From the NCBI GenBank assembly GCA_019240115.1, contig JAFAYV010000031.1:1-64000 (forward strand): a DNA stretch of 64,000 nt, given 5' to 3'. Below the pieces are notes generated by a model. The model saw only the letters and a list, made by a program, of their open reading frames with translations, was not told where the DNA came from and ran no database searches. Positions 1 through 64,000 of the stretch are shown here, piece by piece. The stretch comes from Solirubrobacterales bacterium (lineage in GTDB: Bacteria; Actinomycetota; Thermoleophilia; Solirubrobacterales; Solirubrobacteraceae). The position numbers were made by a program, and so were the translations under genes. Every line of letters begins with the position of its first letter. Position 1 is the stretch's first letter.

Positions 1-210
1 GACATCACCTCCGGGGCGGTGCTGCTCGTGGCCTGGGCCGCCGCCGATCGCACGGCACTTGGCTGGACGCTGATCGCCGCAGCCCTCACGCCAACAGCGG
101 ACGCCACCATCGTGCTCACCAACGGCGGCAAGCTCTCAACCGCCCTAGGCATCCACGCGCTCACCGCCGGACTGCTCGTCGCGGCAGGTCTCGTCCTGGC
201 CCTCGGGTGA
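1..210 (+). CDS. Small membrane protein, 3' end only (DUF4267-like)
   Basis: The reading frame is open from the first base of the window and ends at a TGA at 208-210, so only the last 69 residues are seen. They form two or three hydrophobic helices (LLVAWAAADRTALGW, a central small-residue segment, and a C-terminal GLLVAAGLVLALG) with a GGKLSTALGIH loop. That layout resembles the C-terminal half of DUF4267-type four-helix membrane proteins of actinobacteria. The family assignment is from memory and weak. No function is known. The true start lies outside the window; the GTG at 19 is internal to the frame. Confidence 0.5.
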   Translation, partial: DITSGAVLLVAWAAADRTALGWTLIAAALTPTADATIVLTNGGKLSTALGIHALTAGLLVAAGLVLALG

Positions 211-1073
211 GCAACACGCCCGATGACTGAACCCCCGTTGCTCACCACCGGACACGTATGAGTGGCGCCAGGACGCTTTGGCCAATAACGCGCAGCCCTG
301 GTCCCACGGGGAAAGGAGAAGCCGCGCGGGCGTCAACCACCGCTCCCTACTCCGTCGCCGATTGGGCAGTCTCAGCGACGCTGTCGCTCCTCCCAAAATT
401 CGACGTGTGGCCCAAGCTTGAACGATGTGCGCGCCATGCCGAAAGGAGGGCTACGTATGTGGCGCCGGGCGTCCCCGCGAGACGCTCGTCGCCTGGTAGA
501 GACGGGAGCAATGCCCTCCGCGGCTCTGCTGGGAGTCCACGAGCACACGGTGCGCGGTCACCTTCTCTGTGCGCATCGACGTGCTTCGCCGTACCACTCC
601 GGAACGAGTACGCAGGTTGTGTCGGAGATCGACCCGTCAGGCACGGCGGATCGTATCGCGACGCCACCGCCGGGGAGTAATCCCTGACCGCCATGTGGTA
701 GCACTTTTGCGCCATGTTGCGCAGTGAGCGGGACGTTCGAGTATTCGGTGCGCGCCCGGCCTGAGTGAACGGCCAGTGGATGCTTCGGGCCCCGAGGGGA
801 ATCCAGCAGCGAAGCCCTGAAGAGAGACAGGCTTGCCGGCTACGACCGCGGCCCGATGAGAAGCAATCAGGGAGTTGAGCCGCTCATGTCACGGCCGCCG
901 GCCCAGTCCGCCGGTATTGGAGAACTCCAAGCCAGAGCGGACGTTCAAGTGGGGGCGCGGGCCGCGGCGGACGGTCGTCGAAGCTCGTGAGCCGCTCAGT
1001 CATGAGGGGGTCGCGCTCCCCGCCTGCCGCTGAGGCCGACATTCAGACGGGCGTTGGTTCACCGGGGCGGTCG
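211..1073. other. Gene-free stretch with possible HTH relic
   Basis: About 860 bases hold no convincing intact gene; the open frames here overlap on both strands and have no recognisable protein. Around 480-560 on the plus strand two frames read ETLVAW and then ALLGVHEHTVR, which together resemble the PucR/CdaR-type C-terminal helix-turn-helix broken by a frameshift. This is too short to call with confidence. The stretch fits the general decay of this part of the window. Confidence 0.3.
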
Positions 1074-1208
1074 TCAGAGGCTCCGGCCACCTGAGGATTC
1101 GATTCGTTGAGCGGTGATCCATCGGGCGCTCTCGGAGACGACCGCGCGCACGGCAGCGCCGATTTCGTCCGGTTCGCCGACGCGGCCGAAGGCTGGTTGG
1201 CGGTCACC
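1074..1208 (-). pseudogene. Short-chain dehydrogenase, C-terminal relic
   Basis: On the minus strand a frame ending at a TGA (1074-1076) reads FGRVGEPDEIGAAVRAVV and ARWITAQRIESSGG. This is the standard C-terminus of classical SDR oxidoreductases: the proline-loop 'GRxGxPxEIA' helix followed by the 'WITGQ..xxxGG' terminal strand. Nothing upstream encodes the Rossmann TGxxxGxG or YxxxK parts, so only about the last 45 of 250 residues remain. It runs directly into a different broken gene (IS4 transposase start), so the two relics were joined by a rearrangement. Confidence 0.6.
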
Positions 1209-1325
1209 AATGGCTCCGGCGGGAACACCCGCGTCAGCACCCCGATCGACATGTGATCGGTCAGCCGCTGATCGGAGACAAGGTCGTCGGCGAGCCAGCA
1301 GTCAAGTTCGTCGAGCCCGCCTTGA
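1205..1325 (-). pseudogene. IS4-family transposase N-terminal relic
   Basis: The minus-strand frame reads DQRLTDHMSIGVLTRVFPPE, which matches the N-terminal signature of actinobacterial IS4-type transposases (the domain Pfam calls Nterm_IS4, typically 'LTDRIxLGVLTRxFPxELV'). The frame then continues into the SDR relic instead of the DDE catalytic domain, so the transposase is cut after about 35 residues. No terminal inverted repeats were found nearby. Identification rests on the short motif only. Confidence 0.45.
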
Positions 1326-1336
1326 TGATGGGGTGC

Positions 1337-2206
1337 TCACGGCCCTCGCGAGTCGTAGCTCGCCGTGGCGCTGCTGAAGTCTTGGGCGCCGACGACGGAG
1401 AGGAGTTGAAGTGCGTTGTGGTCAGGCGAGCCGGACGGGGCCGACCAGAGGACGATGCGCAGATCGCTGCTGACCACCTCGAGGTGATCGCAGTCGACGG
1501 TGATCTCTCCGAGGGTCGGGTGGCGGAATGTCTTGCGGGATGAGGACGCGCCGGTGGCGGGCGGATCGGCCCAGAGCGTCGCGAAGCGGTCTGAGTGGGC
1601 TTGGAGTTGGGCGATCAGGGCTGTGAGGGCGGGGTCGTCGGGGTGGCGGGCGAGCTGGAGATGCAGGTCGCCGGCGATCTCGCGCTCGAAGCGGTCTGCT
1701 TCTTGGGGGTCTCGCTCGACCCAGCGCGGTCCGAGGAACTGGCTTTGAGCCGCGTTTTCGCCGACGAGGTCGCGGGCGAGCATCGCTTTGGCCATCGGGT
1801 TGGCCTGAACGATCGTCCACGCGGGGTCGATGACGATCACGGGGACGTCGTCAAAGCGGTCAAGGATCCGCTGAATTGATGGGGTGATGTGCCGCGCGGC
1901 GACTCGTGTGGTGGCATCGGCGTGGCCGGTCAGGCTGTGCAGGTGCGCGGCCTCGGTCGGGTTGAGGCGCAGCGTCCGGGCGAGCGCCGTGATCACTGAC
2001 GCAGACGGCGCCTGGGCGCGGCCCTGTTCCAGGCGGGTGAGATAGTTGACCGAGATTCCGGTGTGGACGGCAACCTCTTCGCGGCGCAGCCCCGGCGCTC
2101 GGCGGGAGCCGTTGTCGGGCAGCCCGAGGTCGGTGGGGCTGAGCCGGTCGCGCCATGTGCGCAGACAGTGAGCGAGTTCTCCGGGCACTAGGAGCGAGTA
2201 TGACAT
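1337..2206 (-). CDS. XRE-family regulator with MmyB-type ligand domain
   Basis: Transcription factor of 289 residues. Residues about 5-80 form an XRE helix-turn-helix (LRTWRDRLSP, then GLRREEVAVHTGISVNYLTR and LEQGRAQAPS). The remainder is the MmyB-like ligand-binding domain seen in many actinobacterial regulators (FDDVPVIVIDPAWTIVQANP, then a helical half ending near HPTLGEITVDCDHLEV). I chose the ATG at 2204-2206 (MSYSLLVPGELAHCLRTW) because homologues begin just before the HTH; an upstream ATG at 2326 would add 40 atypical residues. It is divergent from the gene at 2345 and probably controls it; these proteins commonly repress an adjacent oxidoreductase or hydrolase gene. Ligand unknown. 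Confidence 0.9.
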   Translation of the reverse strand: MSYSLLVPGELAHCLRTWRDRLSPTDLGLPDNGSRRAPGLRREEVAVHTGISVNYLTRLEQGRAQAPSASVITALARTLRLNPTEAAHLHSLTGHADATTRVAARHITPSIQRILDRFDDVPVIVIDPAWTIVQANPMAKAMLARDLVGENAAQSQFLGPRWVERDPQEADRFEREIAGDLHLQLARHPDDPALTALIAQLQAHSDRFATLWADPPATGASSSRKTFRHPTLGEITVDCDHLEVVSSDLRIVLWSAPSGSPDHNALQLLSVVGAQDFSSATASYDSRGP

Positions 2207-2344
2207 CGGGCCCGCGGTCCAGGGTGGGACTGTGAGGGGCAGGATCGGCTGGCCCATTGTGCGCTTGGGCATCCGCGAGGAGGATCCATTGCGTCGTCGA
2301 GCAGCTGTTCGGCGATATGCGATCAACAGGAGGTATTTGAGACC

Positions 2345-3088
2345 ATGAGCGCCGTTTCAGACAGTCAGTCAGGTTGGACCCCCTATGACGAGCTGGCCGG
2401 GCCTGAGCTCGACGCCGAGTTGTGGCAGCCGGCGGATTTCGGTACCGGCCCGCGGATCGAGCCGCACGCCCGGACCACGGTCAAGGATGGGACCGTCACC
2501 ATCGACGTTCCGCGCTTTGAGAACACCGACACCGAGAACCAGGGCTTGGACAACACCAAGCACCTGCTGTTCTCGACGCGCGGGTTTCCGGTCCCCGCCG
2601 AGCGCACGGCAGGCTTCTCGGCCGAGTTGCGGTCAGAGGTCCGCGACCAGGCCGGTGACTACCGCCTCGGGTTCGCGTCCTTCACGCTGGCCGACATGGC
2701 AACCCATCGGGTCTTCGCGATCCTCTCGACCGGTGAGCGAATCTTTGCCGAGGAGGAGCGACTTCCCGGTCACGCCGAAAGTTCGCCGTTTACCCGGATC
2801 ATCGAGGATCCGTTCTTTTTCTCGCGCGGCGGGACGCGCCCCGATGGCGGCTTTCGTCGCTGTACGATCGAGATCGACCGATCCCGCGGTCAGGTCGACT
2901 TTCGCGTCGATGACGAGATCCTGCACGTCGTCGCCGGCCTGAGCGACGTGCCCGACGAGGTCCACATGGCGTTGGGCATCTTCACGTTGCTCCCGATCGG
3001 CGAGGGTGAGGGCTCAGCCCGCGGCCAGGGCGGCCGCGCATCGTGGCGCAACATCGCTTACACCTCACACCCAGACGCGCCGCGCTGA
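2345..3088 (+). CDS. Uncharacterised protein, probable lectin-like beta-sandwich
   Basis: Encodes 247 residues without signal peptide or membrane helix. It is rich in alternating beta-strand patterns (GFSAELRSEVRDQAGDYRLG, CTIEIDRSRGQVDFRVDDE) and ends WRNIAYTSH, a layout seen in concanavalin/LamG-like domains and in actinobacterial proteins of unknown function. An AGGAGG Shine-Dalgarno lies about ten bases before the ATG. It is divergently transcribed from the XRE/MmyB regulator across a 138-bp gap, so it is the likely regulatory target. I do not recognise an active site and give no enzymatic function. Confidence 0.75.
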   Translation: MSAVSDSQSGWTPYDELAGPELDAELWQPADFGTGPRIEPHARTTVKDGTVTIDVPRFENTDTENQGLDNTKHLLFSTRGFPVPAERTAGFSAELRSEVRDQAGDYRLGFASFTLADMATHRVFAILSTGERIFAEEERLPGHAESSPFTRIIEDPFFFSRGGTRPDGGFRRCTIEIDRSRGQVDFRVDDEILHVVAGLSDVPDEVHMALGIFTLLPIGEGEGSARGQGGRASWRNIAYTSHPDAPR

Positions 3089-3337
3089 TCTTTTCGACCA
3101 CGCCGAGAGGTCGTCAACTGCCCTGAGCGCGTTCGGGTCAAGCGGGGCAACCCCACGGTTTTATCGTTGATGAGCAAGGTTGCCCGTGATGACTAACCCG
3201 CCCACGCGCCCATCCACCCGCAGGTCGCCACCCGGCGTATAGATCGGCACGCCGCGGACCGGTGGACGGTGGGACGGAGCGCACTGTAGATGAGCTCACC
3301 CATGAACGGTCGGAGCCGTCTCTAACTCTAGGAGGTA

Positions 3338-4096
3338 ATGATGATGATTGTAACCACGCCCACTGGCAGGGTTGGCAGTCAGGTACTGCACCGCCTCCTT
3401 GATGGCGACGAGCCGATCCGTGTGATCGTCCGTGGCCGGTCTCGCCTTGACGCGAGAGTCGTAGGGCACGTTGACATCGTTGAAGGCTCTCACGACGACC
3501 TGCGTGTACTGGACCGTGCGTTGGCCGGGGCCGACAGTCTGTTCTGGCTGGTCCCGCCGAGCTTTGACGTGGACAGCCCTGAGATCGAACGCACGGGCGT
3601 CAACTACCGCGCGTTGAGCATGCCGGTCTACATGGACAATCTGCTCGACCAGGTCACGTCGATTCGCGACCACGGTGTCTTCTTGTATCCGTTTGACGCT
3701 GATCGGCTCTTGGCCAGCGTCGCTACCCGCGACATCGCGCACGCCGTCGCGCCCCTGCTGGCTGATGGTTCATGGGATGGTCAAGAGCACCTGCCGGTGT
3801 TCGGTCCGGACCGCCTCAGCCTGGACGCGATGGCCGAGGTGATCTCAGACGTGCTCGACACGACCGTCACCTACCGACAGGTCGGGGTCGACGACGTCGC
3901 GCGGCAGCTTGCCCAGGCCGGCGCCAATGAGGCGGTGGTGCGCGGGATGACCGAGATGATGCGAGCCCAAAACGACGGGATCTACGACGAAGATCAGTCC
4001 CAGGCGGTGCCCGGGCCAACGAGCTTTCAGGCGTGGTGCGCGGACGTGTTGCGGCCCGCGGCCCAACGGACCTCTGACAGCCGAGCGGTCCGGTGA
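3338..4096 (+). CDS. NmrA-like NAD(P)-binding protein, internally shortened
   Basis: Atypical SDR/NmrA-like protein of 252 residues with N-terminal IVTTPTGRVGSQVLHRLL (the TxxxGxxG-type dinucleotide loop, with T for G) and strand VRGRSRL. Relatives are usually near 290 residues. Here the segment after FWLVPPSFDVDSPEIE jumps straight to RTGVNYRALSMPVYMDNLL, losing the roughly 50-60 residues (VVxISS strand and following helix) that normally lie between, without breaking the frame. AGGAGG precedes ATGATGATG starts. The next gene begins with a GTGA overlap, so the two are co-translated. Because the missing part lies in the cofactor fold, activity is doubtful. Confidence 0.8.
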   Translation: MMMIVTTPTGRVGSQVLHRLLDGDEPIRVIVRGRSRLDARVVGHVDIVEGSHDDLRVLDRALAGADSLFWLVPPSFDVDSPEIERTGVNYRALSMPVYMDNLLDQVTSIRDHGVFLYPFDADRLLASVATRDIAHAVAPLLADGSWDGQEHLPVFGPDRLSLDAMAEVISDVLDTTVTYRQVGVDDVARQLAQAGANEAVVRGMTEMMRAQNDGIYDEDQSQAVPGPTSFQAWCADVLRPAAQRTSDSRAVR

Positions 4097-5151
4097 CGAC
4101 GCCAGATCCCGCATCCGTGAGCTGGCAGCCCGCCGAGGTCACAGCCCCTGGACTTTCCGATCCGGTTGCGGTCGTTGCCGCAAAAGCCATCCCGTACCTT
4201 TCGGATGTCGACCGTCTGCAAAACCTCAACATCTACCTTCCGCGAACGTCGCAGACGTCAGCGCTGATCGACACGCCGGTCAAAGCCCTTCCGACGCCGG
4301 GCGAGGCCTCCACCCTTCCTCGCTACCACGTGCACGTTCACGGCGGGGCATGGCGCGATCCTTACCTAACCGCCGACTCGATTGAGCCGGCCATCGCTCG
4401 CGCCTTCTCGGCGCCGGAGGGGTCAAATCCGCTGATGGCGGTCGCTTCCATCAATTACCGGATCTCGCCATTCCCGACTCATCCCACCCTCCCGTACGAC
4501 GCGGTTAAGGACGAGCACTCAGACCCAGCCCGCGAGGCGGTCCACCCGCAACACCTCAGCGACGTACTCCATGGCCTGGCCCTTCTGCACTCCTTGGGGC
4601 TTACGGAAATGTCGTACGTCCTCTCGGGTCACAGCTGCGGCGCCTGCCTCGCCCTTCAAGCGACGCTGGCGCCCCCGCGGCAGTACGGGATCGAGAATGT
4701 TCGCGAAGCTCCCGTTCCTGCCGCGCTGCTTGGCCTCAATGGGCTGTACGACCTACCAGCGCTGGTCGATGGCCTCGGCGGATCTCACGAGCATCTCCGC
4801 ACCGAGTACGCGATGCTTCTGGCCAACGCATTTGGAGCAGACCAGCGCACGTGGCCAGCGGCAAGCCCAGCCCGCTTTGACCCGGCCGGCATCGCTGAGC
4901 GGGTGGAAGATGGCCAGGCGCCCCGGCTCGTTGTGCTGGACCAAAGCCCCGACGACCAACTTGTGCCGATGAACCAGCGAGACCGGCTCGAGACAACATC
5001 GAGCAAGGTGAAAGCGATACGGACGGTCCGCGGCCACCGATGCGCGGGGAAACATGCCGCCCCGTGGGAGGAAGGCAGCATCATCTGGAAGAGCCTCCAA
5101 GACATCTTCAGCCTGTTAGCGGGCGAGGGTGGACGAAGGGTGAATGTCTAG
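4093..5151 (+). CDS. Alpha/beta hydrolase, kynurenine-formamidase-like
   Basis: Hydrolase of 352 residues, cytoplasmic (no signal peptide). The oxyanion-hole motif HVHGGAWRDP near residue 78 and nucleophile elbow SGHSCGACLAL near residue 178 (Ser in G-H-S-C-G) identify the carboxylesterase/kynurenine formamidase branch. A candidate acid lies in LDQSPDDQLVP and the catalytic His in RGHRCAGKH. Length is larger than the roughly 270 residues of simple formamidases. The GTG start overlaps the stop of the preceding NmrA-like gene by four bases (GTGA), so both form one operon. Substrate is not evident; fungal Bna7-like esterases are the nearest resemblance I recall. Confidence 0.8.
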   Translation: MTTPDPASVSWQPAEVTAPGLSDPVAVVAAKAIPYLSDVDRLQNLNIYLPRTSQTSALIDTPVKALPTPGEASTLPRYHVHVHGGAWRDPYLTADSIEPAIARAFSAPEGSNPLMAVASINYRISPFPTHPTLPYDAVKDEHSDPAREAVHPQHLSDVLHGLALLHSLGLTEMSYVLSGHSCGACLALQATLAPPRQYGIENVREAPVPAALLGLNGLYDLPALVDGLGGSHEHLRTEYAMLLANAFGADQRTWPAASPARFDPAGIAERVEDGQAPRLVVLDQSPDDQLVPMNQRDRLETTSSKVKAIRTVRGHRCAGKHAAPWEEGSIIWKSLQDIFSLLAGEGGRRVNV

Positions 5152-5358
5152 GCATCTGGGATGGGCAGCTACCGTGGGTTGCCCCCCCAGGTGTCGCATA
5201 GCGGTGTGATGGCGGTCCGGTGCGTGTGGCGCGTTGGCTAAGTGAGCGCGGACGTTTTAGGTATCGGGCAGGCGTCCTGCTTCGCGCTCAACCCGAGGGT
5301 CGAGCAGCCCGAAGCGCTGCCGCGAGTACGGCAGTGATCGACATGGGAGGAGACTGCC

Positions 5359-6286
5359 ATGCAAGCCATCGTCGTCCAGGACCGCGACGCTGGTCTGGCG
5401 GGGCTGTCCCTGACGGAGTTGCCGTACCCGCACGCCGCCGAGAATGAGGTCATCGTGGGTGTGCATGCCGCTGGGTTGACCCTTGGCGAGCTGGCCTGGG
5501 AGGGGACGTGGACTGATCGTGGCGGCCGGGATCGGACGCCGAGCGTGCCCGGGCACGAGGGGTCGGGTGTCGTCAGCGAGCTGGGCTACGGGACCACCGG
5601 CCTGACCGTCGGCCAGCGAGTGTTCGGGCTGGGCGACTGGGCCTGCGACGGCACGCTGGCCGAGTACGTGGCGATCGAGGCGCGCAACCTCGCGCCGCTG
5701 CCTGTGGGCGTCGACCACGCCGTCGCCGCCGGCGCAGTGATCTCCGGGCTGACGGCGTGGCAGGCGCTGTTTGACCACGCCCACCTCCTCGCCGGACAGA
5801 CCGCGCTGGCCCACGGCGCCGCGGGCGGCGTCGGCTCGATCGCTGTGCAGCTTGCCCGTCAGGCCGGTTGCCGGGTGATCGGGCCGGCCGGGCCGCCGAC
5901 AGAGACCGTGCGATCGATCTCGGCGTCGACGGGTTTCTGGATGTGGAGACTGACCGCCTGGAGCACGCCGGCGAGGTCGACGTGGTGTCCGACGTGATCG
6001 GCGGTCACATCCCTAAGCGTTCGACCGCGCTCGGGCGCGCCGGCGGCACGCTCGTCACCACCATCGAACCGCCCAGGATCCAGCCCGAGAACGGGCGGGC
6101 GATCTTCTTCGTCGTCGAGGCCGATCGCTCCCAAACTCGCCGAGCTCGCCCAGCGGCTGCGCGACGGACGACTGACTTCGAATGTGGGGACCGTACGGCC
6201 GTTGGCCGAAAGCGCCCGCCGCGTTCGGCCCCGACGCTCCGCGCGTGTCCGCAAAGACGATCATCCAGGTCACCGAGGGCTGGTAA
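5359..6286 (+). pseudogene. Quinone oxidoreductase-like MDR gene, multiply frameshifted
   Basis: The first 175 residues after the ATG (GGAGGAG Shine-Dalgarno) are a good MDR-family NADPH:quinone-type reductase: GVHAAGLTLGELAWEG, VPGHEGSGVVSELG and the cofactor motif AHGAAGGVGSIAVQLARQAG. Near 5886 the frame shifts, continuing as DRAIDLGVDGFLDVETDRL and GGTLVTTIEPPRIQPENGRA. Near 6130 it shifts again (KLAELAQRLRDGRLTSNVG), and near 6215 a third time, ending AFGPDAPRVSAKTIIQVTEG and TAA at 6284-6286. All parts are in the right order for a 310-residue enzyme, so this is a once complete gene disabled by at least three small indels. Confidence 0.85.
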
Positions 6287-6875
6287 ACGACCACGATCGA
6301 CGACGTTGCAGCCAGCGCCGAGCGGACCTGCGCGTCGTTGACACAGCAGGTGCCCGTCACACCCGCGGTCAGAGACCCGAGATTCGCCCACGAGCGCGAC
6401 GGCCGCCGCGGAGCGGCCACGCGGCATCGACGCCCCCTCCGATCCGCGCATCGCAGGGCGCGACCGCCGCCGATCGGCATACTCGCCGGGCGCCGGAAGC
6501 AGGTTGTCTGCCGCTTTGGCAACCAGGCCGAAGGCAGACAGCGACCGGACTCGGGGTGCCGCCGCCGTCTTCCGCTCACGGGGACCTGCTGCTCACGGAG
6601 CCGGGAGACCGCGAGCGCTCCGCCTGCCGGCATCAGACCAGGGTGGCTGTCACCGCGCTCCTGATGAGCGCGTGGTGACGCTTCCCTGCCGTCCAGACGG
6701 CACGGGCCCACAACCGGGTACGCCGCTCGTAGTCGCTCGGATCAGGAGGTCGATGAGGTGCTGAGCCATGTACGCATCAACGACGACGCGGTGTGCCGGC
6801 GGATGGCCGAACCGCAGCGACTCGTCCGTTCGCGATGCCGCCCGATTCGGTCGCATGCCCTGAAGCGAGGGTGCT
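6287..6875. other. Gene-free stretch with possible DUF5946-like relic
   Basis: Nearly 590 bases without an intact gene. On the minus strand at about 6700-6856 the phrase LRFGHPPAHRVVVDAYMAQH resembles the conserved 'HRLxVDAYxxQHPG' core of small DUF5946 proteins, followed by unrelated sequence, so it may be another gene relic. The rest shows no recognisable coding, RNA or repeat signal. Confidence 0.3.
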
Positions 6876-7778
6876 CTAGGTGGCGGCGTTGCGCAGCGCC
6901 TCGGCGACGGCTTGGATCTTGGGGGTCGACTCGTGCGGGATGTAGCCGAGAAGCAGTCTTCGGTGCTCGACCGGCCCGCCGGTGACGGTCAGCGCTCGGA
7001 CGGCGCTTGGGAGTGCGGGGATGAGCACGTCGGGGACAGTCGTGATCGCGGCGCCGCCGGCGACGAGCTGGAGTTTGGTCAGCCAGTCGCGGACCACGTA
7101 GGGCGCGTCGGGTCGCCCGGGGAAGGCGGGCCAGACGCCGAGTAGACGCTCGCGTCCTTCTGAGCGCGCGATGACCCACCGCTCGCCTGTCAGGTCCTCG
7201 ATGCTGACGTAGGGGCGTTGAGCCAGCCGGTGGCCTGCGCTGACAGCGACGCGCAGCGGCCCTTCGGCGAGGACCTCGGTCTCCAGAGCTGTTTGGCTAT
7301 CGTCTGGCTGCGGGTCGGTAGCGACGTCTGCAAGCACCGCGAGATCGAGGCTGCCAGCCCGCAGCCCGCGCCAGAGTGTCGCGCTGGTGCCCTCGCGCAC
7401 CGTGATCGTGATGTCGGGCCGATCGCGAGAAAGCCGCGCGAGCACTGTTGGCAGGATGCCGGCGGCAGCGCTCGCGAACGCTCCCAGTCGCACGGGCCGC
7501 ATTCGCTCGGAGCTCGCGCCGTGGAGCTCTTGCTCGGCCTGCTCCATCGCGCCCAACGCTTGAGTGGCATGACGCAACAGGACCTCGCCCGCGCGGGTCA
7601 GCCGCACACCCGTCCGTTCCCGGATCGCGAGCCGATGACCCGCCGTCGCCTCCAACGCAGCCAACCGTTTCGAGATGGACGACTGGGTGTAGCCGAGCTC
7701 GGCAGCCGCAGCGGTGATCGATCCGCGCTGGGCGACCGCGCGCAAGACGCGAAGATCGTCAAGCGAGAGGTGCAGCAT
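6876..7778 (-). CDS. LysR-family transcriptional regulator
   Basis: Regulator of 300 residues. The N-terminal winged HTH is clear at residues 4-62 (LDDLRVLRAVAQRGSITAAA, LGYTQSSISKRLAALE, then LTRAGEVLLRHA). A LysR substrate-binding domain follows from about residue 90 (VRLGAFASAAAGILPTVLAR, DITITVREG, LDLAVLADV), ending LLLGYIPHESTPKIQAVAEA. Size is normal for the family. It is divergent from the dienelactone hydrolase gene at 7849 with a 70-bp shared intergenic region, the classic arrangement of LysR activators with their target, so that hydrolase is the most likely regulated gene. The inducer cannot be read from sequence. Confidence 0.93.
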   Translation of the reverse strand: MLHLSLDDLRVLRAVAQRGSITAAAAELGYTQSSISKRLAALEATAGHRLAIRERTGVRLTRAGEVLLRHATQALGAMEQAEQELHGASSERMRPVRLGAFASAAAGILPTVLARLSRDRPDITITVREGTSATLWRGLRAGSLDLAVLADVATDPQPDDSQTALETEVLAEGPLRVAVSAGHRLAQRPYVSIEDLTGERWVIARSEGRERLLGVWPAFPGRPDAPYVVRDWLTKLQLVAGGAAITTVPDVLIPALPSAVRALTVTGGPVEHRRLLLGYIPHESTPKIQAVAEALRNAAT

Positions 7779-7848
7779 GCCAGATCGGAATCATAGACAT
7801 TCCAAAGAGTCGCTGACGGCATAGCCCCTAGCTGCCTATGCTGCGGGC

Positions 7849-8559
7849 GTGCCCCGTCGTGAGATCACCATCTCGACCCTCGATGGCAGCGCGATGCCCG
7901 CCTACGTCGTCGCGCCCGACGGGGCCGGTCCCTGGCCCACCGCTGTGGTGCTCGGCGAGCTGTTCGGACTGACCGACGTCCAACGCGATGCCGCGGATCG
8001 CATCGCGGAGCTGGGATACGTGGCAGTCGCGCCACATCTACTGCACCGTCGCGCCTCCGGCGGCTCTCTCTCCGAGGATGAGGAGGGCCGGCGAACCGGG
8101 CTCACCCTGATCGGAGACCTGACTCGCCTCGAGCTCGTCAGCGACGTGCGCGACGCGCTCGAAGCAGCGGCCAAAGAACCCGCAGCCGACCTCTCCAGAG
8201 CACCGGTCGCAGTCGGCATGTCGTTCGGCGGTCACGTCGCGGTCCTTGCCGCCGCGCTGCTGGAGCTGCCCGCGTGCGTCGCCATGTACCCAGGCTGGCT
8301 CGCCGGTACCGAGATTGCCGCCTCACGCCCGCAACCGACGGGCAGCCTCCCCCTCGCAGGCCGCATCCTGTTCCTCGCCGGCGAAGCCGACCAGATGGTC
8401 CCTCCCTCCGACCTCGACGCGCTGCGCCGCTGGCACCCCGACGCCGACATCGTCACCTACCCCGACACAGGACACAGGTTCTGCTCGATCAACCGACTCG
8501 GCTACGACCCAGCCAACGCAGCCGATGCCTGGCAACGCATAGCGCGCTTCTTGACCTAG
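7849..8559 (+). CDS. Dienelactone hydrolase family protein with Ser nucleophile
   Basis: Alpha/beta hydrolase of 236 residues of the dienelactone hydrolase family, which opens cyclic lactones or esters in aromatic degradation. The GELFGLTD motif carries the family glutamate that stabilises the nucleophile. The elbow reads VGMSFGGH, with serine in place of the cysteine of classical dienelactone hydrolases (G-x-C-x-G). The acid/base are expected at GEADQMVPP and PDTGHRFC. It starts at GTG with no strong Shine-Dalgarno; a leaderless or weakly translated start is possible. It is divergent from the LysR regulator upstream. Natural substrate unknown. Confidence 0.88.
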   Translation: MPRREITISTLDGSAMPAYVVAPDGAGPWPTAVVLGELFGLTDVQRDAADRIAELGYVAVAPHLLHRRASGGSLSEDEEGRRTGLTLIGDLTRLELVSDVRDALEAAAKEPAADLSRAPVAVGMSFGGHVAVLAAALLELPACVAMYPGWLAGTEIAASRPQPTGSLPLAGRILFLAGEADQMVPPSDLDALRRWHPDADIVTYPDTGHRFCSINRLGYDPANAADAWQRIARFLT

Positions 8560-8705
8560 CCGCACCCTTAGAAGCGCCAGCACCGCGCTTCCGCGCGCAA
8601 AGCGGCTTGGTCGCCCTGACCGACCACGATCCTGTGGGGTGATCGGACCGGGAGCGGTAAAGGGTTCTCGATCCGAGCCTGGTTGGTGGTCCCGGGACGA
8701 TTCGT

Positions 8706-9623
8706 TCAGGAAACCCACGATGGCACGATCTGCGCCAGCCGTCGCGGGTCGGTGATGCTCCCGATGCGGGTGATCATTCCCGCGCGGGTCTGGAATGCCA
8801 TCACGGTGGTTGGTTTGCCGTCGGTCATCACGATGGCGCCTGGGGCACCGTCAACAGTGATCGGGCAGACAGACCTGCCGAGCTGAGCGCCGAAGGTCGC
8901 CCGGCTGGCGAACTCGTTGCGGTTGAGGGTGACGGTGTCGCCTCGCGCGAAGGAGTGCGATGCCGTGAGGTCTGGGTCGAGCACCGCGAGCACCCCAGCG
9001 ATCTCACCGGCTGCGGCGGCGGCGAAGAACGCGTCCACCGCTGACCGGTCGCCGGTGTTGGTGGTATCGGTCGGGTCCTCGCCGCCACGTAGTCGTCGCC
9101 GCGCGCGGGTCGCGAGCATCTTGGCGGCGTCGGTGGAGCGTTCGAGGATGGACGCGATCGGGGCGAACGGGATGTCGAAGATGTCGTGCAGAACGAACGC
9201 GACCCGCTCGGCCGGGGTCAGCCGCTCGAGGACGACGTGTAGTGCGATCTGTACGGATTCGGCGAGAAGGGCTTCCTGTTCGGGGTTCTCGGCGCGGTCC
9301 GGGGGATCCGCGAAGCGGATTTCGTCGCGTAGGTCGTGAAGGCTCATGGCGAACTGCGTGTCGCGTCTATGCCGGGGGTGGCGGAGCATGTCGAGCGCGA
9401 TCCGGGTGGTCACGGTCGTGAGCCATGCGCGCAGGTCGTTGATCGCGTCGTCACCTGCTCGGCTCAGTCTCAGCCAGGCCTCTTGGGCGGCGTCTTCGGC
9501 GTCTTCTCGCGAGCCGAGCAATCGGGCGGCGACTGCTTGTAGGTAGGGCCGGTGCTGCTCGAATCGCTCGGCCAAGCTCGATTCCCGTGCGACATTGCCG
9601 TCAGCTGGATCGTGGTCTCTCAC
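8706..9623 (-). CDS. ECF41/SigJ-type sigma factor with SnoaL-like extension
   Basis: Extracytoplasmic-function sigma factor of 305 residues. Sigma region 2 is at about 22-90 (YLQAVAARLLGSREDAEDAA, QEAWLRLSR) and region 4 at about 140-195 (LTPAERVAFVLHDIFDIPFA, AKMLATRARRRLRG). The C-terminal third is an NTF2/SnoaL-like domain (AVDAFFAAAAAGEIAGVLAV and GAIVMTDGKPTTVMAF). The DGKP stretch corresponds to the DGGGK-type motif that modulates ECF41 sigma factors, which have no separate anti-sigma factor. I placed the start at GTG 9621-9623; longer in-frame starts upstream run through non-coding sequence. Genes for an NAD-binding epimerase-like protein and an AhpD/CMD protein follow divergently, matching the known ECF41 neighbourhood. 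Confidence 0.88.
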   Translation of the reverse strand: MRDHDPADGNVARESSLAERFEQHRPYLQAVAARLLGSREDAEDAAQEAWLRLSRAGDDAINDLRAWLTTVTTRIALDMLRHPRHRRDTQFAMSLHDLRDEIRFADPPDRAENPEQEALLAESVQIALHVVLERLTPAERVAFVLHDIFDIPFAPIASILERSTDAAKMLATRARRRLRGGEDPTDTTNTGDRSAVDAFFAAAAAGEIAGVLAVLDPDLTASHSFARGDTVTLNRNEFASRATFGAQLGRSVCPITVDGAPGAIVMTDGKPTTVMAFQTRAGMITRIGSITDPRRLAQIVPSWVS

Positions 9624-9652
9624 TGTGCTTAAGGACGCTCGCGATGGTCCGG

Positions 9653-9679
9653 AGGTAACGCGGCGTGCGGGCGTTACCT
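9653..9679. promoter_or_regulatory. Perfect 9-bp inverted repeat upstream of sigma factor
   Basis: AGGTAACGC (9653-9661) and its exact complement GCGTTACCT (9671-9679) are separated by nine bases. The palindrome lies 30-56 bases before the sigma-factor start in a 255-bp divergent intergenic region, where an operator or promoter element is expected. No run of T follows, so it is not a good intrinsic terminator. The binding protein is unknown. Confidence 0.5.
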
Positions 9680-9878
9680 GGCGGGGCGTTCGGGCGTCTA
9701 CCCGACATAGGACGTTCTCGACGTCGAGACAACGCAGCACACCAAGGAGAATCGTGGTCACCCAAGCACACGGCTGGCGCCGCCGACGCGCGCGAGCCCG
9801 CACCGGGATCGACGTCCTCATCCGCTTGGGTTCAGAGCGGATGCGGGACCCGCCGCCCCGGACGACGAGGAACCGCTC

Positions 9879-10664
9879 ATGACTCAGACGGTGTTGGTGA
9901 CCGGCGGGACCGGCCGGCTGGGACGTGGTGTCGTCGCGCGACTCGTCGGTGCAGGCTGCCACGTCCATGTCCTTGCTCGTCATGTTCGCGATACGCCGCC
10001 CGGCGTTGCGTTCTTCAGGGGCGATTTGCGTAAGGGCGAGGGCATCGAGCCGGCCGTCGAGGACGTCGAGGCGATCATCCACTGTGCGACGAGCACGACG
10101 GGCGACGCGGGCGCAACCAGGAACCTGGTGATCGCGGCTGCCCGGGCCGGCTCGCCGCACCTGGTCCATCCGTCGATCGTCGGGATCGACCAGATGGCAG
10201 CCTGGGGCTACGTGGAGCAGAAGCTCGAGGCCGAGCGGATCGTGGAGGGCAGCGGGCTTCCGTGGACGATCCTGCGGGTCACGCAGTTCTATGACTACTG
10301 CTTTGAGAATTCCCGCAAGCTCGCGCGATTCCCGGTTGCCGCACCGGTCCCGGCCGGCTTTGCGGTTCAGCCGGTTGATTCCGATGAGGTCGCGGCTCGT
10401 CTGGTTGACCTAGCGCTGGGCGAGCCCGCAGGCCGTGCCGCGGATATGGCCGGACCGTCGGCTTCGAGTTGGGTGGACCTGTTTCGCAGCTACCTCTCCG
10501 CGACGCACCGCCACCGGCTGGTCGTCCCGGTGCGGATCCCGGGCAGCAGGGCCGTCCGTCGGGGCGCGCTGCTCCCCGCGCCGGGGCACACCACCGCAAC
10601 CACGACGTGGGAGCAGTTCCTGACCAAACGACTCCAGCACAACGCGGCCGCCGAGTCGGCCTGA
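9879..10664 (+). CDS. NAD(P)-binding atypical SDR (NmrA/epimerase-like)
   Basis: Protein of 261 residues with an intact dinucleotide-binding N-terminus, VLVTGGTGRLGRGVVARL (TGGTGxxG), strand VHVLARHV and acid FRGDLRKGEG. HLVHPSIVGID replaces the usual SSxG segment, and GYVEQKLEAERIVEGSGLPW contains the helix preceding the TILR(V)TQF substrate strand. It lacks a YxxxK pair, as expected for NmrA/atypical-5 SDRs. ATG start follows a GAGGAA-like site. It sits between an ECF41-type sigma factor and an AhpD/CMD gene: the 'COE' (CMD, oxidoreductase, epimerase) gene set that ECF41 sigma factors often control. Substrate unknown. Confidence 0.85.
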   Translation: MTQTVLVTGGTGRLGRGVVARLVGAGCHVHVLARHVRDTPPGVAFFRGDLRKGEGIEPAVEDVEAIIHCATSTTGDAGATRNLVIAAARAGSPHLVHPSIVGIDQMAAWGYVEQKLEAERIVEGSGLPWTILRVTQFYDYCFENSRKLARFPVAAPVPAGFAVQPVDSDEVAARLVDLALGEPAGRAADMAGPSASSWVDLFRSYLSATHRHRLVVPVRIPGSRAVRRGALLPAPGHTTATTTWEQFLTKRLQHNAAAESA

Positions 10665-10763
10665 GACATCGCCGCGGCCGGCCAACGGCGATCAACCGAT
10701 CTCCCATCGGCAACCGCCGTGAATAGGTCCTTCGGAAACCAAACAAACATGAGGAGCACAGTG

Positions 10764-11231
10764 ATGGAAGCCAGAATGAAGAACCCCGGCATGGTCATTC
10801 CCGAGGCGATGACCGCGATCCGCGCTCTGAACGACGCCGTGCAGCACGGAGGCCTGCCGCAGCGAACCCTGGATCTTGTCCACCTGCGCGCCAGCCAGAT
10901 CAACGGATGCAGCGTGTGCGTCGGCGCCGCCGCGAAGGCCCGAACAGACGGCGAGACCGACGAGCGGCTGTTCACCCTGGTCGCCTGGCGAGATACCCCG
11001 TACTTCAGCGAGGCCGAACGCGCCGCGCTCGCACTGACCGAGGCCGTCACTCGGCTCAGCGACCGAACCGATCCCGTACCCGACGAGATCTGGGACGAGG
11101 CCGCCCGCCACTACGACGAGAAAGCCCTCGCCGCCCTGGTCCTCTGGATCGCCCAGGTCAACGTCTTTAACCGCGTCAACGTCAGCACCCGACAAGTCCC
11201 CGGCCAATGGGCCAGCGAAAGAGCCGCATAG
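10764..11231 (+). CDS. AhpD/carboxymuconolactone-decarboxylase-like protein
   Basis: All-helical protein of 155 residues of the AhpD/CMD family. GGLPQRTLDLVHLRASQING leads to the redox motif C-S-V-C near residue 50, and FSEAERAALALTEAV and LAALVLWIAQVNVFNRVNV complete the fold. In AhpD peroxidases CxxC is followed by xxxH; here the fourth residue after the second cysteine is alanine (CSVCVGAA), so the proton-relay histidine is missing. I use the ATG at 10764 because GAGGAG lies eight bases before it; an earlier in-frame ATG at 10719 has no such site. It is likely part of the ECF41 regulon with the gene at 9879. It may act as a disulfide or hydroperoxide sensor rather than a classic AhpD. Confidence 0.85.
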   Translation: MEARMKNPGMVIPEAMTAIRALNDAVQHGGLPQRTLDLVHLRASQINGCSVCVGAAAKARTDGETDERLFTLVAWRDTPYFSEAERAALALTEAVTRLSDRTDPVPDEIWDEAARHYDEKALAALVLWIAQVNVFNRVNVSTRQVPGQWASERAA

Positions 11232-11582
11232 CCTCCCTGTTATCTGCCCAACGTCGACGAGGGAGGCTCGAGCGCTCTCGCGCGTTCGCAGCGATGCAGG
11301 GCACAAGAAATCCAAGCTCCCAGTCCTGCCGGGCGAAGCACGACTTGGTTGTGTGGGGGGTGACGCTCGTCCGCGACCGGAAGCAGGTCTCCGGTGGGGA
11401 TTCGGCCAGCATCTGCCTCGCCGGCGGCCTAGCTGTCTCGCACACGTTCCCGTGCGGATCTCGCAAGCTACCCAACGTCGTGGACTGGCGATTGTGTCAA
11501 CAGCGGTTGACGCGCCGCTTCCCGTAGATGACGAACAGGAACAACGGCACGGCTCTGAACATGTCACGGAGCCAGCAGGCTG
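11232..11582. other. Intergenic stretch, nothing recognised
   Basis: About 350 bases between the AhpD-like gene and the convergent response regulator. Open frames on both strands show no conserved motif, and no clear hairpin with T-run was seen. Confidence 0.4.
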
Positions 11583-12260
11583 CTACGTGAGCTGGTGTTC
11601 GTGCGCGTAGCGGATGGCTTGGGGCCGGTCCCTGGAGCCGGTTTTCGCGAACACGTGGTTGACGTGGGTCTTGACGGTGTGCTCGCTGATGATGAGTTCG
11701 TTGGCAATTTCGCGGTTGGAGAGACCGGCGGCGAGCAGCTTGAGCACCTCCGCCTCGCGTGGGGTGAGCTCGTCGGGGAGCTCCACGGGGGATACCGGAT
11801 TGGCTCGGTGCGCGGAGGCGGCGCCGGTGAGCAGCATCGCGGTGACCTCGGGCGGGAGGATCGTGTGGCCGGCGGCGGCGCTGTGCAGTGCTTGGGAGAT
11901 CTCGTGGCGATCCGCGTTCTTGGTGAGGTAGCCGCGGGCACCGGCTTTGAGCGCGGCGATGATGGTTTCATCGTCGGCGTAGGTGGTGAGCACGACGATC
12001 GCCACCTCCGGGTGCTCGCGGGTCAGCCGCTCGGTCGTCTCGACGCCGTCGAGCACGGGCATGTGAAGGTCGAGCAGGATCGCGTCGGGGTGATGCTCGG
12101 CGATGGCGGCGAGTGCCTGCTGGCCGTCGGCGACGGCGGCGACGACCTCGAGCTCGGGGATGACGCCGAGGACCATCTGCAGCCCGTCGCGGACGACGGT
12201 CTGGTCGTCGGCGATCACGACGCGCAGCCGTGTGGGGCGCGCAGGATGTGCGTGGCTCAC
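11583..12260 (-). CDS. NarL/FixJ-type response regulator
   Basis: Response regulator of 225 residues. The receiver domain is at residues 10-130: acidic pair in RVVIADDQTVVRDGLQ, phospho-acceptor Asp in DAILLDLHMPVLDG, conserved Thr in VVLTTYADD and Lys in LTKNADRHE. The LuxR-type DNA-binding domain is at about 160-220 (LTPREAEVLKLLAAGLSNRE, EHTVKTHVNHVFAKTGSRDR). It overlaps the histidine kinase gene upstream by four bases (ATGA), so the pair is co-translated. The likely targets are its own operon (including the membrane protein at 13415) and the divergent gene at 14178. The signal is unknown. Confidence 0.95.
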   Translation of the reverse strand: MSHAHPARPTRLRVVIADDQTVVRDGLQMVLGVIPELEVVAAVADGQQALAAIAEHHPDAILLDLHMPVLDGVETTERLTREHPEVAIVVLTTYADDETIIAALKAGARGYLTKNADRHEISQALHSAAAGHTILPPEVTAMLLTGAASAHRANPVSPVELPDELTPREAEVLKLLAAGLSNREIANELIISEHTVKTHVNHVFAKTGSRDRPQAIRYAHEHQLT

Positions 12261-13408
12261 CTTGTCACCCGGGCCTGGACGATCCAGCGGCTGCCCACGC
12301 GGCCGGCCTGGAGCTCGCCGTCGATCAGCCGTAGCCGCTCGTGCATGCCGGCCAGACCGTATCCGCCGGCGGTGTGGGGATGCTCTGCCGCCATCGACGA
12401 GGGGAGCGCGTTCTCAACTCGTAGTTCGACGGCGACGTCGGTGTATACGAGCGCCACTGTCGGCGGGTTGCCGTTGGCGTGCTTGGTGACGTTGGTCAGC
12501 GCTTCCTGGGCGACGCGCAGAAGCGCCAGGCCGGCGGCCGGGCCGAGAGGGTAGGGCTCGCCGCTGACGCTCAGCGTGCCGGGGCGGTCATGCAGGAGGG
12601 TGGTCAGCGCGTCGGGCAGTGGTGGCGTGTCGTGGCGCAGTGCCCTGACGGCGCGCCGGGTCTCGGTCAGGCCCTCCTCGACCAGCCGTCGGGCGCTTGC
12701 CAGGGAGTGCAGCGCGCGGTCGATGTCTTGTCGCTCTGAGAGCATCGCCTCAGCGGCCTGCAGCTGGATGCCGAGCGCGCCGAGGGAGTGGGCGAGCACG
12801 TCGTGGATCTCGCGAGCGATCCGGGAGCGCTCATCCAGCGCGGCGGCGTGCTCGGCTTCTGACTGGGCGCGGCGTGTCTCGGCGAGCAATGCCTGCGCCT
12901 GCTCGGTCTGGACCCGGTAGGCGCGGCGGTAGCGCCCGACTAGCGCCAGCCCGGCGAGCAGCGCTGGGTATCCCAGGACCGTCCCGAGATCCGTGTCGGT
13001 GTAGCTGACCGCGCCGATCTCGATCGCGAGCACGCCGGCCAGGAACGCGACCAGCACCCCCGTAAGGGGGAGATCGACGCCAGCGGCCAGCATCGCGACG
13101 ATGGCCAGCGCCAGCACACTGGTGTCGTGGTGGGAGGTGGCGGCAAACCCGCCCACGGCGGTGAGCCCCACCAGGCAGGCGAACAGGGAACGCCCGCCCC
13201 ACCGCGCCGGCAGCCGATCTGAAGCCCACCAGACGATCAACGCCGCCGATGCGATCGCCAGCTCCGCGATCCCCGTCCAGCGGTCTCCGCGGGCGGTGAG
13301 CACGACGACGGCGACGATCACGAACACCGCTGCACGCAGCCACCACTGCCACGCCGACAGGAGCGCCAGTGGCTCCCCGGCGCTTGACCGGTTCCACCAG
13401 CCGGACAC
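12257..13408 (-). CDS. Sensor histidine kinase, HisKA_3 (NarX/DesK-like) type
   Basis: Membrane histidine kinase of 383 residues. The N-terminal half has five to six hydrophobic helices without a large extracellular loop (WWLRAAVFVIVAVVVLTARG through GYPALLAGLALVGRYRRAY), so it probably senses within the membrane. A short coiled linker precedes the dimerisation box ERSRIAREIHDVLAHSLGAL, in which His is the phosphorylated residue. The HATPase_c domain begins near residue 295 (LLRVAQEALTNVTKHAN) and ends GGYGLAGMHERLRLIDGELQ. It donates phosphate to the response regulator encoded directly downstream with an ATGA overlap. Confidence 0.94.
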   Translation of the reverse strand: MSGWWNRSSAGEPLALLSAWQWWLRAAVFVIVAVVVLTARGDRWTGIAELAIASAALIVWWASDRLPARWGGRSLFACLVGLTAVGGFAATSHHDTSVLALAIVAMLAAGVDLPLTGVLVAFLAGVLAIEIGAVSYTDTDLGTVLGYPALLAGLALVGRYRRAYRVQTEQAQALLAETRRAQSEAEHAAALDERSRIAREIHDVLAHSLGALGIQLQAAEAMLSERQDIDRALHSLASARRLVEEGLTETRRAVRALRHDTPPLPDALTTLLHDRPGTLSVSGEPYPLGPAAGLALLRVAQEALTNVTKHANGNPPTVALVYTDVAVELRVENALPSSMAAEHPHTAGGYGLAGMHERLRLIDGELQAGRVGSRWIVQARVTR

Positions 13409-13414
13409 TGTCGC

Positions 13415-13945
13415 TCAGTCCTCGCGTCCGGAAGGGCGGGAGAACCAGCCGGCGCCGAACACCTTGCCATCCTTCTCGGGCGCGAACGGGATGCCGGCCG
13501 CGATCGCCCGCGGGACGATCACCAGCGCCTGAGCGGCTCGGTTCAGGCCGAGCGTCAGCAGGATCGCCGTGGTTCCGGCGGCCACGTGCGCGCCGGCCGC
13601 GTGAGCGAGGCCGGTGACCACCAGGCGACTGGCGATCAGCGCGCCCCACAGCCACAGGCCTGCCAGGGGCAGCTGCGCCCACAGGTGTCCGTCGCGGCGT
13701 TGCAGGCGCGTGATCGCGCCCAGACCGGCGCCGGTGGCGATTGCCACTGCCGCGCTCACGATCAGCAGCACGATATCCGTCGCATTCGGGTGCGAGTTGT
13801 GGCCGCTGATGTCGAGGATCCCGATCACGGTCAGGACCGCGGGCAGCACAACTACGCGCTTGCCGCTCAGCGCGCTGCCAACCAGCTGCTGCCCGATCAC
13901 GAAGACGATGATTGCGCTTGCTGCCAGAACTGTCAGGAGAGACAT
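13415..13945 (-). CDS. Integral membrane protein (DUF1453-like), TCS operon
   Basis: Protein of 176 residues with about five transmembrane segments (LLTVLAASAIIVFVIGQQLV, VVVLPAVLTVIGILDISG, IVLLIVSAAVAIATGAGLGA, LAGLWLWGALIASRLVVTGL) and a short cytoplasmic tail ending FSRPSGRED. The pattern matches the actinobacterial CcdC/DUF1453 family of unknown function, by memory. It is the first gene of a three-gene minus-strand operon with the histidine kinase (6-bp gap) and response regulator. The divergent gene at 14178 encodes a protein of the same size and helix layout, so both may be the sensed or controlled membrane components. Confidence 0.8.
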   Translation of the reverse strand: MSLLTVLAASAIIVFVIGQQLVGSALSGKRVVVLPAVLTVIGILDISGHNSHPNATDIVLLIVSAAVAIATGAGLGAITRLQRRDGHLWAQLPLAGLWLWGALIASRLVVTGLAHAAGAHVAAGTTAILLTLGLNRAAQALVIVPRAIAAGIPFAPEKDGKVFGAGWFSRPSGRED

Positions 13946-14031
13946 TCCAGACCTCCGTCGCGAGTCGAATTGACGCTCCCGACGCTAAGGCGAATCGACC
14001 CCGCGCACATCGCCCCCCGGGACCATCCGGC

Positions 14032-14091
14032 GGGTGATCGTGGGTTGAGAGCCGGGTTGAGATCGGCGCCGCCGTCAACCCGCGATCACCC
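14032..14091. promoter_or_regulatory. 17-bp inverted repeat in divergent promoter region
   Basis: GGGTGATCGTGGGTTGA at 14032-14048 is matched by TCAACCCGCGATCACCC at 14075-14091, complementary at 16 of 17 positions. A further direct copy of GGGTTGAGA begins at 14054 inside the loop. The element lies between the two-component operon and the divergent membrane protein gene. It is a good candidate operator for the NarL-type regulator, or an RNA hairpin in the leader of one of the genes. Confidence 0.5.
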
Positions 14092-14177
14092 GGCAAACCA
14101 GCCCGCACGGCGATGACAGCCCGTCCTGCGCTGAGCAGCATTGAGGGCACACCACACTGCCGAAAGCGAGAACTGAC

Positions 14178-14702
14178 GTGCTCACCAACGCTCTCATCGT
14201 CAACGGCCTTGTTCTGTTCGCCGTGCTCGAATCAGACCTCGGTCCCGCCCGCAAGCTCAGCCGCTTCCGGCTGCTGCGACCCCTGGTCCTGTCCGCCTCG
14301 ATCGTGCCCATGTTCCTGGAGGCCATCGCCACGCACGGCACCGGCCTCGCGCTGGAGATCGGCGGTGGCGTCGTCGGATTCCTGCTCGGCCTCGCCGCCG
14401 CCAGCCTGATCCGGGTGTACCACCAGCCCGCGACTGGACGGCTCGTGACCCGTGCCGGTGCTGCCTACGCGGCATTGTGGATCGCGGTGATCGCCGCCCG
14501 CAGCTGCTTCTCGATCGGCGCCGTCCACTGGTTCAGCCACCCGCTCGCGACCTGGATGGCAAGCCACCAGGTGACCGGCGCGGCGATCACCGACACGCTG
14601 GTCATCATGGCCGTCGCGATGACGCTCGCCCGCACCCTCGGCCTCGCGCTGCGCGCCAACCAGATCCGCCGCCACATCCCGATCAGCCCGATCGCTGCCT
14701 GA
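14178..14702 (+). CDS. Integral membrane protein (DUF1453-like)
   Basis: Protein of 174 residues with about five membrane helices (LTNALIVNGLVLFAVLESDL, LLRPLVLSASIVPMFLEAIA, LEIGGGVVGFLLGLAAASLI, AGAAYAALWIAVIAARSCFS, AAITDTLVIMAVAMTLARTL) and a basic tail NQIRRHIPISPIAA. It resembles the protein at 13415 in length, helix order and the conserved tail position, so the two are probably distant paralogues on either side of a shared regulatory region. The start is GTG at 14178 with a weak upstream purine stretch. No enzymatic motif is visible. Regulation by the neighbouring two-component system is inferred from position. Confidence 0.75.
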   Translation: MLTNALIVNGLVLFAVLESDLGPARKLSRFRLLRPLVLSASIVPMFLEAIATHGTGLALEIGGGVVGFLLGLAAASLIRVYHQPATGRLVTRAGAAYAALWIAVIAARSCFSIGAVHWFSHPLATWMASHQVTGAAITDTLVIMAVAMTLARTLGLALRANQIRRHIPISPIAA

Positions 14703-14780
14703 GCGAGCCGGCGACCGTGGCCGCACTCTGCCACACAACGGAGCGTGGCCATTTCGCTTCCGCCATGGACTCCACCCTTA

Positions 14781-15443
14781 ATGCAGAGCTTCTACTCCAC
14801 CGCCGCCGAAGTCGCTGGGGCGCTGATCGGCCTGCTGTTCGTCGCCGTCTCGGTCGCGCAGGCCCAAATCCACGAGGAAGCTTCGTCGGCCTCGCACCGG
14901 ATCTCGGCGGCCGCCGCTCTGAGCCTCTTCACCAACTCGCTGTTCCTCTCGCTGCTCGGGCTGATCGAGCGTGGGCACATCGCGATCCCCGCCGCCGCTG
15001 GCGGCATCGCTGGAATTCTCTTCGTGCTCGCCCTCCTGCTTTCGCTGGTTGGCGGCACCGGCGATCGCACCCGCGACGTCTTGATCCTCGGGCTGCTGGC
15101 AGCGACGTTCACCGCCGAGCTGATAGTCGGGCTGCGCAGCACAGCCGCGCCAGCGGCGCCAGCCACCCAGCAGGCCATCGCGATCCTCATCGTGGTCTGC
15201 TTCCTGAGCGGGATCACCCGCTCGTGGGAGTTGATCGGCGGCCAGCCGATCGGGCTCGCCGCTGCCGGCGCTGCCATTCCGGCACTGCTGCGCCGATGGC
15301 GGGTGGCCGTCGCCAAGCCGTTGCCGCACCCGAGCAGCGCGACCGGATCGCGTACCGCCAGCTCGTCCACCGGCGCCTGCGTCAACGTCACTTGGACCCG
15401 ATGGTTCCCAAAGTCTCTGGCCGGTTCGCAAAGGGAGCCTTGA
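14781..15443 (+). CDS. Four-to-six-helix membrane protein of unknown function
   Basis: Begins MQSFYSTAAEVAGALIGLLF and carries hydrophobic segments including LSLFTNSLFLSLLGLI, IPAAAGGIAGILFVLALLLS and AIAILIVVCFLSGITRSWEL, then a basic, serine-rich tail. An in-frame GTG at 14745 is an alternative start; an ATG at 14765 is one frame off, so a small indel may have changed the N-terminus. The N-terminal pattern (SFxxxAxxxGALIGLLFVA) is common in uncharacterised actinobacterial membrane proteins. It directly precedes the TetR regulator gene. Function unknown. Confidence 0.6.
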   Translation: MQSFYSTAAEVAGALIGLLFVAVSVAQAQIHEEASSASHRISAAAALSLFTNSLFLSLLGLIERGHIAIPAAAGGIAGILFVLALLLSLVGGTGDRTRDVLILGLLAATFTAELIVGLRSTAAPAAPATQQAIAILIVVCFLSGITRSWELIGGQPIGLAAAGAAIPALLRRWRVAVAKPLPHPSSATGSRTASSSTGACVNVTWTRWFPKSLAGSQREP

Positions 15444-15458
15444 CCACGGCCCGACAAA

Positions 15459-15470
15459 GTGAGTACTCTC
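15459..15470. promoter_or_regulatory. Candidate TetR operator, copy 1
   Basis: GTGAGTACTCTC, containing the palindrome GAGTACTC, lies seven bases before the TetR start. A related sequence, GCGACTACTCGC, occurs at 16072-16083 before the efflux gene that follows. Eight or nine of twelve positions agree and both are near-palindromic, as expected for two operators of one TetR protein. Confidence 0.45.
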
Positions 15471-15476
15471 TTCTTT

Positions 15477-16043
15477 ATGCCAGGTATTCGCCATCGACAG
15501 AGCGCCCAACAGCGACACGAGCAGATCTTGGCCGCCGCCCGCCCGCTGTTCGCCCAGCGCGGCTACTTCGGCACCCCGACGGTGGAGATCGCCAAGGCGG
15601 CCGGGCTTTCGCACGGCTACATGTTTCGCCTGATCGAGACCAAGGAGGCGTTGTTCATCGCCGTCGTGCGCGACTGCTTCGCTCAGATCGTCTCCACGCT
15701 GAGGGCCGCGGGCAAAGACGTCGGCGCGCTGTCCCCGCAGGAGCGTCTCAACCGGATCGGCCTCTCCTACGCCGACGTGCTCGCCCGCCGCGAGCTGCTG
15801 CTGATCCAGCTGCACGCCGCCGCCGCGTGCACCGAACCCGCCGTTCGTCAGGCAGTCCGCGAGGGGTATGCCTCGATCGTCGAGCTGCTGCGGGAGCTCA
15901 GCGGCGCCGAGGATGCCGCCATCCAGCAGGTGATGGCGGTGGGAATGCTGACCAACTTCATCGCCGCCATGGACGCCGAGGACCTGGATGAGCCCTGGGC
16001 CCGCACGCTCGTCGGCGACCTCGTGTTCAAGACCGCCGAATAG
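15477..16043 (+). CDS. TetR/AcrR-family repressor of adjacent efflux gene
   Basis: Regulator of 188 residues. The helix-turn-helix is at residues 8-55 (ILAAARPLFAQRGYFGTPTV, EIAKAAGLSHGYMFRLIETK), followed by an all-helical ligand domain (LSPQERLNRIGLSYADVLAR, VMAVGMLTNFIAAMDAEDLD). The ATG at 15477 (MPGIRHRQ) gives the normal N-terminus. Related near-palindromes overlap its own promoter (15459) and the promoter of the DHA2 efflux gene (16072), which starts 61 bases after this stop. It most likely represses both until a drug binds. Confidence 0.92.
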   Translation: MPGIRHRQSAQQRHEQILAAARPLFAQRGYFGTPTVEIAKAAGLSHGYMFRLIETKEALFIAVVRDCFAQIVSTLRAAGKDVGALSPQERLNRIGLSYADVLARRELLLIQLHAAAACTEPAVRQAVREGYASIVELLRELSGAEDAAIQQVMAVGMLTNFIAAMDAEDLDEPWARTLVGDLVFKTAE

Positions 16044-16071
16044 GACCATCTTTTTCTTTGCCATGAAAAAA

Positions 16072-16083
16072 GCGACTACTCGC
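16072..16083. promoter_or_regulatory. Candidate TetR operator, copy 2
   Basis: GCGACTACTCGC (GCGA and TCGC arms complementary) lies 21 bases before the efflux gene ATG, just upstream of its GGAAGGAAGG ribosome site. It is similar to the element at 15459. Confidence 0.45.
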
Positions 16084-16104
16084 AACTAAAGGAAGGAAGG
16101 GACA

Positions 16105-17565
16105 ATGCCGTTCTCCACCAGACACCGCTCATCCGCCGAGCCCGCCGACCGCCGCTGGTGGGCGCTGGCGCTCCTGGCGATCGCGGAGTTCGTGGTCGTG
16201 CTCGACGCGTCGATCGTGAACATCGCGCTGCCATCGATCGGTCGCGGCCTGCACTTCTCGCTGGCCAGCCTCTCCTGGGTCGTCAACGCCTACGTTCTGA
16301 CCTTCGGCGGCGTCCTGCTGCTCGGCGGCCGGATCGCCGACCTCCTCGGACGCCGGCGGATATTCATGGCCGGCCTGGGGATGTTCTCGCTCACCTCGTT
16401 GGCCGGTGGGCTGGCGCAAAGCGAGGTCTGGCTGATCGCCGCCCGCGCGCTCCAGGGGCTCGGCGCGGCAATGCTCGCCCCGGCCGCGCTCTCGCTGGCG
16501 ACCGCGACGTTCTCCGAAGGCGCCGAGCGCAACAAGGCGCTGTCGATCTGGGGCGCGGTCGCGGGCTCGGGCGCCGCGGCCGGCGTGCTGCTGGGCGGCG
16601 TGCTGACCAGCGCGCTCGGCTGGCGGGCAGTGCTGTTCGTCAACGTCCCGATCGGGATCGCCGCGATCCTGCTTACCCCGGCGCTTATCGCCGAGAGCCG
16701 CGGTGAGCTTGGCCGCCGCAGCTTTGACCTGCCCGGCGCCGCCACGGTCACCGCTGGGCTGTCCGCGCTCGTCTACGCGCTCGTGCGGGCCAGCACGGTC
16801 GGCTGGGGCTCTGCGCAGACGATTGGGGTGCTCGCCGCCGCCGTCGTCCTGCTGGTCAGCTTCGTCGTGATCGAGCGCCGCTCCCAGGCGCCGCTAGTCC
16901 CGTTCACGTTCTTCCGGCTGGGCAGCGTCAGCGCCGCCAACGCGACGATGCTCGCCGCCGGAGCCGCGATCATCGGCTTGTTCTACTTCCTCTCCCTGTA
17001 CCTGCAGAAGGTCCTCGGCTACAGCGCGATCACCGCCGGCATCTCCCAACTGCCGCTCGCCGTTGGGATCATCCTCGCCGCCGGGATCGCCTCCCCGCTT
17101 GTCGCACGCGCGGGAACCAGGAAGCTGCTCATCGCCGGGCTGGCACTGTTCGCCGGCGGGCTGGTGTGGTTCGCGCAGCTGCCCGTCCACGCCAGCTACC
17201 TGGCCGACGTGCTCGGACCCTCACTGCTGATCGCCCTCGGCCTCGGGCTCGCGTTCGTACCCATCACCATCCTCTCGGTCACCGGCGTCACCGACCGCGA
17301 ATACGGCCTGGCCTCAGGCCTGGTCAACACCTCCCAGCAGATCGGCGGCGCGCTCGGCCTCGGCGTGCTCAGCACCCTCGCAACCACTCGGACCAACCAC
17401 CTCGCCGCCGCGCACCACCCGGTCAACCAGGCACTGACGCTCGGCTTTCACCTCGGGTTCCTCGGGGCCGCCGGATTCGTAGTGCTGTCCATCATCGCCG
17501 CCACCACGATCGGCCTCGGCCACGCCAGCCGCGACCCCCAGGTCGCCGCCCGCCCAGCAGCATAG
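16105..17565 (+). CDS. DHA2-family (14-helix) MFS drug/H+ antiporter
   Basis: Major facilitator of 486 residues. Helix 1 carries the DHA2 motif DASIVNIALPSIGRGL; the loop between helices 2 and 3 has motif A (GGRIADLLGRRRIFMAGLG); motif C appears in AGVLLGGVLTSALGWRAVLF. About fourteen hydrophobic helices can be counted, ending GFVVLSIIAATTIGLGHAS, which is typical of EmrB/QacA-like exporters. A strong GGAAGGAAGGGA site precedes the ATG. The TetR gene immediately upstream suggests drug-inducible expression. Substrate specificity is unknown. Confidence 0.93.
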   Translation: MPFSTRHRSSAEPADRRWWALALLAIAEFVVVLDASIVNIALPSIGRGLHFSLASLSWVVNAYVLTFGGVLLLGGRIADLLGRRRIFMAGLGMFSLTSLAGGLAQSEVWLIAARALQGLGAAMLAPAALSLATATFSEGAERNKALSIWGAVAGSGAAAGVLLGGVLTSALGWRAVLFVNVPIGIAAILLTPALIAESRGELGRRSFDLPGAATVTAGLSALVYALVRASTVGWGSAQTIGVLAAAVVLLVSFVVIERRSQAPLVPFTFFRLGSVSAANATMLAAGAAIIGLFYFLSLYLQKVLGYSAITAGISQLPLAVGIILAAGIASPLVARAGTRKLLIAGLALFAGGLVWFAQLPVHASYLADVLGPSLLIALGLGLAFVPITILSVTGVTDREYGLASGLVNTSQQIGGALGLGVLSTLATTRTNHLAAAHHPVNQALTLGFHLGFLGAAGFVVLSIIAATTIGLGHASRDPQVAARPAA

Positions 17566-17635
17566 GCATCCAACCGTATGGCGACCAAACGCGAGCCCTG
17601 GAGCGCCGCCTCCGGGGCTCGCTGCTTCTCTTGGT

Positions 17636-18201
17636 TCCATCGCGAGTCGGCGTGCAGCACCGAGCCGGCGGGGGGTGCGCGATCCCGAGACGCACGAGCC
17701 GGGCGGCGTCGCTGCGGTGCACCGCGGGCCAGCGGTTCTGGCCGTTGCCGACGTAGCCGGCGGCGCCGTCGCGGTGGTCGGCGTCCATGATCCGGGCGCA
17801 ACCCGTGGTCGCCGGCGTCGCGGACGGTCGGCGCGGAGCGCGCGCTCGGCGAGCGCGAGCCCGAGCGCAGTCTGTTCGGAGACGACCCGCGGGCTCACCT
17901 CATCGTTGGGCTCGTCTCGCTCGGTGGCGATCCCGCCCGGCTTGAGGCCCGCGACGCCGGACGCGATCGCGAACGGTTGGTCGCCGCCGGCGAGCACCTC
18001 GCCGGACACCTCGATCGCGCTGCGGTAGGACTCGGCGGCCTGGTCGAAGTGGCCGGTCCAGGCGATGTCTTGCGGAAGGCGAGGTGGACGACGCCATCCG
18101 CTCTGCTCGGGTCCGCCCGCAAGACGTCGACGTCCCGGACGTCGCCGCGCAGGACCGCGTGGCGAAATGTTGACTGATCGAGCTCGGGGACCACAGCTTT
18201 T
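17636..18201 (-). pseudogene. NAD-dependent epimerase/SDR gene, fragmented
   Basis: Reading the minus strand downwards in order, three frames give consecutive parts of one extended-SDR protein: AVVPELD, LRGDVRDVDVLRADPSRADG, VVHLAF; then a shift to WTGHFDQAAESYRSAIEV and FAIASGVAGLKPGGIATERD and SPRVVSEQTALGLALAERAL; then a shift to DADHRDGAAGYVGNGQNRWP, AVHRSDAARLVRL; then AGSVLHADSRW. The order and spacing match 'NAD-dependent epimerase/dehydratase' proteins of about 290 residues. The N-terminal TGxxGxxG strand is missing and at least three frameshifts are needed, so the gene is dead. Confidence 0.75.
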
Positions 18202-18561
18202 CTGGGATAGGCAGATTCCCGCGGCTCCGGCAGCCTGACCGGCACTTGCTCAGCAGCGGGACGGCGTGCTTCCGCCAAGCCAGGGAGGTCCCCATGTCAG
18301 TTCCCCAAGACACCGAGCCTCAGCGACGTCCCGTCGGCCGGGGGGAAGACACACTCGGCGCCGAAGTGCCTGGGCGACACGACCTCCCGAATCGGGGGTT
18401 CGGTGCGTCCGTTCTCACCTGCGCCAGCGGGAGGGCAAGAGGCGGTCGTCCACGAGCAGGCTCATCCGCGTAATCGCGCGGATCCCGCCTCGAGACGATC
18501 GATCGCGGCGGCATCACGGCATCTTGATGAAAGGTGCAGGTTGTGCGGGTACAAGGTGGGC
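18202..18561. other. Intergenic stretch, nothing recognised
   Basis: About 360 bases between the broken epimerase gene and the VIT1-like gene. Open frames extend through it but show no recognisable motif. The promoter of the VIT1-like gene is presumably in its last 100 bases. Confidence 0.4.
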
Positions 18562-19266
18562 ATGGCTGCGCTGCTCAAGCACCAGGAGACGCACCTCAGC
18601 TACCGCGCGGGCTGGCTGCGAGCCGCCGTACTCGGCGCCAACGATGGGATCTTGTCGGTCGCCAGCGTCGCGCTCGGAGTCGCCGCCTCCGGCGCTAGTC
18701 GCACTGCTGTCGCTACCGCAGGTATCGCCGCGCTGTCGGCCGGCGCGATGTCGATGGCCGCCGGCGAGCTCGTGTCAGTCAGCTCACAGCGCGACACCGA
18801 GAACGCAGATCTGGCGTTAGAGGCGCGAGAGCTGGCAGAAAACCCTGAGGGAGAGCTCCGAGAGCTGACCGGTATCTACAAAGGCCGCGGGCTCTCTCCC
18901 GAACTCGCGCGCCAGGTCGCCGAAGCGCTCACCGCCAACGACGCGCTCGCGGCGCACGCGCGCGATGAGCTCGCCCTCGACGAGGACCGGCGCGCACGGC
19001 CCTTCCAAGCTGCCGCCGCGTCGGCTGCCGCGTTTTCCTCCGGCGCGATCCTGCCGCTGATCGCCGCGATCATCCCCGGCAAGACGGCACGGCTGCCCAT
19101 ATGCCTCCTCGTAGCCACGATCATGCTGATCGTGCTCGGAGATCTCGGCGCGCGACTCGGCGGGGCACCCCGCACCCGTGCGGTGCTGCGAGTGACAGGT
19201 TGGGGGCTCCTCGCGATGGGCGTCACCGCTGGTGTCGGCGCCATCGCCGGCACGATCACAAGCTAA
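18562..19266 (+). CDS. VIT1/CCC1-family Fe(II)/Mn(II) transporter
   Basis: Membrane protein of 234 residues of the vacuolar iron transporter family, which exports or sequesters Fe2+/Mn2+. Motifs: LRAAVLGANDGILSVASVAL (helix 1), AALSAGAMSMAAGELVSVSS (helix 2), the cytoplasmic metal-binding helix SQRDTENADLALEARELAEN and LALDEDRR, then helices LPLIAAIIPGK, LPICLLVATIMLIVLGDLGA and GWGLLAMGVTAGVGAIAG. Five helices are normal. The ATG at 18562 fits the family N-terminus (H-x-x-R-x-x-W-L-R); a GTG two codons earlier is possible. It stands alone in a debris-rich area. Metal specificity is not decidable from sequence. Confidence 0.88.
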   Translation: MAALLKHQETHLSYRAGWLRAAVLGANDGILSVASVALGVAASGASRTAVATAGIAALSAGAMSMAAGELVSVSSQRDTENADLALEARELAENPEGELRELTGIYKGRGLSPELARQVAEALTANDALAAHARDELALDEDRRARPFQAAAASAAAFSSGAILPLIAAIIPGKTARLPICLLVATIMLIVLGDLGARLGGAPRTRAVLRVTGWGLLAMGVTAGVGAIAGTITS

Positions 19267-19433
19267 TCGAGCAGCCGGCGTCGCTGCAGTGCCCGCCGGC
19301 GACGCACGCCCCCTTCCGGCTCAAGCACACCACTGGCCCGCCCTGCCGGAGGCGGTCGCCGCATTCCTGGCAGCCCGCGACCGATAGCGCGACGGCTGGC
19401 TCGAGGCAAGCGCTGCACGAACGAGGAGGTGAC

Positions 19434-19548
19434 ATGAACATCGAGTTCCTCTCGACCGTGGCGGTGAGCGCCCGACCCGCCCGCCAGTCGCAAGCTATAC
19501 GTCGACGCCCTCGGGCTGCCGCTCAAGGGCAACAGCTGCTCGAGAACT
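19434..19548 (+). pseudogene. VOC/glyoxalase-family gene, 5' fragment
   Basis: A good start (GAGGAGG then ATG at 19434) opens MNIEFLSTVAV and, after a one-base shift near 19468, continues PDPPASRKLYVDALGLPLKG. This is the usual first strand-helix unit of a VOC (bleomycin-resistance/glyoxalase) protein. After that the sequence is unrelated, and the second half of the fold is missing. The gene is both truncated and frameshifted. Confidence 0.65.
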
Positions 19549-19704
19549 CCGCGGCGACCGCGGCCGGGGCTCTACACGATCATCCTGATGTTCGGCCCCG
19601 TCTCCCGATCAGCAGTGCCGCCAGCAGCGCAGAGCCGAGCAGTTCGGCGAGCAGCCGTTGGCGAAGCGGTGGCCGGGTCTTGGTCATCGCCGGCAGTCTA
19701 AGCA

Positions 19705-19742
19705 TTGACAATCATCACTTCAATCGATATTCGTCTCTATAA
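19705..19742 (+). promoter_or_regulatory. arsR promoter, probably leaderless transcript
   Basis: A TTGACA -35 box (19705-19710) and a TATTCG -10 box (19728-19733) are separated by 17 bases in an unusually AT-rich stretch. The ATG of arsR follows the -10 box by only nine bases and there is no Shine-Dalgarno, so the mRNA probably starts at or just before the ATG. The spacer (ATCATCACTTCAATCGA) is where an ArsR repressor would bind. Confidence 0.55.
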
Positions 19743-20096
19743 ATGGCTGTCGATCTGGAACTGACCCCGAAGACCAAGCGTCCGGCTGGCGACGCGTGTG
19801 GTGAGCCCGTTGTGTATCCCGATGTCGCACGCGACCAGGCGGTCCGGATGGCAGCGCTCGCGAAAGCGCTCGGCGACCCGGTGCGGTTGCAGCTCGTCGA
19901 CGTTCTGCGTAAGCATGCGGGGGAGGTGTGTGTGCGCGAGCTGGTGCCACTGTTTGATCTGTCGCAGCCGACGGTCTCGCATCACCTCAAGGTGTTGCGA
20001 GAGGCCGGAATCGTCGGCTCAGAACGTCAAGGGTTGTGGGCCTATTACTTCGTCATCTCCGACGCCCTCAAGGAGTTCTCCGCATGGCTGAGCTAG
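19743..20096 (+). CDS. arsR: ArsR-family repressor
   Basis: Winged-helix repressor of 117 residues. MAALAKALGDPVRLQLVDVL and VCVRELVPLFDLSQPTVSHH and LKVLREAGIVGSERQGLWAY give the complete ArsR/SmtB fold. A cysteine at VCVREL is in the alpha3 region used for As(III) binding in ArsR proteins, though the full C-x-C-x2-C set is absent; an additional Cys near residue 20 (GDACGEP) may take part. It overlaps arsM by 13 bases, so the repressor and the methyltransferase it controls are co-translated. Inducer As(III) is inferred from this pairing. Confidence 0.92.
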   Translation: MAVDLELTPKTKRPAGDACGEPVVYPDVARDQAVRMAALAKALGDPVRLQLVDVLRKHAGEVCVRELVPLFDLSQPTVSHHLKVLREAGIVGSERQGLWAYYFVISDALKEFSAWLS

Positions 20097-20947
20097 AGAC
20101 CACCTGTTGCAGCCCGGCCGCGGAGGCCGGTTGCTGTGAGCCTTCTGAGAAGGCCGAATGCTGCGGTGAGACCAAGGGCGATGGTTGCGGCTGCGCGGCC
20201 GGCCAGCAGTCGACCGTCACGATCGCGGATGTCCGCGAGACGGTGCGCGAGAAATACGCCGCCGCCGCTGTCGCGGCGTCCTCCGGTGGTGGCTGTTGCG
20301 GTCCAGCGGATGAGCAGGGGGTGTTCGGTTCCTCCTTATATGCCGATACCCAGGAGGCTGGGGTCTCCGATGCGGCGCTCAACGCCTCGCTTGGGTGCGG
20401 GGTTCCGACCGCGGTCGCGGATCTTCATGTAGGGGAGGTCGTGCTTGACCTCGGCTCCGGCGCTGGTGCTGATGTGCTGATCTCCGCTCGCCGCGTCGGA
20501 GTGACCGGTCGGGCGATCGGGATCGACATGACCGATGAGATGCTCGAGCTCGCGCGCCGCAACGCCACCGAGGCGGGCGTGGAGAACGTCGAGTTCCTGA
20601 AGGGGTATCTCGAGGAGCTCCCGCTCCCGGACGCGTCAGTGGATGTGGTGATTTCCAACTGCGTTATCAGCCTCTCCGCCGACAAGCCCAAGGTTCTCGC
20701 CGAAGCCGCCCGGGTGCTGAAGCCCGGCGGACGGTTCGCGGTCTCCGACGTGATCGCCGACCCCGACATGGACGAGCAGACGAAGGCCGACATGCAGGCG
20801 TGGACCGGGTGCATCGCTGGCGCGCTGACCCGGGCTGAGTTTGCGGCGGCGCTGCGCGCCGCCGGCCTGGTCGACCTGGAGTTCCGCGAGACCCACCGGG
20901 TGCACGAGCACGCCGGCGCGGCGATCATCCGCGCGCGCAAATCCTAG
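20084..20947 (+). CDS. arsM: Arsenite S-adenosylmethionine methyltransferase
   Basis: Enzyme of 287 residues that transfers methyl groups from SAM to As(III). The SAM-binding core is [20 protein letters not shown] with [17 protein letters not shown]. The arsenic-binding cysteines are visible at [19 protein letters not shown] and WTGCIAGAL. The first 40 residues carry an unusual series of Cys pairs ([28 protein letters not shown]), a possible extra metalloid-binding arm; another pair lies in GGGCCGP. The start at 20084 lies inside the end of arsR. Product volatile methylarsenicals are expected from family knowledge. Confidence 0.93.
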
Positions 20948-20965
20948 ACCCACTCAGCATCCGGC

Positions 20966-21601
20966 CTAGGGACCGAACGCCTGAGCGGCCTGCAGCCGGC
21001 CCTCCCACACGGCCTTGGCGCCGAGGTCGCCAACCTTGAAGACGATGAACGCGGACAGCAGCGCGAGCACGACGAGGAGAACGCGCAGAGCGAGGTATGT
21101 CGCCTGCGGGCCGAGTACGGAATCGGCGATGCCAAGGCCGGTCGGGTTGCCGCCCGAGATCCGATGCGCGGAGAAGGTGAGGATCAGGATCGCTGTGAAC
21201 GCGACGAATGTGAATGCGAGGTAGTGCGCCCACTTCGAGTGGTCGCTGATGATCGCCGCGGTCTGGCCCTGGAGGTGCAGCGCGCCCTCGAGCGCCGCGC
21301 CGGCCTGCATCGCTAGGAAGATCGATGACATCGCGACGATCGCGCACAGGCACAGCAGCACTCCCAACTGCTGTTGCCAGCGCGGCCGGGCCACCACGGC
21401 CAGGGCGCCGAGTACGCTCAGCGGGATCAGCACGACCGGCACGTGGATGATCAAGGGGTGTGCCGGCAGGTTCCCGTAGATCGTCTTGATCCGAATCGCG
21501 AGCGTCACGAACCCGAGGAACGCGAGGCCTGTGAGCACGAATTCCGCGCGACGCCAATCCACGCCAGACCGTCGTCGCACTTCAGCGCTGTCAGTTGCCA
21601 T
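20966..21601 (-). CDS. DUF2231-like membrane protein
   Basis: Membrane protein of 211 residues from the ATG at 21601, which has GAGAGG six bases before it (another ATG at 21622 is possible). Five hydrophobic helices are visible: VLTGLAFLGFVTLAIRIK, LIIHVPVVLIPLSVLGALAV, LGVLLCLCAIVAMSSIFLAM, YLAFTFVAFTAILILTFSA, ALRVLLVVLALLSAFIVFKV. PAHPLIIHVPVVLIP is the histidine-containing signature of the DUF2231 family. It is convergent with arsM and lies upstream of nothing on its own strand, so it is the last gene of the minus-strand chrA group or monocistronic. Function unknown. Confidence 0.8.
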   Translation of the reverse strand: MATDSAEVRRRSGVDWRRAEFVLTGLAFLGFVTLAIRIKTIYGNLPAHPLIIHVPVVLIPLSVLGALAVVARPRWQQQLGVLLCLCAIVAMSSIFLAMQAGAALEGALHLQGQTAAIISDHSKWAHYLAFTFVAFTAILILTFSAHRISGGNPTGLGIADSVLGPQATYLALRVLLVVLALLSAFIVFKVGDLGAKAVWEGRLQAAQAFGP

Positions 21602-21751
21602 CACACACCTCTCGTTGGACACGCCGCCGGTGCGGGCGCACGGAGGCAGAAGCTAGGGGCCGGCCGCTGGAGGCACAACCGTCCTCGGGGTGATCTTCGT
21701 TGCGACTGAGGTATGACTTGCTCTGATGCATATCGTCGCCTCGTTCGGCGG

Positions 21752-22918
21752 TCAGTGCGGCAATGGCGCGCCGGCCAGCGCCGCTATGACACCGACCGCG
21801 CCGGCGCTCAGCAGCGTTTGGACGACGCCTCGCTTGAGTACAAGCAGGGCGAGCAGCGCGGCGGTGAGGATCCCGAACTGCCAAGCCTCTCGCAGGGCTT
21901 CGGCGAGAACGACTGCGGCGCCTGCGATCGCGCCGATCGCGGCCGGACCCGCGCCGCTGAGGAACGCCTTCGCTGCTGTGTTCGTTCGGATCTGCTCAAA
22001 CCGCGGGCCGCCGAGCAGGATGAACGAGAACGACGGCGCGAACGCGACCGCGGCGGCGATCACGCCGCCGGCGAGGCCGTGAGCGGCGTAGCCGACGGCG
22101 GCGACAGTCGCGACGACCGGACCGGGCGTAATCTGTCCCAGCGCGACGGCGTTCAGGAACTGGGCATTGGTCATCCAGTGGGAGGTGTGAACGGCGTCGC
22201 CGTGCATCAGCGGGATGATCACGAACCCGCCTCCGAACGACAGCGCCCCGACCTTGAACGCGGTCCAGCACAGTGCACCGATCCCGCCGACAGACACTGC
22301 GCCAGGGATCACGAACACCAGCGGTCCACCGGGCAAGCCGCGACGCTCGATCACGACCTCAAGCAGCCCGCAGCCCAGGAGTGCGAGCACGAGGTAGGGG
22401 CCGAGCAGCGCGGCCGCGCCGATCCCGACGACCAGGTAGGCGCCCCACCGGACCACTCGGGCACGATCTGACCGGACCCGCGCAAAGCTCGGCGCGAGCA
22501 GTCCGTGGGCGGCGTGCATCGCGACCGCAGCAACGGCCGCGCCCGCGCCAGCACCAGCGCCGCGGATCCACAGCGGCGGGGTGTGTGCAAGAAACACGAG
22601 CGACAGCGCGAGGATCAAGATGACCGCCGGGGCGATGAACCCGAGGCCACCGACGATCACGCCGGCTGGACCAGCGACGCGGTAGGCGCAGAACAACGCC
22701 AACTGCGTCGATGCCGGGCCTGGGAGCAGTCCGCAGGCCGCGTTGGCGTCCTGGAACTCGCGGGCATCCAGCCACCCCTTGCGATCAACAGCGAGCTTGC
22801 GCAACAGCGCGATGTGTGCCGGCGGGCCACCGAAACCGGTGACGCCGATCCGTGTCCACTCATTGGCGATCACCCTCAGCGGCACCCGCCCTGCCCCTTC
22901 GGCCGACGCGGCGCTCAC
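21752..22918 (-). CDS. chrA: Chromate efflux transporter, two-domain
   Basis: Chromate transporter of 388 residues containing both CHR halves. First half: VTGFGGPPAHIALLRKLAVD, DANAACGLLPGPASTQLALF, GGLGFIAPAVILILALSLVF. Second half: TAFKVGALSFGGGFVIIPLM, FLNAVALGQITPGPVVATVA, AVAFAPSFSFILLGGPRF. The repeated FGG...PGP motifs are diagnostic. The GTG at 22918 overlaps the stop of the upstream arsC-like fragment as GTGA. The likely role is CrO4(2-) export. A metal-resistance context (arsR, arsM, arsC-like) supports it. Confidence 0.9.
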   Translation of the reverse strand: MSAASAEGAGRVPLRVIANEWTRIGVTGFGGPPAHIALLRKLAVDRKGWLDAREFQDANAACGLLPGPASTQLALFCAYRVAGPAGVIVGGLGFIAPAVILILALSLVFLAHTPPLWIRGAGAGAGAAVAAVAMHAAHGLLAPSFARVRSDRARVVRWGAYLVVGIGAAALLGPYLVLALLGCGLLEVVIERRGLPGGPLVFVIPGAVSVGGIGALCWTAFKVGALSFGGGFVIIPLMHGDAVHTSHWMTNAQFLNAVALGQITPGPVVATVAAVGYAAHGLAGGVIAAAVAFAPSFSFILLGGPRFEQIRTNTAAKAFLSGAGPAAIGAIAGAAVVLAEALREAWQFGILTAALLALLVLKRGVVQTLLSAGAVGVIAALAGAPLPH

Positions 22919-23187
22919 GCCGCAGCCTCTTGCTCGGCGTCGATCCTCGCGAGGAAGAACCGGATGCGGACCTCCAGCTCGGCGAGGGTGTCCACGAACG
23001 CCGCGTAGGTCTCCTCGTCGGTAGCTCCTGTCCGGGAGGGGTCGGGCACGCTCCAGTGGATCACGGCAGGGTGCTCGGGAAATTCGGGGCACACCTCCCG
23101 CACCGCGTAACCGTGGTCCGAGCCAGCGGAAGAGGGCAGCGCGGGTAGATAGCCTCCAACGATTGCGGAAAGCTTGCCGCGCCACAC
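22915..23187 (-). pseudogene. Arsenate reductase/LMW-phosphatase-like, 5'-truncated
   Basis: The 90-codon frame carries DHGYAVREVCPEFPEHPAVI, HWSVPDPSRTG and TLAELEVRIRFFLARIDAEQ. This is the C-terminal half of the low-molecular-weight phosphatase/ArsC family (PEFPG...HWSxxDPA...R...LEERV). The N-terminal half with the catalytic CxxxxxR loop is absent; the first 25 residues are unrelated. The truncation point is just downstream of a tRNA-like attachment remnant at 23.25-23.34 kb, so an insertion or excision event probably removed the 5' half. Its stop overlaps chrA as GTGA, showing an original arsC-chrA operon. Confidence 0.65.
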
Positions 23188-23247
23188 TCGCCCCCCGATC
23201 GAGGGCGGTTATCGGCCCCGTGAGAGCGGTTCACCACGAACCCGGAA

Positions 23248-23337
23248 CCTGTAAATTTGCAGGCAGATCAGGCTAAGCTTCATCCTCAGAGTTCGGGTTC
23301 GAATCCCGGTAGCGGTACTCGCTTTATACCTGCAAAT
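23248..23337. mobile_element. tRNA-3'-end remnant with integrase-arm-like repeats (att)
   Basis: At 23293-23317 the sequence folds as a T-arm: stem TCGGG/CCCGG around loop TTCGAAT, followed by a seven-base acceptor strand TAGCGGT and discriminator A, but without CCA or the rest of a tRNA. CCTGTAAAT and its inverted form ATTTGCAGG lie at 23248-23263, and CCTGCAAAT again at 23329-23337, flanking it in AT-rich DNA. That arrangement (tRNA 3' end as core, arm sites either side) is typical of the att site left by an integrated element. No integrase is present within the window. Confidence 0.55.
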
Positions 23338-23355
23338 AAGCATTTTCAAGGGAGC

Positions 23356-23397
23356 GAAAGCTACCGTTGGGGGCAGGAAAGCTACCGTTGGGGGCAG
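23356..23397. repeat. Tandem 21-bp direct repeat
   Basis: A 21-bp unit starting GAAAGCTACCGTTGGGGGCA occurs twice head-to-tail without gap (23356-23376 and 23377-23397), 20 bases after the attachment-like remnant. It is not inside a convincing gene. It may be part of the integration junction. Confidence 0.8.
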
Positions 23398-23771
23398 GGC
23401 AGAGCGGGCCCGGGAAGCGTCATCGCCGCGCTGTTCGGACGTGTCGTCGCGAGCGCGGGAGCGGCGGCGCTCGCCGGACTGCTGCTCCTCGCAGCCCTCG
23501 GGCTGCGTCTCTACGCTCGGCACTGGCCTCGCTCGCTGCTCGCAGTCGAGTCGGCCGCTCGGAGGACGAGGCCGCGCCGGCTCAAATGCGCGTGTGACGA
23601 GCCATGCAGGCGTGGCCGGAGCGTCCTCGCGCTCGGCCAACTGCTCCGCCGTGTCAAAAGGTGCGTCCGGGGTACCTCTGAGGTGCGGCACTGCGAGATA
23701 GGAGGAGAGATGACGGCTTCCGACCCCCACCGTGTGGTAGCCGACTCCGCGGAGCGGGACGGGCGACGGGC

Positions 23772-25142
23772 ATGAGCTTCGCCGCCACCGACGCCACAGC
23801 TGTGGGCAGGTCCCGTTGGACGCGTCTGATCCCGGTCGCGATCGTGGTCTACATCATCTCGTTCATGGACCGGACCAACATCGGGTTCGCGTTCGACAAC
23901 ATGGGAAAATCGCTGCATGTCACCCTGACGGACACGGGGCTGGCCGGCGGGATCTTCTTTATCGGCTACCTCGCCCTCCAGTTCCCCGGGGGTCACCTCG
24001 CCGAGCACTGGTCGGCGAAGAAGTTCGTGGGCATCATGATCCTGGTATGGGGCGTGTTCGCCATCCTGACGGGGCTGGTGCAGAACTACGCCGAGCTGCT
24101 CATCGTCCGCTTCTTCCTGGGGGTAGCCGAGGGCGGGATCTGGCCGGCGATCCTCGTCCTGATCTCGCACTGGTTCCCAGCCAGGGAGAGGGCGCGCGCG
24201 TACGCCTTCTGGATCATGAACATCGCCATCGCGTCGATCATCACCGCCCCCCTGTCGGGCTGGATCCTGTCCTGGGGCAACTGGCGCTGGCTGTTCATCA
24301 TCGAGGGCGCCTTTCCGTTCTTGGTCGCCGCCCCGCTCTGGTTCTGGCTGGCGGCCGACACGCCCCGCAGCGCCTCCTGGTGCACGCCTGAGGAGCGCGA
24401 TTACATCGAGCGCGCGCTGGTCGAGGACGCCGCCGGCGCGCCGGAGAAGGGCAGCTACCGAGACGTGCTTCGCAACGCCGTGGTCTGGAAGCTGGTCGTG
24501 GTGTACTTCCTCATCCAGCTCGGCTTCTACGGGCTCACCCTGTGGCTGCCGCACGAGATCAAGCACATGATCGGCGGCGGCTACCTCACGGTCGGGTGGG
24601 TCACCGCGATCCCATACGGCCTGGCGCTCGTCGGCCTCTGGCTCAACGGGCACTTGGCCGACCGCACGGGGCGCTACCGCGTGCACGTGTTCATCTCGGT
24701 GATCATCGCGGCCGTGGCTCTGGTGCTGTCGGTGTCGGTCGGAACGGTGGCCGCGCTCTCGATCGCCTTCCTCAGCATCGCGATGATGGGCGCCCTGGCC
24801 TACGATGGCCCGTTCTGGGCCAGCGCCTCCCGCGTAGTCCCGATAGCCCTGGCCGGAGGAGCCATGGGGCTGATCAACGCGCTCGGCAACCTCGGCGGCT
24901 TCGCCGGCCCCTACCTCGGTGGTTGGCTGCAGGACCACAGCGGGGGGAGCTTCCTGACGACGTCGATCGTGCTCGCGGTCGCACTCGCGCTGGCGGGGAT
25001 CGTCATGCTCTGGGTCGGCCGCGATGGCGACAAGCCGCGTGCGCAGCCCGCCGAAGGGGCTCAGTCGAGGCGACGCCCCGCCGCTTCGGAAGCCTCCGGG
25101 CGGGTGGGCTCACGCCTCGGGATGCCGGCGTCCAAGCACTGA
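23772..25142 (+). CDS. MFS transporter, anion:cation symporter (ACS) type
   Basis: Twelve-helix carrier of 456 residues. VVYIISFMDRTNIGFAFDNM is the ACS-family helix-1 motif (YxxxxxDRxNIGxA), GGHLAEHWSAKKFVGIMILV the motif-A loop, and VRFFLGVAEGGIWPAILVLI the helix-4 signature of 4-hydroxyphenylacetate/phthalate/tartrate carriers. The C-terminal half has GLWLNGHLADRTGRYRVHVF and GLINALGNLGGFAGPYLGGW. A 30-residue polar tail follows. It probably imports an organic acid. No catabolic gene is adjacent, so the substrate is unknown. The attachment remnant lies 430 bp upstream. Confidence 0.9.
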   Translation: MSFAATDATAVGRSRWTRLIPVAIVVYIISFMDRTNIGFAFDNMGKSLHVTLTDTGLAGGIFFIGYLALQFPGGHLAEHWSAKKFVGIMILVWGVFAILTGLVQNYAELLIVRFFLGVAEGGIWPAILVLISHWFPARERARAYAFWIMNIAIASIITAPLSGWILSWGNWRWLFIIEGAFPFLVAAPLWFWLAADTPRSASWCTPEERDYIERALVEDAAGAPEKGSYRDVLRNAVVWKLVVVYFLIQLGFYGLTLWLPHEIKHMIGGGYLTVGWVTAIPYGLALVGLWLNGHLADRTGRYRVHVFISVIIAAVALVLSVSVGTVAALSIAFLSIAMMGALAYDGPFWASASRVVPIALAGGAMGLINALGNLGGFAGPYLGGWLQDHSGGSFLTTSIVLAVALALAGIVMLWVGRDGDKPRAQPAEGAQSRRRPAASEASGRVGSRLGMPASKH

Positions 25143-25580
25143 GCTCGAGAAGGGCTCTCCCCTTGGAAGCTTGAGTCCGCGGTGTTCAGGGGGGCGAGGT
25201 GTTCGCCTCTGCCGTGCTGCCGCCCGGTGCGCCCTCCGCGTCTCAGTGCGGAAGTCCGTGCTCCTCGATGAACAGCTGGATCGCGATGCCGCGAAATCGG
25301 CAGCCCCGAGGCCAGCATCCTCGCTGCCCGAGTCGGCCACAAGCAGCCACGCGGCGCCGCGGCGGCGGACGCCCGTCTGCGTGTGAAGGGCCGGGCTCGC
25401 AGCGCGCAAGGCAACGACCCCCGAATTTCGCCCAAACGGAGCCTTACCTCGCTTTCAGTGGCACGCGCCACCGGGGGGCAGGACGTCGGCCGTCTGCTGC
25501 TGGGAGCGGTTTCGGCTTACTCCACGTGCCGGAAGGACGTCGCTCGGCCGGCTGCGACCGATCGACACGTGCTCAAGCGG
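25143..25580. other. Intergenic stretch, nothing recognised
   Basis: About 440 bases between the ACS transporter and a convergent membrane protein gene. Frames are open on both strands but show no protein family or conserved motif. Confidence 0.4.
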
Positions 25581-26150
25581 CTACGCGGGATCGTTGAAGC
25601 CACTGAGGTCGCCGGATCGAGTCAGCGGCCAAGCGGCGGCTGACAGCAGGGTGGCGGCGGTGACGAGCCCGGCGATGGACTCGATCGCGTGCCTGCCGCC
25701 CCCGGCCAGACCGACCACGAGGGCGGCCACCGCGCCGAGGACGATGATCGCCCCGACGAGGTAGTAGAAGCGGGCGAACAGCGGTCCGAAGCCCAGAAAG
25801 TGCACGCCGACCACTGCAGCGATCCAGACCGCGACGTACGCGGGGTGGCCGGTGCCGTTCAGCAGCACCGAGCCGGCGACGATCGCGATCACCTCGAGGA
25901 CCACGATGAGACGGTAGCCGCGAGAGGCGAACATCGAGAAGCGTTCGATGGGTGCGATGCGTCGCAGGCGGAACGCGCGGACGAGGATGATCGCGCCGAG
26001 CAGCACCGTCACAGCCCGCACCACGCCTGCCACGGCGCCCGTCAACCCCGACGCCCCCCACTGCGCCCAGCCGATGCCGAAGATGGCGGCGATGATCACC
26101 CCGCTGAGCGCCTGCCGATTGATCGTCGGCCGCTCCATGGCGCGGATCAT
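25581..26150 (-). CDS. Membrane protein of unknown function
   Basis: About 189 residues from the ATG at 26150 (a second ATG at 26138 and an upstream ATG at 26231 are alternatives). Five or six helices: LSGVIIAAIFGIGWAQWGA, AVTVLLGAIILVRAFRLRR, LIVVLEVIAIVAGSVLLNG, VAVWIAAVVGVHFLGFGPLF, YLVGAIIVLGAVAALVVGLA, LVTAATLLSAAAWPLT. No charged catalytic motif is visible. VGVHFLGFGPLF (HFLGLAxxF-like) is also found in other small uncharacterised actinobacterial membrane proteins. It is surrounded by broken genes. Confidence 0.7.
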   Translation of the reverse strand: MIRAMERPTINRQALSGVIIAAIFGIGWAQWGASGLTGAVAGVVRAVTVLLGAIILVRAFRLRRIAPIERFSMFASRGYRLIVVLEVIAIVAGSVLLNGTGHPAYVAVWIAAVVGVHFLGFGPLFARFYYLVGAIIVLGAVAALVVGLAGGGRHAIESIAGLVTAATLLSAAAWPLTRSGDLSGFNDPA

Positions 26151-26271
26151 CTCACGCCGGGCACCTGCCCGGGTCGCCGTATAGGCGAACGGGAGGGCGC
26201 CCCTCTTGTTGGGCATCAGTCCTGCATTCACCTTATCCGAGGTTGCCCGAGGTGCGGACGGGGCTACCGGT

Positions 26272-26612
26272 CAGACGTTGGTTGGACTGCCGTCCTGTCT
26301 GAGGCGGATCTGGTTGCCGTCGGGATCGACGACGGTGGCGAAAGGTGCCGCCGGTTTGGAGTGTGGGCGGGGCGAGGAAGCGGACGCCACGGTCGCTCAA
26401 GGTCTCGTCGTCGGCCTCCAAGTCGTCTGAGTCGATCACGAGCCCGCGCCGCGAGCCAGGCGGCATCTCGTCAAACCAGGTCACCAGGGTTAGCGACGCC
26501 TGACCGCCGCGCCGCCCGACCTGGATCCAGCGCAGCTCGTCGCCGAACGTCGCCCCGGCGAGCAGTTCTCTCGACCCGCATTCCCGACGATGACCGACAC
26601 CTCCACACCCAT
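26272..26612 (-). pseudogene. VOC-family gene with two frameshifts
   Basis: From an ATG at 26610-26612 the minus strand reads GMGVEVSVIVGNAGRE, then shifts to LLAGATFGDELRWIQVGRRG and TWFDEMPPGSRRGLVIDSDD, RGVRFLAPPTLQTGG, then near 26345 shifts again to FATVVDPDGNQIRLRQDGSP and a stop at 26272-26274. The DPDGN motif and order of elements are those of a complete VOC (glyoxalase-like) protein of about 115 residues. Both shifts are small indels. The 5' end overlaps the 5' end of the divergent ABC-permease pseudogene by about 20 bases. Confidence 0.75.
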
Positions 26613-27201
26613 CCCCGGTACCTCGAGACGTTCGCCGCCCTGCTCGGTCGCGACCTGGCCGCGCTTGCGCGCGCGAGTTTGCGGCCAGATCATTACCCAG
26701 CCCCTCCTGCTGGTGTTCGTCTTCACCTACCTGCTCCCCAAGACGGGGATCAACCTTCGGCGCCTGGCAAGCGTCGTTCGCCGGACTACTCGTGTTCCCC
26801 CTCGCCTACCTGATCCCCGCCAGCAGCGTCCACGTCCACATCCAGAACCCGGCGCTCTTCATCGCCGTGATCCTCATCGCCAGCCTCCTATCAGCCAGCA
26901 CCGGGCTCGTGTTCGGCTGCCTGATCCGCCCCAGGCGATCGGCGTGCTCACGGAACGTTGGTGATCCCGATCACCTTCCCGGGCTGCATCTACTACCCCG
27001 GGCCCAACTCGCGCACGTCCGCTGGGCGCAGATCGCCGTGCTCGCCAACCCGCGCGCCTACCTCACAGAGCCGATGCGCGCGGTGCTCACACCGACCGTC
27101 CACCACGTGGCCCAACCGCGTACCTCACGACCACGCTGCTCATGCTCGCAGCGATCACCACATTCGCCATCCGACTGTTCACCCGCCGCCTCCAATCATG
27201 A
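26590..27201 (+). pseudogene. ABC-2 (DrrB-like) permease gene, deleted and frameshifted
   Basis: Pieces of one antibiotic-export permease are in order on the plus strand: IITQPLLLVFVFTYLLPKTG, then in another frame FPLAYLIPASSVHVHIQNPA and LFIAVILIASLLSASTGLVF, then VIPITF and CIYYP, then WAQIAVLANPRAYLTEPMRA and finally AYLTTTLLMLAAITTFAIRL with a TGA at 27199-27201. About 60 residues between the first and second pieces are missing, and at least three frameshifts are present. No ATPase partner gene lies nearby. Confidence 0.75.
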
Positions 27202-27301
27202 CCGCGCTCGGGCACGCGGTGGTCGCTTCGCGGATAGCCGCCCCGGGAGTGTCCGCGTGGGGTGCCGGCGGAGTGAGGCTGATGCGCTTGCTACGGTATG
27301 C

Positions 27302-27907
27302 TCACCCGACTCGACGGTAGCGGATGTGGGTGGCCAGCGGCGAGTGGAGCACCTCGACCGGCTCGATCGCGAGCGCTGCCTCACCCTCGAAGATCCGTTC
27401 CCCTGCACCGAGCAGGACGGGAACGATGTCGATCGTCAGCTCGTCGATTACGCCGGCGGCGAGGGCCTGCCGGACGGTGGAGGCACCGCCCGCGATATCG
27501 ACGCCGTCCTCGCCCGCAGTTTCACACGCCCGCGCGTACGCCGCGCCGAAGCCGTCGGTGACGAAGTGAAAGCTCGTTCCGCCTTGCATCTCGATCGGCT
27601 CGTGGGCGTGGTGGGTGAGTACGAACACCGGTGCGTGGTAGGGCGGCTCGGGCCCCCACCAGCCGCGCCAGTCCTCATCCCACTCGCCGCGGATCGGTCC
27701 GAACATGTTGCGCCCCATGACGTAGGCGCCGCGCGGACGCAGCAGCCAGCCCTTGGCTTTCTCGTCGGCGTCGTTGGCGCGTTCGTCGCCGAGGTGCCAG
27801 CCGTGGACCTCGCGACCGCGTTTGCCGAGCGGGTTCTCTCGGCTCTGATCAGGCCCGGCGACGAAGCCGTCCAATGAGATCGACATGTGGCAGGTGGTGT
27901 CCGTCAT
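27302..27907 (-). CDS. Dihydrofolate-reductase-like (RibD C-terminal) protein
   Basis: Protein of 201 residues of the RibD/DHFR-like family that uses NADPH to reduce small substrates. CHMSISLDGFVAGPDQS is the N-terminal strand and loop typical of actinobacterial 'dihydrofolate reductase family' proteins; YVMGRNMFGPIRGEW, GTSFHFVTDG, VDIAGGASTVRQALAAGVID (the GG-dinucleotide loop) and LTIDIVPVLLGAGERIF complete the fold. The ATG at 27907 (MTDTTCHMS) fits homologues better than the one at 27949. A broken hxlR regulator lies divergently upstream and once may have controlled it. Not a biosynthetic DHFR; physiological substrate unknown. Confidence 0.88.
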   Translation of the reverse strand: MTDTTCHMSISLDGFVAGPDQSRENPLGKRGREVHGWHLGDERANDADEKAKGWLLRPRGAYVMGRNMFGPIRGEWDEDWRGWWGPEPPYHAPVFVLTHHAHEPIEMQGGTSFHFVTDGFGAAYARACETAGEDGVDIAGGASTVRQALAAGVIDELTIDIVPVLLGAGERIFEGEAALAIEPVEVLHSPLATHIRYRRVG

Positions 27908-27959
27908 CGAGCAGCCTCCAGAGTCATTGCAGTTCGCAAGCAGCGGCACCCTAGACCAA

Positions 27960-28050
27960 CTGTTTGCAATGCGGCGGTGGAGGTGATCGGCGACCGGTGG
28001 TCGCTGCTGATGCTTCGCGACGTGATGCTCGAGCGCAGGTCCACGTGCCT
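27960..28050 (+). pseudogene. HxlR-family regulator, short relic
   Basis: The plus strand reads CNAAVEVIGDRWSLLMLRDV, which is the diagnostic first helix of the HxlR/MarR-like winged-helix family (CPxxxALDVIGDRWSLLILRDL). The recognition helix and wing are absent; sequence after LERR is unrelated. Only about 30 residues of 120 remain. It is divergent from the DHFR-like gene. Confidence 0.65.
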
Positions 28051-28067
28051 AGGCGCGCTGACACCTC

Positions 28068-28394
28068 GTGGACAGGGATGTCGGCCTCGAGCAGGTGGGT
28101 GGCCAACACCTCCTGCTCGATCGCGCCGACCAGCTCCGAGACCGCCTCGTCACCCTGGTCGAGAACCGACCACCCGAGGTCAGCCCAGCAGCCGCGCTCA
28201 GAGAGGACGCAATCGCCCTCGTCCAGGACAACGCACAGGTCTTTCAGACCATCACCGACGAGACGCGACGACGCGCCCACGACGGCCAAACCCCGAAGCA
28301 GATCGCCGCCGGACTGCGCCCGACGATCACCGCGATGCTCCGCGAACTCGACCAATGGCACCCGATCGCCGAACCACAGCAACACGGCGCATAG
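28068..28394 (+). CDS. Hypothetical protein, perhaps a gene 3' part
   Basis: A 108-codon frame starting at GTG, ending TAG at 28392-28394. The content looks protein-like: QHLLLDRADQLRDRLVTLVE, AALREDAIALVQDNAQVFQT, TDETRRRAHDGQTPKQIAAG, LRPTITAMLRELDQWHPI. It is helical and charged, with no hydrophobic stretch. It may be the C-terminal remainder of a larger enzyme joined to the hxlR relic directly upstream. No family was recognised. Confidence 0.35.
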   Translation: MDRDVGLEQVGGQHLLLDRADQLRDRLVTLVENRPPEVSPAAALREDAIALVQDNAQVFQTITDETRRRAHDGQTPKQIAAGLRPTITAMLRELDQWHPIAEPQQHGA

Positions 28395-28481
28395 CCGCGA
28401 TCGAGACTTCCTTCGGTCAAACAACGGCAGCCGAGTCACCGCCACGACTTCCCTGCTGATCGGAGTGCGCCGGTCGGCGCG

Positions 28482-28853
28482 CTACTCCGGGTGGTGGCAG
28501 ACGGCCTCGATGTTGTTGCCGTCGGGATCAAGGACGAAGGCTCCGTAGTAGGTCGGGTGGTAGATCTCGCGTATACCCGGGCTGCCGTTGTCGGTCGCCC
28601 CGGCATCGAGCGCCGCAGCGTGGAAGGCATCGACAGTCGCGCGGTCGGGGGCCTGGAAGGCGACGTGGACGTTCTCGGTCGTCGGAGTGCGCTGGTCGGT
28701 GATCCAAAACCACGGCTTGCCGTCGCGGCCAAAGCCGCCGGTCCGGGGCATCGGCTCCATGAGCAGCGAGTACCCCAGCGGCGCGAGGGCTCGCTCATAG
28801 AAGCCGCGGCTGCGGTCGTAGTCAGAAACGTTGATCGCGGTGTGGTCGAGCAT
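28482..28853 (-). CDS. VOC-family (glyoxalase-like) protein
   Basis: Complete VOC protein of 123 residues: LDHTAINVSDYDRSRGFYER begins the first beta-alpha-beta-beta-beta unit with a metal-ligand-type His, HVAFQAPDRATVDAFHAAAL begins the second, and IYHPTYYGAFVLDPDGNNIE contains the DPDGN signature with a terminal Glu. The arrangement H...H...E is what metal-dependent members use. ATG start, no clear operon partner; the neighbouring genes are broken. Reaction unknown (VOC proteins include lyases, dioxygenases and drug-binding proteins). Confidence 0.9.
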   Translation of the reverse strand: MLDHTAINVSDYDRSRGFYERALAPLGYSLLMEPMPRTGGFGRDGKPWFWITDQRTPTTENVHVAFQAPDRATVDAFHAAALDAGATDNGSPGIREIYHPTYYGAFVLDPDGNNIEAVCHHPE

Positions 28854-28949
28854 GGCCGTCCTTGATAGAAGTCAGGGTGGGGTGTTCATCCCGAGCAGGC
28901 GTCCCGCCTCGGCCAGAGGACAAGTGAATATCATCCCGCCGGTACGTGC

Positions 28950-29192
28950 TTGGCGAGGGGATCATCCTCGGGATATCCTTCACTGACCTTGACAGGACCA
29001 GAGATCGGATCCTGGGGAACGATCACGGTGCCCACTCGTGGTGAGAGCGGCCCGGGGGAGGTCGAGCTGGCGTTGGGTGGGGGTTCGGCCACCTTCATCG
29101 CCTACTCCGACGAGCCGCTGCAACAGGGGGTCCGGGTCGTTGTCATCGACGTTCGCCCCGGCCGCAAGATCGACGTGGCCCGGCTGCCCTGA
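28950..29192 (+). CDS. NfeD-like OB-fold protein, short, flotillin partner
   Basis: Eighty residues from a TTG start. LTGPEIGSWGTITVPTRGES and GEVELALGGGSATFIAYSDE and GVRVVVIDVRPGRKIDVARL match the C-terminal OB-fold (NfeD) domain that normally follows a membrane region. Here the membrane helices are missing, leaving just the soluble domain. It ends 30 bases before the flotillin gene, the standard NfeD-flotillin operon order. The start is uncertain: no Shine-Dalgarno is evident and no ATG/GTG lies in frame nearby. Confidence 0.65.
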   Translation: MARGSSSGYPSLTLTGPEIGSWGTITVPTRGESGPGEVELALGGGSATFIAYSDEPLQQGVRVVVIDVRPGRKIDVARLP

Positions 29193-29222
29193 CGCACCCG
29201 GGCTTATCAGAAAGGACGATCG

Positions 29223-30455
29223 ATGCTGGGAATCCGCGTACCTGATCCCGACGAGGCGATGCTGATCTCGGGCGGTAAAGGGGGAGCCGACGGCGCGCCG
29301 TTCCGCGTCGTGGTCGGCAACCGCAAGTTCGTGATGCCGTTCATCAACAGCGTCTCCTACCTCACGCTCGCCATGCAGGAGGCACAGGTGGCGGAGAGGT
29401 GCGTGACCAACCAGGGCATCGAGATCGTCGCCAAGGCGGTGTGCGCGTTCAAGGTCGCGGCCGACGAGCAGTCGATCATCAATGCCGGCCAGCGGTTTCT
29501 CTCCGACCAACAGCAGATGCCCAATCTCGTGGGGCAGATCTTCGCGGGACATCTGCGCTCGATCATCGGGTCGATGACGGTCGAGGACATCGTGCGCAAC
29601 CGCCAGGCGTTGGCCACCGAGGTGCTCGATGCCTCCAAGGAGGAGATGGGCCGTCTCGGCTTGTTGGTGGACTCCTTTCAGATCCAGTCGATCGACGACT
29701 CGGGACAGGGCTACATCGCGGCAATGGCGGCACCCAACATCGCCGCGGTCCAGCGCGAGGCCGCGATCGCCCAAGCCCGGGCTGATCAGGCGGCGGCCGA
29801 GGCCAAGCAGGAGTCGCTTCGCCAGCAGGCTCAGTACGAGCGTGAGACCGCGATCGCGCGCGCCAAGAACGAGGCCGAGGTCAACAAGGCCACGGCCGAT
29901 GCCGACCGCACCAGCGCGATCGCCAACGCGGAGGCCAAGCAACAGGTCGCCCAGGCCCAGGCGCAGGCCGACCAGGCGGGCCCGCTGGCAGAGGCCGAGG
30001 CGCAGCGGGCGGTGTTCCAGGCGCGCACCGCGGCCGCGACCAAGCAGGCGGAGCTGCGCGAGCAGGAGCTCGTCTCCGAGCGCGTCAAGCCGGCGCAGGC
30101 CGACGCGGAGTCCACCCGGATCAGGGCCCAGGCCGAAGCCGAGGCCACCAGGCTGCAGGCCGCAGCCGCGGCATCGAATGATCGCGTCGCGCTCGAGCGC
30201 ATGATCATCGAACAGCTGCCATCACTGGTCAACAACGCGGGGACATCACTGGCCCGAGCGAACGTCACCGTTCTCAACGGCTCCGACGGGCTCTCGCAGG
30301 TCGCCGCGGGGCTCGTCACCCAGGCCCTCGCCATCTACAACGAAGCCCGAGCCGGACTCGTCACCAACGGTAGACCGGTCGATGGCGCAGCCGCGGACAC
30401 GGCGGCCCCGGCGGACGGGACGCGGGAGACCCCCGCGAGGAAGGAGCCCATGTAG
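29223..30455 (+). CDS. Flotillin-like SPFH/band-7 protein
   Basis: Protein of 410 residues. Residues 1-165 are an SPFH (prohibitin) domain: PFRVVVGNRKFVMPFINSVS, EIVAKAVCAFKVAADEQSII, HLRSIIGSMTVEDIVRNRQA, FQIQSIDDSGQGYI. Residues 165-320 are a long Ala/Glu/Gln-rich coiled coil with repeated EAEAxR units (AIAQARADQAAAEAKQESLR). The C-terminal 90 residues include ALERMIIEQLPSLVNNAG, where flotillins oligomerise. It lacks an obvious N-terminal membrane hairpin, so membrane attachment may depend on a partner. AAAGGA precedes the ATG. Flotillins organise functional membrane microdomains. Confidence 0.9.
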   Translation: MLGIRVPDPDEAMLISGGKGGADGAPFRVVVGNRKFVMPFINSVSYLTLAMQEAQVAERCVTNQGIEIVAKAVCAFKVAADEQSIINAGQRFLSDQQQMPNLVGQIFAGHLRSIIGSMTVEDIVRNRQALATEVLDASKEEMGRLGLLVDSFQIQSIDDSGQGYIAAMAAPNIAAVQREAAIAQARADQAAAEAKQESLRQQAQYERETAIARAKNEAEVNKATADADRTSAIANAEAKQQVAQAQAQADQAGPLAEAEAQRAVFQARTAAATKQAELREQELVSERVKPAQADAESTRIRAQAEAEATRLQAAAAASNDRVALERMIIEQLPSLVNNAGTSLARANVTVLNGSDGLSQVAAGLVTQALAIYNEARAGLVTNGRPVDGAAADTAAPADGTRETPARKEPM

Positions 30456-30601
30456 AGCGGCTGCAGTCGCTGCGCGAGCTGCCTGACCGCGGCCTCGAGC
30501 GTGCCGGAGTTCGATCCGGACGGCGCCGTCGAGAAGCGGCGCTGCCACTCGTCGCGTCGGCGATTGAGCTCCTGTACCTGATCAGCAGCGACCGAGCCGG
30601 G

Positions 30602-30958
30602 TCAGCGCCTGGCCAGGCGTCGTCCGCTCGCGGTCGGCGCCGGCGTGTACGCGATCCCGTAGTGGCGGTAGAGATCGTTCTCGTCGTCTGCGGCCAGCCC
30701 GGCGTCCTGATCGATATTGGGCGCGTCTTTGACCTGCTCCTTGGAGGCGGCGATCCGCAGGCCGTCCGGGGAGGCGGTGGCGCCGGTCAGCGGCACGAAG
30801 GTCAGGTGCTTGCCGATCAGCCCCTCCTTGACCGAGCCGAACATCGGCTGCTCGGTCTCGGTGTCGACGTAGATGTCCTCGAGCTTGCCGATCTTGTCGC
30901 CGTCGCGATCGACCAGCTCTCGACCACGCCAGTCAGCGAGATTGTCCACTTCCACCAT
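30602..30958 (-). CDS. PRC-barrel domain protein
   Basis: Small protein of 118 residues. LADWRGRELVDRDGDKIGKL and EDIYVDTETEQPMFGSVKEG and HLTFVPLTGATASPDGLRIA form one PRC beta-barrel (residues 5-80), followed by VKDAPNID and YRHYGIAYTP, a tail shared with the longer PRC/DUF2382 protein at 39960. AAGGAG stands seven bases before the ATG at 30958. These proteins are common in Solirubrobacter-like bacteria and are linked to general stress. The partner is unknown. Confidence 0.88.
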   Translation of the reverse strand: MVEVDNLADWRGRELVDRDGDKIGKLEDIYVDTETEQPMFGSVKEGLIGKHLTFVPLTGATASPDGLRIAASKEQVKDAPNIDQDAGLAADDENDLYRHYGIAYTPAPTASGRRLARR

Positions 30959-31088
30959 TGGCTGGGCTCCTTGCATCGCGGGATGGGACGGTCCTGTCAG
31001 ACATACTGCCGGGGGGCGAGGTCTGAGGGCCCCTCGGCCCCACCAGGTCGCGGCGGTGCCCGTTCCGTCCGCGCTGCCGGCCACGACG

Positions 31089-31862
31089 TCACACGAACTT
31101 GGGGTACAGCGACATGCCGCCGTCGACGACGATCGTGGTGCCGGTCACGTAATCGGCCTGCGCTGACGCCGCCCACGCCACCGCGGCGGCGATCTCGTCG
31201 GGCTGGCCCATCCGTCCGAGCGGGATCTCGGACTCGACGGCGTGCTTCTGCTCGGGATCGTCGAGCACGAACTGGTTGATCGGGGTGACGATCGCCCCGG
31301 GCGCGACGTTGACGAGCCGGATCCGCTTGGGGGCCAGCTCCCGGGCGGCGGTTTCCATCAGGAGCTTGATCGCGCCCTTGCTCGCGCAGTAGTGCGCGAA
31401 GCCCGGCCAGGGGATGAACTCGTGGACGCTTGACATGTTGACGATGGTCCCTCCGCCCGCGGCGGCCATGATCTTGCCTGCCTCCCGGATGCACAGGAAC
31501 GCGCCCGTGAGGTTGGTCTGGATGACCGCGCTCCACAGGTCGAGCTCCATCTCGAGCAGCGGGGCCTGCTTTTCGATGCCGGCGTTGTTGACGAGCAGGT
31601 CCACGCCGCCGAGCTGGTCGTGAGCCCGGGTGACCATCCGCTTGACGTCGTCCTCTGAGCCGACGTCGCCCTGGACCGCGATCGCGCGGGGCGCTCCGTC
31701 AGACCGGATCTGCTCGGCGAGCGCCTCGGCGTCGGAGGCCTCCTTGGCCGAGTAGTAGTTGATGCACACGCTGGCGCCCTCGGCGCCGAGGCGCTCGGAC
31801 GTCGCCTTGCCGATCCCGGTGTTGCCGCCGGTCACGATCGCCTTGCGTCCTTCGAGCAACAT
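31089..31862 (-). CDS. SDR oxidoreductase, glucose-1-dehydrogenase-like
   Basis: Classical SDR of 257 residues. Cofactor loop AIVTGGNTGIGKATSERL, acidic/strand region INYYSAKEASDAEAL (NADP-type, no Asp), VDLLVNNAGIEKQAPLLEME (NNAG), catalytic Ser in IVNMSSVHEFIP, YCASKGAIKLLMETAARELA (YxxxK), and LGRMGQPDEIAAAVAWAASA before the closing strand YVTGTTIVVDGGMSLYPKF. The sequence closely follows 'glucose 1-dehydrogenase' annotated SDRs. GGAGG precedes the ATG. It is followed 34 bases later on the same strand by nothing of the same pathway; upstream lies the GH15 gene, so a glucose-related role is plausible. Confidence 0.92.
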   Translation of the reverse strand: MLLEGRKAIVTGGNTGIGKATSERLGAEGASVCINYYSAKEASDAEALAEQIRSDGAPRAIAVQGDVGSEDDVKRMVTRAHDQLGGVDLLVNNAGIEKQAPLLEMELDLWSAVIQTNLTGAFLCIREAGKIMAAAGGGTIVNMSSVHEFIPWPGFAHYCASKGAIKLLMETAARELAPKRIRLVNVAPGAIVTPINQFVLDDPEQKHAVESEIPLGRMGQPDEIAAAVAWAASAQADYVTGTTIVVDGGMSLYPKFV

Positions 31863-31896
31863 GTCAGAACCTCCTGTGGCCGTGGGTGAGCGTCCG

Positions 31897-33726
31897 TTAC
31901 CCTCGCGCGCGGTCGCCGAGCGTGCCGTGGCGCTGGCGCTCGATGTTGAGCGCCGCGGTGATCAGCGCCAGGTGGCTGAACGCCTGCGGGTAGTTGCCCA
32001 GCATCTCGCCGGTGTCGGGGTCGATCTCCTCCGCGAGCAGGCCGAGCGGCGAGCTGCAGGACAGCAGGTGCTCGAAGCGCCGTTGGGCCTCCTCGAGCTC
32101 GCCGGCGTGCGCGAGCCCGTCGACCAGCCAGAACGCGCACATCGTGAACGTGCCCTCGCCACCCGACAGGCCGTCGTCGGTGTCGCCGGGGTCGTAGCGA
32201 CGCATCAGCGGGCCGATGCTCAACCGCTCGTCGACGGCGTCGATCGTGGAGCGCAGGCGCTTGTCCTGGACGCCGAGGAAGCCGATCTGGGGCAGGCGCA
32301 GCAGCGCCGCGTCGACGGTGTCTGAGCCGAAGGACTGCGAGAACGCCCCGAGCGTCTGCGACCAGCCGCGCGTCATGGTCTGCGCGCGGATCTGGTCGCG
32401 CGCCTGCTGAAACGCGGCCGTGTCGAGCTTGCGGTCATGCTTGCGGGCGATCTTCAGCGCGCGGTCGACGGCCACCCAGCACATCGCCTTGCTGTAGGTG
32501 TAATGGCGGTTCTCGCCGCGGACCTCCCAGATCGACGCGTCGGGATCCTGCCAGTGGTCGATCGCCAGCTGTGCGACGTGGCGCAGCTGCACCCACAGCC
32601 GCTCGGATATCTCGCCGCCTCGCCTGGAGTACAGGTAGGCGGCGTCCAGCAGCTCACCGTAGGTGTCCAGCTGCTTCTGGCCGGCGGCGTCGTTGCCGGT
32701 TCGCACCGGCGCCGAGCCGCGGTAGCCCAACAGGTGACCGAGTTCCCGTTCGGCGTCCGAGGAGCTGCCATCCAGCGTGTAGAGGTTCTGAACCTGGGCG
32801 TCCAGGCCCACGCCGGTCAGCCAGCCGAAGAAGTCGTGCGCCTCCTCGTCGTAGCCCAGGCCGAACAGCGCGTAGAGGATGAACGACGAGTCGCGCAGCC
32901 ACGTGAAGCGGTAGTCCCAGTTGCGCGGACCGCCGATCCACTCGGGCAGGCTCGTGGTCGGCGCCGCGACGAGCGCCCCGGTGGGCGCATAGCTCATCAG
33001 CTTCAGCGCGAGCGCCGAGCGGATGACGTGCTGGCTGTAGGGCCCGGCGTAGTTGCAGCGCTCCGCCCAGGTCCACCAGAAGTCCTGGGTCTCGCGCAGC
33101 AGCCGGCGGGCGTGGCGCAGATCGCCGACCCCGTGGCCGCATCGACCGGGCTCGTTGACCGTCAGCCCGATCGCGACCACCTCGCCCGCCGCGACCTCGA
33201 TCGTCTGCTCGACCCCGGTCAGCGCCACGCTGGCCGTGAGGCAGTAGTGGTGGTCGGGGCCGTCGCCGTGCAACCGCCCGTCGGAGGGCCGCAGCGGGTT
33301 CTCGGCGCGGGCGTAGTCGGGACGCAGGTCCACCCGCTGGGAGAAGCGCACGGTTCCGGCCAGCCCGGTCACCAGCCGGACCAGGCGCGGCTGGTCGTGC
33401 GGCCGCGCGTGCTGTTTGATCGTGCCCGGCTCGATCGGCATGAAGTCTCGGATGCACGCCCGTCCGGAGTCGGTCTCGAAGATCGTCTCCAGCACGTTGG
33501 TCTTCTCCCCGTAGCGCTGCCACGAGCGGTGGGAGCCGACCGGCGCGAGCTCCCACGCGCCGCCCGTGCCGGCGTCGAGCAGCCGTCCGAACAGGCTGGG
33601 GCTGTCAAACCGCGGCAGCGAGCACCAGTCCACGCTGCCGTCGACGCCCACCAGAGCCACCGAGCGACAGTCGCCGACCAGGCCGTAGTCCGCGATCGGC
33701 AGATAGCCGTCGCAGCGCGCGCTCAC
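31897..33726 (-). CDS. Glycoside hydrolase family 15 (glucoamylase/trehalase)
   Basis: Enzyme of 609 residues without signal peptide, thus cytoplasmic. N-terminal beta domain: YLPIADYGLVGDCRSVALVG, SVDWCSLPRFDSPSLFGRLL. The catalytic (alpha/alpha)6 barrel begins near residue 230: WIGGPRNWDYRFTWLRDSSF (the WDYRxxWLRD substrate-binding motif), YEEAHDFFGWL-type second helix, CWVAVDRALKIARKH, and FTMCAFWLVDGLAHAGELEE near the C-terminus with the general-base region. In actinobacteria such proteins hydrolyse trehalose or malto-oligosaccharides. The SDR downstream might act on released glucose. Substrate choice cannot be read from sequence. Confidence 0.92.
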   Translation of the reverse strand: MSARCDGYLPIADYGLVGDCRSVALVGVDGSVDWCSLPRFDSPSLFGRLLDAGTGGAWELAPVGSHRSWQRYGEKTNVLETIFETDSGRACIRDFMPIEPGTIKQHARPHDQPRLVRLVTGLAGTVRFSQRVDLRPDYARAENPLRPSDGRLHGDGPDHHYCLTASVALTGVEQTIEVAAGEVVAIGLTVNEPGRCGHGVGDLRHARRLLRETQDFWWTWAERCNYAGPYSQHVIRSALALKLMSYAPTGALVAAPTTSLPEWIGGPRNWDYRFTWLRDSSFILYALFGLGYDEEAHDFFGWLTGVGLDAQVQNLYTLDGSSSDAERELGHLLGYRGSAPVRTGNDAAGQKQLDTYGELLDAAYLYSRRGGEISERLWVQLRHVAQLAIDHWQDPDASIWEVRGENRHYTYSKAMCWVAVDRALKIARKHDRKLDTAAFQQARDQIRAQTMTRGWSQTLGAFSQSFGSDTVDAALLRLPQIGFLGVQDKRLRSTIDAVDERLSIGPLMRRYDPGDTDDGLSGGEGTFTMCAFWLVDGLAHAGELEEAQRRFEHLLSCSSPLGLLAEEIDPDTGEMLGNYPQAFSHLALITAALNIERQRHGTLGDRARG

Positions 33727-33836
33727 GATCGGCTCCCGGGATCGCGCGAGTGCACCGGGCTGCTTTGCACTGCGCTACGGGGCTGAGAGGCAGGTCGCCG
33801 CCGATCGCGCCCGTCGTGGGCTGGGCTGCGCGCTGC

Positions 33837-33900
33837 GCCCGGGGCGGCCGGCGCTACGCCCCGGGCGCCACCGCCCGGGGCGGCCGGCGCTACGCCCCGG
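33837..33900. repeat. 28-bp GC-only direct repeat, two copies
   Basis: A 28-bp unit beginning GCCCGGGGCGGCCGGCGCTA occurs at 33837-33864 and 33873-33900 (period 36). Each unit is itself rich in CCGG/GGCC dyads. It fills the gap between the GH15 start and a small gene's end; function unknown. Confidence 0.75.
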
Positions 33901-33925
33901 CCGCCACGGTTGCACGGGTCGATGC

Positions 33926-34111
33926 TCAGAGCCCGAGCTTGTCGCCGAGGTCTCCCTCCAGTTGTCCGGGGTCGATCCCCGCGTTCTGCAGCAGATCCTG
34001 GTGTTGGTCGGTATCGACCTGGTCGGGCAGCTGCTGATCGGCCTGATCGGCCTGATCGTGGTCGCCGCGGTCGTGCAGCATCTGGAGGATCTGATCCTTC
34101 GGTATCTGCAT
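33926..34111 (-). CDS. Small Asp/Gln-rich acidic protein
   Basis: Protein of 61 residues starting MQIPKDQILQMLHDRGDHDQ, with a run of DQ pairs (ADQADQQLPDQVDTDQHQDL) and ending GQLEGDLGDKLGL. AGGAGAG is correctly placed before the ATG at 34111. It is hydrophilic and predicted helical. Similar small proteins occur in related actinobacteria as far as I recall, without known function. It is the last gene of a minus-strand series that includes two membrane proteins. Confidence 0.7.
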   Translation of the reverse strand: MQIPKDQILQMLHDRGDHDQADQADQQLPDQVDTDQHQDLLQNAGIDPGQLEGDLGDKLGL

Positions 34112-34168
34112 GTCGTCTCTCCTGTGGTGGAACTCCGGGTGAGTTGTGGATGATGCGATGGACACGTT

Positions 34169-34837
34169 TTACGTATCTGCCCGACGCCGGGGATCGTGCA
34201 GGCCGGCGTCCTCGAGCAGGGCCGCGATCAGGGGCTCGTATCGACCCTGTTGCAGATCGTCGAGCGGATGCCGGGTATGACGCAGCAGCGCCTGGTAGGG
34301 CAACGAGAACGCTGCTCGTTGGGCGAGGAGGCGACGTTGCGCGTCATCGGAGAAGCCTGCGAGGACCCGAACGGCGGCGGTCATCCGTCGGACCTGCGCG
34401 ATTCGGCCGGGCAGAAACCAGGCGACCAGCAGCCCGCCGGGCACGAGGAAGAGCGTCCAGCCGATCAGATCAGCGGCCGTGGCGATCTCCTGGTTGGCGT
34501 GGCGCGCGGTGCGCGCCACGCTCGAGGGGCCGCTCTCGCCGGCGCGCAGACCTCGCGCGAGCTGCCCCCCGATGAGGGGTAGGCCCGCGACTGCTCCGGC
34601 GGCCGTCCCCAGGCCGCTATGGACCGACTGGCTGGCCTGCTCGACGCCGGTGCCAAGTTGCTGCAGACCGGCGATGTCGTCGTGCGCCGCGCGGGCGAGA
34701 GCGGCCAAGAGCACCAGGCAGCCCAGCACGGCGAGGTCTCGGGCGAGGGTGCGAATCCTCGCCGCGGCCGTATCCGGATACAGGCGAAGCGTCACGCCGG
34801 GACGCACGCGATCGTGCGGCGCCGCCGCGGCGCTCAC
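34169..34837 (-). CDS. Two-helix membrane protein of unknown function
   Basis: Protein of 222 residues with a helix at 30-48 (LAVLGCLVLLAALARAA), a periplasmic-type helical region (LQQLGTGVEQASQSVHSGLG, GGQLARGLRAGESGPSSVAR) and a second helix at 128-148 (LIGWTLFLVPGGLLVAWFLP), then a soluble tail with RRLLAQRAAFSLPYQALLRH and EPLIAALLEDAGLHDPRRRA. The ATG overlaps the stop of the gene upstream by four bases (ATGA). The layout (two helices around an extracytoplasmic coiled domain) would suit a receptor or scaffold. No family recognised. Confidence 0.75.
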   Translation of the reverse strand: MSAAAAPHDRVRPGVTLRLYPDTAAARIRTLARDLAVLGCLVLLAALARAAHDDIAGLQQLGTGVEQASQSVHSGLGTAAGAVAGLPLIGGQLARGLRAGESGPSSVARTARHANQEIATAADLIGWTLFLVPGGLLVAWFLPGRIAQVRRMTAAVRVLAGFSDDAQRRLLAQRAAFSLPYQALLRHTRHPLDDLQQGRYEPLIAALLEDAGLHDPRRRADT

Positions 34838-35436
34838 GCGTCGGTCGGCTCGCGCCGTCGGCGGCGAAGGCGGGAGCGCGATCGCGACTGGGCTCCGAGC
34901 TCCCCGTCGCCATCGGCGGCGGTCGTCTCGTCTCGAGTGCCGGCCGGGGCGGGTTCCCGCCGAGCCCCGTAGCCGGCGTCGTCGTCCGCGACGGTCTTGC
35001 GACGGCGTGGAATCATGGTGTTGAACAGCAGGATCGCCGCGCAGACGCCCCAGCCGAGCTTGGTGAAGCCGTTCGCCGCCGCCATGCCGAGCACGTTCCC
35101 GCTGATCAGCGCGATGATCGCGGCGGCCCCCAGGGCGATGGCCACGATCAGGCTCATCGTCTTGGCCAGCAGATGCTGAGCGGCGCCGAACAGCAGCAGG
35201 CCGCCGGCAGCGGCGGTCAGCATCCCCGTCCAGCCGTTGGCGCCGAAGATGCCGAGAAAGACCTTGCCCTTCCCGGGCGCGCTGCCATTCGGAAACGCCG
35301 AGAACTTGGGAAAGACGTGCTGCTTGTAGAGGAAGTACAGGCCGGCGACCAGCAGGATCGTCCCGAGGACGAGCGCCGGCCCGCGCGCGAGGCTGATCCC
35401 CTTCTCGCGATGTGTGTTGCGGTCATCTGTGGGCAC
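34834..35436 (-). CDS. Membrane protein with basic C-terminal tail
   Basis: Protein of 200 residues from GTG 35436, chosen because GGGAGG lies nine bases before it. Helices: ALVLGTILLVAGLYFLYKQH, GMLTAAAGGLLLFGAAQHLL, AKTMSLIVAIALGAAAIIAL, GFTKLGWGVCAAILLFNTMI. The last 50 residues are hydrophilic and end in an Arg cluster (SRSRSRLRRRRREPTDA), possibly membrane- or nucleic-acid-binding. GNGSAPGKGKVFLGIFGANG is a conserved-looking loop after helix 1. It is translationally coupled to the two-helix protein downstream. Function unknown. Confidence 0.75.
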   Translation of the reverse strand: MPTDDRNTHREKGISLARGPALVLGTILLVAGLYFLYKQHVFPKFSAFPNGSAPGKGKVFLGIFGANGWTGMLTAAAGGLLLFGAAQHLLAKTMSLIVAIALGAAAIIALISGNVLGMAAANGFTKLGWGVCAAILLFNTMIPRRRKTVADDDAGYGARREPAPAGTRDETTAADGDGELGAQSRSRSRLRRRRREPTDA

Positions 35437-35675
35437 GAGCCCGGACCTCCCGAGGAATCGAAGGTGGATGGGTGCCCGAGTCGGTGGGCCATGGCTCTGC
35501 CGGCGCACGGACCGGGTGACCCTCGAGCGCACAGCGCGGCTCGTGCATCGATCATGCAGACCGTCCGCGGTGCGATTCGGTTACAGAACTTCCCTCCGGG
35601 GAGCTGGTGTAACTAAACGACCGTGACCTGAGTCCTTCTCTCTGCTGCTCGCGCTTTCCGCCCAGCCGGAGGCTG

Positions 35676-36281
35676 ATGCGGACGCGCGGATGGCGCATCC
35701 AGATGCCGTTGCGACGTGCCGACATAGATCAGAGCCTGGTCGAGCGGTCCCTGGCGGGTGATCTGCGCGCCTTCGAGGCTCTCGTCGAGCGCCATCGGGG
35801 GGTGGTGTACCGGGTGGCCAGCCGGATCGTCGGCGCCGATGCCGCCGAGGACGTCAGCCAGGACGCGTTTCTGCGCGCCTACCACCGGCTCGATCGCTTC
35901 CGCGGCGAGGCATCATTTCGGACCTGGCTGTTGCAGATCACCACCAACGCCGCTTTGACCCACCTCAGCCGTCGACGCGACGAGTCCACCGACGATCATG
36001 CCGTCGCCGACGAGGCCGTCGATCGCGACGCCAGTCGCCAGCCGGTGACCGAGCTCGAGCGGCGCGAACGTCAAGCGCGGCTGGAGCTCAAGCTGCGAGG
36101 GCTGCGCCCGGACTATCGCAGCCTGCTCGTGCTCAGGGACCTCGAGCAGCTCTCCTACGAAGAGATCGCCCAGACGCTCGACATGCCCCTGGGCAGCGTC
36201 AAGGGCCGTCTGCACCGAGCCCGCGGCGAGCTGATCGACATCCTGCGCAACAACACCTACGACTGGGAGCTGCCGGCATGA
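35676..36281 (+). CDS. ECF RNA polymerase sigma factor
   Basis: Sigma factor of 201 residues (192 if the ATG at 35703 is used). Region 2: LAGDLRAFEALVERHRGVVY, DVSQDAFLRAYHRLDRF and FRTWLLQITTNAALTHLSRR. Region 4: LRPDYRSLLVLRDLEQLSYE, EIAQTLDMPLGSVKGRLHRA. It ends LPA and its stop overlaps the next start (ATGA). The downstream 77-residue protein and an MscS-type channel are in the same operon, so an envelope or osmotic stress signal is likely. GGAGG is only three bases before the first ATG, which favours the second. Confidence 0.92.
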   Translation: MRTRGWRIQMPLRRADIDQSLVERSLAGDLRAFEALVERHRGVVYRVASRIVGADAAEDVSQDAFLRAYHRLDRFRGEASFRTWLLQITTNAALTHLSRRRDESTDDHAVADEAVDRDASRQPVTELERRERQARLELKLRGLRPDYRSLLVLRDLEQLSYEEIAQTLDMPLGSVKGRLHRARGELIDILRNNTYDWELPA

Positions 36282-36511
36282 ACGGTCCAGATCCACCTGA
36301 CGAACTCTCCCCGGCAGAGCGGTCGCTCGATCGACACCTCGAGCTCCTGCGGGCGGATCCCCCGACGCCGTCGACGGAGCTGGTGGCTCGAGTCATCCAT
36401 GCGGCCCGCTGGCAGCGGGCGCTGCGTCATCCGCTGCTGGCGGTCAGCGCGATCGCCGGCGTGATCCGCGACGGCATGCTCCTGTTGTTCGGCGCGTCCC
36501 CGCGACGATGA
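36278..36511 (+). CDS. Small protein coupled to ECF sigma, possible minimal anti-sigma
   Basis: Protein of 77 residues. The first 50 are acidic/helical (ELSPAERSLDRHLELLRADP, STELVARVIHAARWQRALRH) and one hydrophobic segment follows (PLLAVSAIAGVIRDGMLLLF). It overlaps the sigma gene upstream and the channel gene downstream by four bases each (ATGA), so all three are co-translated. Position and topology are those of an anti-sigma factor, but the zinc HxxxCxxC motif is missing and the soluble part is half the usual size. The proposed role is inference. Confidence 0.65.
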   Translation: MNGPDPPDELSPAERSLDRHLELLRADPPTPSTELVARVIHAARWQRALRHPLLAVSAIAGVIRDGMLLLFGASPRR

Positions 36512-37335
36512 CCCCCCTCGCCTCCTCGGTCCTCGATCAGGCGGGTCGCCAGCTGGGGGGCTTTCTGCCCCGACTGGCGGGAGCCGTCGCGCTGCTGGTG
36601 GTGGGCCTGTTCGTCGTCTGGCTGCTCACGCGCATCCTGACCGAGGCGCTGCGGCGCGGCGGGGTGGACGGGATGGCGGACCGGGCCGGCATCAACCGCG
36701 TGCTGGCGCAGGCGGGGCTCGGCAGCTCGCTGGCGAGGGTGGTCGGGCGCGCGCTGCGACTCGCGCTGGCCATCGTGATCATCTTCGCGGCGCTGTCGCT
36801 GCTGGGCCTGCAGTTCCTCTCCGACTCGCTGAACAAGGGCATCCAGGAGCTTCCCAAGCTCTTGATCGGCGCCGCGCTCGTCCTCGTCGGGGTCGTGTTG
36901 GCCGGCGCTGTCCGCGAGCGCGCCCAGCGGCTCGGCGACCAGATGGATCTGCCCGTCCCGCTGGGGCGGATCGCGCAGATCACCGTGTTGGCGATCTTCG
37001 GCATCGTCGCCGCGGCCCAGATCGCGATCTCCACGTTGGTGCTGCTGCTGCTCGTCGGCCTCCTCCTCGGCGGAGTGGTCGCCACGTTCGCCCTGGCCTT
37101 CGGCCTCGGCGGCCGCGAGGTCGCTCGCTCACTGAGCGCGGGGCGCTACGTGCGCCACAGCTATCGGGAGGGCGAGGTGATCGGCTTCGGTGACGTGCGC
37201 GGCACGGTGACCGCGATCGAGCCCGCCTCGACGCTGCTGGATGTCGGGGATGGCCGGACGGTCCGCGTGCCCAACCACCTGCTGCTGGAGAGCGTCGTCA
37301 CGATCTATCCCGATCGCGACGAGCTCGGGCAGTGA
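36508..37335 (+). CDS. MscS-family mechanosensitive channel-like protein
   Basis: Protein of 275 residues. Helices: LAGAVALLVVGLFVVWLLTR, LALAIVIIFAALSLLGLQFL, LPKLLIGAALVLVGVVLAGA, ITVLAIFGIVAAAQIAIS, LLLLVGLLLGGVVATFALAF. The C-terminal beta domain of MscS is present: YREGEVIGFGDVRGTVTAIE, LLDVGDGRTVRVPNHLLLES. Two conserved 'TM helix' repeats precede it (GGVDGMADRAGINRVLAQAG). It starts at ATG overlapping the preceding stop. As the last gene of a sigma-factor operon it may be the effector of a turgor response. Confidence 0.87.
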   Translation: MTPLASSVLDQAGRQLGGFLPRLAGAVALLVVGLFVVWLLTRILTEALRRGGVDGMADRAGINRVLAQAGLGSSLARVVGRALRLALAIVIIFAALSLLGLQFLSDSLNKGIQELPKLLIGAALVLVGVVLAGAVRERAQRLGDQMDLPVPLGRIAQITVLAIFGIVAAAQIAISTLVLLLLVGLLLGGVVATFALAFGLGGREVARSLSAGRYVRHSYREGEVIGFGDVRGTVTAIEPASTLLDVGDGRTVRVPNHLLLESVVTIYPDRDELGQ

Positions 37336-37338
37336 CCG

Positions 37339-38856
37339 TCAAGCGTCGGTGGTGCGAGTGGCCGCCGCCGAGGATCTCGTCCGACTCGAGGTCGGCCGGC
37401 CTTGCGGAGCCAGGACGAGCAGGGTCGCGTCGTCTTGCAATGGCGCGGCACCGTGGTTGATGATCGCCTGCTCGATGGCGTTGACGGTCGCCGCCGGCGA
37501 CGAGCTGCTCGCCTGCGCGGCGGCCGTCCGGATGCCGCGCAGTCCGAAGGGAGAGCCGTTCTGCGCCCGGCGCTCGATGACCCCGTCGCTGTAGAGGATC
37601 AGACGTTGATCGTCGGCGATCCGCAGCCTGTTGATCGTCCAGGCGTCCGTCGGGCCTCGGATTCCGAGCGGGGAACCGGCCGAGGCTGACAACGCGGTCA
37701 GCGTTCCGTCGGCGTCGACGATGGCCGGCGGGGGATGGCCGCAGTTGATCCAGCTGAACGTCGCGCTCGGCCCATGCCAGCGTCCGACGATCGCGGTGAC
37801 CACCGATCCATCGTCATTCACCGCCCGAACGGCCTCGTCAACGGCTCCGACGGCCTCCTCGTGGGTGGCGTCATTGCGTCGCGCGGCTCGAAGCGCGCCG
37901 AGCGCGAGCGCGGCCAGACTCGCAGCCCGTGGACCGATCCCGGTCGCGTCGGCGACGGCGAGCCAGCTGCCGTCGAAGTTCTCGGCGTAGTCGAACCAGT
38001 CACCACCGACGTCGTAGCCGGGGAGCACGTTGCCCGCCAGCGAAGCGCCGTTGATCTGGGCGATCCGGGGCGGCAGGAGGTCCTGCTGCATCTCGCCGGC
38101 GGCGGTGATCGGCTTTCGCCCCCGACACTGAGCCAGCACATCCGAGCATCCCTCCGCCGGTCCGATCGCCGACGCCGCCTGGTGGGCCAACTGCGCCAGT
38201 TCCGCGGGGTCGGCACCGACCGCCAGCAGGAGGCCGATCGCACGACCGCGCAGGAGGATGGGCGACGGGACGCACCCGGGCAGCTCCTCGGCCACGCTGC
38301 GACGCAGGTTGGCGAGCCCCTCCAGAGGGATCTCCGGGCCGACGGCCAGAGGCGCCGTCAGCTCGGGGGGGAAGTCCGGTGAGCCGGCGAATCGCCGCAG
38401 GCGCGATCCGTCGATGTCGACGAGATACAACGCCGCGGAGGCGACTCCGGACAATCGTCGAGCCTCGGCGACGATCTGCTCGCCCACCAGGTGCGGCGGG
38501 ATCTCGTCCAATACGGCGGCGGCGTCGACGGGCCCGCGACCGTCCTCGCCGCGGGTGGGGCTCGCGTCGGGTGTCGAGCTGCCGTCATGTTGATCCTGCG
38601 CTTGGCGGCGCGCCACGCGCAGGAGGTCGTTGCGACTCGAGAAGTGGCGATAGACGGTCGCGCGAGCGATGCCGGCCGCGACGGCGATCTCGTCGATGCT
38701 CGGGCTCGGGTCGTCCTCGAGCAGGCCCGCGGCCGCGGCCACGATCCGGCTGTAGTTCAGCTCGGCATCGGCGCGACGCCGGCGCATGCTGCACGGCTCC
38801 GGCGCCATCGCGACCCGCGGCGAGTCCCGAGCAGGGGCTGGCTCATCGATCTTCAT
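37339..38856 (-). CDS. TetR-GAF-SpoIIE fusion: DNA-binding PP2C phosphatase
   Basis: Protein of 505 residues with three domains. Residues 25-85: TetR-type helix-turn-helix (YSRIVAAAAGLLEDDPSPSI, DEIAVAAGIARATVYRHFSS). Residues 120-235: GAF-like domain (VGEQIVAEARRLSGVASAAL). Residues 255-480: PP2C/SpoIIE phosphatase with EMQQDLLPP, YDVGGDWFDYAENFDGSWLA (metal Asp), VADATGIG, WINCGHPPPAIVDADG, LILYSDGVIERRAQNG and LQDDATLLVLA (metal Asp). RsbU/SpoIIE enzymes dephosphorylate anti-anti-sigma factors. Here the sensor module is preceded by a DNA-binding head, so the protein could both bind its own promoter and switch a sigma pathway. The stop lies three bases from the stop of the convergent channel gene. 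Confidence 0.88.
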   Translation of the reverse strand: MKIDEPAPARDSPRVAMAPEPCSMRRRRADAELNYSRIVAAAAGLLEDDPSPSIDEIAVAAGIARATVYRHFSSRNDLLRVARRQAQDQHDGSSTPDASPTRGEDGRGPVDAAAVLDEIPPHLVGEQIVAEARRLSGVASAALYLVDIDGSRLRRFAGSPDFPPELTAPLAVGPEIPLEGLANLRRSVAEELPGCVPSPILLRGRAIGLLLAVGADPAELAQLAHQAASAIGPAEGCSDVLAQCRGRKPITAAGEMQQDLLPPRIAQINGASLAGNVLPGYDVGGDWFDYAENFDGSWLAVADATGIGPRAASLAALALGALRAARRNDATHEEAVGAVDEAVRAVNDDGSVVTAIVGRWHGPSATFSWINCGHPPPAIVDADGTLTALSASAGSPLGIRGPTDAWTINRLRIADDQRLILYSDGVIERRAQNGSPFGLRGIRTAAAQASSSSPAATVNAIEQAIINHGAAPLQDDATLLVLAPQGRPTSSRTRSSAAATRTTDA

Positions 38857-39067
38857 CGCACGGTCCCATCAACTGAGATGTAGAGCATAGGCGATCTCAA
38901 GCATCCAGGATCCGATGTCTCCCCAACGCGTTGTCGCTGCACCCTCGCATTATCTAGGACGAGATCCGAAATGTTTTGTAACCGATCCGGCGGACAGGGG
39001 GTCAAAAGAGGACAAACCATGCACATCGTGTCGCCGATCGGCGACCCGTCCTCGGGGAAGAAAGACA

Positions 39068-39862
39068 ATGCTCGCCTCCATCCAAGTCGCCCAGAGCCTG
39101 CAGAAGGCGCTGAACGGCTTTCTCGGCTTCATCCCGAACCTGATCGGGTTCCTGGTGATCCTGATCATCGGGTTTCTCATCGCCCGGGCGGTCAGGAAGA
39201 TCGTGACCGTCCTGCTGCAAAAGGCCAAGCTCGACCACGCGCTGCACTCCGGCCAATCCGGCCAATACGTGGAGCGCATCAGCCCGGGAGCCAGCCCCTC
39301 GGCCCTGATCGCCGGGGTGGTGTTCTGGCTGATCTTCCTCTTCGTCCTCTCGGCCGCGATCGGAGCGCTGAAGATCCCGGCGGTCACGGCGTTCATGAAC
39401 ACGGTGCTCGGCTACCTGCCCAACGTGATCGCCGCGGTGATCATCTTCGTGATCGCCGGCGCGATCGCGGGCGCGGTCGGCGCCGCGGCCGCGAAGCTGA
39501 TGGGCGACACCCCGACGGGCAAGATCGTCGGCACGGCCGTTCCCGCGCTGGTGATGGGGATCGCGATCTTCATGGTCCTCAACCAGCTGAAGATCGCCCC
39601 CGCGATCGTGAATATCACCTATATCGCGCTCATCGGCGCGGTCGCGCTGGGCGCAGCACTGGCGTTCGGCCTCGGCGGGCGCGACGTCGCCGGCCAGATG
39701 CTGCGTCAGGCCTATGAGTCGGGGCAGCAGAACCGCGAGCAGGTCAGAGCCGATCTGCAGACCGGCCGCGACCGGGGGCGCCGGCACGCCGAGGCGGCCC
39801 GGGACCGCGTGTCGGGCGACCGCCCAGACGGCCAGGGCGAGGAGGGGGCGGTGCGCCGGTAG
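39068..39862 (+). CDS. MscS-like transmembrane-helix protein without beta domain
   Basis: Protein of 264 residues from ATG 39068. Helix segments: LIGFLVILIIGFLIARAVRK, VVFWLIFLFVLSAAIGAL, VIAAVIIFVIAGAIAGAVGA, ALVMGIAIFMVLNQL, ITYIALIGAVALGAALAFGL (the FGLGGRD ending is the 'conserved TM helix' motif of CmpX-type proteins). The last 50 residues are Arg/Glu-rich and hydrophilic. It resembles the membrane part of the MscS protein at 36508 but ends before a beta domain, so it is probably a pore or scaffold of the CmpX/YkuT type. The GAAGAAAG site before the ATG is weak. Confidence 0.82.
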   Translation: MLASIQVAQSLQKALNGFLGFIPNLIGFLVILIIGFLIARAVRKIVTVLLQKAKLDHALHSGQSGQYVERISPGASPSALIAGVVFWLIFLFVLSAAIGALKIPAVTAFMNTVLGYLPNVIAAVIIFVIAGAIAGAVGAAAAKLMGDTPTGKIVGTAVPALVMGIAIFMVLNQLKIAPAIVNITYIALIGAVALGAALAFGLGGRDVAGQMLRQAYESGQQNREQVRADLQTGRDRGRRHAEAARDRVSGDRPDGQGEEGAVRR

Positions 39863-39959
39863 CCAGACCGGTCGCCAGCAGGTCGGTCGCCGTCAGCGGC
39901 CGCAACCGATCGAGGCCAAGACGAATTTCCCAACCGCAGACCAACCACGGAGAACAGAC

Positions 39960-40904
39960 ATGCCCAACGAGATGTCAGACGCCTATCAGTGGCACGGCCG
40001 CACGATGTTCGACAGCGCCGGCGAGAAGATCGGCAAGATCGACGAGATCTACGAGGACCCGGAGACCGGCAAGGCGGAATGGGCCACGGTGAATACCGGC
40101 CTCTTCGGCACCAAGTCCAATTTCGTACCGCTCGCGGGCGCCACGACCTCGGGCGAGGACGTGCGTGCTCACGTGACCAAGGCGCAGGTCAAGGACGCTC
40201 CCGGCGTCGAGGCCGCCGGCGAGCTCTCCGAGCAGGAGGAACAGCACCTGTTCGAGCACTACGGGGTGCCCTACACCCAGGAGGGATCGACCACGGCTCA
40301 GGGCGCGCCCCAGGCGGGCGAGCCCGCCCGCGGGCGCCAGGCAACCGCCGATCGGACGGACGAGTATGCCGGCGGGCGCCAGGAGACCGTCGGTGAGACG
40401 GGCGAGTATGCCGGCGGGCGCCGGGAGACCGCCGGCCGTGGCGGTGAGGGACACCGTGAGCGTTCGGGAGAGCGCGGGGTCGAGGGGCACGATGTGTCGG
40501 GTCCGACCACCGACGAGGCGATGACCCGTTCCGAAGAGGAGCTGCGGGTCGGCACCCAGCGGCGCGAGGCCGGCCGCGCGCGGCTGCGCAAGTACGTGGT
40601 CACCGACATGGAGACGCGCACGGTCCCGGTCCAGCGCGAAGAGGTGCGCGTCGAGCGCGAGCCGATCACCGAGGCCAACCGCGAAGCGGCGATGGCCGGC
40701 GGCGAGATGACCGATGAGGAGCACGAGGTCGTCCTGCACGAGGACGAGGTGCTCGTCGACAAGCACGCCGTGCCCAAGGAGCGCGTCGCACTTGGCAAGG
40801 ACGTCGTGACCGACGAGCAGCAGGTCACCGAGGAGGTCCGCAAGGAGGAGATCGACACCGAGGGCCTGGAGGCCGGTGAGCGAGGGGGTCGCCGAGGCCG
40901 CTGA
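39960..40904 (+). CDS. PRC-barrel + DUF2382 (YsnF-like) stress protein
   Basis: Protein of 314 residues. PRC barrel at 8-95 (YQWHGRTMFDSAGEKIGKID, VKDAPGVEAAGELSEQEEQH, FEHYGVPYT). A disordered linker (about 105-190) contains a repeated EYAGGRxET unit. DUF2382 lies at 195-305: RLRKYVVTDMETRTVPVQRE, REPITEANREAAMAGGEMTD, EVLVDKHAVPKERVALGKDV, EEVRKEEIDTEG. This domain pair is characteristic of general-stress YsnF/AvaK-like proteins. GGAG precedes the ATG at 39960. It shares the PRC module and the xHYGxxYT tail with the protein at 30602. Confidence 0.9.
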   Translation: MPNEMSDAYQWHGRTMFDSAGEKIGKIDEIYEDPETGKAEWATVNTGLFGTKSNFVPLAGATTSGEDVRAHVTKAQVKDAPGVEAAGELSEQEEQHLFEHYGVPYTQEGSTTAQGAPQAGEPARGRQATADRTDEYAGGRQETVGETGEYAGGRRETAGRGGEGHRERSGERGVEGHDVSGPTTDEAMTRSEEELRVGTQRREAGRARLRKYVVTDMETRTVPVQREEVRVEREPITEANREAAMAGGEMTDEEHEVVLHEDEVLVDKHAVPKERVALGKDVVTDEQQVTEEVRKEEIDTEGLEAGERGGRRGR

Positions 40905-41033
40905 GCCGTCGTCCAGGACGAGGATCGCTTGCCGCCCCTCCCGGGCGGCAAGCGCGCCTCACCGTGGAGGTCCGCGTCGTCTTGAACCGCGGCACTCTCT
41001 GGGCACAGCCGCATCTCCGAGGAGGGGCCACCG

Positions 41034-41258
41034 ATGGCCGACGCACCAACCGGCAGCAGTTCCGCCGCATCGCGCGCGCCAGGCAACCCACGGCGCTTCA
41101 TCGTCATCGCACGTTTCGGACACCACCGGCGCATCCTTCGCGCCCCGGCCTCCCAGCTGAGCTCGACACGCGCTCCGCGAGGGACCGATACGGCCGATCG
41201 TGCCCCCGCCGGCGGCGACATGTCCGCCGGCACCGACGACCCACGTAGGCGGCGTTAA
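41034..41258 (+). CDS. Possible small basic protein
   Basis: A 74-codon frame with a strong GAGGAGG nine bases before the ATG. The product is Ala/Arg/Ser-rich (SRAPGNPRRFIVIARFGHHR, ending DDPRRRR) and has one short hydrophobic strand (RRFIVIARF). It is followed immediately by a long GC hairpin (41263-41305), supporting a transcribed unit. No family recognised; it could also be non-coding. Confidence 0.4.
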   Translation: MADAPTGSSSAASRAPGNPRRFIVIARFGHHRRILRAPASQLSSTRAPRGTDTADRAPAGGDMSAGTDDPRRRR

Positions 41259-41262
41259 CCTC

Positions 41263-41305
41263 AGCCCCCGCGCGCCGGGCGATTGCCCGGCCGCTCGCGG
41301 GGGCT
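41263..41305. terminator. Bidirectional-looking GC hairpin terminator
   Basis: AGCCCCCGCG (41263-41272) pairs exactly with CGCGGGGGCT (41296-41305), and inside it CCGGGC pairs with GCCCGG around a short loop, giving a very stable stem. It sits between the end of the plus-strand small ORF and the stop codon of the convergent Crp/Fnr gene, so it can end transcription from both sides. No T-run follows, as is common in high-GC actinobacteria. Confidence 0.65.
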
Positions 41306-42116
41306 AACCCGTGCTCGCCGGCTTCGACCCCGTCAGCGGAGGCACGACGGACTGGATGAGCCGGTCGACCCCCGGGAACTCGAAGCGATCGAGCGACGCG
41401 CGATCGATGAGCCAGCCGCCCGCCTCGGGGGTCAGCAGCCCCTTGTGGGCGAGCTTCGTCAGTCCGAGGCTGACGGTCGAGCGGCGCGCGCCGACCATGT
41501 GAGCCAGCGTGTCGTGGGTGACCGGGAGATGCACCCAGATGCCGTCCCCGCGCACGACGCCCTGGCGGTCGGCGATCGACCAGATGAGCCCCAGGAGTCG
41601 GTCCTCGACGCGCGGGAGCTGTGAGATCGCCTGCTGGAGCAGGGCGTGGCGCAGCTGCTGGGCGCCGCGCCTGAGGATCGCGGCCATCAGCGTCGGCCAG
41701 CGACGGCCGATCGCCAGCAGCCGATCGTCGAGCACCGCGACCGTGGCCGGCTCGAGCACCGACCAGCCCCAGCGCAGCGGGATCGAGTCGGTCTCGCGGC
41801 CGTCGAGCAGGACGAGCTCGCCGGGAGTGATCAGGCGCGTGCACGACCGGCCCATCATCGACACGTCGATCGTCACCGCTCCGGCGAGCAGCAGGAACCC
41901 GTGAGCGTCGCCACGGACACCACGTTCATCCGCGAGCCGCTCGGGTCCCCAGGGACCCGGGTCGAACCTCAGCTTGGGCACGATCGCGTGTTCGCTCGCC
42001 TGGACGAGCTCATCGCCTTCGAGCTCTGCGGCCAGCTCCGGGTCGACGTCGAGCAGGCGCACCCCGCGGGGAACCCACGGCTCCCCGGCGACGTCCCGAG
42101 AAACGGCCTCCGCCAT
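41304..42116 (-). CDS. Crp/Fnr-family transcriptional regulator
   Basis: Regulator of 270 residues. The N-terminal cyclic-nucleotide-type barrel spans about 25-140 (HGFLLLAGAVTIDVSMMGRS, RLITPGELVLLDGRE) and is followed by a dimer helix (LRRGAQQLRHALLQQAISQL). The C-terminal winged HTH_Crp is at 185-250: LPRVEDRLLGLIWSIADRQG, WVHLPVTHDTLAHMVGARRS, TVSLGLTKLAHKGLLTPEAG. Cysteine clusters for an FeS sensor are absent and the usual cAMP-binding R-S is not evident, so the ligand is unknown. The ATG is preceded by a GAGGC-like site. It is divergent from a small ORF at 42326. Confidence 0.9.
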   Translation of the reverse strand: MAEAVSRDVAGEPWVPRGVRLLDVDPELAAELEGDELVQASEHAIVPKLRFDPGPWGPERLADERGVRGDAHGFLLLAGAVTIDVSMMGRSCTRLITPGELVLLDGRETDSIPLRWGWSVLEPATVAVLDDRLLAIGRRWPTLMAAILRRGAQQLRHALLQQAISQLPRVEDRLLGLIWSIADRQGVVRGDGIWVHLPVTHDTLAHMVGARRSTVSLGLTKLAHKGLLTPEAGGWLIDRASLDRFEFPGVDRLIQSVVPPLTGSKPASTG

Positions 42117-42325
42117 CTACAAATTGTACCGCCGGCCTCGGCGATCCGGCCCGCATGACGAACCACAGCGCCCGGAAGACGGCGCGGGCGGGAGCCCGTC
42201 GTCGGGTCGGCGACGCTGCGTCCGGGCCGACGGGTCGCGACGAATCCGGGCAGGTTTGGGTTTGCGCCGTGTGCTAGGGGCAGAAGTCATTTGCATGTAC
42301 TTGCACGACCACCGTCTTTCTTGAC

Positions 42326-42583
42326 ATGGACGACGCCTACGCCCAGTTCATGATCGCGATCGTCGAACTGTGCTTGTCGGCCGACCTGGCGGGATTGCGG
42401 GTCGAGGTGCTCACCACCGGCGGTCTGCAGATCGAGGGGGTGCCGACATCGATCCGTCAGGCCGAGGACGAGGGCCAGGTCGACTCGACCGGCTATGCGC
42501 GAACGTTTCGCATCAACGACGCGCTCGTCAACCTCGATGACATCACCCAGTGCACCATCCATGCCCCCGCGCTGCGCGCTTGA
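42326..42583 (+). CDS. Conserved small protein, unknown
   Basis: Protein of 85 residues: MDDAYAQFMIAIVELCLSAD, GLRVEVLTTGGLQIEGVPTS, SIRQAEDEGQVDSTGYARTF, RINDALVNLDDITQCTIHAP. The predicted small beta-barrel with N-terminal helix resembles Hfq/Sm-like or ribosome-maturation RimP C-terminal barrels in strand pattern only. Soluble and acidic. It is convergent with the membrane protein gene at 42590. Function unknown. Confidence 0.7.
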   Translation: MDDAYAQFMIAIVELCLSADLAGLRVEVLTTGGLQIEGVPTSIRQAEDEGQVDSTGYARTFRINDALVNLDDITQCTIHAPALRA

Positions 42584-42589
42584 GGCGCG

Positions 42590-43019
42590 TCAGCGCGTCA
42601 GCCGCCTCAGCGTCTGAGCGACGGCCGCCCCGTAGAGCAGGTGAAAGCCGAGGTCGGGCGCGATCGACGACGTCGGCATCTCCCAGACGGGCGGGGAGAG
42701 CGCCACGGCGGGCAGCTCCCCCAGGCTGGCGGCCCAGACGACCAGCGCGAACGCCGGCCCGTGGCCGGGCCGCCGGGCGCCCAGTCCATACAGCGCGCCC
42801 CAGCTGATTCCGTAGAGCCAGTGCATCGCGTTGTTCAGCGCGGTGGTGCGCTCGTCGGAGATCTCGCGCTGCAGCACGCCACGGATGAGCCGCTTGCCGA
42901 CCTCGGCGGGTACGGTGCTGCCCTCCGTAGACGATCCACGAGGGCCTGGCCTTGCCGGCATGGATGAGATCGCGCAGCTCGCGCTGGTAGGCCTTGACGT
43001 TGGCCTGGCCGGTTCCCAT
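42590..43019 (-). pseudogene. Membrane protein gene with one frameshift
   Basis: From the ATG at 43019 (GGAGG eight bases before it) the frame reads MGTGQANVKAYQRELRDLIH and ARPSWIVYGG, then a one-base shift near 42925 leads to TVPAEVGKRLIRGVLQREIS, NAMHWLYGISWGALYGLGAR, PAFALVVWAASLGELPAVAL and LGFHLLYGAAVAQTLRRLTR. Both parts look well conserved and fit one 140-residue membrane protein. Only a single indel separates them, so this could be a recent mutation or a sequence error rather than old decay. Confidence 0.7.
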
Positions 43020-43109
43020 CCCCATCCCCTCCGGAGCGTGAAAATCAGGAGCGTCGCGCGGTCCGCTACCCCGTCGTTGAGCGCGCGACGCACTTTCCGT
43101 GGTCCCGTC

Positions 43110-43133
43110 CGGTGTGCGGTCCGGAAGGACGGG
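43110..43133 (+). promoter_or_regulatory. Near-match SigB/SigF-type promoter
   Basis: GTGT (43110-43113) and GGGTA (43129-43133) are separated by 15 bases, one mismatch from the GTTT-N(12-15)-GGGTA consensus. The HAD phosphatase ATG lies 17 bases further on. Confidence 0.4.
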
Positions 43134-43149
43134 TAACCACGACCGGCAG

Positions 43150-43803
43150 ATGGCGGTCGCGATCCTCGACATCGACGGCACGTTGGTGGACACCAACTAC
43201 CAGCACACCGAATCGTGGTTCCGCGCGTTCCTGCGCCACGAGATCGTGTTGCCGATGTGGCAGATCCACCGGCGGATCGGGATGGGGGGCGACCAGGTCG
43301 TCGGCTCGCTGTGCGGCGAGGGCGTCGAGAGCGAGCACGGCGACTCGCTCCGGGCCGCCGAGGCCGACGAGTACGGCGCGCTGATCGGCGAGGTCCAGGT
43401 CATGGACGGCGCGCGACGGCTGCTGCAGGATCTCAAGCAACGTGGGCACACCGTCGTCCTGGCGAGCTCGGCCAAGACCGGGGAGGTCGACCACTATCTC
43501 GATCTGCTCGACGCCCGCGATCTCGCCGACGGATGGACGACCTCCGCCGACGTCGAGGCGACCAAGCCCCACCCCGATCTCGTCGGCGCCGCCCTCGACA
43601 AGGTCGACGGGCAGGATCAGACGGCGATCATGATCGGCGACACGCCGTGGGACATCGCGGCGGCGCGACAGCTCGACGTCGGCACTCTGGCCGTGATGAC
43701 CGGCGGCTTCGCCGAGTCAGAGCTCCGCGACGCCGGAGCCCTCGCGGTGTTCGAGTCCGTCGCGGACCTCGACCGGCGGCTCGGCGAGACGCCGCTCGGG
43801 TGA
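43150..43803 (+). CDS. HAD-family hydrolase, phosphoglycolate-phosphatase-like
   Basis: Hydrolase of 217 residues. Motif I AILDIDGTLVDTNYQHTESW (nucleophile Asp and D+2 acid), helical cap (FRAFLRHEIVLPMWQIHRRI, GGDQVVGSLCG), motif II VVLASSAKTG, motif III Lys in ATKPHPDLVGAAL and motif IV MIGDTPWDIAAARQLDVGTL. I chose the ATG at 43150 because the fold starts there; an earlier start at 43099 adds no conserved residues. The last residues (DLDRRLGETPLG) are encoded by the first copy of a 41-bp tandem repeat that continues after the stop. Substrate is a small phosphate ester, not otherwise defined. Confidence 0.9.
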   Translation: MAVAILDIDGTLVDTNYQHTESWFRAFLRHEIVLPMWQIHRRIGMGGDQVVGSLCGEGVESEHGDSLRAAEADEYGALIGEVQVMDGARRLLQDLKQRGHTVVLASSAKTGEVDHYLDLLDARDLADGWTTSADVEATKPHPDLVGAALDKVDGQDQTAIMIGDTPWDIAAARQLDVGTLAVMTGGFAESELRDAGALAVFESVADLDRRLGETPLG

Positions 43804-43867
43804 TCGACCTCGACCGGCGGCTCGGCGAGACGCCGCCCGGGTGATCGACCTCGACCGGCGGCTCGGC
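43765..43867. repeat. 41-bp tandem repeat across the HAD stop codon
   Basis: A 41-bp unit starting GACCTCGACCGGCGGCTCGG begins at 43765, 43806 and 43847 (2.5 copies). The first copy encodes the HAD C-terminus and carries the TGA; the second and third lie downstream. Each copy would re-create a start of the same reading frame followed by TGA, so slippage would change the C-terminus. Confidence 0.85.
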
Positions 43868-43936
43868 ACCTACGGGCGCACGTCGGGGTCTCCGGATCGG
43901 ATGACGCCGGGCCGTTCGCCAAGCAACATCTTCCGT

Positions 43937-43959
43937 GTTTCGCCGAAGGCCGAGGGGTA
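43937..43959 (+). promoter_or_regulatory. SigB/SigF-type promoter of the oxidase operon
   Basis: GTTT (43937-43940) and GGGTA (43955-43959) are separated by 14 bases, matching the group-3 alternative sigma consensus GTTT-N(12-15)-GGGTA. It lies just before the open frame of subunit II. A matching sigma factor is encoded at 61244. Confidence 0.55.
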
Positions 43960-44161
43960 GGCTGTCCGGGCCCCGAGGCCCCCGACGACCCGATCGCTCA
44001 CGCGCGTCCCCCAGACATTCCGCCGTCGTTGTGCTCCGCGCAGGCGCGCCGCAACGGCGCTGGCGCTCGGCGGCGCCGGGCTGCTCGCCGGCTGCGGCAA
44101 GCAGTCGATCCTGTCGAACCGAAGCCCACAGGCCCACGACATCACGGTCCTGTGGTGGTGG

Positions 44162-45034
44162 ATGCTGGCGGCCTCGGTGGTCGTGTTCGCCGGGGCGGTG
44201 GGTCTGCTGGTCGTCGCCTACCTTCGCCGCGGCGTCCGGGGGCTGCCGTTCTTCGGCGAGCGCGAGAGCGTGCCCGAGGGCATGGTGTTGGTGTTCGGGA
44301 TCGGCGTCCCGCTGGTAGCGCTGGTGGCGCTGTTCGGCGTCTCCGACGTCTACCTCGTCAAGCAGACCTCGCCCCCGAACCCGAGCACGACCGCGATGAC
44401 GATCAACGTCATCGGCCATCAGTACTGGTGGGAGATGCGATACCCCGGCACCCCGGTGATCACCGCGAACGAGCTGCACATGCCCGTCGACACGCGGGTC
44501 AACATCGTCGCCACCTCCGCCGACGTCATCCACAGCTTTTGGGTGCCGGCGCTGAACCGCAAGATCGACATGGTCCCCGGCCGGCGCAACCGGGTGCTGC
44601 TGTACGCGAACCAGCCCGGCGAATACCGCGGTCAGTGCTCGCAGTTCTGCGGAATGCAGCACGCGCACATGGCCATGATCGTGTTCGCGCAGCGTCCCGC
44701 GCAGTACCGGGCCTGGCTGGCCAACGAGGAGCGGTCGGCGATGACCCCGACCACGGCGGCCGCCCGCGCCGGTGAGCGCGACTTCATGAACGATCAATGC
44801 GCCAGCTGCCACTACATCGCCGGCACTCCGGCGCAGGGTTTCATCGGCCCGGCGCTGACCCATCTCGCCGACCGCACCACGCTGGGCGCCAACGAGATCC
44901 CCAACCGGCCCGCGTGGCTGGCAGCGTGGATCCGCAACCCGCAGGCCATCAAGCCCGGCGTCCGGATGCCGGACCTGGGCCTCGGCGACAATGCGATCGG
45001 CCAGCTGGTCGCCTACCTCGACGGGCTGCACTGA
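44162..45034 (+). CDS. ctaC: Cytochrome c oxidase subunit II fused to cytochrome c
   Basis: At least 290 residues. Two helices (WWWMLAASVVVFAGAVGLLV and GMVLVFGIGVPLVALVALFG) are followed by a cupredoxin domain with the CuA site (SADVIHSFWVPALN, then CSQFCGMQHAHM), then a C-terminal cytochrome c domain with heme motif CASCH and distal Met in PGVRMPDLG. The same frame is open back to 43961 and contains a lipobox (GLLAGC, Cys codon at 44093), so the native protein is surely longer and lipid-anchored. However no ATG, GTG or TTG exists in that stretch; the ATG at 44162 is the first standard start. A CTG at 44060 or an indel may explain this. The cytochrome fusion marks a caa3-type enzyme. Confidence 0.92.
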   Translation: MLAASVVVFAGAVGLLVVAYLRRGVRGLPFFGERESVPEGMVLVFGIGVPLVALVALFGVSDVYLVKQTSPPNPSTTAMTINVIGHQYWWEMRYPGTPVITANELHMPVDTRVNIVATSADVIHSFWVPALNRKIDMVPGRRNRVLLYANQPGEYRGQCSQFCGMQHAHMAMIVFAQRPAQYRAWLANEERSAMTPTTAAARAGERDFMNDQCASCHYIAGTPAQGFIGPALTHLADRTTLGANEIPNRPAWLAAWIRNPQAIKPGVRMPDLGLGDNAIGQLVAYLDGLH

Positions 45035-46935
45035 TGGCGATCAACGTCACCCCCCAGGGCCAGCAGCATGTCGAGCGTCTGGAGCGGGTGTGGACCGAGC
45101 GCCCAGGCCTCGTCGGATGGCTGACCACCACCAACCACAAGCGGATCGGGATCCTGTACTTCTTCGCCTCGCTGGCGTTCTTCGGCGCCGGCGGGGTCGA
45201 GGCGCTGCTCATCCGCACCCAGCTGATCGGCCCCAACGGCCACGTGCTCTCACCCGCCGCCTACGACGAGGTGTTCACGATGCACGGGATCACGATGATC
45301 TTCCTGTTCGTGATCCCGATGACCACCGGGGCCTTCGGCAACTACCTGCTCCCGTTGATGATCGGGGCGCGGGACATGGCGTTCCCCCGGCTCAACGCGC
45401 TGTCGTTCTGGGTCTTCCTTGGCTCGGGGCTGTTCCTGTATGTCGCCCTCCTGCAGGGCCATGCCCCGAACTCCGGGTGGTTTGACTACGTGCCGCTCGC
45501 CTCCAAGGAGTTCGACCCGGGCAACAACATCGACTTCTACGGCTACGGGCTGATCTTCAACGGGATCGCGAGCACGATGACCGTGATCAACTTCATCGTC
45601 ACCATCTTCAAGCTGCGCGCGCCCGGCATGTCGCTCAACCGGATGCCCCTGTTCTGCTTCGCCTTCCTGGCGGTGGCCTTCGCGCTGCTGTTCGCGCTGC
45701 CGTCGCTGAGCATCGCCTGCCTGTTCCTCGAGCTGGATCGCCAGCTCGGCTTTCACTTCTATGACGTCGCGCAGGGCGGCGATCCGCTGCTGTGGCAGAA
45801 CCTGTTCTGGATCTTCGGCCATCCCGAGGTCTACATCATCATCCTGCCCGCGTTCGGGATTGCGACCTCGATCATCCCCGCCTTCTCGCACCGGCGGATG
45901 GTGTTCTTCCCGCTTGTCGCGCTGGCCGAGATCCTCGTGGCGTTCCTCGGCTTCGGCGTGTGGGTGCATCACATGTTCACGGTCGGCTTTTCAAGTCTGA
46001 CCTACGTGTACTTCGCCGCCGCCAGCCTGATCATCACGATCCCGTCGGCGATCCAGATCTTCGCCTGGATCGCGACGATCCTCACCGGCACGCCCGTCTT
46101 CCGCACGCCGATGTTGTTCATCGTCGGCTTCATCGTGTACTTCATCATCGGGGGGCTCTCGGGTATCACCGTGGCGGCGATCCCATTCGATCAACAGGTG
46201 CACGACAGCTATTACATCGTCGCGCACTTCCACTTCGTCATCTTCGGCGCCGCGGTGTTCCCGATCCTCGGTGGCATGTACTTCTGGTTTCCCAAGGTGA
46301 CAGGTCGGATGTACGACGAGCGCGTGGGCAAGATCAGCTTCTGGCTGACGTTCATCGGGACGTTCGTGACCTTCTTCCCGATGCACATCGTCGGGATCCT
46401 CGGCATGCCGCGGCGCAACTACACCTATCCGCCGGGGTTGGGCTGGTCGCTGCTGAACTTCATCGAGTCGATCGGCGCCTACCTGCTCGCCGTCGGGCTC
46501 GTTCTGATCGTCGCCAACCTGGTGGTCAGTCGCTTCCGCGGGGCGCCCGCGGGACGCAACCCGATGGAGGGCGACACGCTCGAATGGTCGACGACCTCGC
46601 CGCCGCCGCCGTACAACTACGCGGTCATCCCCACCGTCACCAGCCCGTATCCGATGTGGGAACCGCAGGACCGCGAGGCCGACGACGCCCGGCTGGACCG
46701 CGGCGAGGGCGTGCTCCCGGAGGGTCATCAGACCCCGGCGACGACGGTGCAGGATGCGCAACTCGACGAGATCCTGGCGATGCCCCCGCACTCCGCGTGG
46801 CCGCCGCTGCTGGCGCTGATGATCACCGGCGTGTTCGCGATGCTGCTGATGCACCACTACTGGATCGCCGTCGGCTTCGGCGCCGTCTGCGGGATGACGC
46901 TGCTCGCGTGGCATCGACACGGAGTGGAGGCGTGA
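45034..46935 (+). CDS. ctaD: Cytochrome c oxidase subunit I with subunit IV-like tail
   Basis: Catalytic heme-copper subunit of 633 residues. Low-spin heme and CuB ligands are in TMHGITMIFLFVIPM, the cross-linked IFGHPEVYIIILP, WVHHMFTVG and AHFHFVIFGAAVFP. Twelve core helices end near residue 510. A 60-residue linker (PYPMWEPQDREADDARLDRG) then leads to two additional helices, WPPLLALMITGVFAMLLMHH and WIAVGFGAVCGMTLLAWHRH, which resemble a separate subunit IV (CtaF/COX4_pro type) fused in frame. Its ATG overlaps the ctaC stop by one base (TGATG). It reduces O2 to water while pumping protons. Confidence 0.96.
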   Translation: MAINVTPQGQQHVERLERVWTERPGLVGWLTTTNHKRIGILYFFASLAFFGAGGVEALLIRTQLIGPNGHVLSPAAYDEVFTMHGITMIFLFVIPMTTGAFGNYLLPLMIGARDMAFPRLNALSFWVFLGSGLFLYVALLQGHAPNSGWFDYVPLASKEFDPGNNIDFYGYGLIFNGIASTMTVINFIVTIFKLRAPGMSLNRMPLFCFAFLAVAFALLFALPSLSIACLFLELDRQLGFHFYDVAQGGDPLLWQNLFWIFGHPEVYIIILPAFGIATSIIPAFSHRRMVFFPLVALAEILVAFLGFGVWVHHMFTVGFSSLTYVYFAAASLIITIPSAIQIFAWIATILTGTPVFRTPMLFIVGFIVYFIIGGLSGITVAAIPFDQQVHDSYYIVAHFHFVIFGAAVFPILGGMYFWFPKVTGRMYDERVGKISFWLTFIGTFVTFFPMHIVGILGMPRRNYTYPPGLGWSLLNFIESIGAYLLAVGLVLIVANLVVSRFRGAPAGRNPMEGDTLEWSTTSPPPPYNYAVIPTVTSPYPMWEPQDREADDARLDRGEGVLPEGHQTPATTVQDAQLDEILAMPPHSAWPPLLALMITGVFAMLLMHHYWIAVGFGAVCGMTLLAWHRHGVEA

Positions 46936-47588
46936 CCGGCTCCGGCGCCTCCGAACGCGTGCACGGCTCAGATGCACCCGCTCCCCGCAGCGCCGCGGCT
47001 CAGGTCGCCGCCGCCTCCGTGGCCGCCCGGCGCCGGTCGCAGCCGAACGGGTGGTGGGGGATGGCGCTGTTCCTGTGCTCCGAGGTGACGCTGTTCGGAA
47101 CGCTGATCGGCACCTACTTCTATCTCGACTTCGACGCGCACGCGTGGCCGCCGGCCGGGGTCAAGGCCCCGAGCGTCGTCCTGCCCCTCGTGGGCACGGC
47201 GTGTCTGCTGACGACCAGCCTGCCGATGGCGCTCGCCGCTCGCGCGGCGCGCCACGGCCGGCGGGCGAACGTGATCGCGCTTGTCAGCGGCGCGATGATC
47301 GTCCAGGGCCTGTACCTGGCGCTGCAGATCCTGCTCTTCCGCCACGACCTGCGTGACTTCCGTCCGCAGGCGACCGCGTACGGATCGATCTACTTCACGC
47401 TGCTCGCCGCGCACCACGCGCACGTCCTCCTGGGGATCCTGCTCGAGCTGGCGGTGCTGTGGCAGGTGGCCACCAAGGGCCTGACCAACTACTGGCTGAT
47501 CGGCGTGCGCGCCACCGCGCTGTACTGGCACGTCGTCAACGTGCTGGCGGTCTTCGTCGTCCTCACCCAGCTGAGCCCGACGCTGTGA
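46932..47588 (+). CDS. ctaE: Cytochrome c oxidase subunit III
   Basis: Membrane subunit of 218 residues. After a 35-residue polar N-terminus, five helices follow: GMALFLCSEVTLFGTLIGTY (the WG...F..SE..FF motif), VLPLVGTACLLTTSLPMALA, VIALVSGAMIVQGLYLALQI, FTLLAAHHAHVLLGILLELA (HHxHVxxG) and YWHVVNVLAVFVVLTQLSP (WHxxD/N). It begins with GTG overlapping the ctaD stop (GTGA). A 14-bp direct repeat (TGAGCCCGACGCTG) straddles its stop codon. Confidence 0.95.
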   Translation: MTGSGASERVHGSDAPAPRSAAAQVAAASVAARRRSQPNGWWGMALFLCSEVTLFGTLIGTYFYLDFDAHAWPPAGVKAPSVVLPLVGTACLLTTSLPMALAARAARHGRRANVIALVSGAMIVQGLYLALQILLFRHDLRDFRPQATAYGSIYFTLLAAHHAHVLLGILLELAVLWQVATKGLTNYWLIGVRATALYWHVVNVLAVFVVLTQLSPTL

Positions 47589-47598
47589 GCCCGACGCT

Positions 47599-48000
47599 GT
47601 GAGCCCGCCGCCCTCGGACCGGATGGTGTGGTTCGCGGTGCTCGGCGGCGCCGTCGCCTGGACGATCCAGTTCGTGATCAACCTCGGGTTCACGTTCGCG
47701 CAGTGCGACCAGCCGATCCAGCGCTGGGCGCTGCCGGTGCACGGCTGGGAGATCGGCCTGTCGGTGGTGGCGGCGGCGGTCACCGTCGCCGCCGCCGCGG
47801 CGTCGCTGCGCATCTTCCTGCGCACCTACCGACTCGACCACGTCGCCGAGGTCGAGCGCGAGGGCCGCGGCGAGGCGCCGCCGCTGGGCCGGATCAACTT
47901 CCTGGCGATGATCGGCCTGACGGTCAACTTCCTGACCCTGATGATCGTCGTCCTGACCGCGATCGGCGCTCCGCTGCTGCCCGTCTGCCAGCAGGCATGA
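47599..48000 (+). CDS. Unknown three-helix protein inside the bcc-oxidase operon
   Basis: Protein of 133 residues with three helices: MVWFAVLGGAVAWTIQFVIN, WEIGLSVVAAAVTVAAAAAS and FLAMIGLTVNFLTLMIVVLT. It has a short periplasmic loop with one Cys (TFAQCDQPIQRWALPVHG) and a terminal Cys (LLPVCQQA). These two cysteines, both on the same predicted side, could form a disulfide or hold a cofactor. It is located between ctaE and qcrC with overlapping ends (its stop overlaps the qcrC ATG), so it is expressed together with the complex. I do not recognise the family; it may be an accessory subunit or assembly factor. Confidence 0.75.
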   Translation: MSPPPSDRMVWFAVLGGAVAWTIQFVINLGFTFAQCDQPIQRWALPVHGWEIGLSVVAAAVTVAAAAASLRIFLRTYRLDHVAEVEREGRGEAPPLGRINFLAMIGLTVNFLTLMIVVLTAIGAPLLPVCQQA

Positions 48001-48791
48001 TCGGCCCGCGCCTCACCGCCGTCATCATCGTCGCCCTGCTCGCGGGACCGACCGCCGTCGCGCTGGCGGCGACGCAGGTGGGGATCGTTCGGCCCACCAG
48101 CGAGCCGGCGAGGCCGTCGGCGGCGCTGGGCGCCCAGCTGTACGCCGGCAACTGCGCGAGCTGCCACGGGATCGCCGGCGCCGGGATCAGCGCGGCGAGG
48201 CCGGGCGCGGGCGCCGTTCCGGGCGCGGGGCCGCCGTTGCGCCGGGTCGGCGCGCTGGCGGTCGACTTCTACCTGCGCCGCGGCTACATGCCGCTGTCGA
48301 GCATCCACGACGAGCCCGGCGACCAGCGGGTGCTCTTCTCCGACAAGGAGATCCGCTCGCTCGTCGCCTACGTCGCCGGACTCGGCCGCGGGCCCGCGAT
48401 CCCGCATCCCGTCCCCGATCCCGCCAACATCTCCGACGGCTTCTCCCTGTTCACCGATCACTGCTCCGGCTGTCATCAGCTCGTCGGGCGCGGCGGGTTC
48501 GTCACCGGCGCCAAGGTTCCGCCGCTGCAGAGCATCGCGCCGACGCAGATCGCCGAGGCGGTGCGGATCGGCCCCTACCTGATGCCGCGCTTCTCGCGGA
48601 CGCAGATCTCCGACCGCCAGCTGAACGCGATCATCGCCTACGTGCAGAGCACCAGTCATCCCGACAACCGCGGCGGCTGGGGGATCGGCAACCTCGGCCC
48701 GATCCCCGAGGGCCTCGTCGCGTGGTGGATCGGCGCGCCGCTGCTGGTGCTGTCGGCCCGCGCGGTGAGCCGTCGCAGGAGGAGCGGATGA
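47997..48791 (+). CDS. qcrC: Di-heme cytochrome c subunit of the bc1-type complex
   Basis: Protein of 264 residues. N-terminal anchor/signal LTAVIIVALLAGPTAVALA, first heme motif CASCHG (residue about 52) with axial Met in YMPLSSIHDEPG, second heme motif CSGCHQ (about 161) with Met in YLMPRFSRTQIS, and C-terminal anchor VAWWIGAPLLVLSARAVSRR. This two-heme, C-terminally anchored plan is typical of actinobacterial bcc complexes, where it passes electrons to the oxidase. ATG overlaps the preceding stop (ATGA). Confidence 0.95.
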   Translation: MIGPRLTAVIIVALLAGPTAVALAATQVGIVRPTSEPARPSAALGAQLYAGNCASCHGIAGAGISAARPGAGAVPGAGPPLRRVGALAVDFYLRRGYMPLSSIHDEPGDQRVLFSDKEIRSLVAYVAGLGRGPAIPHPVPDPANISDGFSLFTDHCSGCHQLVGRGGFVTGAKVPPLQSIAPTQIAEAVRIGPYLMPRFSRTQISDRQLNAIIAYVQSTSHPDNRGGWGIGNLGPIPEGLVAWWIGAPLLVLSARAVSRRRRSG

Positions 48792-49828
48792 GGCCCTGGC
48801 ATTGGGTGCTCGGGCTGCTGGCGCTGGTGGCGCGACGCCTGCGGCGCCGCGGCGGCGAGACGCCCGGCACCGCTCCCGGCGTCCCGGCGGGCAGCGAGCG
48901 CGGCGGCGACGGAGACACCCCGGAACCGATCGTGCCGGCCGGATCGCCGGAGCGGGGCGCCGAGAACGTCGTGTTGGGCCTGCTCGGGCTCGCCTGCGTG
49001 TTCGCCATCGGCTTCGTCGTCGTGTACGCCGCGTTCGATGTCGCCGCGTTGCCCAACGAGCTGCTCGGGATCTGCCTCGGCGGCTCGCTCGTCTGCATCG
49101 GAGCCGCGCTCGCGGTGGTGGCCAAGCGGCTCGTGGTCACCGAGGAGCTCGAGGAGGAGTACCCACAGGCCAACCCCGAGCAGCAGCGCGAGGTGCTGGA
49201 GATCGTGCACGAGAGCGGCAGCCGGATCACCCGCAAGCGGCTGTTGGTCGGAGCCGGCCTGGCGACCGGCGGCGCGCTGAGCGCGGCGGCGCTGACGCCG
49301 ACGCTGTCGCTGGGGCCGATCTGGGACACGGGCCCGCTCGACCAGACTCCGTGGGGGCGCGGCGTGCGCGTCGTCGACGAGTCGGGGCGGCCGATGGCGG
49401 CCGCCGACATCCGCCAGCGCACGTTCTACACCGGCTTTCCCGAGGGGGCCAGCACCGAGCTGATCGGTGCGCCGGTCGTGATCATCCGCGTCGACCCGGC
49501 CAAGCTCGAGCTGCCCGCCAACCGCCACGGCTGGGCTCCCGGCGGGATCCTCGCCTTCTCCAAGATCTGCACCCACGCCGGCTGCGCGGTCGCGCTGTAC
49601 CGCAAGCCGCTGTTCCCCGTGCTCGAACCCAACAACGCGCTCGTGTGCCCGTGTCACTACTCCACGTTTGATCCGTACACGGGCGGGACGGTCATCTACG
49701 GGCCGGCGGGACGGCCGCTGCCGCAGCTGCCGCTGATGGTCGACGACGCCGGAGCGCTGCGCGCGGCCGGCAACTTCTCGGGCCGCGTGGGCCCCGCCTG
49801 GTGGGCGGCGCGGGAGCGGCCGACGTGA
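48788..49828 (+). CDS. qcrA: Rieske iron-sulfur subunit of the bc1-type complex
   Basis: Protein of 346 residues with the actinobacterial three-helix anchor (NVVLGLLGLACVFAIGFVVV, LLGICLGGSLVCIGAALAVV, KRLLVGAGLATGGALSAAAL) and C-terminal Rieske domain with [2Fe-2S] ligands CTHAGCAVAL and CPCHYSTFDP. The first 50 residues are basic and low-complexity. ATG overlaps the qcrC stop (ATGA). It accepts electrons from menaquinol and passes them to QcrC. Confidence 0.96.
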   Translation: MRPWHWVLGLLALVARRLRRRGGETPGTAPGVPAGSERGGDGDTPEPIVPAGSPERGAENVVLGLLGLACVFAIGFVVVYAAFDVAALPNELLGICLGGSLVCIGAALAVVAKRLVVTEELEEEYPQANPEQQREVLEIVHESGSRITRKRLLVGAGLATGGALSAAALTPTLSLGPIWDTGPLDQTPWGRGVRVVDESGRPMAAADIRQRTFYTGFPEGASTELIGAPVVIIRVDPAKLELPANRHGWAPGGILAFSKICTHAGCAVALYRKPLFPVLEPNNALVCPCHYSTFDPYTGGTVIYGPAGRPLPQLPLMVDDAGALRAAGNFSGRVGPAWWAARERPT

Positions 49829-51246
49829 GCCGCCAGCGCCACGACGGGCTCGAGGATCCCGTCCGCTTCATCGACGAGCGAGCCTCGGCAGCGCCGCTGA
49901 TGCGCAAGGCGATGCGCTACCTGTTCCCCGACCACTGGTCGTTCCTGCTGGGCGAGATCGCCCTGTACGCGTTCATCGTGCTTGTCGTCACCGGCGTCTA
50001 CCTGGCCCTGTTCTACGTGCCGAGCACCGCGCAGAGCGTGTACAACGGCACCTACGCGCCGTTGCGCGGCACGATGATGAGCGACGCGTACAAGTCGGTG
50101 CTGCAGCTGTCGCTCGAGCACAAGGCGGGGCTGCTGCTGCGCCAGACCCATCACTGGGCGGCCGACCTGTTCCTGGTGGCGATCGTCATGCACCTGATGC
50201 GCGTGTTCTTCACCGGCGCGTTCCGCAGGCCGCGCGAGCTGACCTGGATCATCGGCGTGACGATGCTCGGCGCCGCGCTGCTCGAGGGCTTCCTCGGCTA
50301 CTCGCTGGTCGACGACCTCCTGTCGGGCATGGGAATCGCCATCGCGTACGGCGTCGGCCTGTCGCTGCCGATCATCGGTGGCCCGCTGATGCTGGCCATA
50401 TTCGGCGCGCCGTTCCCCGGAAAGCCCGAGTTCTTCGGGCGGATGTACATCGCCCACGTGTTCCTGCTTCCGGCGGTGCTGGCGGCGCTGATCGGCGCCC
50501 ACCTGGCGCTGATCGCGGCTCGCCACCACACCCAGTTCCGCGAGAGCAAGCGCACCACCAACACCCGCATGGTCGGGGCGCCGCTGTTCCCGGCCCAGGT
50601 GCCGCGCTCGATGGGGTTGATGTTCCTCGTCGCTGGGATCCTGTTCCTGTTCGGCGGGCTGGTGCAGATCAACCCGATCTGGCAGTGGGGTCCCTTCCAT
50701 CCCTATCTGGGAGAGAACGGCGCTCAGCCGGACTGGTACCTGGGCTGGCTGATCGGGGCGCTGCGGCTGACGCCGAGCTTCGACGTGACCGTCGGGCACT
50801 ACACGCTGATCCCGAACCCGTTCTGGGGCGGCGCCCTGTTCCCGCTGATCGTGCTCGGCGTGCTCGCCGGCTGGCCGTTCATCGAGCGGCGATTCAGCGG
50901 CGACCGCGCCGTGCACAACATCGCCGAGCGCCCCCGGGACGCGCCCAACCGCACCGCCTTCGGCGTCGCGTTCCTCACCTGGGTGTTCCTGATCTTCGCG
51001 TTCGGCGCCGCCGATCGGATCTTCGTGCTGGCCGGCCTCAGCTACGACACCCAGCTGTACATCTTCCGCATCGGGATCTGGGTGGTGCCGCTGGCGCTGT
51101 TCGTCCTGGTGCGCCGGGTGTGCCGCCAGCTGCAGGCGGCCGACGCGGTGCAGGCCATCCAGGAGCAGGCCGAGGAGGAGGCCGAGCAGGAGACGCAACG
51201 GCCCCAGCCCGTGCTGCGCTCGACCCGGTCGGAGCCGACGGCGTGA
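49825..51246 (+). CDS. qcrB: Cytochrome b subunit of the bc1-type complex
   Basis: Protein of 473 residues. Eight core helices with bis-His heme ligands in RQTHHWAADLFLVAIVMHLM and AHVFLLPAVLAALIGAHLAL. Quinol-site motif PDWYLGWLIG replaces PEWY, as common in actinobacteria. Helices after residue 290 (FPLIVLGVLAGWPFI, AFGVAFLTWVFLIFAFGAAD, IFRIGIWVVPLALFVLVRRV) match the long actinobacterial QcrB. The last 40 residues are Glu/Gln-rich. The GTG start overlaps the qcrA stop (GTGA). Confidence 0.95.
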   Translation: MSRQRHDGLEDPVRFIDERASAAPLMRKAMRYLFPDHWSFLLGEIALYAFIVLVVTGVYLALFYVPSTAQSVYNGTYAPLRGTMMSDAYKSVLQLSLEHKAGLLLRQTHHWAADLFLVAIVMHLMRVFFTGAFRRPRELTWIIGVTMLGAALLEGFLGYSLVDDLLSGMGIAIAYGVGLSLPIIGGPLMLAIFGAPFPGKPEFFGRMYIAHVFLLPAVLAALIGAHLALIAARHHTQFRESKRTTNTRMVGAPLFPAQVPRSMGLMFLVAGILFLFGGLVQINPIWQWGPFHPYLGENGAQPDWYLGWLIGALRLTPSFDVTVGHYTLIPNPFWGGALFPLIVLGVLAGWPFIERRFSGDRAVHNIAERPRDAPNRTAFGVAFLTWVFLIFAFGAADRIFVLAGLSYDTQLYIFRIGIWVVPLALFVLVRRVCRQLQAADAVQAIQEQAEEEAEQETQRPQPVLRSTRSEPTA

Positions 51247-52172
51247 GCGCGCTGCACCTCGGCGAGTCGGTCCCTCCGGTGCTCGCCACCATCCTGTACC
51301 TGCTGGCCTATCGCGTGCGCAGCCGACAGCTGGCCGGCGCGGGGCGGCCGGTGGCGCGGTGGCGCACGTGCTGCCTGGTGATGGGGGTGCTGCTGGTGGC
51401 CGTGGTGCAGCTGCCCCCGCTCGACGGTCTCGCCGACACCCTGCTGGTCGCGCACATGCTCCAGCACATCCTGATCGGCGACATCGCTTCGCTGCTGATC
51501 GTGTTCGGCCTCACCGGCCCGGTGCTCGCGCCGGTGCTGCGGACGCGGGCCTCGCGCGCGCTGCGCCGGGCCTGCACTCCGCTCGTCGCGCTGGCGCTGT
51601 GGGCGGTCGACCTGTACGCCTGGCACCTTCCGATCCTCTACCAGCTCGCAATCCGCCACGACCTCGTCCACGCGTGCGAGCACGCCTGCCTGCTGTGGTT
51701 CGGCACCCTGATGTGGCTGGCGCTGATCGGCCCGCTGCGCAAGCCGGCGTGGTTCGGCGGCTGGAGCCGGCTCGTCTACGTGTTCGGCATGCGCCTGGTC
51801 GGAGCGGTGCTGGCCAACGTCCTCATCTGGGCGCACACCGTCTTCTATCCGGTCTACGCCTCGCCGGACGCGCGCCGGGGGCTGAGCCCGCTGTCGGACC
51901 AGAGCCTCGCCGGCGGCGTGATGATGGTCGAGCAGGTGTTCCTCACGACCGCCGTGCTCGGCTGGCTGTTCGTCCGCTGGGCGCGCCAGGAGGAGGACCG
52001 CCAGTCGCTGCTCGACCTCGCGGCCCGCCACGGCCTCGGGCTCGGCGCCGACCGCGCCGATCGCGCCGCCCGCGCGGGCACGGCGGCCACGGCGCGGCTG
52101 CGCGAGCAGCTGCTCGCCGCCGACGGCCGCTCCGAGCACTCAGCTCGGGAGGCCGAGCGGTCGCGATCCTGA
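51243..52172 (+). CDS. ctaG: Cytochrome c oxidase assembly protein, CtaG type
   Basis: Membrane protein of 309 residues of the caa3_CtaG family, which helps copper insertion into subunit I. Helices include VLATILYLLAYRVRSRQL, RTCCLVMGVLLVAVVQLPPL, LLVAHMLQHILIGDIASLLI (the conserved HxxQH), ALWAVDLYAWHLPILYQLAI (WHxP), HACEHACLLWFGTLMWLALI and AGGVMMVEQVFLTTAVLGWL. The last 70 residues are Ala/Arg-rich and soluble. Start GTG overlaps the qcrB stop (GTGA), and it closes the oxidase operon. Confidence 0.92.
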   Translation: MSALHLGESVPPVLATILYLLAYRVRSRQLAGAGRPVARWRTCCLVMGVLLVAVVQLPPLDGLADTLLVAHMLQHILIGDIASLLIVFGLTGPVLAPVLRTRASRALRRACTPLVALALWAVDLYAWHLPILYQLAIRHDLVHACEHACLLWFGTLMWLALIGPLRKPAWFGGWSRLVYVFGMRLVGAVLANVLIWAHTVFYPVYASPDARRGLSPLSDQSLAGGVMMVEQVFLTTAVLGWLFVRWARQEEDRQSLLDLAARHGLGLGADRADRAARAGTAATARLREQLLAADGRSEHSAREAERSRS

Positions 52173-52189
52173 GCCGCCGTCCGTGACCC

Positions 52190-52545
52190 GGCGTGCTCGC
52201 GGGCTCGGCCCAGCACTCGGGCCTCCCGCCCGCGAATGCGGGCAGCGGCGCCTTTCGGTCTCCTCCTGCAGCTGCTCGCGCACACCCACGGCTGGCCGTT
52301 CCCCGCGGTCGGCCAGGGCGCGCTCGCGCGGATCGCGCGGCGCGAGGGCGCCACGCTGCGCGGGGACGCCCACGTCGAACGCGTCCTCGTTCGCCGCGGC
52401 CGTACCGTGGGCGTGGCGCTCCGCGGGGTCGAGGAGGTGGTCGCGCCCGCCGTGGTCAGCACGGTCAGTGCCCGGCCGCTGGCGGCGATGCTCCCGGCGC
52501 AGGCCCTCCCCGACCGGCTCTCAGGAGGCCGGACCGGCGGGCGCC
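52190..52545 (+). pseudogene. FAD-dependent (phytoene-desaturase-like) oxidoreductase relic
   Basis: The plus strand reads LAGSAQHSGLPP and then, after a shift near 52250, FGLLLQLLAHTHGWPFPAVG, LARIARREGATLRGDAHVER, VLVRRGRTVGVALRGVEEVV and VVSTVSARPLAAMLPAQALP. This corresponds to the middle of a CrtI-like FAD oxidoreductase of about 500 residues (the 'GWPFPxGG' substrate strand and the second FAD strand 'ADAVVSTVSPxPL'). Both ends are missing. It abuts the 3' end of the membrane subunit gene of the formate dehydrogenase and shares its last bases. Confidence 0.65.
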
Positions 52546-53471
52546 GCTGCGTCGCGCGCCACCGGCTCGGTCCGCGCGCCGCCGATGCGCTCGCCGCGGG
52601 CGATGCCGGCGCGCTGCGGGTCGATGACCGCGTGCGGGTCGGCGGCGGACTGGCGACCCGCCGCGAACACGCTCCACCGCGTGCTGACCGCGCCCGCCAG
52701 CAGCAGGACGCCACCGGCGGCGGCAGCGGTCCGCGAGCGCGAGCCGCGCGCCGCCAGCAGCGCCGAGCCGACCGCCAGGAACCCGCTCGCGGCTTGGTCG
52801 AAGTGCTTGCACCGCCCCTGGGAGTACGGCCGGCCGTGCTCGCCGAGCCCGCGGTGCATCAGCGTGGTGGTCGCCAGCTCCATCGCCGCGCCGCCGAGCG
52901 CCAGCCGTCGCGCCGGCGCCGCCGTCGCCGGATCGGCGCCGATGAGCGCCGCCGCTCCGGCGCTGAGACCGGCCCCGGCGCCGAACACGAACGGCAGCGT
53001 GCGCCGGGCCTCGTGCCACACCGGCACCGCGGTGTTGGTCACCAGAGCCGCGGTGTACGTCGACAGCGGCAGCCCGAGCAGCGCCGCCGCGGGCGCGGCC
53101 ACGCGGGCCAGACGCGGGAACAGGCCGAACCAGGCGTGGGCGGCGGCGATCGCGGTGCTGGCGGCGCTGCCCTGCAGGATCCAGGTGCCGACGCTCATCG
53201 GCGAGGTGACCTTGAACATCCGCAGCATGTTCAAGAAGCGCTGCGGGCGTCCCAGGTCGGCGATGAGCAGCGCCGGGCTGACGCAGATCCCGGCCATGGC
53301 CGCCGCCCAGGCGCGGCGCGCCAGCGCGTCGTCACCGCGCAGCTCGCACAGATAGCCCAGCCCCGCAGAGGCGCCGGCCACGCCGCCGGTGAAGAAGTAC
53401 CACGGGATCTGCCACGTCCAGACCGGCGCCTTGATCACCGGCTGGCCGTGATAGGAGGCTCCGGCGGTCAT
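52521..53471 (-). CDS. nrfD: NrfD/PsrC-like membrane subunit of formate dehydrogenase
   Basis: Membrane protein of 316 residues. PVWTWQIPWYFFTGGVAGAS is the NrfD/PsrC helix-1 motif. Eight helices can be counted, including LARRAWAAAMAGICVSPALL, PMSVGTWILQGSAASTAIAA, LPLSTYTAALVTNTAVPVWH, LALGGAAMELATTTLMHRG and AAAAGGVLLLAGAVSTRWSV. The IADLGRPQRFLNMLR loop is the conserved cytoplasmic segment. Such subunits bind quinone without heme, unlike the cytochrome b gamma subunit of E. coli FdnI. It follows the iron-sulfur subunit by 28 bases and completes an FDH of alpha-beta-NrfD type. Confidence 0.88.
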   Translation of the reverse strand: MTAGASYHGQPVIKAPVWTWQIPWYFFTGGVAGASAGLGYLCELRGDDALARRAWAAAMAGICVSPALLIADLGRPQRFLNMLRMFKVTSPMSVGTWILQGSAASTAIAAAHAWFGLFPRLARVAAPAAALLGLPLSTYTAALVTNTAVPVWHEARRTLPFVFGAGAGLSAGAAALIGADPATAAPARRLALGGAAMELATTTLMHRGLGEHGRPYSQGRCKHFDQAASGFLAVGSALLAARGSRSRTAAAAGGVLLLAGAVSTRWSVFAAGRQSAADPHAVIDPQRAGIARGERIGGARTEPVARDAAAPAGPAS

Positions 53472-53499
53472 CGGCTGCCCGTTGTCGACGCCGCGGCGC

Positions 53500-54393
53500 T
53501 CACCCGCGACCGCCGAGGACCGCCGCCGCCAGTCCCGCGCCGAGCGCGAGCGCGGCCGCGCCGGCCGCCGCCCAGATCGATCCGAGGTCGCGGACGGTGT
53601 CGACCGGATCGGGCGGCAGCCCGTAGACCTCGGGCTCGTCGAGCAGGAGGAAGAACGCTCCGGCGCCGTGGATGCCGTTGTCCTCGTCGGCGAGGTACAG
53701 CCGCGCCTGGTCCTGCCCGGCATCGCGCAGCCTGGCCAGCCGCCGGTCGGCGCGCTCGCGCAGCTCGTCGAGCTCGCCGAACTGGATCGAGTTCGTCGGA
53801 CAGGCCTGAGCGCACGCCGGCTCCTGGTCGTCGCGCAGCCGGTCGTAGCAGAGCGTGCACTTCCACACCCGCCCGTCGTCCTCGCGCTTGTCCAGGACGC
53901 CGAACGGGCACGCGGGCACGCAGTAGCCGCAGCCGTTGCAGACGTCCTCCTGCACGACCACGGTCCCGAACTCGGTGCGAAACAGCGAGCCCGTCGGGCA
54001 GACCTCGAGGCACGCGGCGTCGGTGCAGTGCTTGCACACGTCGGACGCCATCAGCCAGCGGACGCCGTCGCCCTCCTGGTAGGTCTGCACGCCGGCGTCG
54101 ATCGCCGCCCCTCGCTCGGCGATCTGCACGAGCGAGCCGCCGTCGGTCGCGTCGGCCGGCAGCCGTTGCTCGACGAAGGCGACGTGACGCCACCGGTCGG
54201 CCCCCAGGTCGACGGAGTTGTCATACGAGTTGCCGGTGAAGCCCTGCAGCTGCATGGGAACGTGATTCCACTCCTTACAGGCGACCTCGCAGGCCTTGCA
54301 GCCGATGCAGATCGAGGTGTCGGTGAAGAAGCCCATCCGCGGCTGCGCCTGCTCGCCGTACGTCGCCGGCCACGTGTGGACCTCGAGTTTCAC
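53500..54393 (-). CDS. Formate dehydrogenase iron-sulfur (beta) subunit
   Basis: Protein of 297 residues with four [4Fe-4S] sites: CIGCKACEVACKEWN, CKHCTDAACLEVCPTG, CNGCGYCVPACPFG and CTLCYDRLRDDQEPACAQAC. The C-terminus has one membrane helix (IWAAAGAAALALGAGLAAAV), as in FdnH. It transfers electrons from the selenocysteine subunit to the quinone-binding membrane subunit. The GTG start overlaps the alpha-subunit stop (GTGA). The helix anchors it with the cluster domain on the same side as the catalytic subunit. Confidence 0.95.
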   Translation of the reverse strand: MKLEVHTWPATYGEQAQPRMGFFTDTSICIGCKACEVACKEWNHVPMQLQGFTGNSYDNSVDLGADRWRHVAFVEQRLPADATDGGSLVQIAERGAAIDAGVQTYQEGDGVRWLMASDVCKHCTDAACLEVCPTGSLFRTEFGTVVVQEDVCNGCGYCVPACPFGVLDKREDDGRVWKCTLCYDRLRDDQEPACAQACPTNSIQFGELDELRERADRRLARLRDAGQDQARLYLADEDNGIHGAGAFFLLLDEPEVYGLPPDPVDTVRDLGSIWAAAGAAALALGAGLAAAVLGGRG

Positions 54394-57300
54394 TCGCGTA
54401 CCCCGGCGCGGCGGCGGTAGCTGTCGACCAGCGCCACCCGCGCGGGACCCCGCGGCCGGCGGCCGGCCTGGATGTCGCACGTGGAGACCTTGTACTCGCT
54501 GATGTGCACGTTGCTGTCCAGGGAGAGCGGCAGCAGCTCGTTGGCGGAGTCGCCGGTGACGATCCCGACCCCGCCCCAGTGATACGGCGCCCCGACGAGG
54601 TGCATCACCCGACCCTGGACGCGCAGCGGCTTGATCCGGTCGGTGACCATCACCCGCGCCTCGACGGCGTTGCGCGCGGAGACGATCGTCGCCCACTCGC
54701 CGTGCCTCAGGCCCCGCTCGGCGGCGAGCTGGGGAGAGACCTCGCAGAAGAACTCGGGCTGGAGCTCGGCGAGATAGGACACGGTGCGCGACATGCTGCC
54801 GGCGGTGTGATGCTCGGTGAGCCGGTAGGTGGAGAGCACGAACGGGAACACGTCGGCCCCGGCCACCCCGTCGGACGGGTGGTAGGGGTTCTTGTCCCGG
54901 GGGTAGGTCTGGCGGGTCGGGCTCTGCTGCTGGCCGTAGAGCGCGTTCACGAACGGCGACTCCTGGGGCTCGTAGTGGGCCGGCAGCGGCCCGTCGGTGA
55001 GGCCGGTGGGGGAGTAGAGCCAGCCCCGGCCGTCGGGGTGCAGGATGAACGGCTTGTCCCCGGCGATCGCGGCCAGCCCCCTGGCGTCACGCGGCGGGTC
55101 GTAGTCCGGCGCCTTGGTCGGCGGGAAGTCGGGCCCGTCGCCGAGGCTCGTCCACGACCCCGAGGTCTCGTCCCACCACACGTAGCGCTTGCGCTCCGAC
55201 CACGGGCGACCGTCGGGGTCGGCGGAGGCTCGGTTGTAGATGATCCGCGTGTCCTTGGGCCATGCCCACCCCCACTCGCGCGCGATCCAGTTCTGTTCGG
55301 TCCCGGGCTTCTTGCGCGCCGACTGGTTGACGCCGTCCTTGTAGACGCCGCAGTGGATCCACGACCCGCACGACGTGGACCCGTCGTCCTGCAGGTCGTC
55401 GTAGCTGTCGAGGTAGGTCCCGTCGGCGCGGCAACCGGAGATCTCCGCGAGGACCGCGTCGGGATCGGGCTCGGCGTCCCGGCCCTCGAGCGGGTACGCC
55501 CAGGTCAGCTCCCGGATCGGGCGGTCCCGGGGGTCCTCGGAGTCGGCGAGCTTCTCGCGGATGATGCATCCGAGGTGCCATATCCACTGCGTCTCGGAGC
55601 GCGCGTCGCCGGGAGGCTCGCATGCCTTCTCGCGCCACTGCAGCAGGCGCTGGGTGTTCGTGAACGATCCGTCCTTCTCGACGTGCGTGGCCGCCGGCAG
55701 GAAGAAGACCTCGGTGTCGATGCCCTGCGCGGTGACCGTGCCGTCCTCGTGGTCGGGGGAGTCCCTCCAGAACAGCGCCGTCTCCGTCGGCTGGAAGTCG
55801 CGTACGACCAGCCAGTCGAGCTTGGCGAGCGCGGCGCGCATCAGCCCCGAGTTGGCCGAGCCGACGGCCGGGTTCTGCCCGACGCAGAGCATCCCCTGCA
55901 CGCCGCCGTCGAGCATCCTGAGCATCATCGCGTAGTGGGAGTGGTCGCCGTCGACGCGCGGCAGATGCCCGAAGCAGTAGTCGTTGTCCTCGGTCGCCGC
56001 CTCGCCCCACCAGGCCTTGAGCAGCGAGACCATGTAGGACCGCAGGTTGCCCCACGCCCCCGTGGCCGGACCGTTCTCCGCGACGAACGTGTCGAGCGTC
56101 GGATTGCGCTGCGGGTGGGGCATCGGGATGTAGCCCGGCAGGATGTCGTACAGCGTCGGGATGTCGGTCGAGCCCTGGATGTTCGCGTGGCCGCGCAGGG
56201 CGAGGATCCCGCCGCCGGGCCGGCCGATGTTGCCGAGCAGCAGCTGCAGGATCGAAGCGGCGCGGATGTTCTGCACGCCGACCGTGTGCTGGGTCCAGCC
56301 CACGGCGTAGACGACCGCGGAGGTGCGCTCCCGGCCCGAGTTCTCCGCCATCGCCTCCGCGACGGCGACCACGTCCTCGGGGGCGCAGCCGCAGATGTCG
56401 GCGACCGCCTCGGGCGTATAGCGGGCGAAGTGGCGCGTGAGCACCTGCAGGACGCAGCGCTCGTGCTCCATCGTGTCGTCGTAATGGGGCGGCTCGCCGC
56501 CCTCGAGGTCCATCCCGTGGGCGCCCTGGGACTGATCGCCGGAGACGTCCGCGGTCTGCTCGGTCTTGCCGCCGGCGGTCTCGCCGCCGGTTCCGTCATA
56601 GCCCCAGGTGTCGATCCCGTAGAGGCCGTCGTCGGGGTTCCAGCCCGAGAAGAAGCCGGCCTCGTCCTCGGTGTCGCGGAACTCGGGCTTGAGGATCACG
56701 GGGCCGTTCGTGTAGTGGCGGACGTAGTCGGTGAACCACCGGCGGTGGGCGAGGACGTAGTTGATGACCCCGCCGAGGAAGGCGATATCGGTTCCCGCCC
56801 GGATCGACACGTGGCGGTCGGCCATCGCGCTCGTGCGCGTGAAGCGGGGGTCGACGTGGATGACCTTCGCGCCGCGCTCCTTGGCCTCGATCACCCACTG
56901 GAAGCCGACCGGGTGCTGCTCGGCCATGTTCGAGCCCATGATCAGGATGCAGTCGGAGTTCTGCAGATCCTGTTGGAACGTGGTGGCGCCGCCGCGCCCG
57001 AACGAGGTTCCCAGACCGGGGACCGTGGCGCTGTGTCATATCCGCGCCTGGTTCTCGACCGAGACGGCGCCCATCGCCGTGAAGAACTTCTTGATCAGAT
57101 AGTTCTCCTCGTTGTCGAGCGTCGCCCCGCCGAGGAAGTGGATCCCGAGCGTGCGCTTGAGCGGCTCGCCGTCCTCGGTCGTCTCCTCCCAGGTCTCCGC
57201 GCGGGTGCGGATGATCCGCTCGGCGATCATCTCGGTCGCCGCTTGAAGCGACAGGTCCTGCCACTCGGTGGCCCGCGGAGGCCGGTAGCGGACGGTGGTC

Positions 57301-57599
57301 TCGCGCATCGGGTTGTTGACCAGCGCCTCCGAGGCCGAGCCCTTCGGGCACAGGCGGCCGCGCGAGATCGGGGAGTCGGGATCGCCCTCGATCTGGACGA
57401 CCTTCTCGTCCTTGACGTAGACCTTCTGCCCGCAGCCGACCGCGCAGTACGGGCAGATCGACCGCACGACCCGATCGGCCGTGCGCGTCCGGGCGACGAG
57501 CTCCGCGGAGCGCCGCGACTGCGCCGCGCGAGCGAGGCCGAGGCGGTCGCCGGCGAGCTGGCGCAGGATGGGCGGGACGTAGCGGGGCAGCCGGTCCAT
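54390..57599 (-). CDS. fdnG: Formate dehydrogenase alpha subunit, selenocysteine at UGA 57036-57038
   Basis: Molybdenum/tungsten bis-MGD enzyme oxidising formate to CO2; 1069 residues if UGA at 57036-57038 is read as selenocysteine (residue 188). The N-terminal part carries the [4Fe-4S] ligands CPYCAVGCGQKVYVKD and GRLCPKG, then VENQARI-Sec-HSATVPGLGTSFGRG, exactly the FdnG active-site context. The next Met after the UGA (56939) is internal (MGSNMAEQHP). Molybdopterin-binding domains continue (GGGILALRGHANIQGS, AVGSANSGL) to the C-terminal beta domain (APYHWGGVGIVTGDSANELL). No twin-arginine signal is found at the N-terminus (MDRLPRYVPPILRQLAGDRL), unlike E. coli FdnG. The start ATG at 57599 is preferred over 57656. 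Confidence 0.95.
57006..57024 (-). promoter_or_regulatory. Bacterial SECIS hairpin after the selenocysteine codon
   Basis: On the mRNA strand GGTCCCCGGTCTGGGAACC forms a stem (GGTCCC with GGGAACC, one bulged A) and a loop containing GGTCT. This loop is the conserved SelB-binding element of the E. coli fdhF/fdnG SECIS. The stem begins 11 bases after UGA, which is the E. coli spacing as I recall it. It is read by the SelB protein encoded at the right end of the window. Confidence 0.8.
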
Positions 57600-57676
57600 C
57601 CTGCGCGGACTACCCCCGGGGCAAAACCGGCTAACCAGAGCTGCGGGCGCGGGCACTGGCGCGCCGGTGAGGCGCG

Positions 57677-57952
57677 TCAGGCGTCTGAATGCTGATCGGT
57701 GTCGCCGAGCGGGCTGTCGTCGTCCTCATTGGGCTCGAACGGCGCGTCGACGTCGGTGCTCGACGAGCCCCCCTCGGCTCCGGGCTCCCGCGGATCGTCC
57801 TCGGGCGAGCGCTCGGCGTCCTCCGGCCGACCCTCGCCGTGGCGCGGCGTGTCGTCCTCTTCGCCGTGGCGCGGCGTGTCGTGCTCCTCGTCGTCGGCGC
57901 GGCCGCTCGGGCCCTGGATGATCCGCCGCACGGCGTGCGCGAGCGAGCTCAC
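57677..57952 (-). CDS. Small acidic protein between ADH and formate dehydrogenase
   Basis: Protein of 91 residues. The first 15 are a basic amphipathic helix (VSSLAHAVRRIIQGPSGRAD); the rest is strongly acidic and disordered, with the unit DTPRHGE twice and an ending EPNEDDDSPLGDTDQHSDA. The GTG start overlaps the stop of the dehydrogenase gene upstream (GTGA), and the formate dehydrogenase gene starts 77 bases after its stop, so the three are probably one transcript. No family recognised; coding is supported by the overlap and by neighbours, not by homology. Confidence 0.6.
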   Translation of the reverse strand: MSSLAHAVRRIIQGPSGRADDEEHDTPRHGEEDDTPRHGEGRPEDAERSPEDDPREPGAEGGSSSTDVDAPFEPNEDDDSPLGDTDQHSDA

Positions 57953-59148
57953 GAGACCGAGGCGGGATCGAGAGCCACCTTGTGCCACCCTTCGGCGCGC
58001 CGGTCGAAGGTCTCGTAGGCATCGACGGCCCCGGTGAGGTCGTCGATCTGCGAGATCACGTTCGATGGCGTGACGGCGCCGGAGCGCACCAGCTCGACGA
58101 GCTCGGGCACGTACCGGCGATGGTTGCAGTTGCCCATCTGAATCGTGAGGTTCCGGTTCATCGCCATGCCGATCGGGAAGTGCTCGGCCGCTGGCGGGTA
58201 GACGCCGATGATGCCGATCGTGCCGGCCTTGGCCACCGCCTCGACCGCCCAGCGCAGCGCCTGGGAGGGCGCATCGCCCGGCCGCCGGAACGGGGAGTCG
58301 TCTCCCGGCTGATCGGGAGCGACCTCCTGGACCTCGGAGTCGTAGCCGGGATCGCGCTGGTCGCCGGGGGACTCGGCGTCGATCCCGACGGCGTCGATGA
58401 CCCGATCCGGTCCCGCGCCGCCGGTCAGCCGCTTCAGCGTGTCCACCGGATCCTCGCGCGAGAAGTCGACCACCTCGGCGCCGAGGCGCCGAGCCTGCTC
58501 GAGGCGCGAGGCGATCTGATCGACCGCGAGCACGCGTCCGGCGCCCTGCAGCTGAGCCGACAGGATCGCGAACATGCCGACGACGCCGCTGCCCAACACC
58601 GCGACGGTGTCGCCGGTCTGCACGTCCGCCAGCCGCGCGCCGAACCACGCCGTCGGGAAGATGTCAGAGAGCAGCAGCGCGTCGTCGTCGGCGACCTCGT
58701 CGGGGAGCTTGACGCACGTGACGTGGGCATAGGGAACGCGCGCCCTCTCGGCCTGCAGGCCATCGATCGGCCCGGTCGCCTCGGGTCCCCCGAAGAAGCA
58801 GGTGCCGGCGTCCGGGCCGTTGGGGTTCGCGTTCTGGCACTGGGCGTAGTAGCCGGCGCGGCAGTAGTTGCACGAGCCGCAGCCGATCGTCGAGCAGATG
58901 ACGACGCGATCGCCGACGACGAGATTGCGCACGTCGTCGCCGACCCGCTCAACGACGCCGACGCCCTCGTGGCCGAGGATCGTGCCCGGCGTCATCCCGC
59001 TCATCGAGCCGCGCACGAAGTGCAGGTCGGTCCCGCAGATCGCGCTCGCGGTCAGACGCACGATGGCGTCGGTGGGCTCGCGGATCTCGGGCTCCGGGAC
59101 ATCGTCGACCCGGATGTCACCCACCGCGTGGAAGACGACGGCTCTCAT
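57949..59148 (-). CDS. Zinc alcohol dehydrogenase, formaldehyde-dehydrogenase-like
   Basis: Zinc MDR enzyme of 399 residues. Catalytic zinc: SAICGTDLHFVRGSM (Cys) and LGHEGVGVVERVG (His-Glu). Structural zinc: CGSCNYCRAGYYAQCQ. Cofactor site: TVAVLGSGVVGMFAILSAQL with VLAVDQI (Asp, NAD). An insertion of about 45 residues after GPDRVIDAVGIDAESPG (DQRDPGYDSEVQEVAPDQPG) and GYYAQCQNANPNG loops resemble the glutathione-independent formaldehyde dehydrogenase/dismutase branch. AAGGAG is before the ATG at 59148. Lying first in a transcript with formate dehydrogenase, it would supply formate from formaldehyde; this is inference. Confidence 0.88.
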   Translation of the reverse strand: MRAVVFHAVGDIRVDDVPEPEIREPTDAIVRLTASAICGTDLHFVRGSMSGMTPGTILGHEGVGVVERVGDDVRNLVVGDRVVICSTIGCGSCNYCRAGYYAQCQNANPNGPDAGTCFFGGPEATGPIDGLQAERARVPYAHVTCVKLPDEVADDDALLLSDIFPTAWFGARLADVQTGDTVAVLGSGVVGMFAILSAQLQGAGRVLAVDQIASRLEQARRLGAEVVDFSREDPVDTLKRLTGGAGPDRVIDAVGIDAESPGDQRDPGYDSEVQEVAPDQPGDDSPFRRPGDAPSQALRWAVEAVAKAGTIGIIGVYPPAAEHFPIGMAMNRNLTIQMGNCNHRRYVPELVELVRSGAVTPSNVISQIDDLTGAVDAYETFDRRAEGWHKVALDPASVS

Positions 59149-59196
59149 GACAGGACGCTCCTTATGGCGTGGATGCGAAGCAAGTGTCGGATCGAC

Positions 59197-59219
59197 TACC
59201 CCGACTGGTGCCGCGAAAC
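59197..59219 (-). promoter_or_regulatory. SigB/SigF-type promoter of the dehydrogenase-FDH cluster
   Basis: On the minus strand GTTT (59219-59216) and GGGTA (59201-59197) are separated by 14 bases, the same architecture as the promoters at 43937 and 59257. The ATG of the zinc dehydrogenase is 49 bases downstream. Confidence 0.55.
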
Positions 59220-59256
59220 GATTTCTCAGACGTGACCATCCGCCGTGCGGACTTCG

Positions 59257-59280
59257 GTTTCCCGCCGGGTCGCACGGGTA
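59257..59280 (+). promoter_or_regulatory. SigB/SigF-type promoter, probable leaderless mRNA
   Basis: GTTT (59257-59260), 15-base spacer, GGGTA (59276-59280). The ATG of the small membrane protein at 59292 begins 12 bases after the -10 box and has no Shine-Dalgarno, so transcription should start close to the ATG. It is divergent from, and 37 bases from, the promoter at 59197. Confidence 0.55.
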
Positions 59281-59291
59281 GCGCACCGACC

Positions 59292-59570
59292 ATGTGGCTC
59301 GCCGTTCCCATCCTCATCATCGTCGTCCTGGCGCTCCTCGGGGGGCTGGCGGCCGGGGGCGTCTACGCCGCCGTGCTCATCCCCATCGCGGCCATCATCC
59401 TGCTCGTCGCCATGATCACGTCGCTGTGGCGTCGGGCGACCGGGGAGGGCGAGGACCCGCGCGAGCGGCGCCGCACCGAGGTGCCGCTGCCGCATACGTC
59501 TCCGCAGAACACTCCGGCGACGCCCGCTACGCCCGACCAGATCGTGGACGCGCGCCGCGAGGCGCAGTAG
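59292..59570 (+). CDS. Small two-helix membrane protein
   Basis: Protein of 92 residues. MWLAVPILIIVVLALLGGLA and YAAVLIPIAAIILLVAMITS form a hairpin in the membrane, then a cytoplasmic-type polar tail rich in Arg, Thr and Pro (RRATGEGEDPRERRRTEVPL, TPATPATPDQIVDARREAQ). The start is ATG, supported by the promoter 12 bases upstream. Divergent from the dehydrogenase operon and likely controlled by the same sigma factor. Function unknown; size and layout resemble several actinobacterial stress-induced membrane hairpins. Confidence 0.72.
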   Translation: MWLAVPILIIVVLALLGGLAAGGVYAAVLIPIAAIILLVAMITSLWRRATGEGEDPRERRRTEVPLPHTSPQNTPATPATPDQIVDARREAQ

Positions 59571-59820
59571 CCCGACGGACGAGCGCGGCCCCGCCGGTAT
59601 CAACGCAAACGCGCCGAGGGGTAGGGGAGAGCCGATCGGGCGCAGCGTGACGCGTGCGACCGTCGCGTCAGCCGGCACGCGACCGTCACCGGAGGACGTG
59701 GACTTCATGGCGGCGCCGTTACCCCCTCGGCCGGCGCCATAACCGGCGCTCGCTCGCCAGGTCTCGCCGCCGCCGAGGATCAGCGGCGGGTTCCCATTCG
59801 CGCGCTTCTAGCCTCGGCGC

Positions 59821-60930
59821 ATGGCCGTCCTGCGGATCCTCGTTGCCGTCGCCGCGCTTGGTGGGGTCGTCGCGGTGCTGCTCTCGGTCGTGCGCAGCGT
59901 CGTGCTGCCGCGGGGGGTGCCCGCCCGCCTGGCGAGGCTGACCTTCCTCCTCGTGCGCATCGGATTGCTGATCCGTCTCCGCCTGCGCGGCCGAGCCGAC
60001 TACCGCACGCGGGATCGGGTGCTCGCCTTCGAGGCGCCCCTCGGCCTGTTCGCGCAGCTGGTCGGCTGGGCGCTGCCCATCTACGTCGGCTTCGCGGCGC
60101 TGTTCTGGGCGGTCGGCGATCCGCACGGCTCCGCCGAGCCGGTCCCCCGCGCGCTCGAGCTCGCCGGGTCCTCGATGTTGACGCTCGGGACCGACGGTCC
60201 CCATGGGCTGGTGGCGCACCTGGTCGCGTTCGCCGCCGCCGGGGTCGGCCTGACGTTGCTGGCGCTGGTGATCACCTACCTGCCGAGCGTCTACAGCGCC
60301 TTCTCCCGGCGCGAGGCGGCGATCGCCAAGCTCGTGGTGCGCGTCGGCAGTCGGCCGACGGGTCCCGCGCTGCTTCAGCGCAGCTGGCTGCTCGGCCGCT
60401 TCGATCAGCTCGAGGAGGTGTGGGACGGCTGGGAGGACTGGTTCGTCGAGGTCTCGGAGTCCCACACGACCTTCCCGCAGCTCGTGTTCTTCCGCTCGCC
60501 CCATCCGGAGAACCACTGGGTCCTGTCGGCCGAAGCCGTGCTCGACGGCGCGGCACTGCTGATGACGGCGTGTGACGCGCCTCGGCAGTCGCGCAGCGAG
60601 CTGTGCCTCGACGCTGGCGTCCAGGCGCTGGTCAAGATCGCCGATTACCTGCGCATCCCGCACCGCCCGCCCTCCGACGAGGTGACGATCGTGCTCGCAC
60701 GCGAGCAGTTCACCGACGCGCTGCGGGCGCTCGAGCGCGCGGGGATCCCGGTGCGGGAGGGATGGGATGAGGCGTGGCAGCGCTTCTCGGCGCTGCGGGC
60801 TCGCTATGAGTCGCTGATCGCGGTGCTCGGGCGCATGACCGACGCCCCCCGGAGCGACTGGAGCTCCTGGACCGATCAGACGCCGCGCCACAGCCCCCCG
60901 CTCATCCGCATCCACAACCACGGCGGCTGA
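59821..60930 (+). CDS. Membrane protein, possible two-pore-helix ion-channel-like
   Basis: Protein of 369 residues. Helices: LRILVAVAALGGVVAVLLSV, LGLFAQLVGWALPIYVGFAA, and, after a pore-like loop ALELAGSSMLTLGTDGPHGL, HLVAFAAAGVGLTLLALVIT. The loop between helices resembles the K+ channel signature TVGYGD only loosely (TLGTDG). Residues 180-369 are soluble and predicted helical (LLGRFDQLEEVWDGWEDWFV, DAGVQALVKIADYLRIPHRP), unlike TrkA/RCK domains. I recall similar proteins in other actinobacteria as hypothetical proteins. Channel function is a guess. Confidence 0.8.
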   Translation: MAVLRILVAVAALGGVVAVLLSVVRSVVLPRGVPARLARLTFLLVRIGLLIRLRLRGRADYRTRDRVLAFEAPLGLFAQLVGWALPIYVGFAALFWAVGDPHGSAEPVPRALELAGSSMLTLGTDGPHGLVAHLVAFAAAGVGLTLLALVITYLPSVYSAFSRREAAIAKLVVRVGSRPTGPALLQRSWLLGRFDQLEEVWDGWEDWFVEVSESHTTFPQLVFFRSPHPENHWVLSAEAVLDGAALLMTACDAPRQSRSELCLDAGVQALVKIADYLRIPHRPPSDEVTIVLAREQFTDALRALERAGIPVREGWDEAWQRFSALRARYESLIAVLGRMTDAPRSDWSSWTDQTPRHSPPLIRIHNHGG

Positions 60931-61243
60931 TCCGGCCCGACGGACTCGGACTGGGAGAGGGGCGGCGGGCCGCGAATGAACGCGGCCCGCCGCCGTGCGC
61001 TTGAGAGGAGAGGCGCACCGGGAGGCTGCGCCGCGCCGGGGGCCGGCAATCATCGGCGGCGTCGGCGGGTTGGAAACCAACCGGCGCGCCGGGGGGATGC
61101 GGCGTCGGCGGGTTGGAAACCAACCGGCTGCCGGCGGGATGGTTGGTTCTCTAACTGATCGAGCGCGCGAGCGGTGCGGCGGCGCGTAAGTTCGGCTGCG
61201 CGGTTTCAACCGGACCGTCCCAGACCAGCCAGAGGAGCCGCAC
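60931..61243. repeat. Intergenic region with two 30-bp hairpin repeats
   Basis: A 30-bp direct repeat lies at 61056-61085 and 61099-61128. Its centre, GGTTGGAAACCAACC, is a perfect hairpin. A third incomplete copy (GGTTGGTT) follows at 61141. The stems could terminate transcription from the gene at 59821 or act in the leader of the sigma-factor gene at 61244. The remainder holds nothing recognisable. Confidence 0.65.
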
Positions 61244-62005
61244 ATGCCGGAGCATCGGACACGACCCCACGCCGAGCGTGCGCTGTTCGCCGCTTGGAGC
61301 GAGCGCGGGGACCGCTGCGCGCGAGCGCGGCTGATCGAGACCCATCTGCCGCTGGCGCGGCGGCTGGCGGCGCGCTACCGCAATCCCAACGAGCCCTTCG
61401 AGGACCTCGTGCAGGTCGCCAGCCTGGGGCTCATCCAGGCCGTGGATCGCTTCGACCCCGGCCGCGGCGTGGCGTTCTCTTCGTTCGCGATCCCCACCAT
61501 CCTCGGCGAGCTGCGCCGCCACTTCCGCAACACCGGCTGGTCGGCGCACGTGCCCCGCCGCGCCCAGGAGCTCTCGCTGCGCGTGGACCGCGCCGCGAAC
61601 CAGCTGACCGGCGAGCACGGGCGCGCCCCGAGCGTCGGTCAGATCGCGCAGTATCTCGAGCTCTCCCGCGAAGAGGTCCTCCACGGCCTGGAGGCCGGCG
61701 TCGCGCACTACGCGAGCTCCCTGGACGCGCCCGCGACCGGCGAGAACGACCACAGCAACCCCGAGCCGCTGTCCGAGCTCATCGGCGCAGAGGACGATCA
61801 CTTCGCGCTCATCGACGCGCTCGAGTCGCTGTCGGGCGCGATGCACCGGTTGCCCTACACCGAACGCCGCGTGCTGTGGCTGCGCCTGCACCGAGATCTC
61901 AAGCAGTCAGAGATCGCCCAGCGGCTCGACATCTCGCAGATGCAGGTCTCCCGGCTGCTGCGCCGCGCCAACGCCCGCCTGCGCGAGCACGCCTGCCTGG
62001 CCTGA
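61244..62005 (+). CDS. SigB/SigF-type (group 3) RNA polymerase sigma factor
   Basis: Sigma factor of 253 residues. Region 2: ARARLIETHLPLARRLAARY, FEDLVQVASLGLIQAVDRFD, AFSSFAIPTILGELRRHFRN (the GExxxRHFRDxxW type hallmark of SigB/SigF). Region 3: RRAQELSLRVDRAANQLTGE, SVGQIAQYLELSREEVLHGL. Region 4: LPYTERRVLWLRLHRDLKQS, EIAQRLDISQMQVSRLLRRA. Such factors respond to general or oxidative stress through anti-sigma/anti-anti-sigma partners, which are not adjacent. Its expected promoter GTTT-N-GGGTA occurs at least three times in the last 20 kb of the window. Confidence 0.95.
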   Translation: MPEHRTRPHAERALFAAWSERGDRCARARLIETHLPLARRLAARYRNPNEPFEDLVQVASLGLIQAVDRFDPGRGVAFSSFAIPTILGELRRHFRNTGWSAHVPRRAQELSLRVDRAANQLTGEHGRAPSVGQIAQYLELSREEVLHGLEAGVAHYASSLDAPATGENDHSNPEPLSELIGAEDDHFALIDALESLSGAMHRLPYTERRVLWLRLHRDLKQSEIAQRLDISQMQVSRLLRRANARLREHACLA

Positions 62006-62036
62006 CCCTCCGGCGGACGCTTATCGTGCAGGGCGC

Positions 62037-62777
62037 GTGTACAAGACGATCGTCCACGACGGGGTCAGCGATCAGGTCGCGCTCGAGGAGCCGCTCGAGA
62101 TCCGGGTCGACGGTGCCGCGCTCGCGGTCACGATGCGCACGCCGGGTCACGACGAGGAGCTCGCGCTCGGGTTCCTGTACGGCGAGGGGCTGATCGAGGG
62201 CCCCCACGAGGCGGGTCTGACCGAGGACCTCGCCGCCAACACGATCGAGGTCCGGGGTCCGCTCGTGCGCAACCCCGGCGCCCGCCGGTTCTACACCTCG
62301 TCGTCGTGCGGCGTCTGCGGCAAGGGTGCGCTCGAGGAGGTTGCGGTGACGAGCGCGCCGCTGCCGCGCGGGCCCGAGATCGCCCGCGAGCTGGTCGCCG
62401 AGCTGCCGGCGCGGCTGCGCCAGCCCGGGTTCGAGCGCACCGGCGGCCTGCACGCCACCGGGCTGTTCGACGCGCGCGGGGAGCTCCTGTTCACGCGCGA
62501 GGACGTCGGGCGCCACAACGCGATGGACAAGGTCGTCGGCCGCGCGCTGCTCGACGGCCTGGTGCCGCTCGGCGAGCGGGTGCTGTGCGTCAGCGGCCGG
62601 CTGTCGTTCGAGCTCGTCCAGAAGGCGGCGGTGGCCGGGGCGCCGATCCTCGTGGGGGTCGGCGCGCCGAGCTCTCTCGCGGTCGAGCTGGCGGCCGATC
62701 GCGGTGTGACGCTGTGCGGGTTCGCGCGCCGCGGCAGCGTCAACGTCTACACGCACGAACGCCGCGTCCGAGGCTGA
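62037..62777 (+). CDS. fdhD: FdhD, sulfur carrier for formate dehydrogenase
   Basis: Protein of 246 residues. FdhD receives sulfur from a cysteine desulfurase and sulfurates the molybdenum cofactor of formate dehydrogenase. The catalytic cysteines are in the flexible loop SSCGVCGKGALEEV (CxxC). Other signatures: LALGFLYGEGLIEGPHE, GGLHATGLFDARGELLFTRE, DVGRHNAMDKVVGRALLDGL and SGRLSFELVQKAAVAGAPIL. The start is GTG with an AGGG site close by. It lies 31 bases downstream of the sigma gene, possibly co-transcribed, and is convergent with selB. Both support active maturation of the nearby Sec-FDH. Confidence 0.95.
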   Translation: MYKTIVHDGVSDQVALEEPLEIRVDGAALAVTMRTPGHDEELALGFLYGEGLIEGPHEAGLTEDLAANTIEVRGPLVRNPGARRFYTSSSCGVCGKGALEEVAVTSAPLPRGPEIARELVAELPARLRQPGFERTGGLHATGLFDARGELLFTREDVGRHNAMDKVVGRALLDGLVPLGERVLCVSGRLSFELVQKAAVAGAPILVGVGAPSSLAVELAADRGVTLCGFARRGSVNVYTHERRVRG

Positions 62778-62783
62778 CCGCGG

Positions 62784-64000
62784 TCAGCCGTCGCGACGGC
62801 CGGCGGACGGCCGCAGCACCCGGCTGTCGTCCTCGCGCCGGAGCGTCACCCGCGCGGCGTCGAGATGCTCGAGCAGCGCCTGAGCGTACTTGCGCGAGGT
62901 CTGCAGCTCGTCGCGCAGCCGGGCCAGCGTGACGCTGCCCTCGTCGGCGGCGATCCGCTCGACGACGTCGCGGACGTGCTCGATCGCATCCGGGTGGGCA
63001 TACATCGAGCGGCCGACGCGGACGACCCGGCCGGCGGCGCGCAGCGTGGCCAGGTGTCGGGCGTCGTCGCCGAGGTCGGCCTCGCTCGGCGGCTCGTGGC
63101 CGGCCGCGCGCAGCCGCCGCTCGAGCGCGAGCGCCGCCGCGTCGATCGGGGGGGGCGCGGGGGTGGAGGGTGGGGGCGGCTCAGGGGTGGGGGCGGGGGC
63201 GGGACGGCGCCCGCCCGCGTCGGCGGTGACGATCACCCCGCCGCCGATCGTGTCGGGGGGGCTGATCCGTCGCACGACGAGCCGGTCGCCGTCGGCCGCG
63301 ATCAGCGGTCGCTCGGCGCGCAGCTGCCACCGCCCGCCGGCCCCGCCGGGGGCGTCGGGCGCGCCGGGGGCGTCGGGCGCGCCACGGGCGGTGGGGGCGT
63401 CGGTCGCGCCGGGGGCGTCGGTGGCGCCACGGGCGGTGGGGGCGTCGGTCGCGCCGGGGGCGCCGGGGAGCCACACCGCCCGCGCGGGGGTCGCGCGCGT
63501 GCCGTGGTGGACCTGCACTCGCTCGCGGTCCTCGAGGCGCTCGGCGAGATCGAGCTCGGCGTCGATCCGATAGGTCGCGACGAGCGGCGCCTCGGCGGAC
63601 GTCAGCACGTCGCCCCGGCCGACCTGGCGGCGGCCGACGCCGGCGAGGTTGACCGCGGTGCGCTGACCGGCGAGCGCACGGTCGACCGACCGGTCATGCA
63701 CGTGCAGGCCGCGCACGCGCGCGTCGCGCCCGCCGGGCAGCAGGCGGAGGTGGTCCCCGCGCGCGATCGAGCCCGACCACAAGGTGCCGGTGACGACGGT
63801 GCCGGCACCCTTGATCGTGAACGCCCGGTCGATGTGCAGGACCGGGGGCCGCTCGCTGATCGCCCGCCCGGGCGTCGCGGACGCGGCGCGCTGCAGCGCG
63901 GCGGCGACGTCGTCGATCCCGGCCCCCGTGCGCGCCGAGCAGACGACCACCTCGGCGCCGGGCATCAGCTCGGCGGCGGCCTCCGCGGCGAGCTCGGGAT
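62784..64000 (-). CDS. selB: Selenocysteine-specific elongation factor, 3' part
   Basis: About 405 residues are visible; the gene continues beyond the right edge, which cuts inside the GTPase domain (VVVCSARTGAGIDDVAAALQ). Domain II: VLHIDRAFTIKGAGTVVTGT, LRLLPGGRDARVRGLHVHDR, RTAVNLAGVGRRQVGRGDVL. Domain III ends near IGGGVIVTADAG. The C-terminal winged-helix domains follow (LATLRAAGRVVRVGRSMYAH and LARLRDELQTSRKYAQALLE and LDAARVTLRREDDSRVL), which bind the SECIS hairpin. Domain III contains a 45-residue Gly/Ala/Pro/Thr/Asp repeat insert (units such as GATDAP). The upstream part and likely selA/selC lie outside the window. Confidence 0.95.
   Translation of the reverse strand, partial: PELAAEAAAELMPGAEVVVCSARTGAGIDDVAAALQRAASATPGRAISERPPVLHIDRAFTIKGAGTVVTGTLWSGSIARGDHLRLLPGGRDARVRGLHVHDRSVDRALAGQRTAVNLAGVGRRQVGRGDVLTSAEAPLVATYRIDAELDLAERLEDRERVQVHHGTRATPARAVWLPGAPGATDAPTARGATDAPGATDAPTARGAPDAPGAPDAPGGAGGRWQLRAERPLIAADGDRLVVRRISPPDTIGGGVIVTADAGGRRPAPAPTPEPPPPSTPAPPPIDAAALALERRLRAAGHEPPSEADLGDDARHLATLRAAGRVVRVGRSMYAHPDAIEHVRDVVERIAADEGSVTLARLRDELQTSRKYAQALLEHLDAARVTLRREDDSRVLRPSAGRRDG

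What the first reader, a model, noticed from the sequence alone, without database searches (positions are those of the whole stretch)
22915..23400. Integration scar: tRNA T-arm, arm repeats, 21-bp tandem and truncated arsC
A tRNA 3' segment with complete T-arm but no body, inverted and direct CCTGYAAAT repeats either side, a 21-bp tandem duplication and an arsC-like gene that loses its 5' half at this point all fall within 500 bp. Together they mark a junction left by a tRNA-targeting element that has moved or decayed.
Basis: partly seen in the sequence, partly recalled or inferred. Interest (0 to 1): 0.55.

Follow-up and report, generated by a model that had tools for sequence, protein, structure and literature searches.

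The report
Fossil tRNA-Glu attachment-site relic
This 400-base patch is the decayed leftover of a spot where mobile DNA elements once plugged into a transfer-RNA gene in a little-studied actinobacterium; it is a clear fossil, but of a well-known kind.

Summary
Window 23294-23318 is a 25-nt copy of the 3' end of tRNA-Glu(CTC), whose intact gene is elsewhere in the genome (C19). The 145 bp ending at this core are 81% identical to the attR of a 20.8-kb tyrosine-integrase element of a genus mate (G001), whose tRNA-Glu, integrase and xis-like gene lie at the other end; its two contigs overlap exactly by 151 bp. So this is the relic of an attachment site of a tRNA-Glu element family. Two details change. 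The 21-bp tandem is not unrelated: its TTGGGGGCAG word sits at +69/+90 from the T-loop, close to where relatives carry paired 12-bp-spaced repeats (+65 to +70; 9 of 46 sites). CCTGYAAAT is enriched near such sites but is not this arm repeat. The truncated gene is an ArsR-ArsC fusion that kept only its last fifth. No integrase of this family remains in the genome. Left and right arms carry different words, so the relic may be the junction between two different elements of an array, later deleted and displaced. Known kind; low interest.

The parts
22915..23103 (-). 3' remnant (about 62 aa) of an arsR-arsC fusion gene, upstream of and co-oriented with the chromate transporter gene (21752-22918)
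   Evidence: tblastn to intact fusions in G012, G026, G161 and two named MAG loci; N-terminal part not found elsewhere in the genome, only one weak hit on C51
23104..23177 (.). unassigned stretch between the arsC break and the arm; no match found
   Evidence: homology to arsC stops at 23103, homology to the G001 attR starts at 23179
23178..23293 (+). left (P-type) arm of an att site; one degenerate arm-type repeat CGCGCCACA at 23178-23186 (-120 from the T-loop); near-palindrome CCTGTAAATTTGCAGG at 23248-23263
   Evidence: 81% identity over 23179-23323 to the attR of the G001 element; paired TGCGCCACA at -130/-119 in G001 and, with one mismatch, -117/-106 in G028
23294..23318 (+). att core: 3' end of tRNA-Glu(CTC), T-arm part and acceptor strand, no tRNA body
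   Evidence: 25/25 identical to G000:C19 tRNA-Glu
23319..23397 (+). right (P'-type) arm: CCTGCAAAT 23329-23337 and TTGGGGGCAG at 23367 and 23388 (+69, +90), the latter forming the 21-bp tandem 23356-23397
   Evidence: single copy at +69 on C19 and a 12-bp-spaced pair at +69/+81 in G002:C602
23398..23571 (+). truncated 5' part of a gene (A) that follows the T-arm on C19 and on G002:C602
   Evidence: 92% identity to G000:C19:23425-23602 and 90% to G002:C602; about 200 bp of the C19 version is missing between 23377 and 23398; no Pfam match

Best explanation
A fossil tyrosine-integrase attachment site, made of left arm, tRNA-Glu(CTC) 3'-end core and right arm, belonging to a family of integrative elements that target the 3' end of tRNA-Glu(CTC) in this genus. 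Such elements carry a copy of the tRNA 3' end; on integration the tRNA is rebuilt at one end and the displaced 3' fragment marks the other. Here only that far-end fragment and its flanks survive. The left side was deleted and fused to an unrelated arsRC-chrA operon. The right side was cut inside gene A, beside a transporter gene not found in genus mates. Shown: core identity, arm homology to a complete element, arm-repeat geometry, absence of a family integrase, both breakpoints. Inferred: the order of events; that the differing left and right arm words mean the site lay between two different elements; how it left the tRNA locus.
For: Core 25/25 identical to C19 tRNA-Glu. 145 bp at 81% to G001:C335, where C335 and C339 (intact tRNA-Glu, tyrosine integrase parts 69-76% identical to G024's, xis-like gene) overlap exactly by 151 bp, giving 20,820 bp from T-loop to T-loop. 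C335 and C68 share nothing else by blastn, so the common part is the att. 7 of 46 examined sites with this core are body-less, including G024, G027, G028, G002, G001, the window and an IMG/VR contig, so displaced T-arms at this tRNA are common. 9 of 46 sites have a 12-bp-spaced direct repeat at +65 to +70, against a 1.45% chance of any such repeat (spacing 9-14) in a random 118-bp stretch; TTGGGGGC in the window starts at +69. No own-genome integrase is closely related: all hits listed for the family's integrases (L084, L101, L107a, L077) are below 40% identity; the loci of all 19 PF00589 hits were covered.
Against: The left arm-type repeat is a single degenerate copy; a one-mismatch hit alone is weak (0.36 per kb). 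The right repeats are 21 bp apart rather than 12. The rule that one element has the same arm word on both sides holds in G001 and L197 but was not seen in G024 or G028, so the two-element reading is uncertain. Both sides of the relic border unrelated DNA, so no donor element can be drawn. Nothing here was tested in the laboratory.
Confidence: 0.85

Rival explanations
1. Ordinary attR: one element integrated at tRNA-Glu, with gene A being the normal chromosomal flank, later duplicated or moved to C68. (This is a variant of the best explanation and overlaps with it; the confidence is for this variant.)
For: C19 has the intact tRNA-Glu followed by A, and G002:C602 has a body-less core followed by A.
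Against: A is found in only 4 of 146 family genomes and, of the sites compared, follows the core only on C19, G002:C602 and in the window. Its start carries a repeat at the usual right-arm position, so A looks element-borne.
Confidence: 0.3
2. Assembly or binning effect: contig C68, or this part of it, belongs to another strain or species.
For: Draft genome of 99 contigs, 4.2% contamination. A' differs from C19 by 8% over 178 bp and 19% over 84 bp, a species-like distance. C68 starts in a stretch 98% identical to C19:21646-21900.
Against: No exact end overlap between C68 and the C19 end tested. The relic is truncated on both sides, which a strain variant of an occupied site would not be.
Confidence: 0.12
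3. Chance tRNA-like sequence or an unrelated tRNA pseudogene made by other means.
For: No integrase next to it.
Against: 25-nt identity, only 2 genome sites, and extended arm homology to a real attR.
Confidence: 0.01

Closest known systems
tRNA-targeting genomic islands of tyrosine integrases (Islander type)
   Same: Regenerated tRNA at one end and displaced 3' fragment at the other; same logic as in the Islander abstract (PMC4383910, start of abstract in a search listing).
   Different: Here only the displaced fragment with its arms survives; no integrase and no element body.
20.8-kb element of G001 (C339/C335)
   Same: Left arm 81% identical, same core.
   Different: G001 is complete with integrase; its arms carry paired TGCGCCACA on both sides, the window one degenerate copy and a different right arm.
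IMG/VR contig IMGVR_UViG_3300047160_027047 (L197)
   Same: Intact tRNA-Glu and body-less core 10.1 kb apart; the body-less core is followed by the right arm of a different element.
   Different: Arms intact, integrase present; no similarity to the relic beyond the core.
Actinomycete ICEs (AICEs)
   Different: No Rep or Tra genes were sought here; that paper reports no AICEs in Rubrobacteridae (passage).

Membership tests
att site of a tRNA-targeting tyrosine-integrase element | core identical to the 3' end of a host tRNA gene | tested here: met
   25/25 with tRNA-Glu(CTC) on C19
att site of a tRNA-targeting tyrosine-integrase element | arm sequence shared with a complete element | tested here: met
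   81% over 145 bp to the G001 attR
att site of a tRNA-targeting tyrosine-integrase element | paired arm-type repeats at the usual spacing | tested here: inconclusive
   left: one degenerate copy; right: two exact copies at +69/+90, spacing 21 instead of 12
functional integrated element | cognate integrase in the genome and a matching second att | tested here: not met
   no family integrase among 19 PF00589 hits; the only other core is the intact tRNA on C19
AICE | Int, Rep and Tra modules | not tested
   no element body is left to test

The most novel reading that the evidence does not exclude
tRNA-Glu(CTC) in this family is an array hot spot where elements with different arm words share one core and one arm geometry (11-bp-spaced pairs left, 12-bp-spaced pairs right). 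Hybrid junctions then form between unlike elements, which no single integrase can excise, so they persist as fossils that can carry cargo away from the tRNA. The window would be such a stranded hybrid junction.
Probability: 0.3. Interest if true: 0.4.

Novelty: new member of a known kind. Interest (0 to 1): 0.22.

Why it matters
It ties a stray T-arm to a definable element family in a poorly studied actinobacterial group (relatives include Conexibacter sp. S30A1) and shows how arm-repeat geometry can identify att relics without an integrase. It does not change any general view.

Tried and rejected
Rejected: CCTGYAAAT as the main arm sites. It is enriched near cores (4 of 42 right sides, 4 of 42 left sides, one of the left ones upstream of an intact tRNA) but its position varies, and on the right it can be part of a terminator-like hairpin, as in G024. 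Set aside: my first guess that A is simply the native flank; it stays as a rival. No matching DNA in phages or plasmids for 23100-23400; two patterns gave nothing in IMG/VR. No Rfam hit of note. The transporter gene right of the relic is absent from the 27 other genus genomes searched at E 1e-60, so it gave no empty-site comparison. The arsC N-terminal part was not found elsewhere in the genome. A first integrase model was built from wrong reading frames and rebuilt. tblastx of C335 against C68 gave only short low-identity pieces that I discounted. Papers: searches; I saw passages of PMC3218068 and only listings of the others; none of the listed titles or abstract starts describes this element family, but the library is partial.

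Full report
The window is G000:C68:1-64000 of a 4.03-Mb, 99-contig draft genome.

Observation. The 25 nt at 23294-23318 equal the 3' part of tRNA-Glu(CTC) on contig C19 (C19:23870-23942 minus). These are the only two places in the genome with up to 2 mismatches to the 22-nt core. The upstream part of the tRNA is missing in the window. The CCTGYAAAT words, the 21-bp tandem and the truncated arsC are all present.

What lies left. Window 23179-23323 is 81% identical to G001:C335:19309-19452, and nothing else on that contig matches C68 by blastn. In G001 the intact tRNA-Glu is on C339 and is followed by a tyrosine integrase (N and C parts 76% and 69% identical to those of G024) and a homologue of the small xis-like gene that precedes G024's integrase (that small gene itself has no Pfam or PHROGs match, so 'xis-like' is my label from its position). 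C339 and C335 end in an exact 151-bp overlap, so they most likely join into one element of 20,820 bp from T-loop to T-loop. The C335 copy is therefore very probably a real attR, and the window carries its homologue. Both G001 arms bear paired TGCGCCACA words: +66/+78 at the integrase end, where the integrase C-terminus reads TVAQTVAQ over them, and -130/-119 at the far end. G028 has the far-end pair at -117/-106 with one mismatch; the window has one degenerate copy at -120.

What lies right. The C19 tRNA-Glu and G002:C602 (body-less) are both followed by the same stretch A; the window has A with about 200 bp missing and cut at 23571. A is in 4 of 146 family genomes. In a census of 46 sites with this core (38 intact, 7 body-less, 1 at a contig edge), 9 carry an exact 9-mer direct repeat 12 bp apart at +65 to +70. 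They use five words: TGCGCCACA in four sites, TGGGACAGT in one, GATGGGCCA in two, GGGACCCTA in one, and TTTGGGGGC in G002:C602. A tenth site (L078) has a repeat 11 bp apart at +94. A repeat of that kind anywhere in a random 118-bp stretch occurs in 1.45%. TTGGGGGC starts at +69 in the window, C19 and G002; second copies start at +90 in the window and +81 in G002. So the 21-bp tandem is best read as a spread-out right-arm pair. It is not a perfect match to the pattern, because its spacing is 21.

Reading. Left and right arm words differ in the window and in G002:C602. In L197 the body-less core of one element is followed directly by the TGCGCCACA arm of another. Body-less cores in G024 and G027 also have integrase sequence within 1.4 kb. 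The window therefore fits an old junction between two elements. But same-word arms were seen in only two elements (G001, L197) and not in G024 or G028, so I hold this at about even odds. That it is an att relic I hold at 0.85 or more.

Decay. No integrase of this family remains among the genome's 19 PF00589 hits, and the window itself has none. To the left, an ArsR-ArsC fusion, whose relatives sit upstream of chrA in G012, G026 and G161, is cut at 23103 so that about 62 of about 294 residues remain; its front part was not found elsewhere. To the right, the next gene (MFS transporter) is absent from the 27 other genus genomes searched.

Verdict: real, explained, known kind.

Noticed in passing
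window 1-256 and G000:C19:21646-21900: The left end of contig C68 is 98% identical to a DUF4267 gene about 2 kb downstream of the C19 tRNA-Glu. On C19 the match ends at a stretch coding for a group II intron maturase domain.
   Followed up: partly
L149, L130, L162, L168, L148 upstream of chrA: ArsR-type HTH fused to a low-molecular-weight phosphatase (ArsC-like) domain, directly upstream of a chromate transporter gene in several Solirubrobacterales.
   Followed up: partly
L197 (IMGVR_UViG_3300047160_027047): IMG/VR contig with an intact tRNA-Glu and a second body-less core 10.1 kb apart, followed by the arm of another element: an array at the same tRNA, catalogued as viral.
   Followed up: partly
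L099 about 10.18-10.26 kb (G001:C335): By eye, minus-strand sequence resembling the 5' half of a tRNA-Ser about 200 bp past the attR core; ARAGORN calls no tRNA there.
   Followed up: no
G000:C68:89823-90137 (L105): C-terminal piece of a tyrosine recombinase, outside the window.
   Followed up: no
G000:C68:65758-65852 (L104): ARAGORN reports a tRNA-SeC on the minus strand just beyond the window; not checked.
   Followed up: no

What the first reader, a model, noticed from the sequence alone, without database searches (positions are those of the whole stretch)
54390..57599. In-frame UGA in the formate dehydrogenase gene encodes selenocysteine
Both halves of FdnG flank a single TGA at 57036-57038, with perfectly conserved context on either side (NQARI before, HSATVPGLG after) and no other change. 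selB and fdhD are encoded in the same window. A standard annotation would split or shorten this gene. Selenoproteins are sporadic in actinobacteria, so its presence here with local maturation genes is worth recording.
Basis: partly seen in the sequence, partly recalled or inferred. Interest (0 to 1): 0.65.

Follow-up and report, generated by a model that had tools for sequence, protein, structure and literature searches.

The report
Ordinary selenocysteine formate dehydrogenase, complete machinery
A soil actinobacterium (order Solirubrobacterales, judging by its nearest relatives) reads one UGA stop codon inside its formate dehydrogenase gene as the amino acid selenocysteine, with every gene needed for this next door; it is a real but already familiar kind of gene, widespread in its relatives.

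Summary
On the minus strand, 57599-54390 reads as one 1069-aa formate dehydrogenase catalytic subunit, interrupted only by TGA at 57038-57036 (residue 188), the active-site Sec/Cys position. The family is curated (NCBIfam NF041513, 1777 bits across the TGA). A bacterial SECIS hairpin starts 11 nt after the TGA, loop GGUCU, in the same register as E. coli fdhF and fdnG; across relatives its stem co-varies at free third-codon positions, and it is broken in Cys versions. At this codon 103 of 110 relatives have TGA, 3 TAG, 4 TGC; 48 of 51 sampled class genomes with the TGA gene have selA. Sec insertion is very well supported, though no protein was seen. It is not sporadic: 151 of 299 sampled class genomes have selA. 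Novelty is low. Noticed outside the window: a second UGA formate dehydrogenase beside selD (C68:67025-68968), whose iron-sulphur half is a separate gene.

The parts
54390..57599 (-). fdnG-like formate dehydrogenase catalytic (alpha) subunit, 1069 aa with Sec188; Fe4S4 domain, molybdopterin domain, dinucleotide-binding domain
57036..57038 (-). in-frame TGA read as selenocysteine (residue 188)
   Evidence: aligns with the Sec (X) of Desulfovibrio gigas FDH 1h0h
57006..57024 (-). bacterial SECIS hairpin GGUCCCC-GGUCU-GGGAACC, 11 nt after the TGA; one C-A mismatch in this genome, usually paired in relatives
53500..54393 (-). iron-sulphur (beta) subunit, FdnH-like, with one C-terminal hydrophobic segment
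52521..53519 (-). NrfD-like membrane anchor (weak Pfam match, E 2e-9; start codon not settled)
62037..62777 (+). fdhD, sulphurtransferase needed for formate dehydrogenase maturation
62784..64000 (-). selB, Sec-specific elongation factor (540 aa; continues to contig position 64406 beyond the window). Beyond the window on the same strand: selA C68:64449-about 65612, selC C68:65758-65852, selD C68:65889-66908

Best explanation
The gene encodes the catalytic subunit of a membrane-associated, molybdenum- or tungsten-dependent formate dehydrogenase of the actinobacterial FdnG type. SelD makes selenophosphate, SelA converts Ser-tRNA-Sec to Sec-tRNA-Sec on the selC tRNA (anticodon UCA), and SelB-GTP carries it to the ribosome by binding the hairpin just after the UGA, so that UGA188 is read as Sec in place of termination. 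Sec188 then ligates the metal of the bis-MGD cofactor and formate is oxidised to CO2, with electrons passing through the Fe-S beta subunit to an NrfD-type anchor and probably to quinone. Shown here by sequence: the continuous reading frame, the conserved Sec/Cys column, the hairpin and its covariation, and all four sel genes. Inferred from the known E. coli pathway: Sec insertion itself, metal ligation, formate as substrate and quinone as acceptor.
For: One frame of 1069 aa broken only by the TGA; NF041513 match over 10-1064 with 1777 bits; Sec-containing solved relatives align across the site. selA (467 bits), selD (378 bits) and selB (306 bits) above curated cut-offs and tRNA-Sec with anticodon tca, all on contig C68. 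SECIS loop GGUCU beginning 19 nt after the TGA, identical in register to E. coli fdhF (GGTCT) and fdnG (AGTCT). Pair 15-27, both free third-codon positions, occurs as C-G, T-A, T-G and G-C and is paired in 100 of 103 relatives; in 30 distinct hairpins 27 pair against 16.2 expected when shuffled. Cys relatives lose pairs 16-26 and 18-24. Co-occurrence of the TGA gene with selA: 48 of 51 genomes against 103 of 248 without it (Fisher P 4e-13, relatedness not corrected). The two no-stop genomes G160 (same genus; Cys codon TGT) and G280 (TGC) had no selA match.
Against: No protein or ribosome data. The hairpin of this genome has one C-A mismatch and taken alone is not better than synonymous-codon shuffles (6 pairs, P 0.43); the support comes from the family. 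Three TGA-bearing genomes (G091, G077, G293) showed no selA match, perhaps through incomplete assemblies. Substrate and membrane attachment are by homology only.
Confidence: 0.97

Rival explanations
1. The TGA is a sequencing or assembly error or a recent nonsense mutation in a Cys or Sec gene.
For: The genome is a draft in 99 contigs with an estimated contamination of 4.22%.
Against: The same TGA at the same codon in 103 of 110 relatives from many independent assemblies, including isolates; downstream frame under the same constraint as upstream.
Confidence: 0.005
2. UGA ends translation at residue 187 and a separate protein begins at the downstream ATG (56939).
For: Mechanical ORF calling gives ORFs 57036-57656 and 54390-56939.
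Against: The stretch between TGA and that ATG is the best conserved part of the gene at amino-acid level and holds the active-site loop; Cys homologues run straight through it; complete Sec machinery present.
Confidence: 0.01
3. UGA is read through by another route (general UGA reassignment or tRNA-Trp misreading) so residue 188 is not Sec.
For: None seen.
Against: Other genes in the window end in TGA normally, including this one; a tRNA-Sec, SelA, SelB, SelD and SECIS are all present; relatives use TGC or TAG at this codon, fitting Sec/Cys and not Trp.
Confidence: 0.01

Closest known systems
Actinobacterial formate dehydrogenase NF041513 (formate_DH_Act)
   Same: Full-length match, 1777 bits against a cut-off of 1400, spanning the Sec site
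   Different: Nothing of note
E. coli FdnG (formate dehydrogenase N) and FdhF, Sec by UGA
   Same: Sec column, SECIS loop and its distance from UGA, sel gene set
   Different: No twin-arginine-like hydrophobic N-terminus was seen here (maximum 15-residue hydropathy 0.93), NrfD-like anchor in place of cytochrome b FdnI, and the sel genes are clustered near the FDH
Sec operons clustered with fdhA, reported for Pseudomonadales and other bacteria (PMC1794560, PMC5029168)
   Same: sel genes and the formate dehydrogenase lie close together
   Different: Here selD and selC are also in the cluster and a second Sec formate dehydrogenase flanks it
UAG-decoded Sec in Geodermatophilaceae (Mukai 2016, as cited in PMC5330540)
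   Same: Same formate dehydrogenase codon, seen as TAG in Blastococcus and Modestobacter loci L089, L106, L107
   Different: This genome uses UGA and an anticodon UCA

Membership tests
Bacterial selenoprotein (UGA-Sec) | In-frame TGA with coding constraint on both sides | tested here: met
Bacterial selenoprotein (UGA-Sec) | TGA aligns with Sec or Cys in homologues | tested here: met
Bacterial selenoprotein (UGA-Sec) | SECIS hairpin immediately downstream | tested here: met
   family-level support, this copy has one mismatch
Bacterial selenoprotein (UGA-Sec) | selA, selB, selC, selD in the genome | tested here: met
Bacterial selenoprotein (UGA-Sec) | Selenium in the protein at this residue | not testable with these tools
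   needs mass spectrometry or 75Se labelling
Molybdopterin formate dehydrogenase, FdnG/NF041513 | Curated family score over cut-off along the whole length | tested here: met
Molybdopterin formate dehydrogenase, FdnG/NF041513 | Fe4S4, molybdopterin and dinucleotide-binding domains | tested here: met
Molybdopterin formate dehydrogenase, FdnG/NF041513 | Partner Fe-S subunit and membrane anchor encoded beside it | tested here: met
   anchor is NrfD-like, weak match
E. coli-type periplasmic FDH-N | N-terminal twin-arginine signal with hydrophobic segment | tested here: not met
   Crude hydropathy only, on the ATG start at 57599; an alternative GTG start at 57656 was not analysed

The most novel reading that the evidence does not exclude
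Outside the finding: the sel cluster is flanked on its other side by a second UGA formate dehydrogenase whose catalytic subunit is split between two genes at the domain boundary. The Sec-bearing molybdopterin part (C68:67025-68968) has no Fe4S4 domain; that domain sits on a separate protein (C68:70827-71888) with 2Fe-2S and 4Fe-4S domains, after a NuoE/NuoF-like gene. The predicted enzyme is an NAD-linked formate dehydrogenase reassembled from halves, found widely in actinobacteria.
Probability: 0.85. Interest if true: 0.35.

Novelty: already known. Interest (0 to 1): 0.17.

Why it matters
It is a correct annotation point: gene callers without Sec handling would report two broken genes in place of one working enzyme, and the organism would look unable to oxidise formate with this enzyme. 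It adds another lineage with a complete, clustered Sec system. It does not change understanding of selenocysteine. The split second enzyme next to it could be a useful natural case for asking how the iron-sulphur and molybdenum halves of a formate dehydrogenase find each other.

Tried and rejected
Rfam scan of the window: no match; selC lies 1.8 kb past the window edge. Other Rfam tRNA-Sec matches in the genome that were checked (C75, C9, C8) are tRNA-Ser by ARAGORN. TAG stops reported in distant FDHs of G016 and G104 looked at first like UAG-Sec; in G104 the TAG is the terminal stop, and G016 has TGA at the Sec site. Antisense ORF 54504-57695: no domain. Synonymous-codon shuffle on the single window hairpin: not significant. 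A first query for the second FDH was one base out of frame and was repeated correctly. No CUA-anticodon tRNA was found in the 19-kb Blastococcus and Modestobacter loci, as expected if it lies elsewhere in those genomes.

Full report
Check of the observation. Translating 57599-54390 on the minus strand with TGA as Sec gives 1069 residues with a single internal TGA at codon 188 (57036-57038) and a terminal TGA. The frame matches NF041513, the curated actinobacterial formate dehydrogenase, over residues 10-1064 with 1777 bits (cut-off 1400), and has the Fe4S4, molybdopterin and dinucleotide-binding domains. In the alignment to the solved Desulfovibrio gigas enzyme (1h0h) the TGA falls on that enzyme's X residue, its Sec.

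Is the downstream part translated? Against close relatives the codon-position pattern is the same before and after the TGA, and the 32 codons between the TGA and the next ATG are the most conserved of the gene. A terminated product with a separate downstream gene does not fit.

Is there a Sec machinery? The genome search put all four genes on the same contig (C68) as the window, next to each other and on one strand: selB C68:62784-64406, selA 64449-about 65612, selC 65758-65852 (tRNA-Sec, anticodon UCA), selD 65889-66908. SelB has its GTPase, domain 2, SelB beta-barrel and winged-helix matches. SelD has Cys at its own active site (HGAGCGCK). fdhD lies at 62037-62777 (+) and a SigB/F-type sigma factor at 61244-62005 (+).

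SECIS. The hairpin GGUCCCC-GGUCU-GGGAACC begins 11 nt after the TGA (57024-57006). E. coli fdhF (TGA CACGGCCCATC GGTTGCA GGTCT GCACC) and fdnG (AGTCT loop) carry their loop at the same distance (sequences fetched). Over 103 TGA-bearing loci the loop is always GGTCT, AGTCT or AGTTT. Mean pairs are 6.64 of 7 against 5.34 in synonymous-codon shuffles (highest of 300 shuffles 5.54). Pair 15-27 joins two four-fold-free third positions (Val and Gly) and occurs as C-G 50, T-A 27, T-G 12 and G-C 10; among 30 distinct hairpins 27 pair where shuffling gives 16.2. In the four Cys loci pairs 16-26 and 18-24 are broken. Caveats: relatedness is not corrected in these shuffles; the lost pairs in the Cys loci accompany an amino-acid change (Pro to Ala, Ile or Thr); and the window's own copy has one C-A mismatch and would not stand out alone (P 0.43).

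Distribution. In genome contigs the 80 best relatives plus 30 loci from the class search show 103 TGA, 4 TGC and 3 TAG at this codon. The nearest named relatives are Solirubrobacterales, with further ones in Conexibacter, Solirubrobacter, Streptomyces, Amycolatopsis, Pseudonocardia and Actinomadura. In 299 class genomes 151 have selA; of 51 with the TGA gene 48 have selA. The same-genus genome G160 carries a 57% identical copy with a Cys codon and has no selA match. The trait is thus common but comes and goes, as described for formate dehydrogenase, the commonest bacterial selenoprotein (PMC5029168; Sec-to-Cys changes mostly in this family, PMC1794560).

How it works. By the established E. coli pathway (PMC4513850): SelD supplies selenophosphate, SelA makes Sec-tRNA-Sec, SelB binds the SECIS and delivers it to the UGA. 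Sec188 would then bind the metal of the bis-MGD cofactor and take part in formate oxidation. The neighbouring genes encode an Fe-S subunit (53500-54393) and an NrfD-like anchor (52521-53519, weak match), so electrons probably go to quinone; no twin-arginine-like hydrophobic N-terminus was seen. These last steps are inferred.

A second Sec gene beyond the window. Immediately after selD, in the opposite direction, C68:67025-68968 reads as a 647-aa formate dehydrogenase catalytic domain with TGA at codon 81 (C68:67265-67267; CNRT-U-HAPSVVGLA) and a perfect 7-bp hairpin with loop GGTCT in the same register. It lacks the N-terminal Fe4S4 domain, and no such motif was found in the roughly 1.5 kb upstream of it or of the close relatives examined. 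That domain is on a separate protein 1.9 kb downstream, C68:70827-71888, together with 2Fe-2S and 4Fe-4S domains, after a NuoE/NuoF-like ORF. The same arrangement, molybdopterin half first and Fe-S half about 1.9 kb later, was found in all nine relatives whose DNA reached far enough. 44 of 396 phylum genomes have the catalytic half at E below 1e-200, 39 of them with the TGA. The predicted product is an NAD-linked formate dehydrogenase whose alpha subunit is split at a domain boundary. I found no description of it in the limited paper searches made, which is weak evidence of novelty.

Verdict. The finding is correct and its interpretation is sound. As a scientific finding it is an ordinary member of the best-known bacterial selenoprotein family, so interest is low. 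The split second enzyme is the more unusual thing nearby.

Noticed in passing
Contig C68:67025-68968 (+), L022:17025-18968, 3 kb beyond the window end: Second UGA-containing formate dehydrogenase beside selD, TGA at C68:67265-67267 with a perfect SECIS; its Fe4S4 half is a separate gene at C68:70827-71888 (L023:827-1888) after a NuoE/NuoF-like ORF. Arrangement conserved in nine of nine relatives examined.
   Followed up: partly
L089:8535, L106:8535, L107:8535: Two Blastococcus loci and one Modestobacter locus carry TAG in place of TGA at the same Sec codon, with the SECIS intact. Matches the UAG-Sec recoding already reported for Geodermatophilaceae (PMC5330540, citing Mukai 2016).
   Followed up: partly
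L051 (G280), L136 (G160, same genus): Cys-codon versions of the same formate dehydrogenase (TGC and TGT) in genomes with no selA match: Sec-to-Cys replacement within the family and genus.
   Followed up: yes
61244-62005 (+): SigB/SigF-type sigma factor gene directly upstream of fdhD, between the formate dehydrogenase and the sel cluster; a possible regulator, not tested.
   Followed up: no
57949-59286 (-): Zinc-dependent alcohol/formaldehyde dehydrogenase-like gene just upstream of the formate dehydrogenase, which suggests a formaldehyde-to-formate-to-CO2 route.
   Followed up: no
G091, G077, G293: Three class genomes with a TGA formate dehydrogenase but no selA match; missing contigs or another Sec route.
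   Followed up: no
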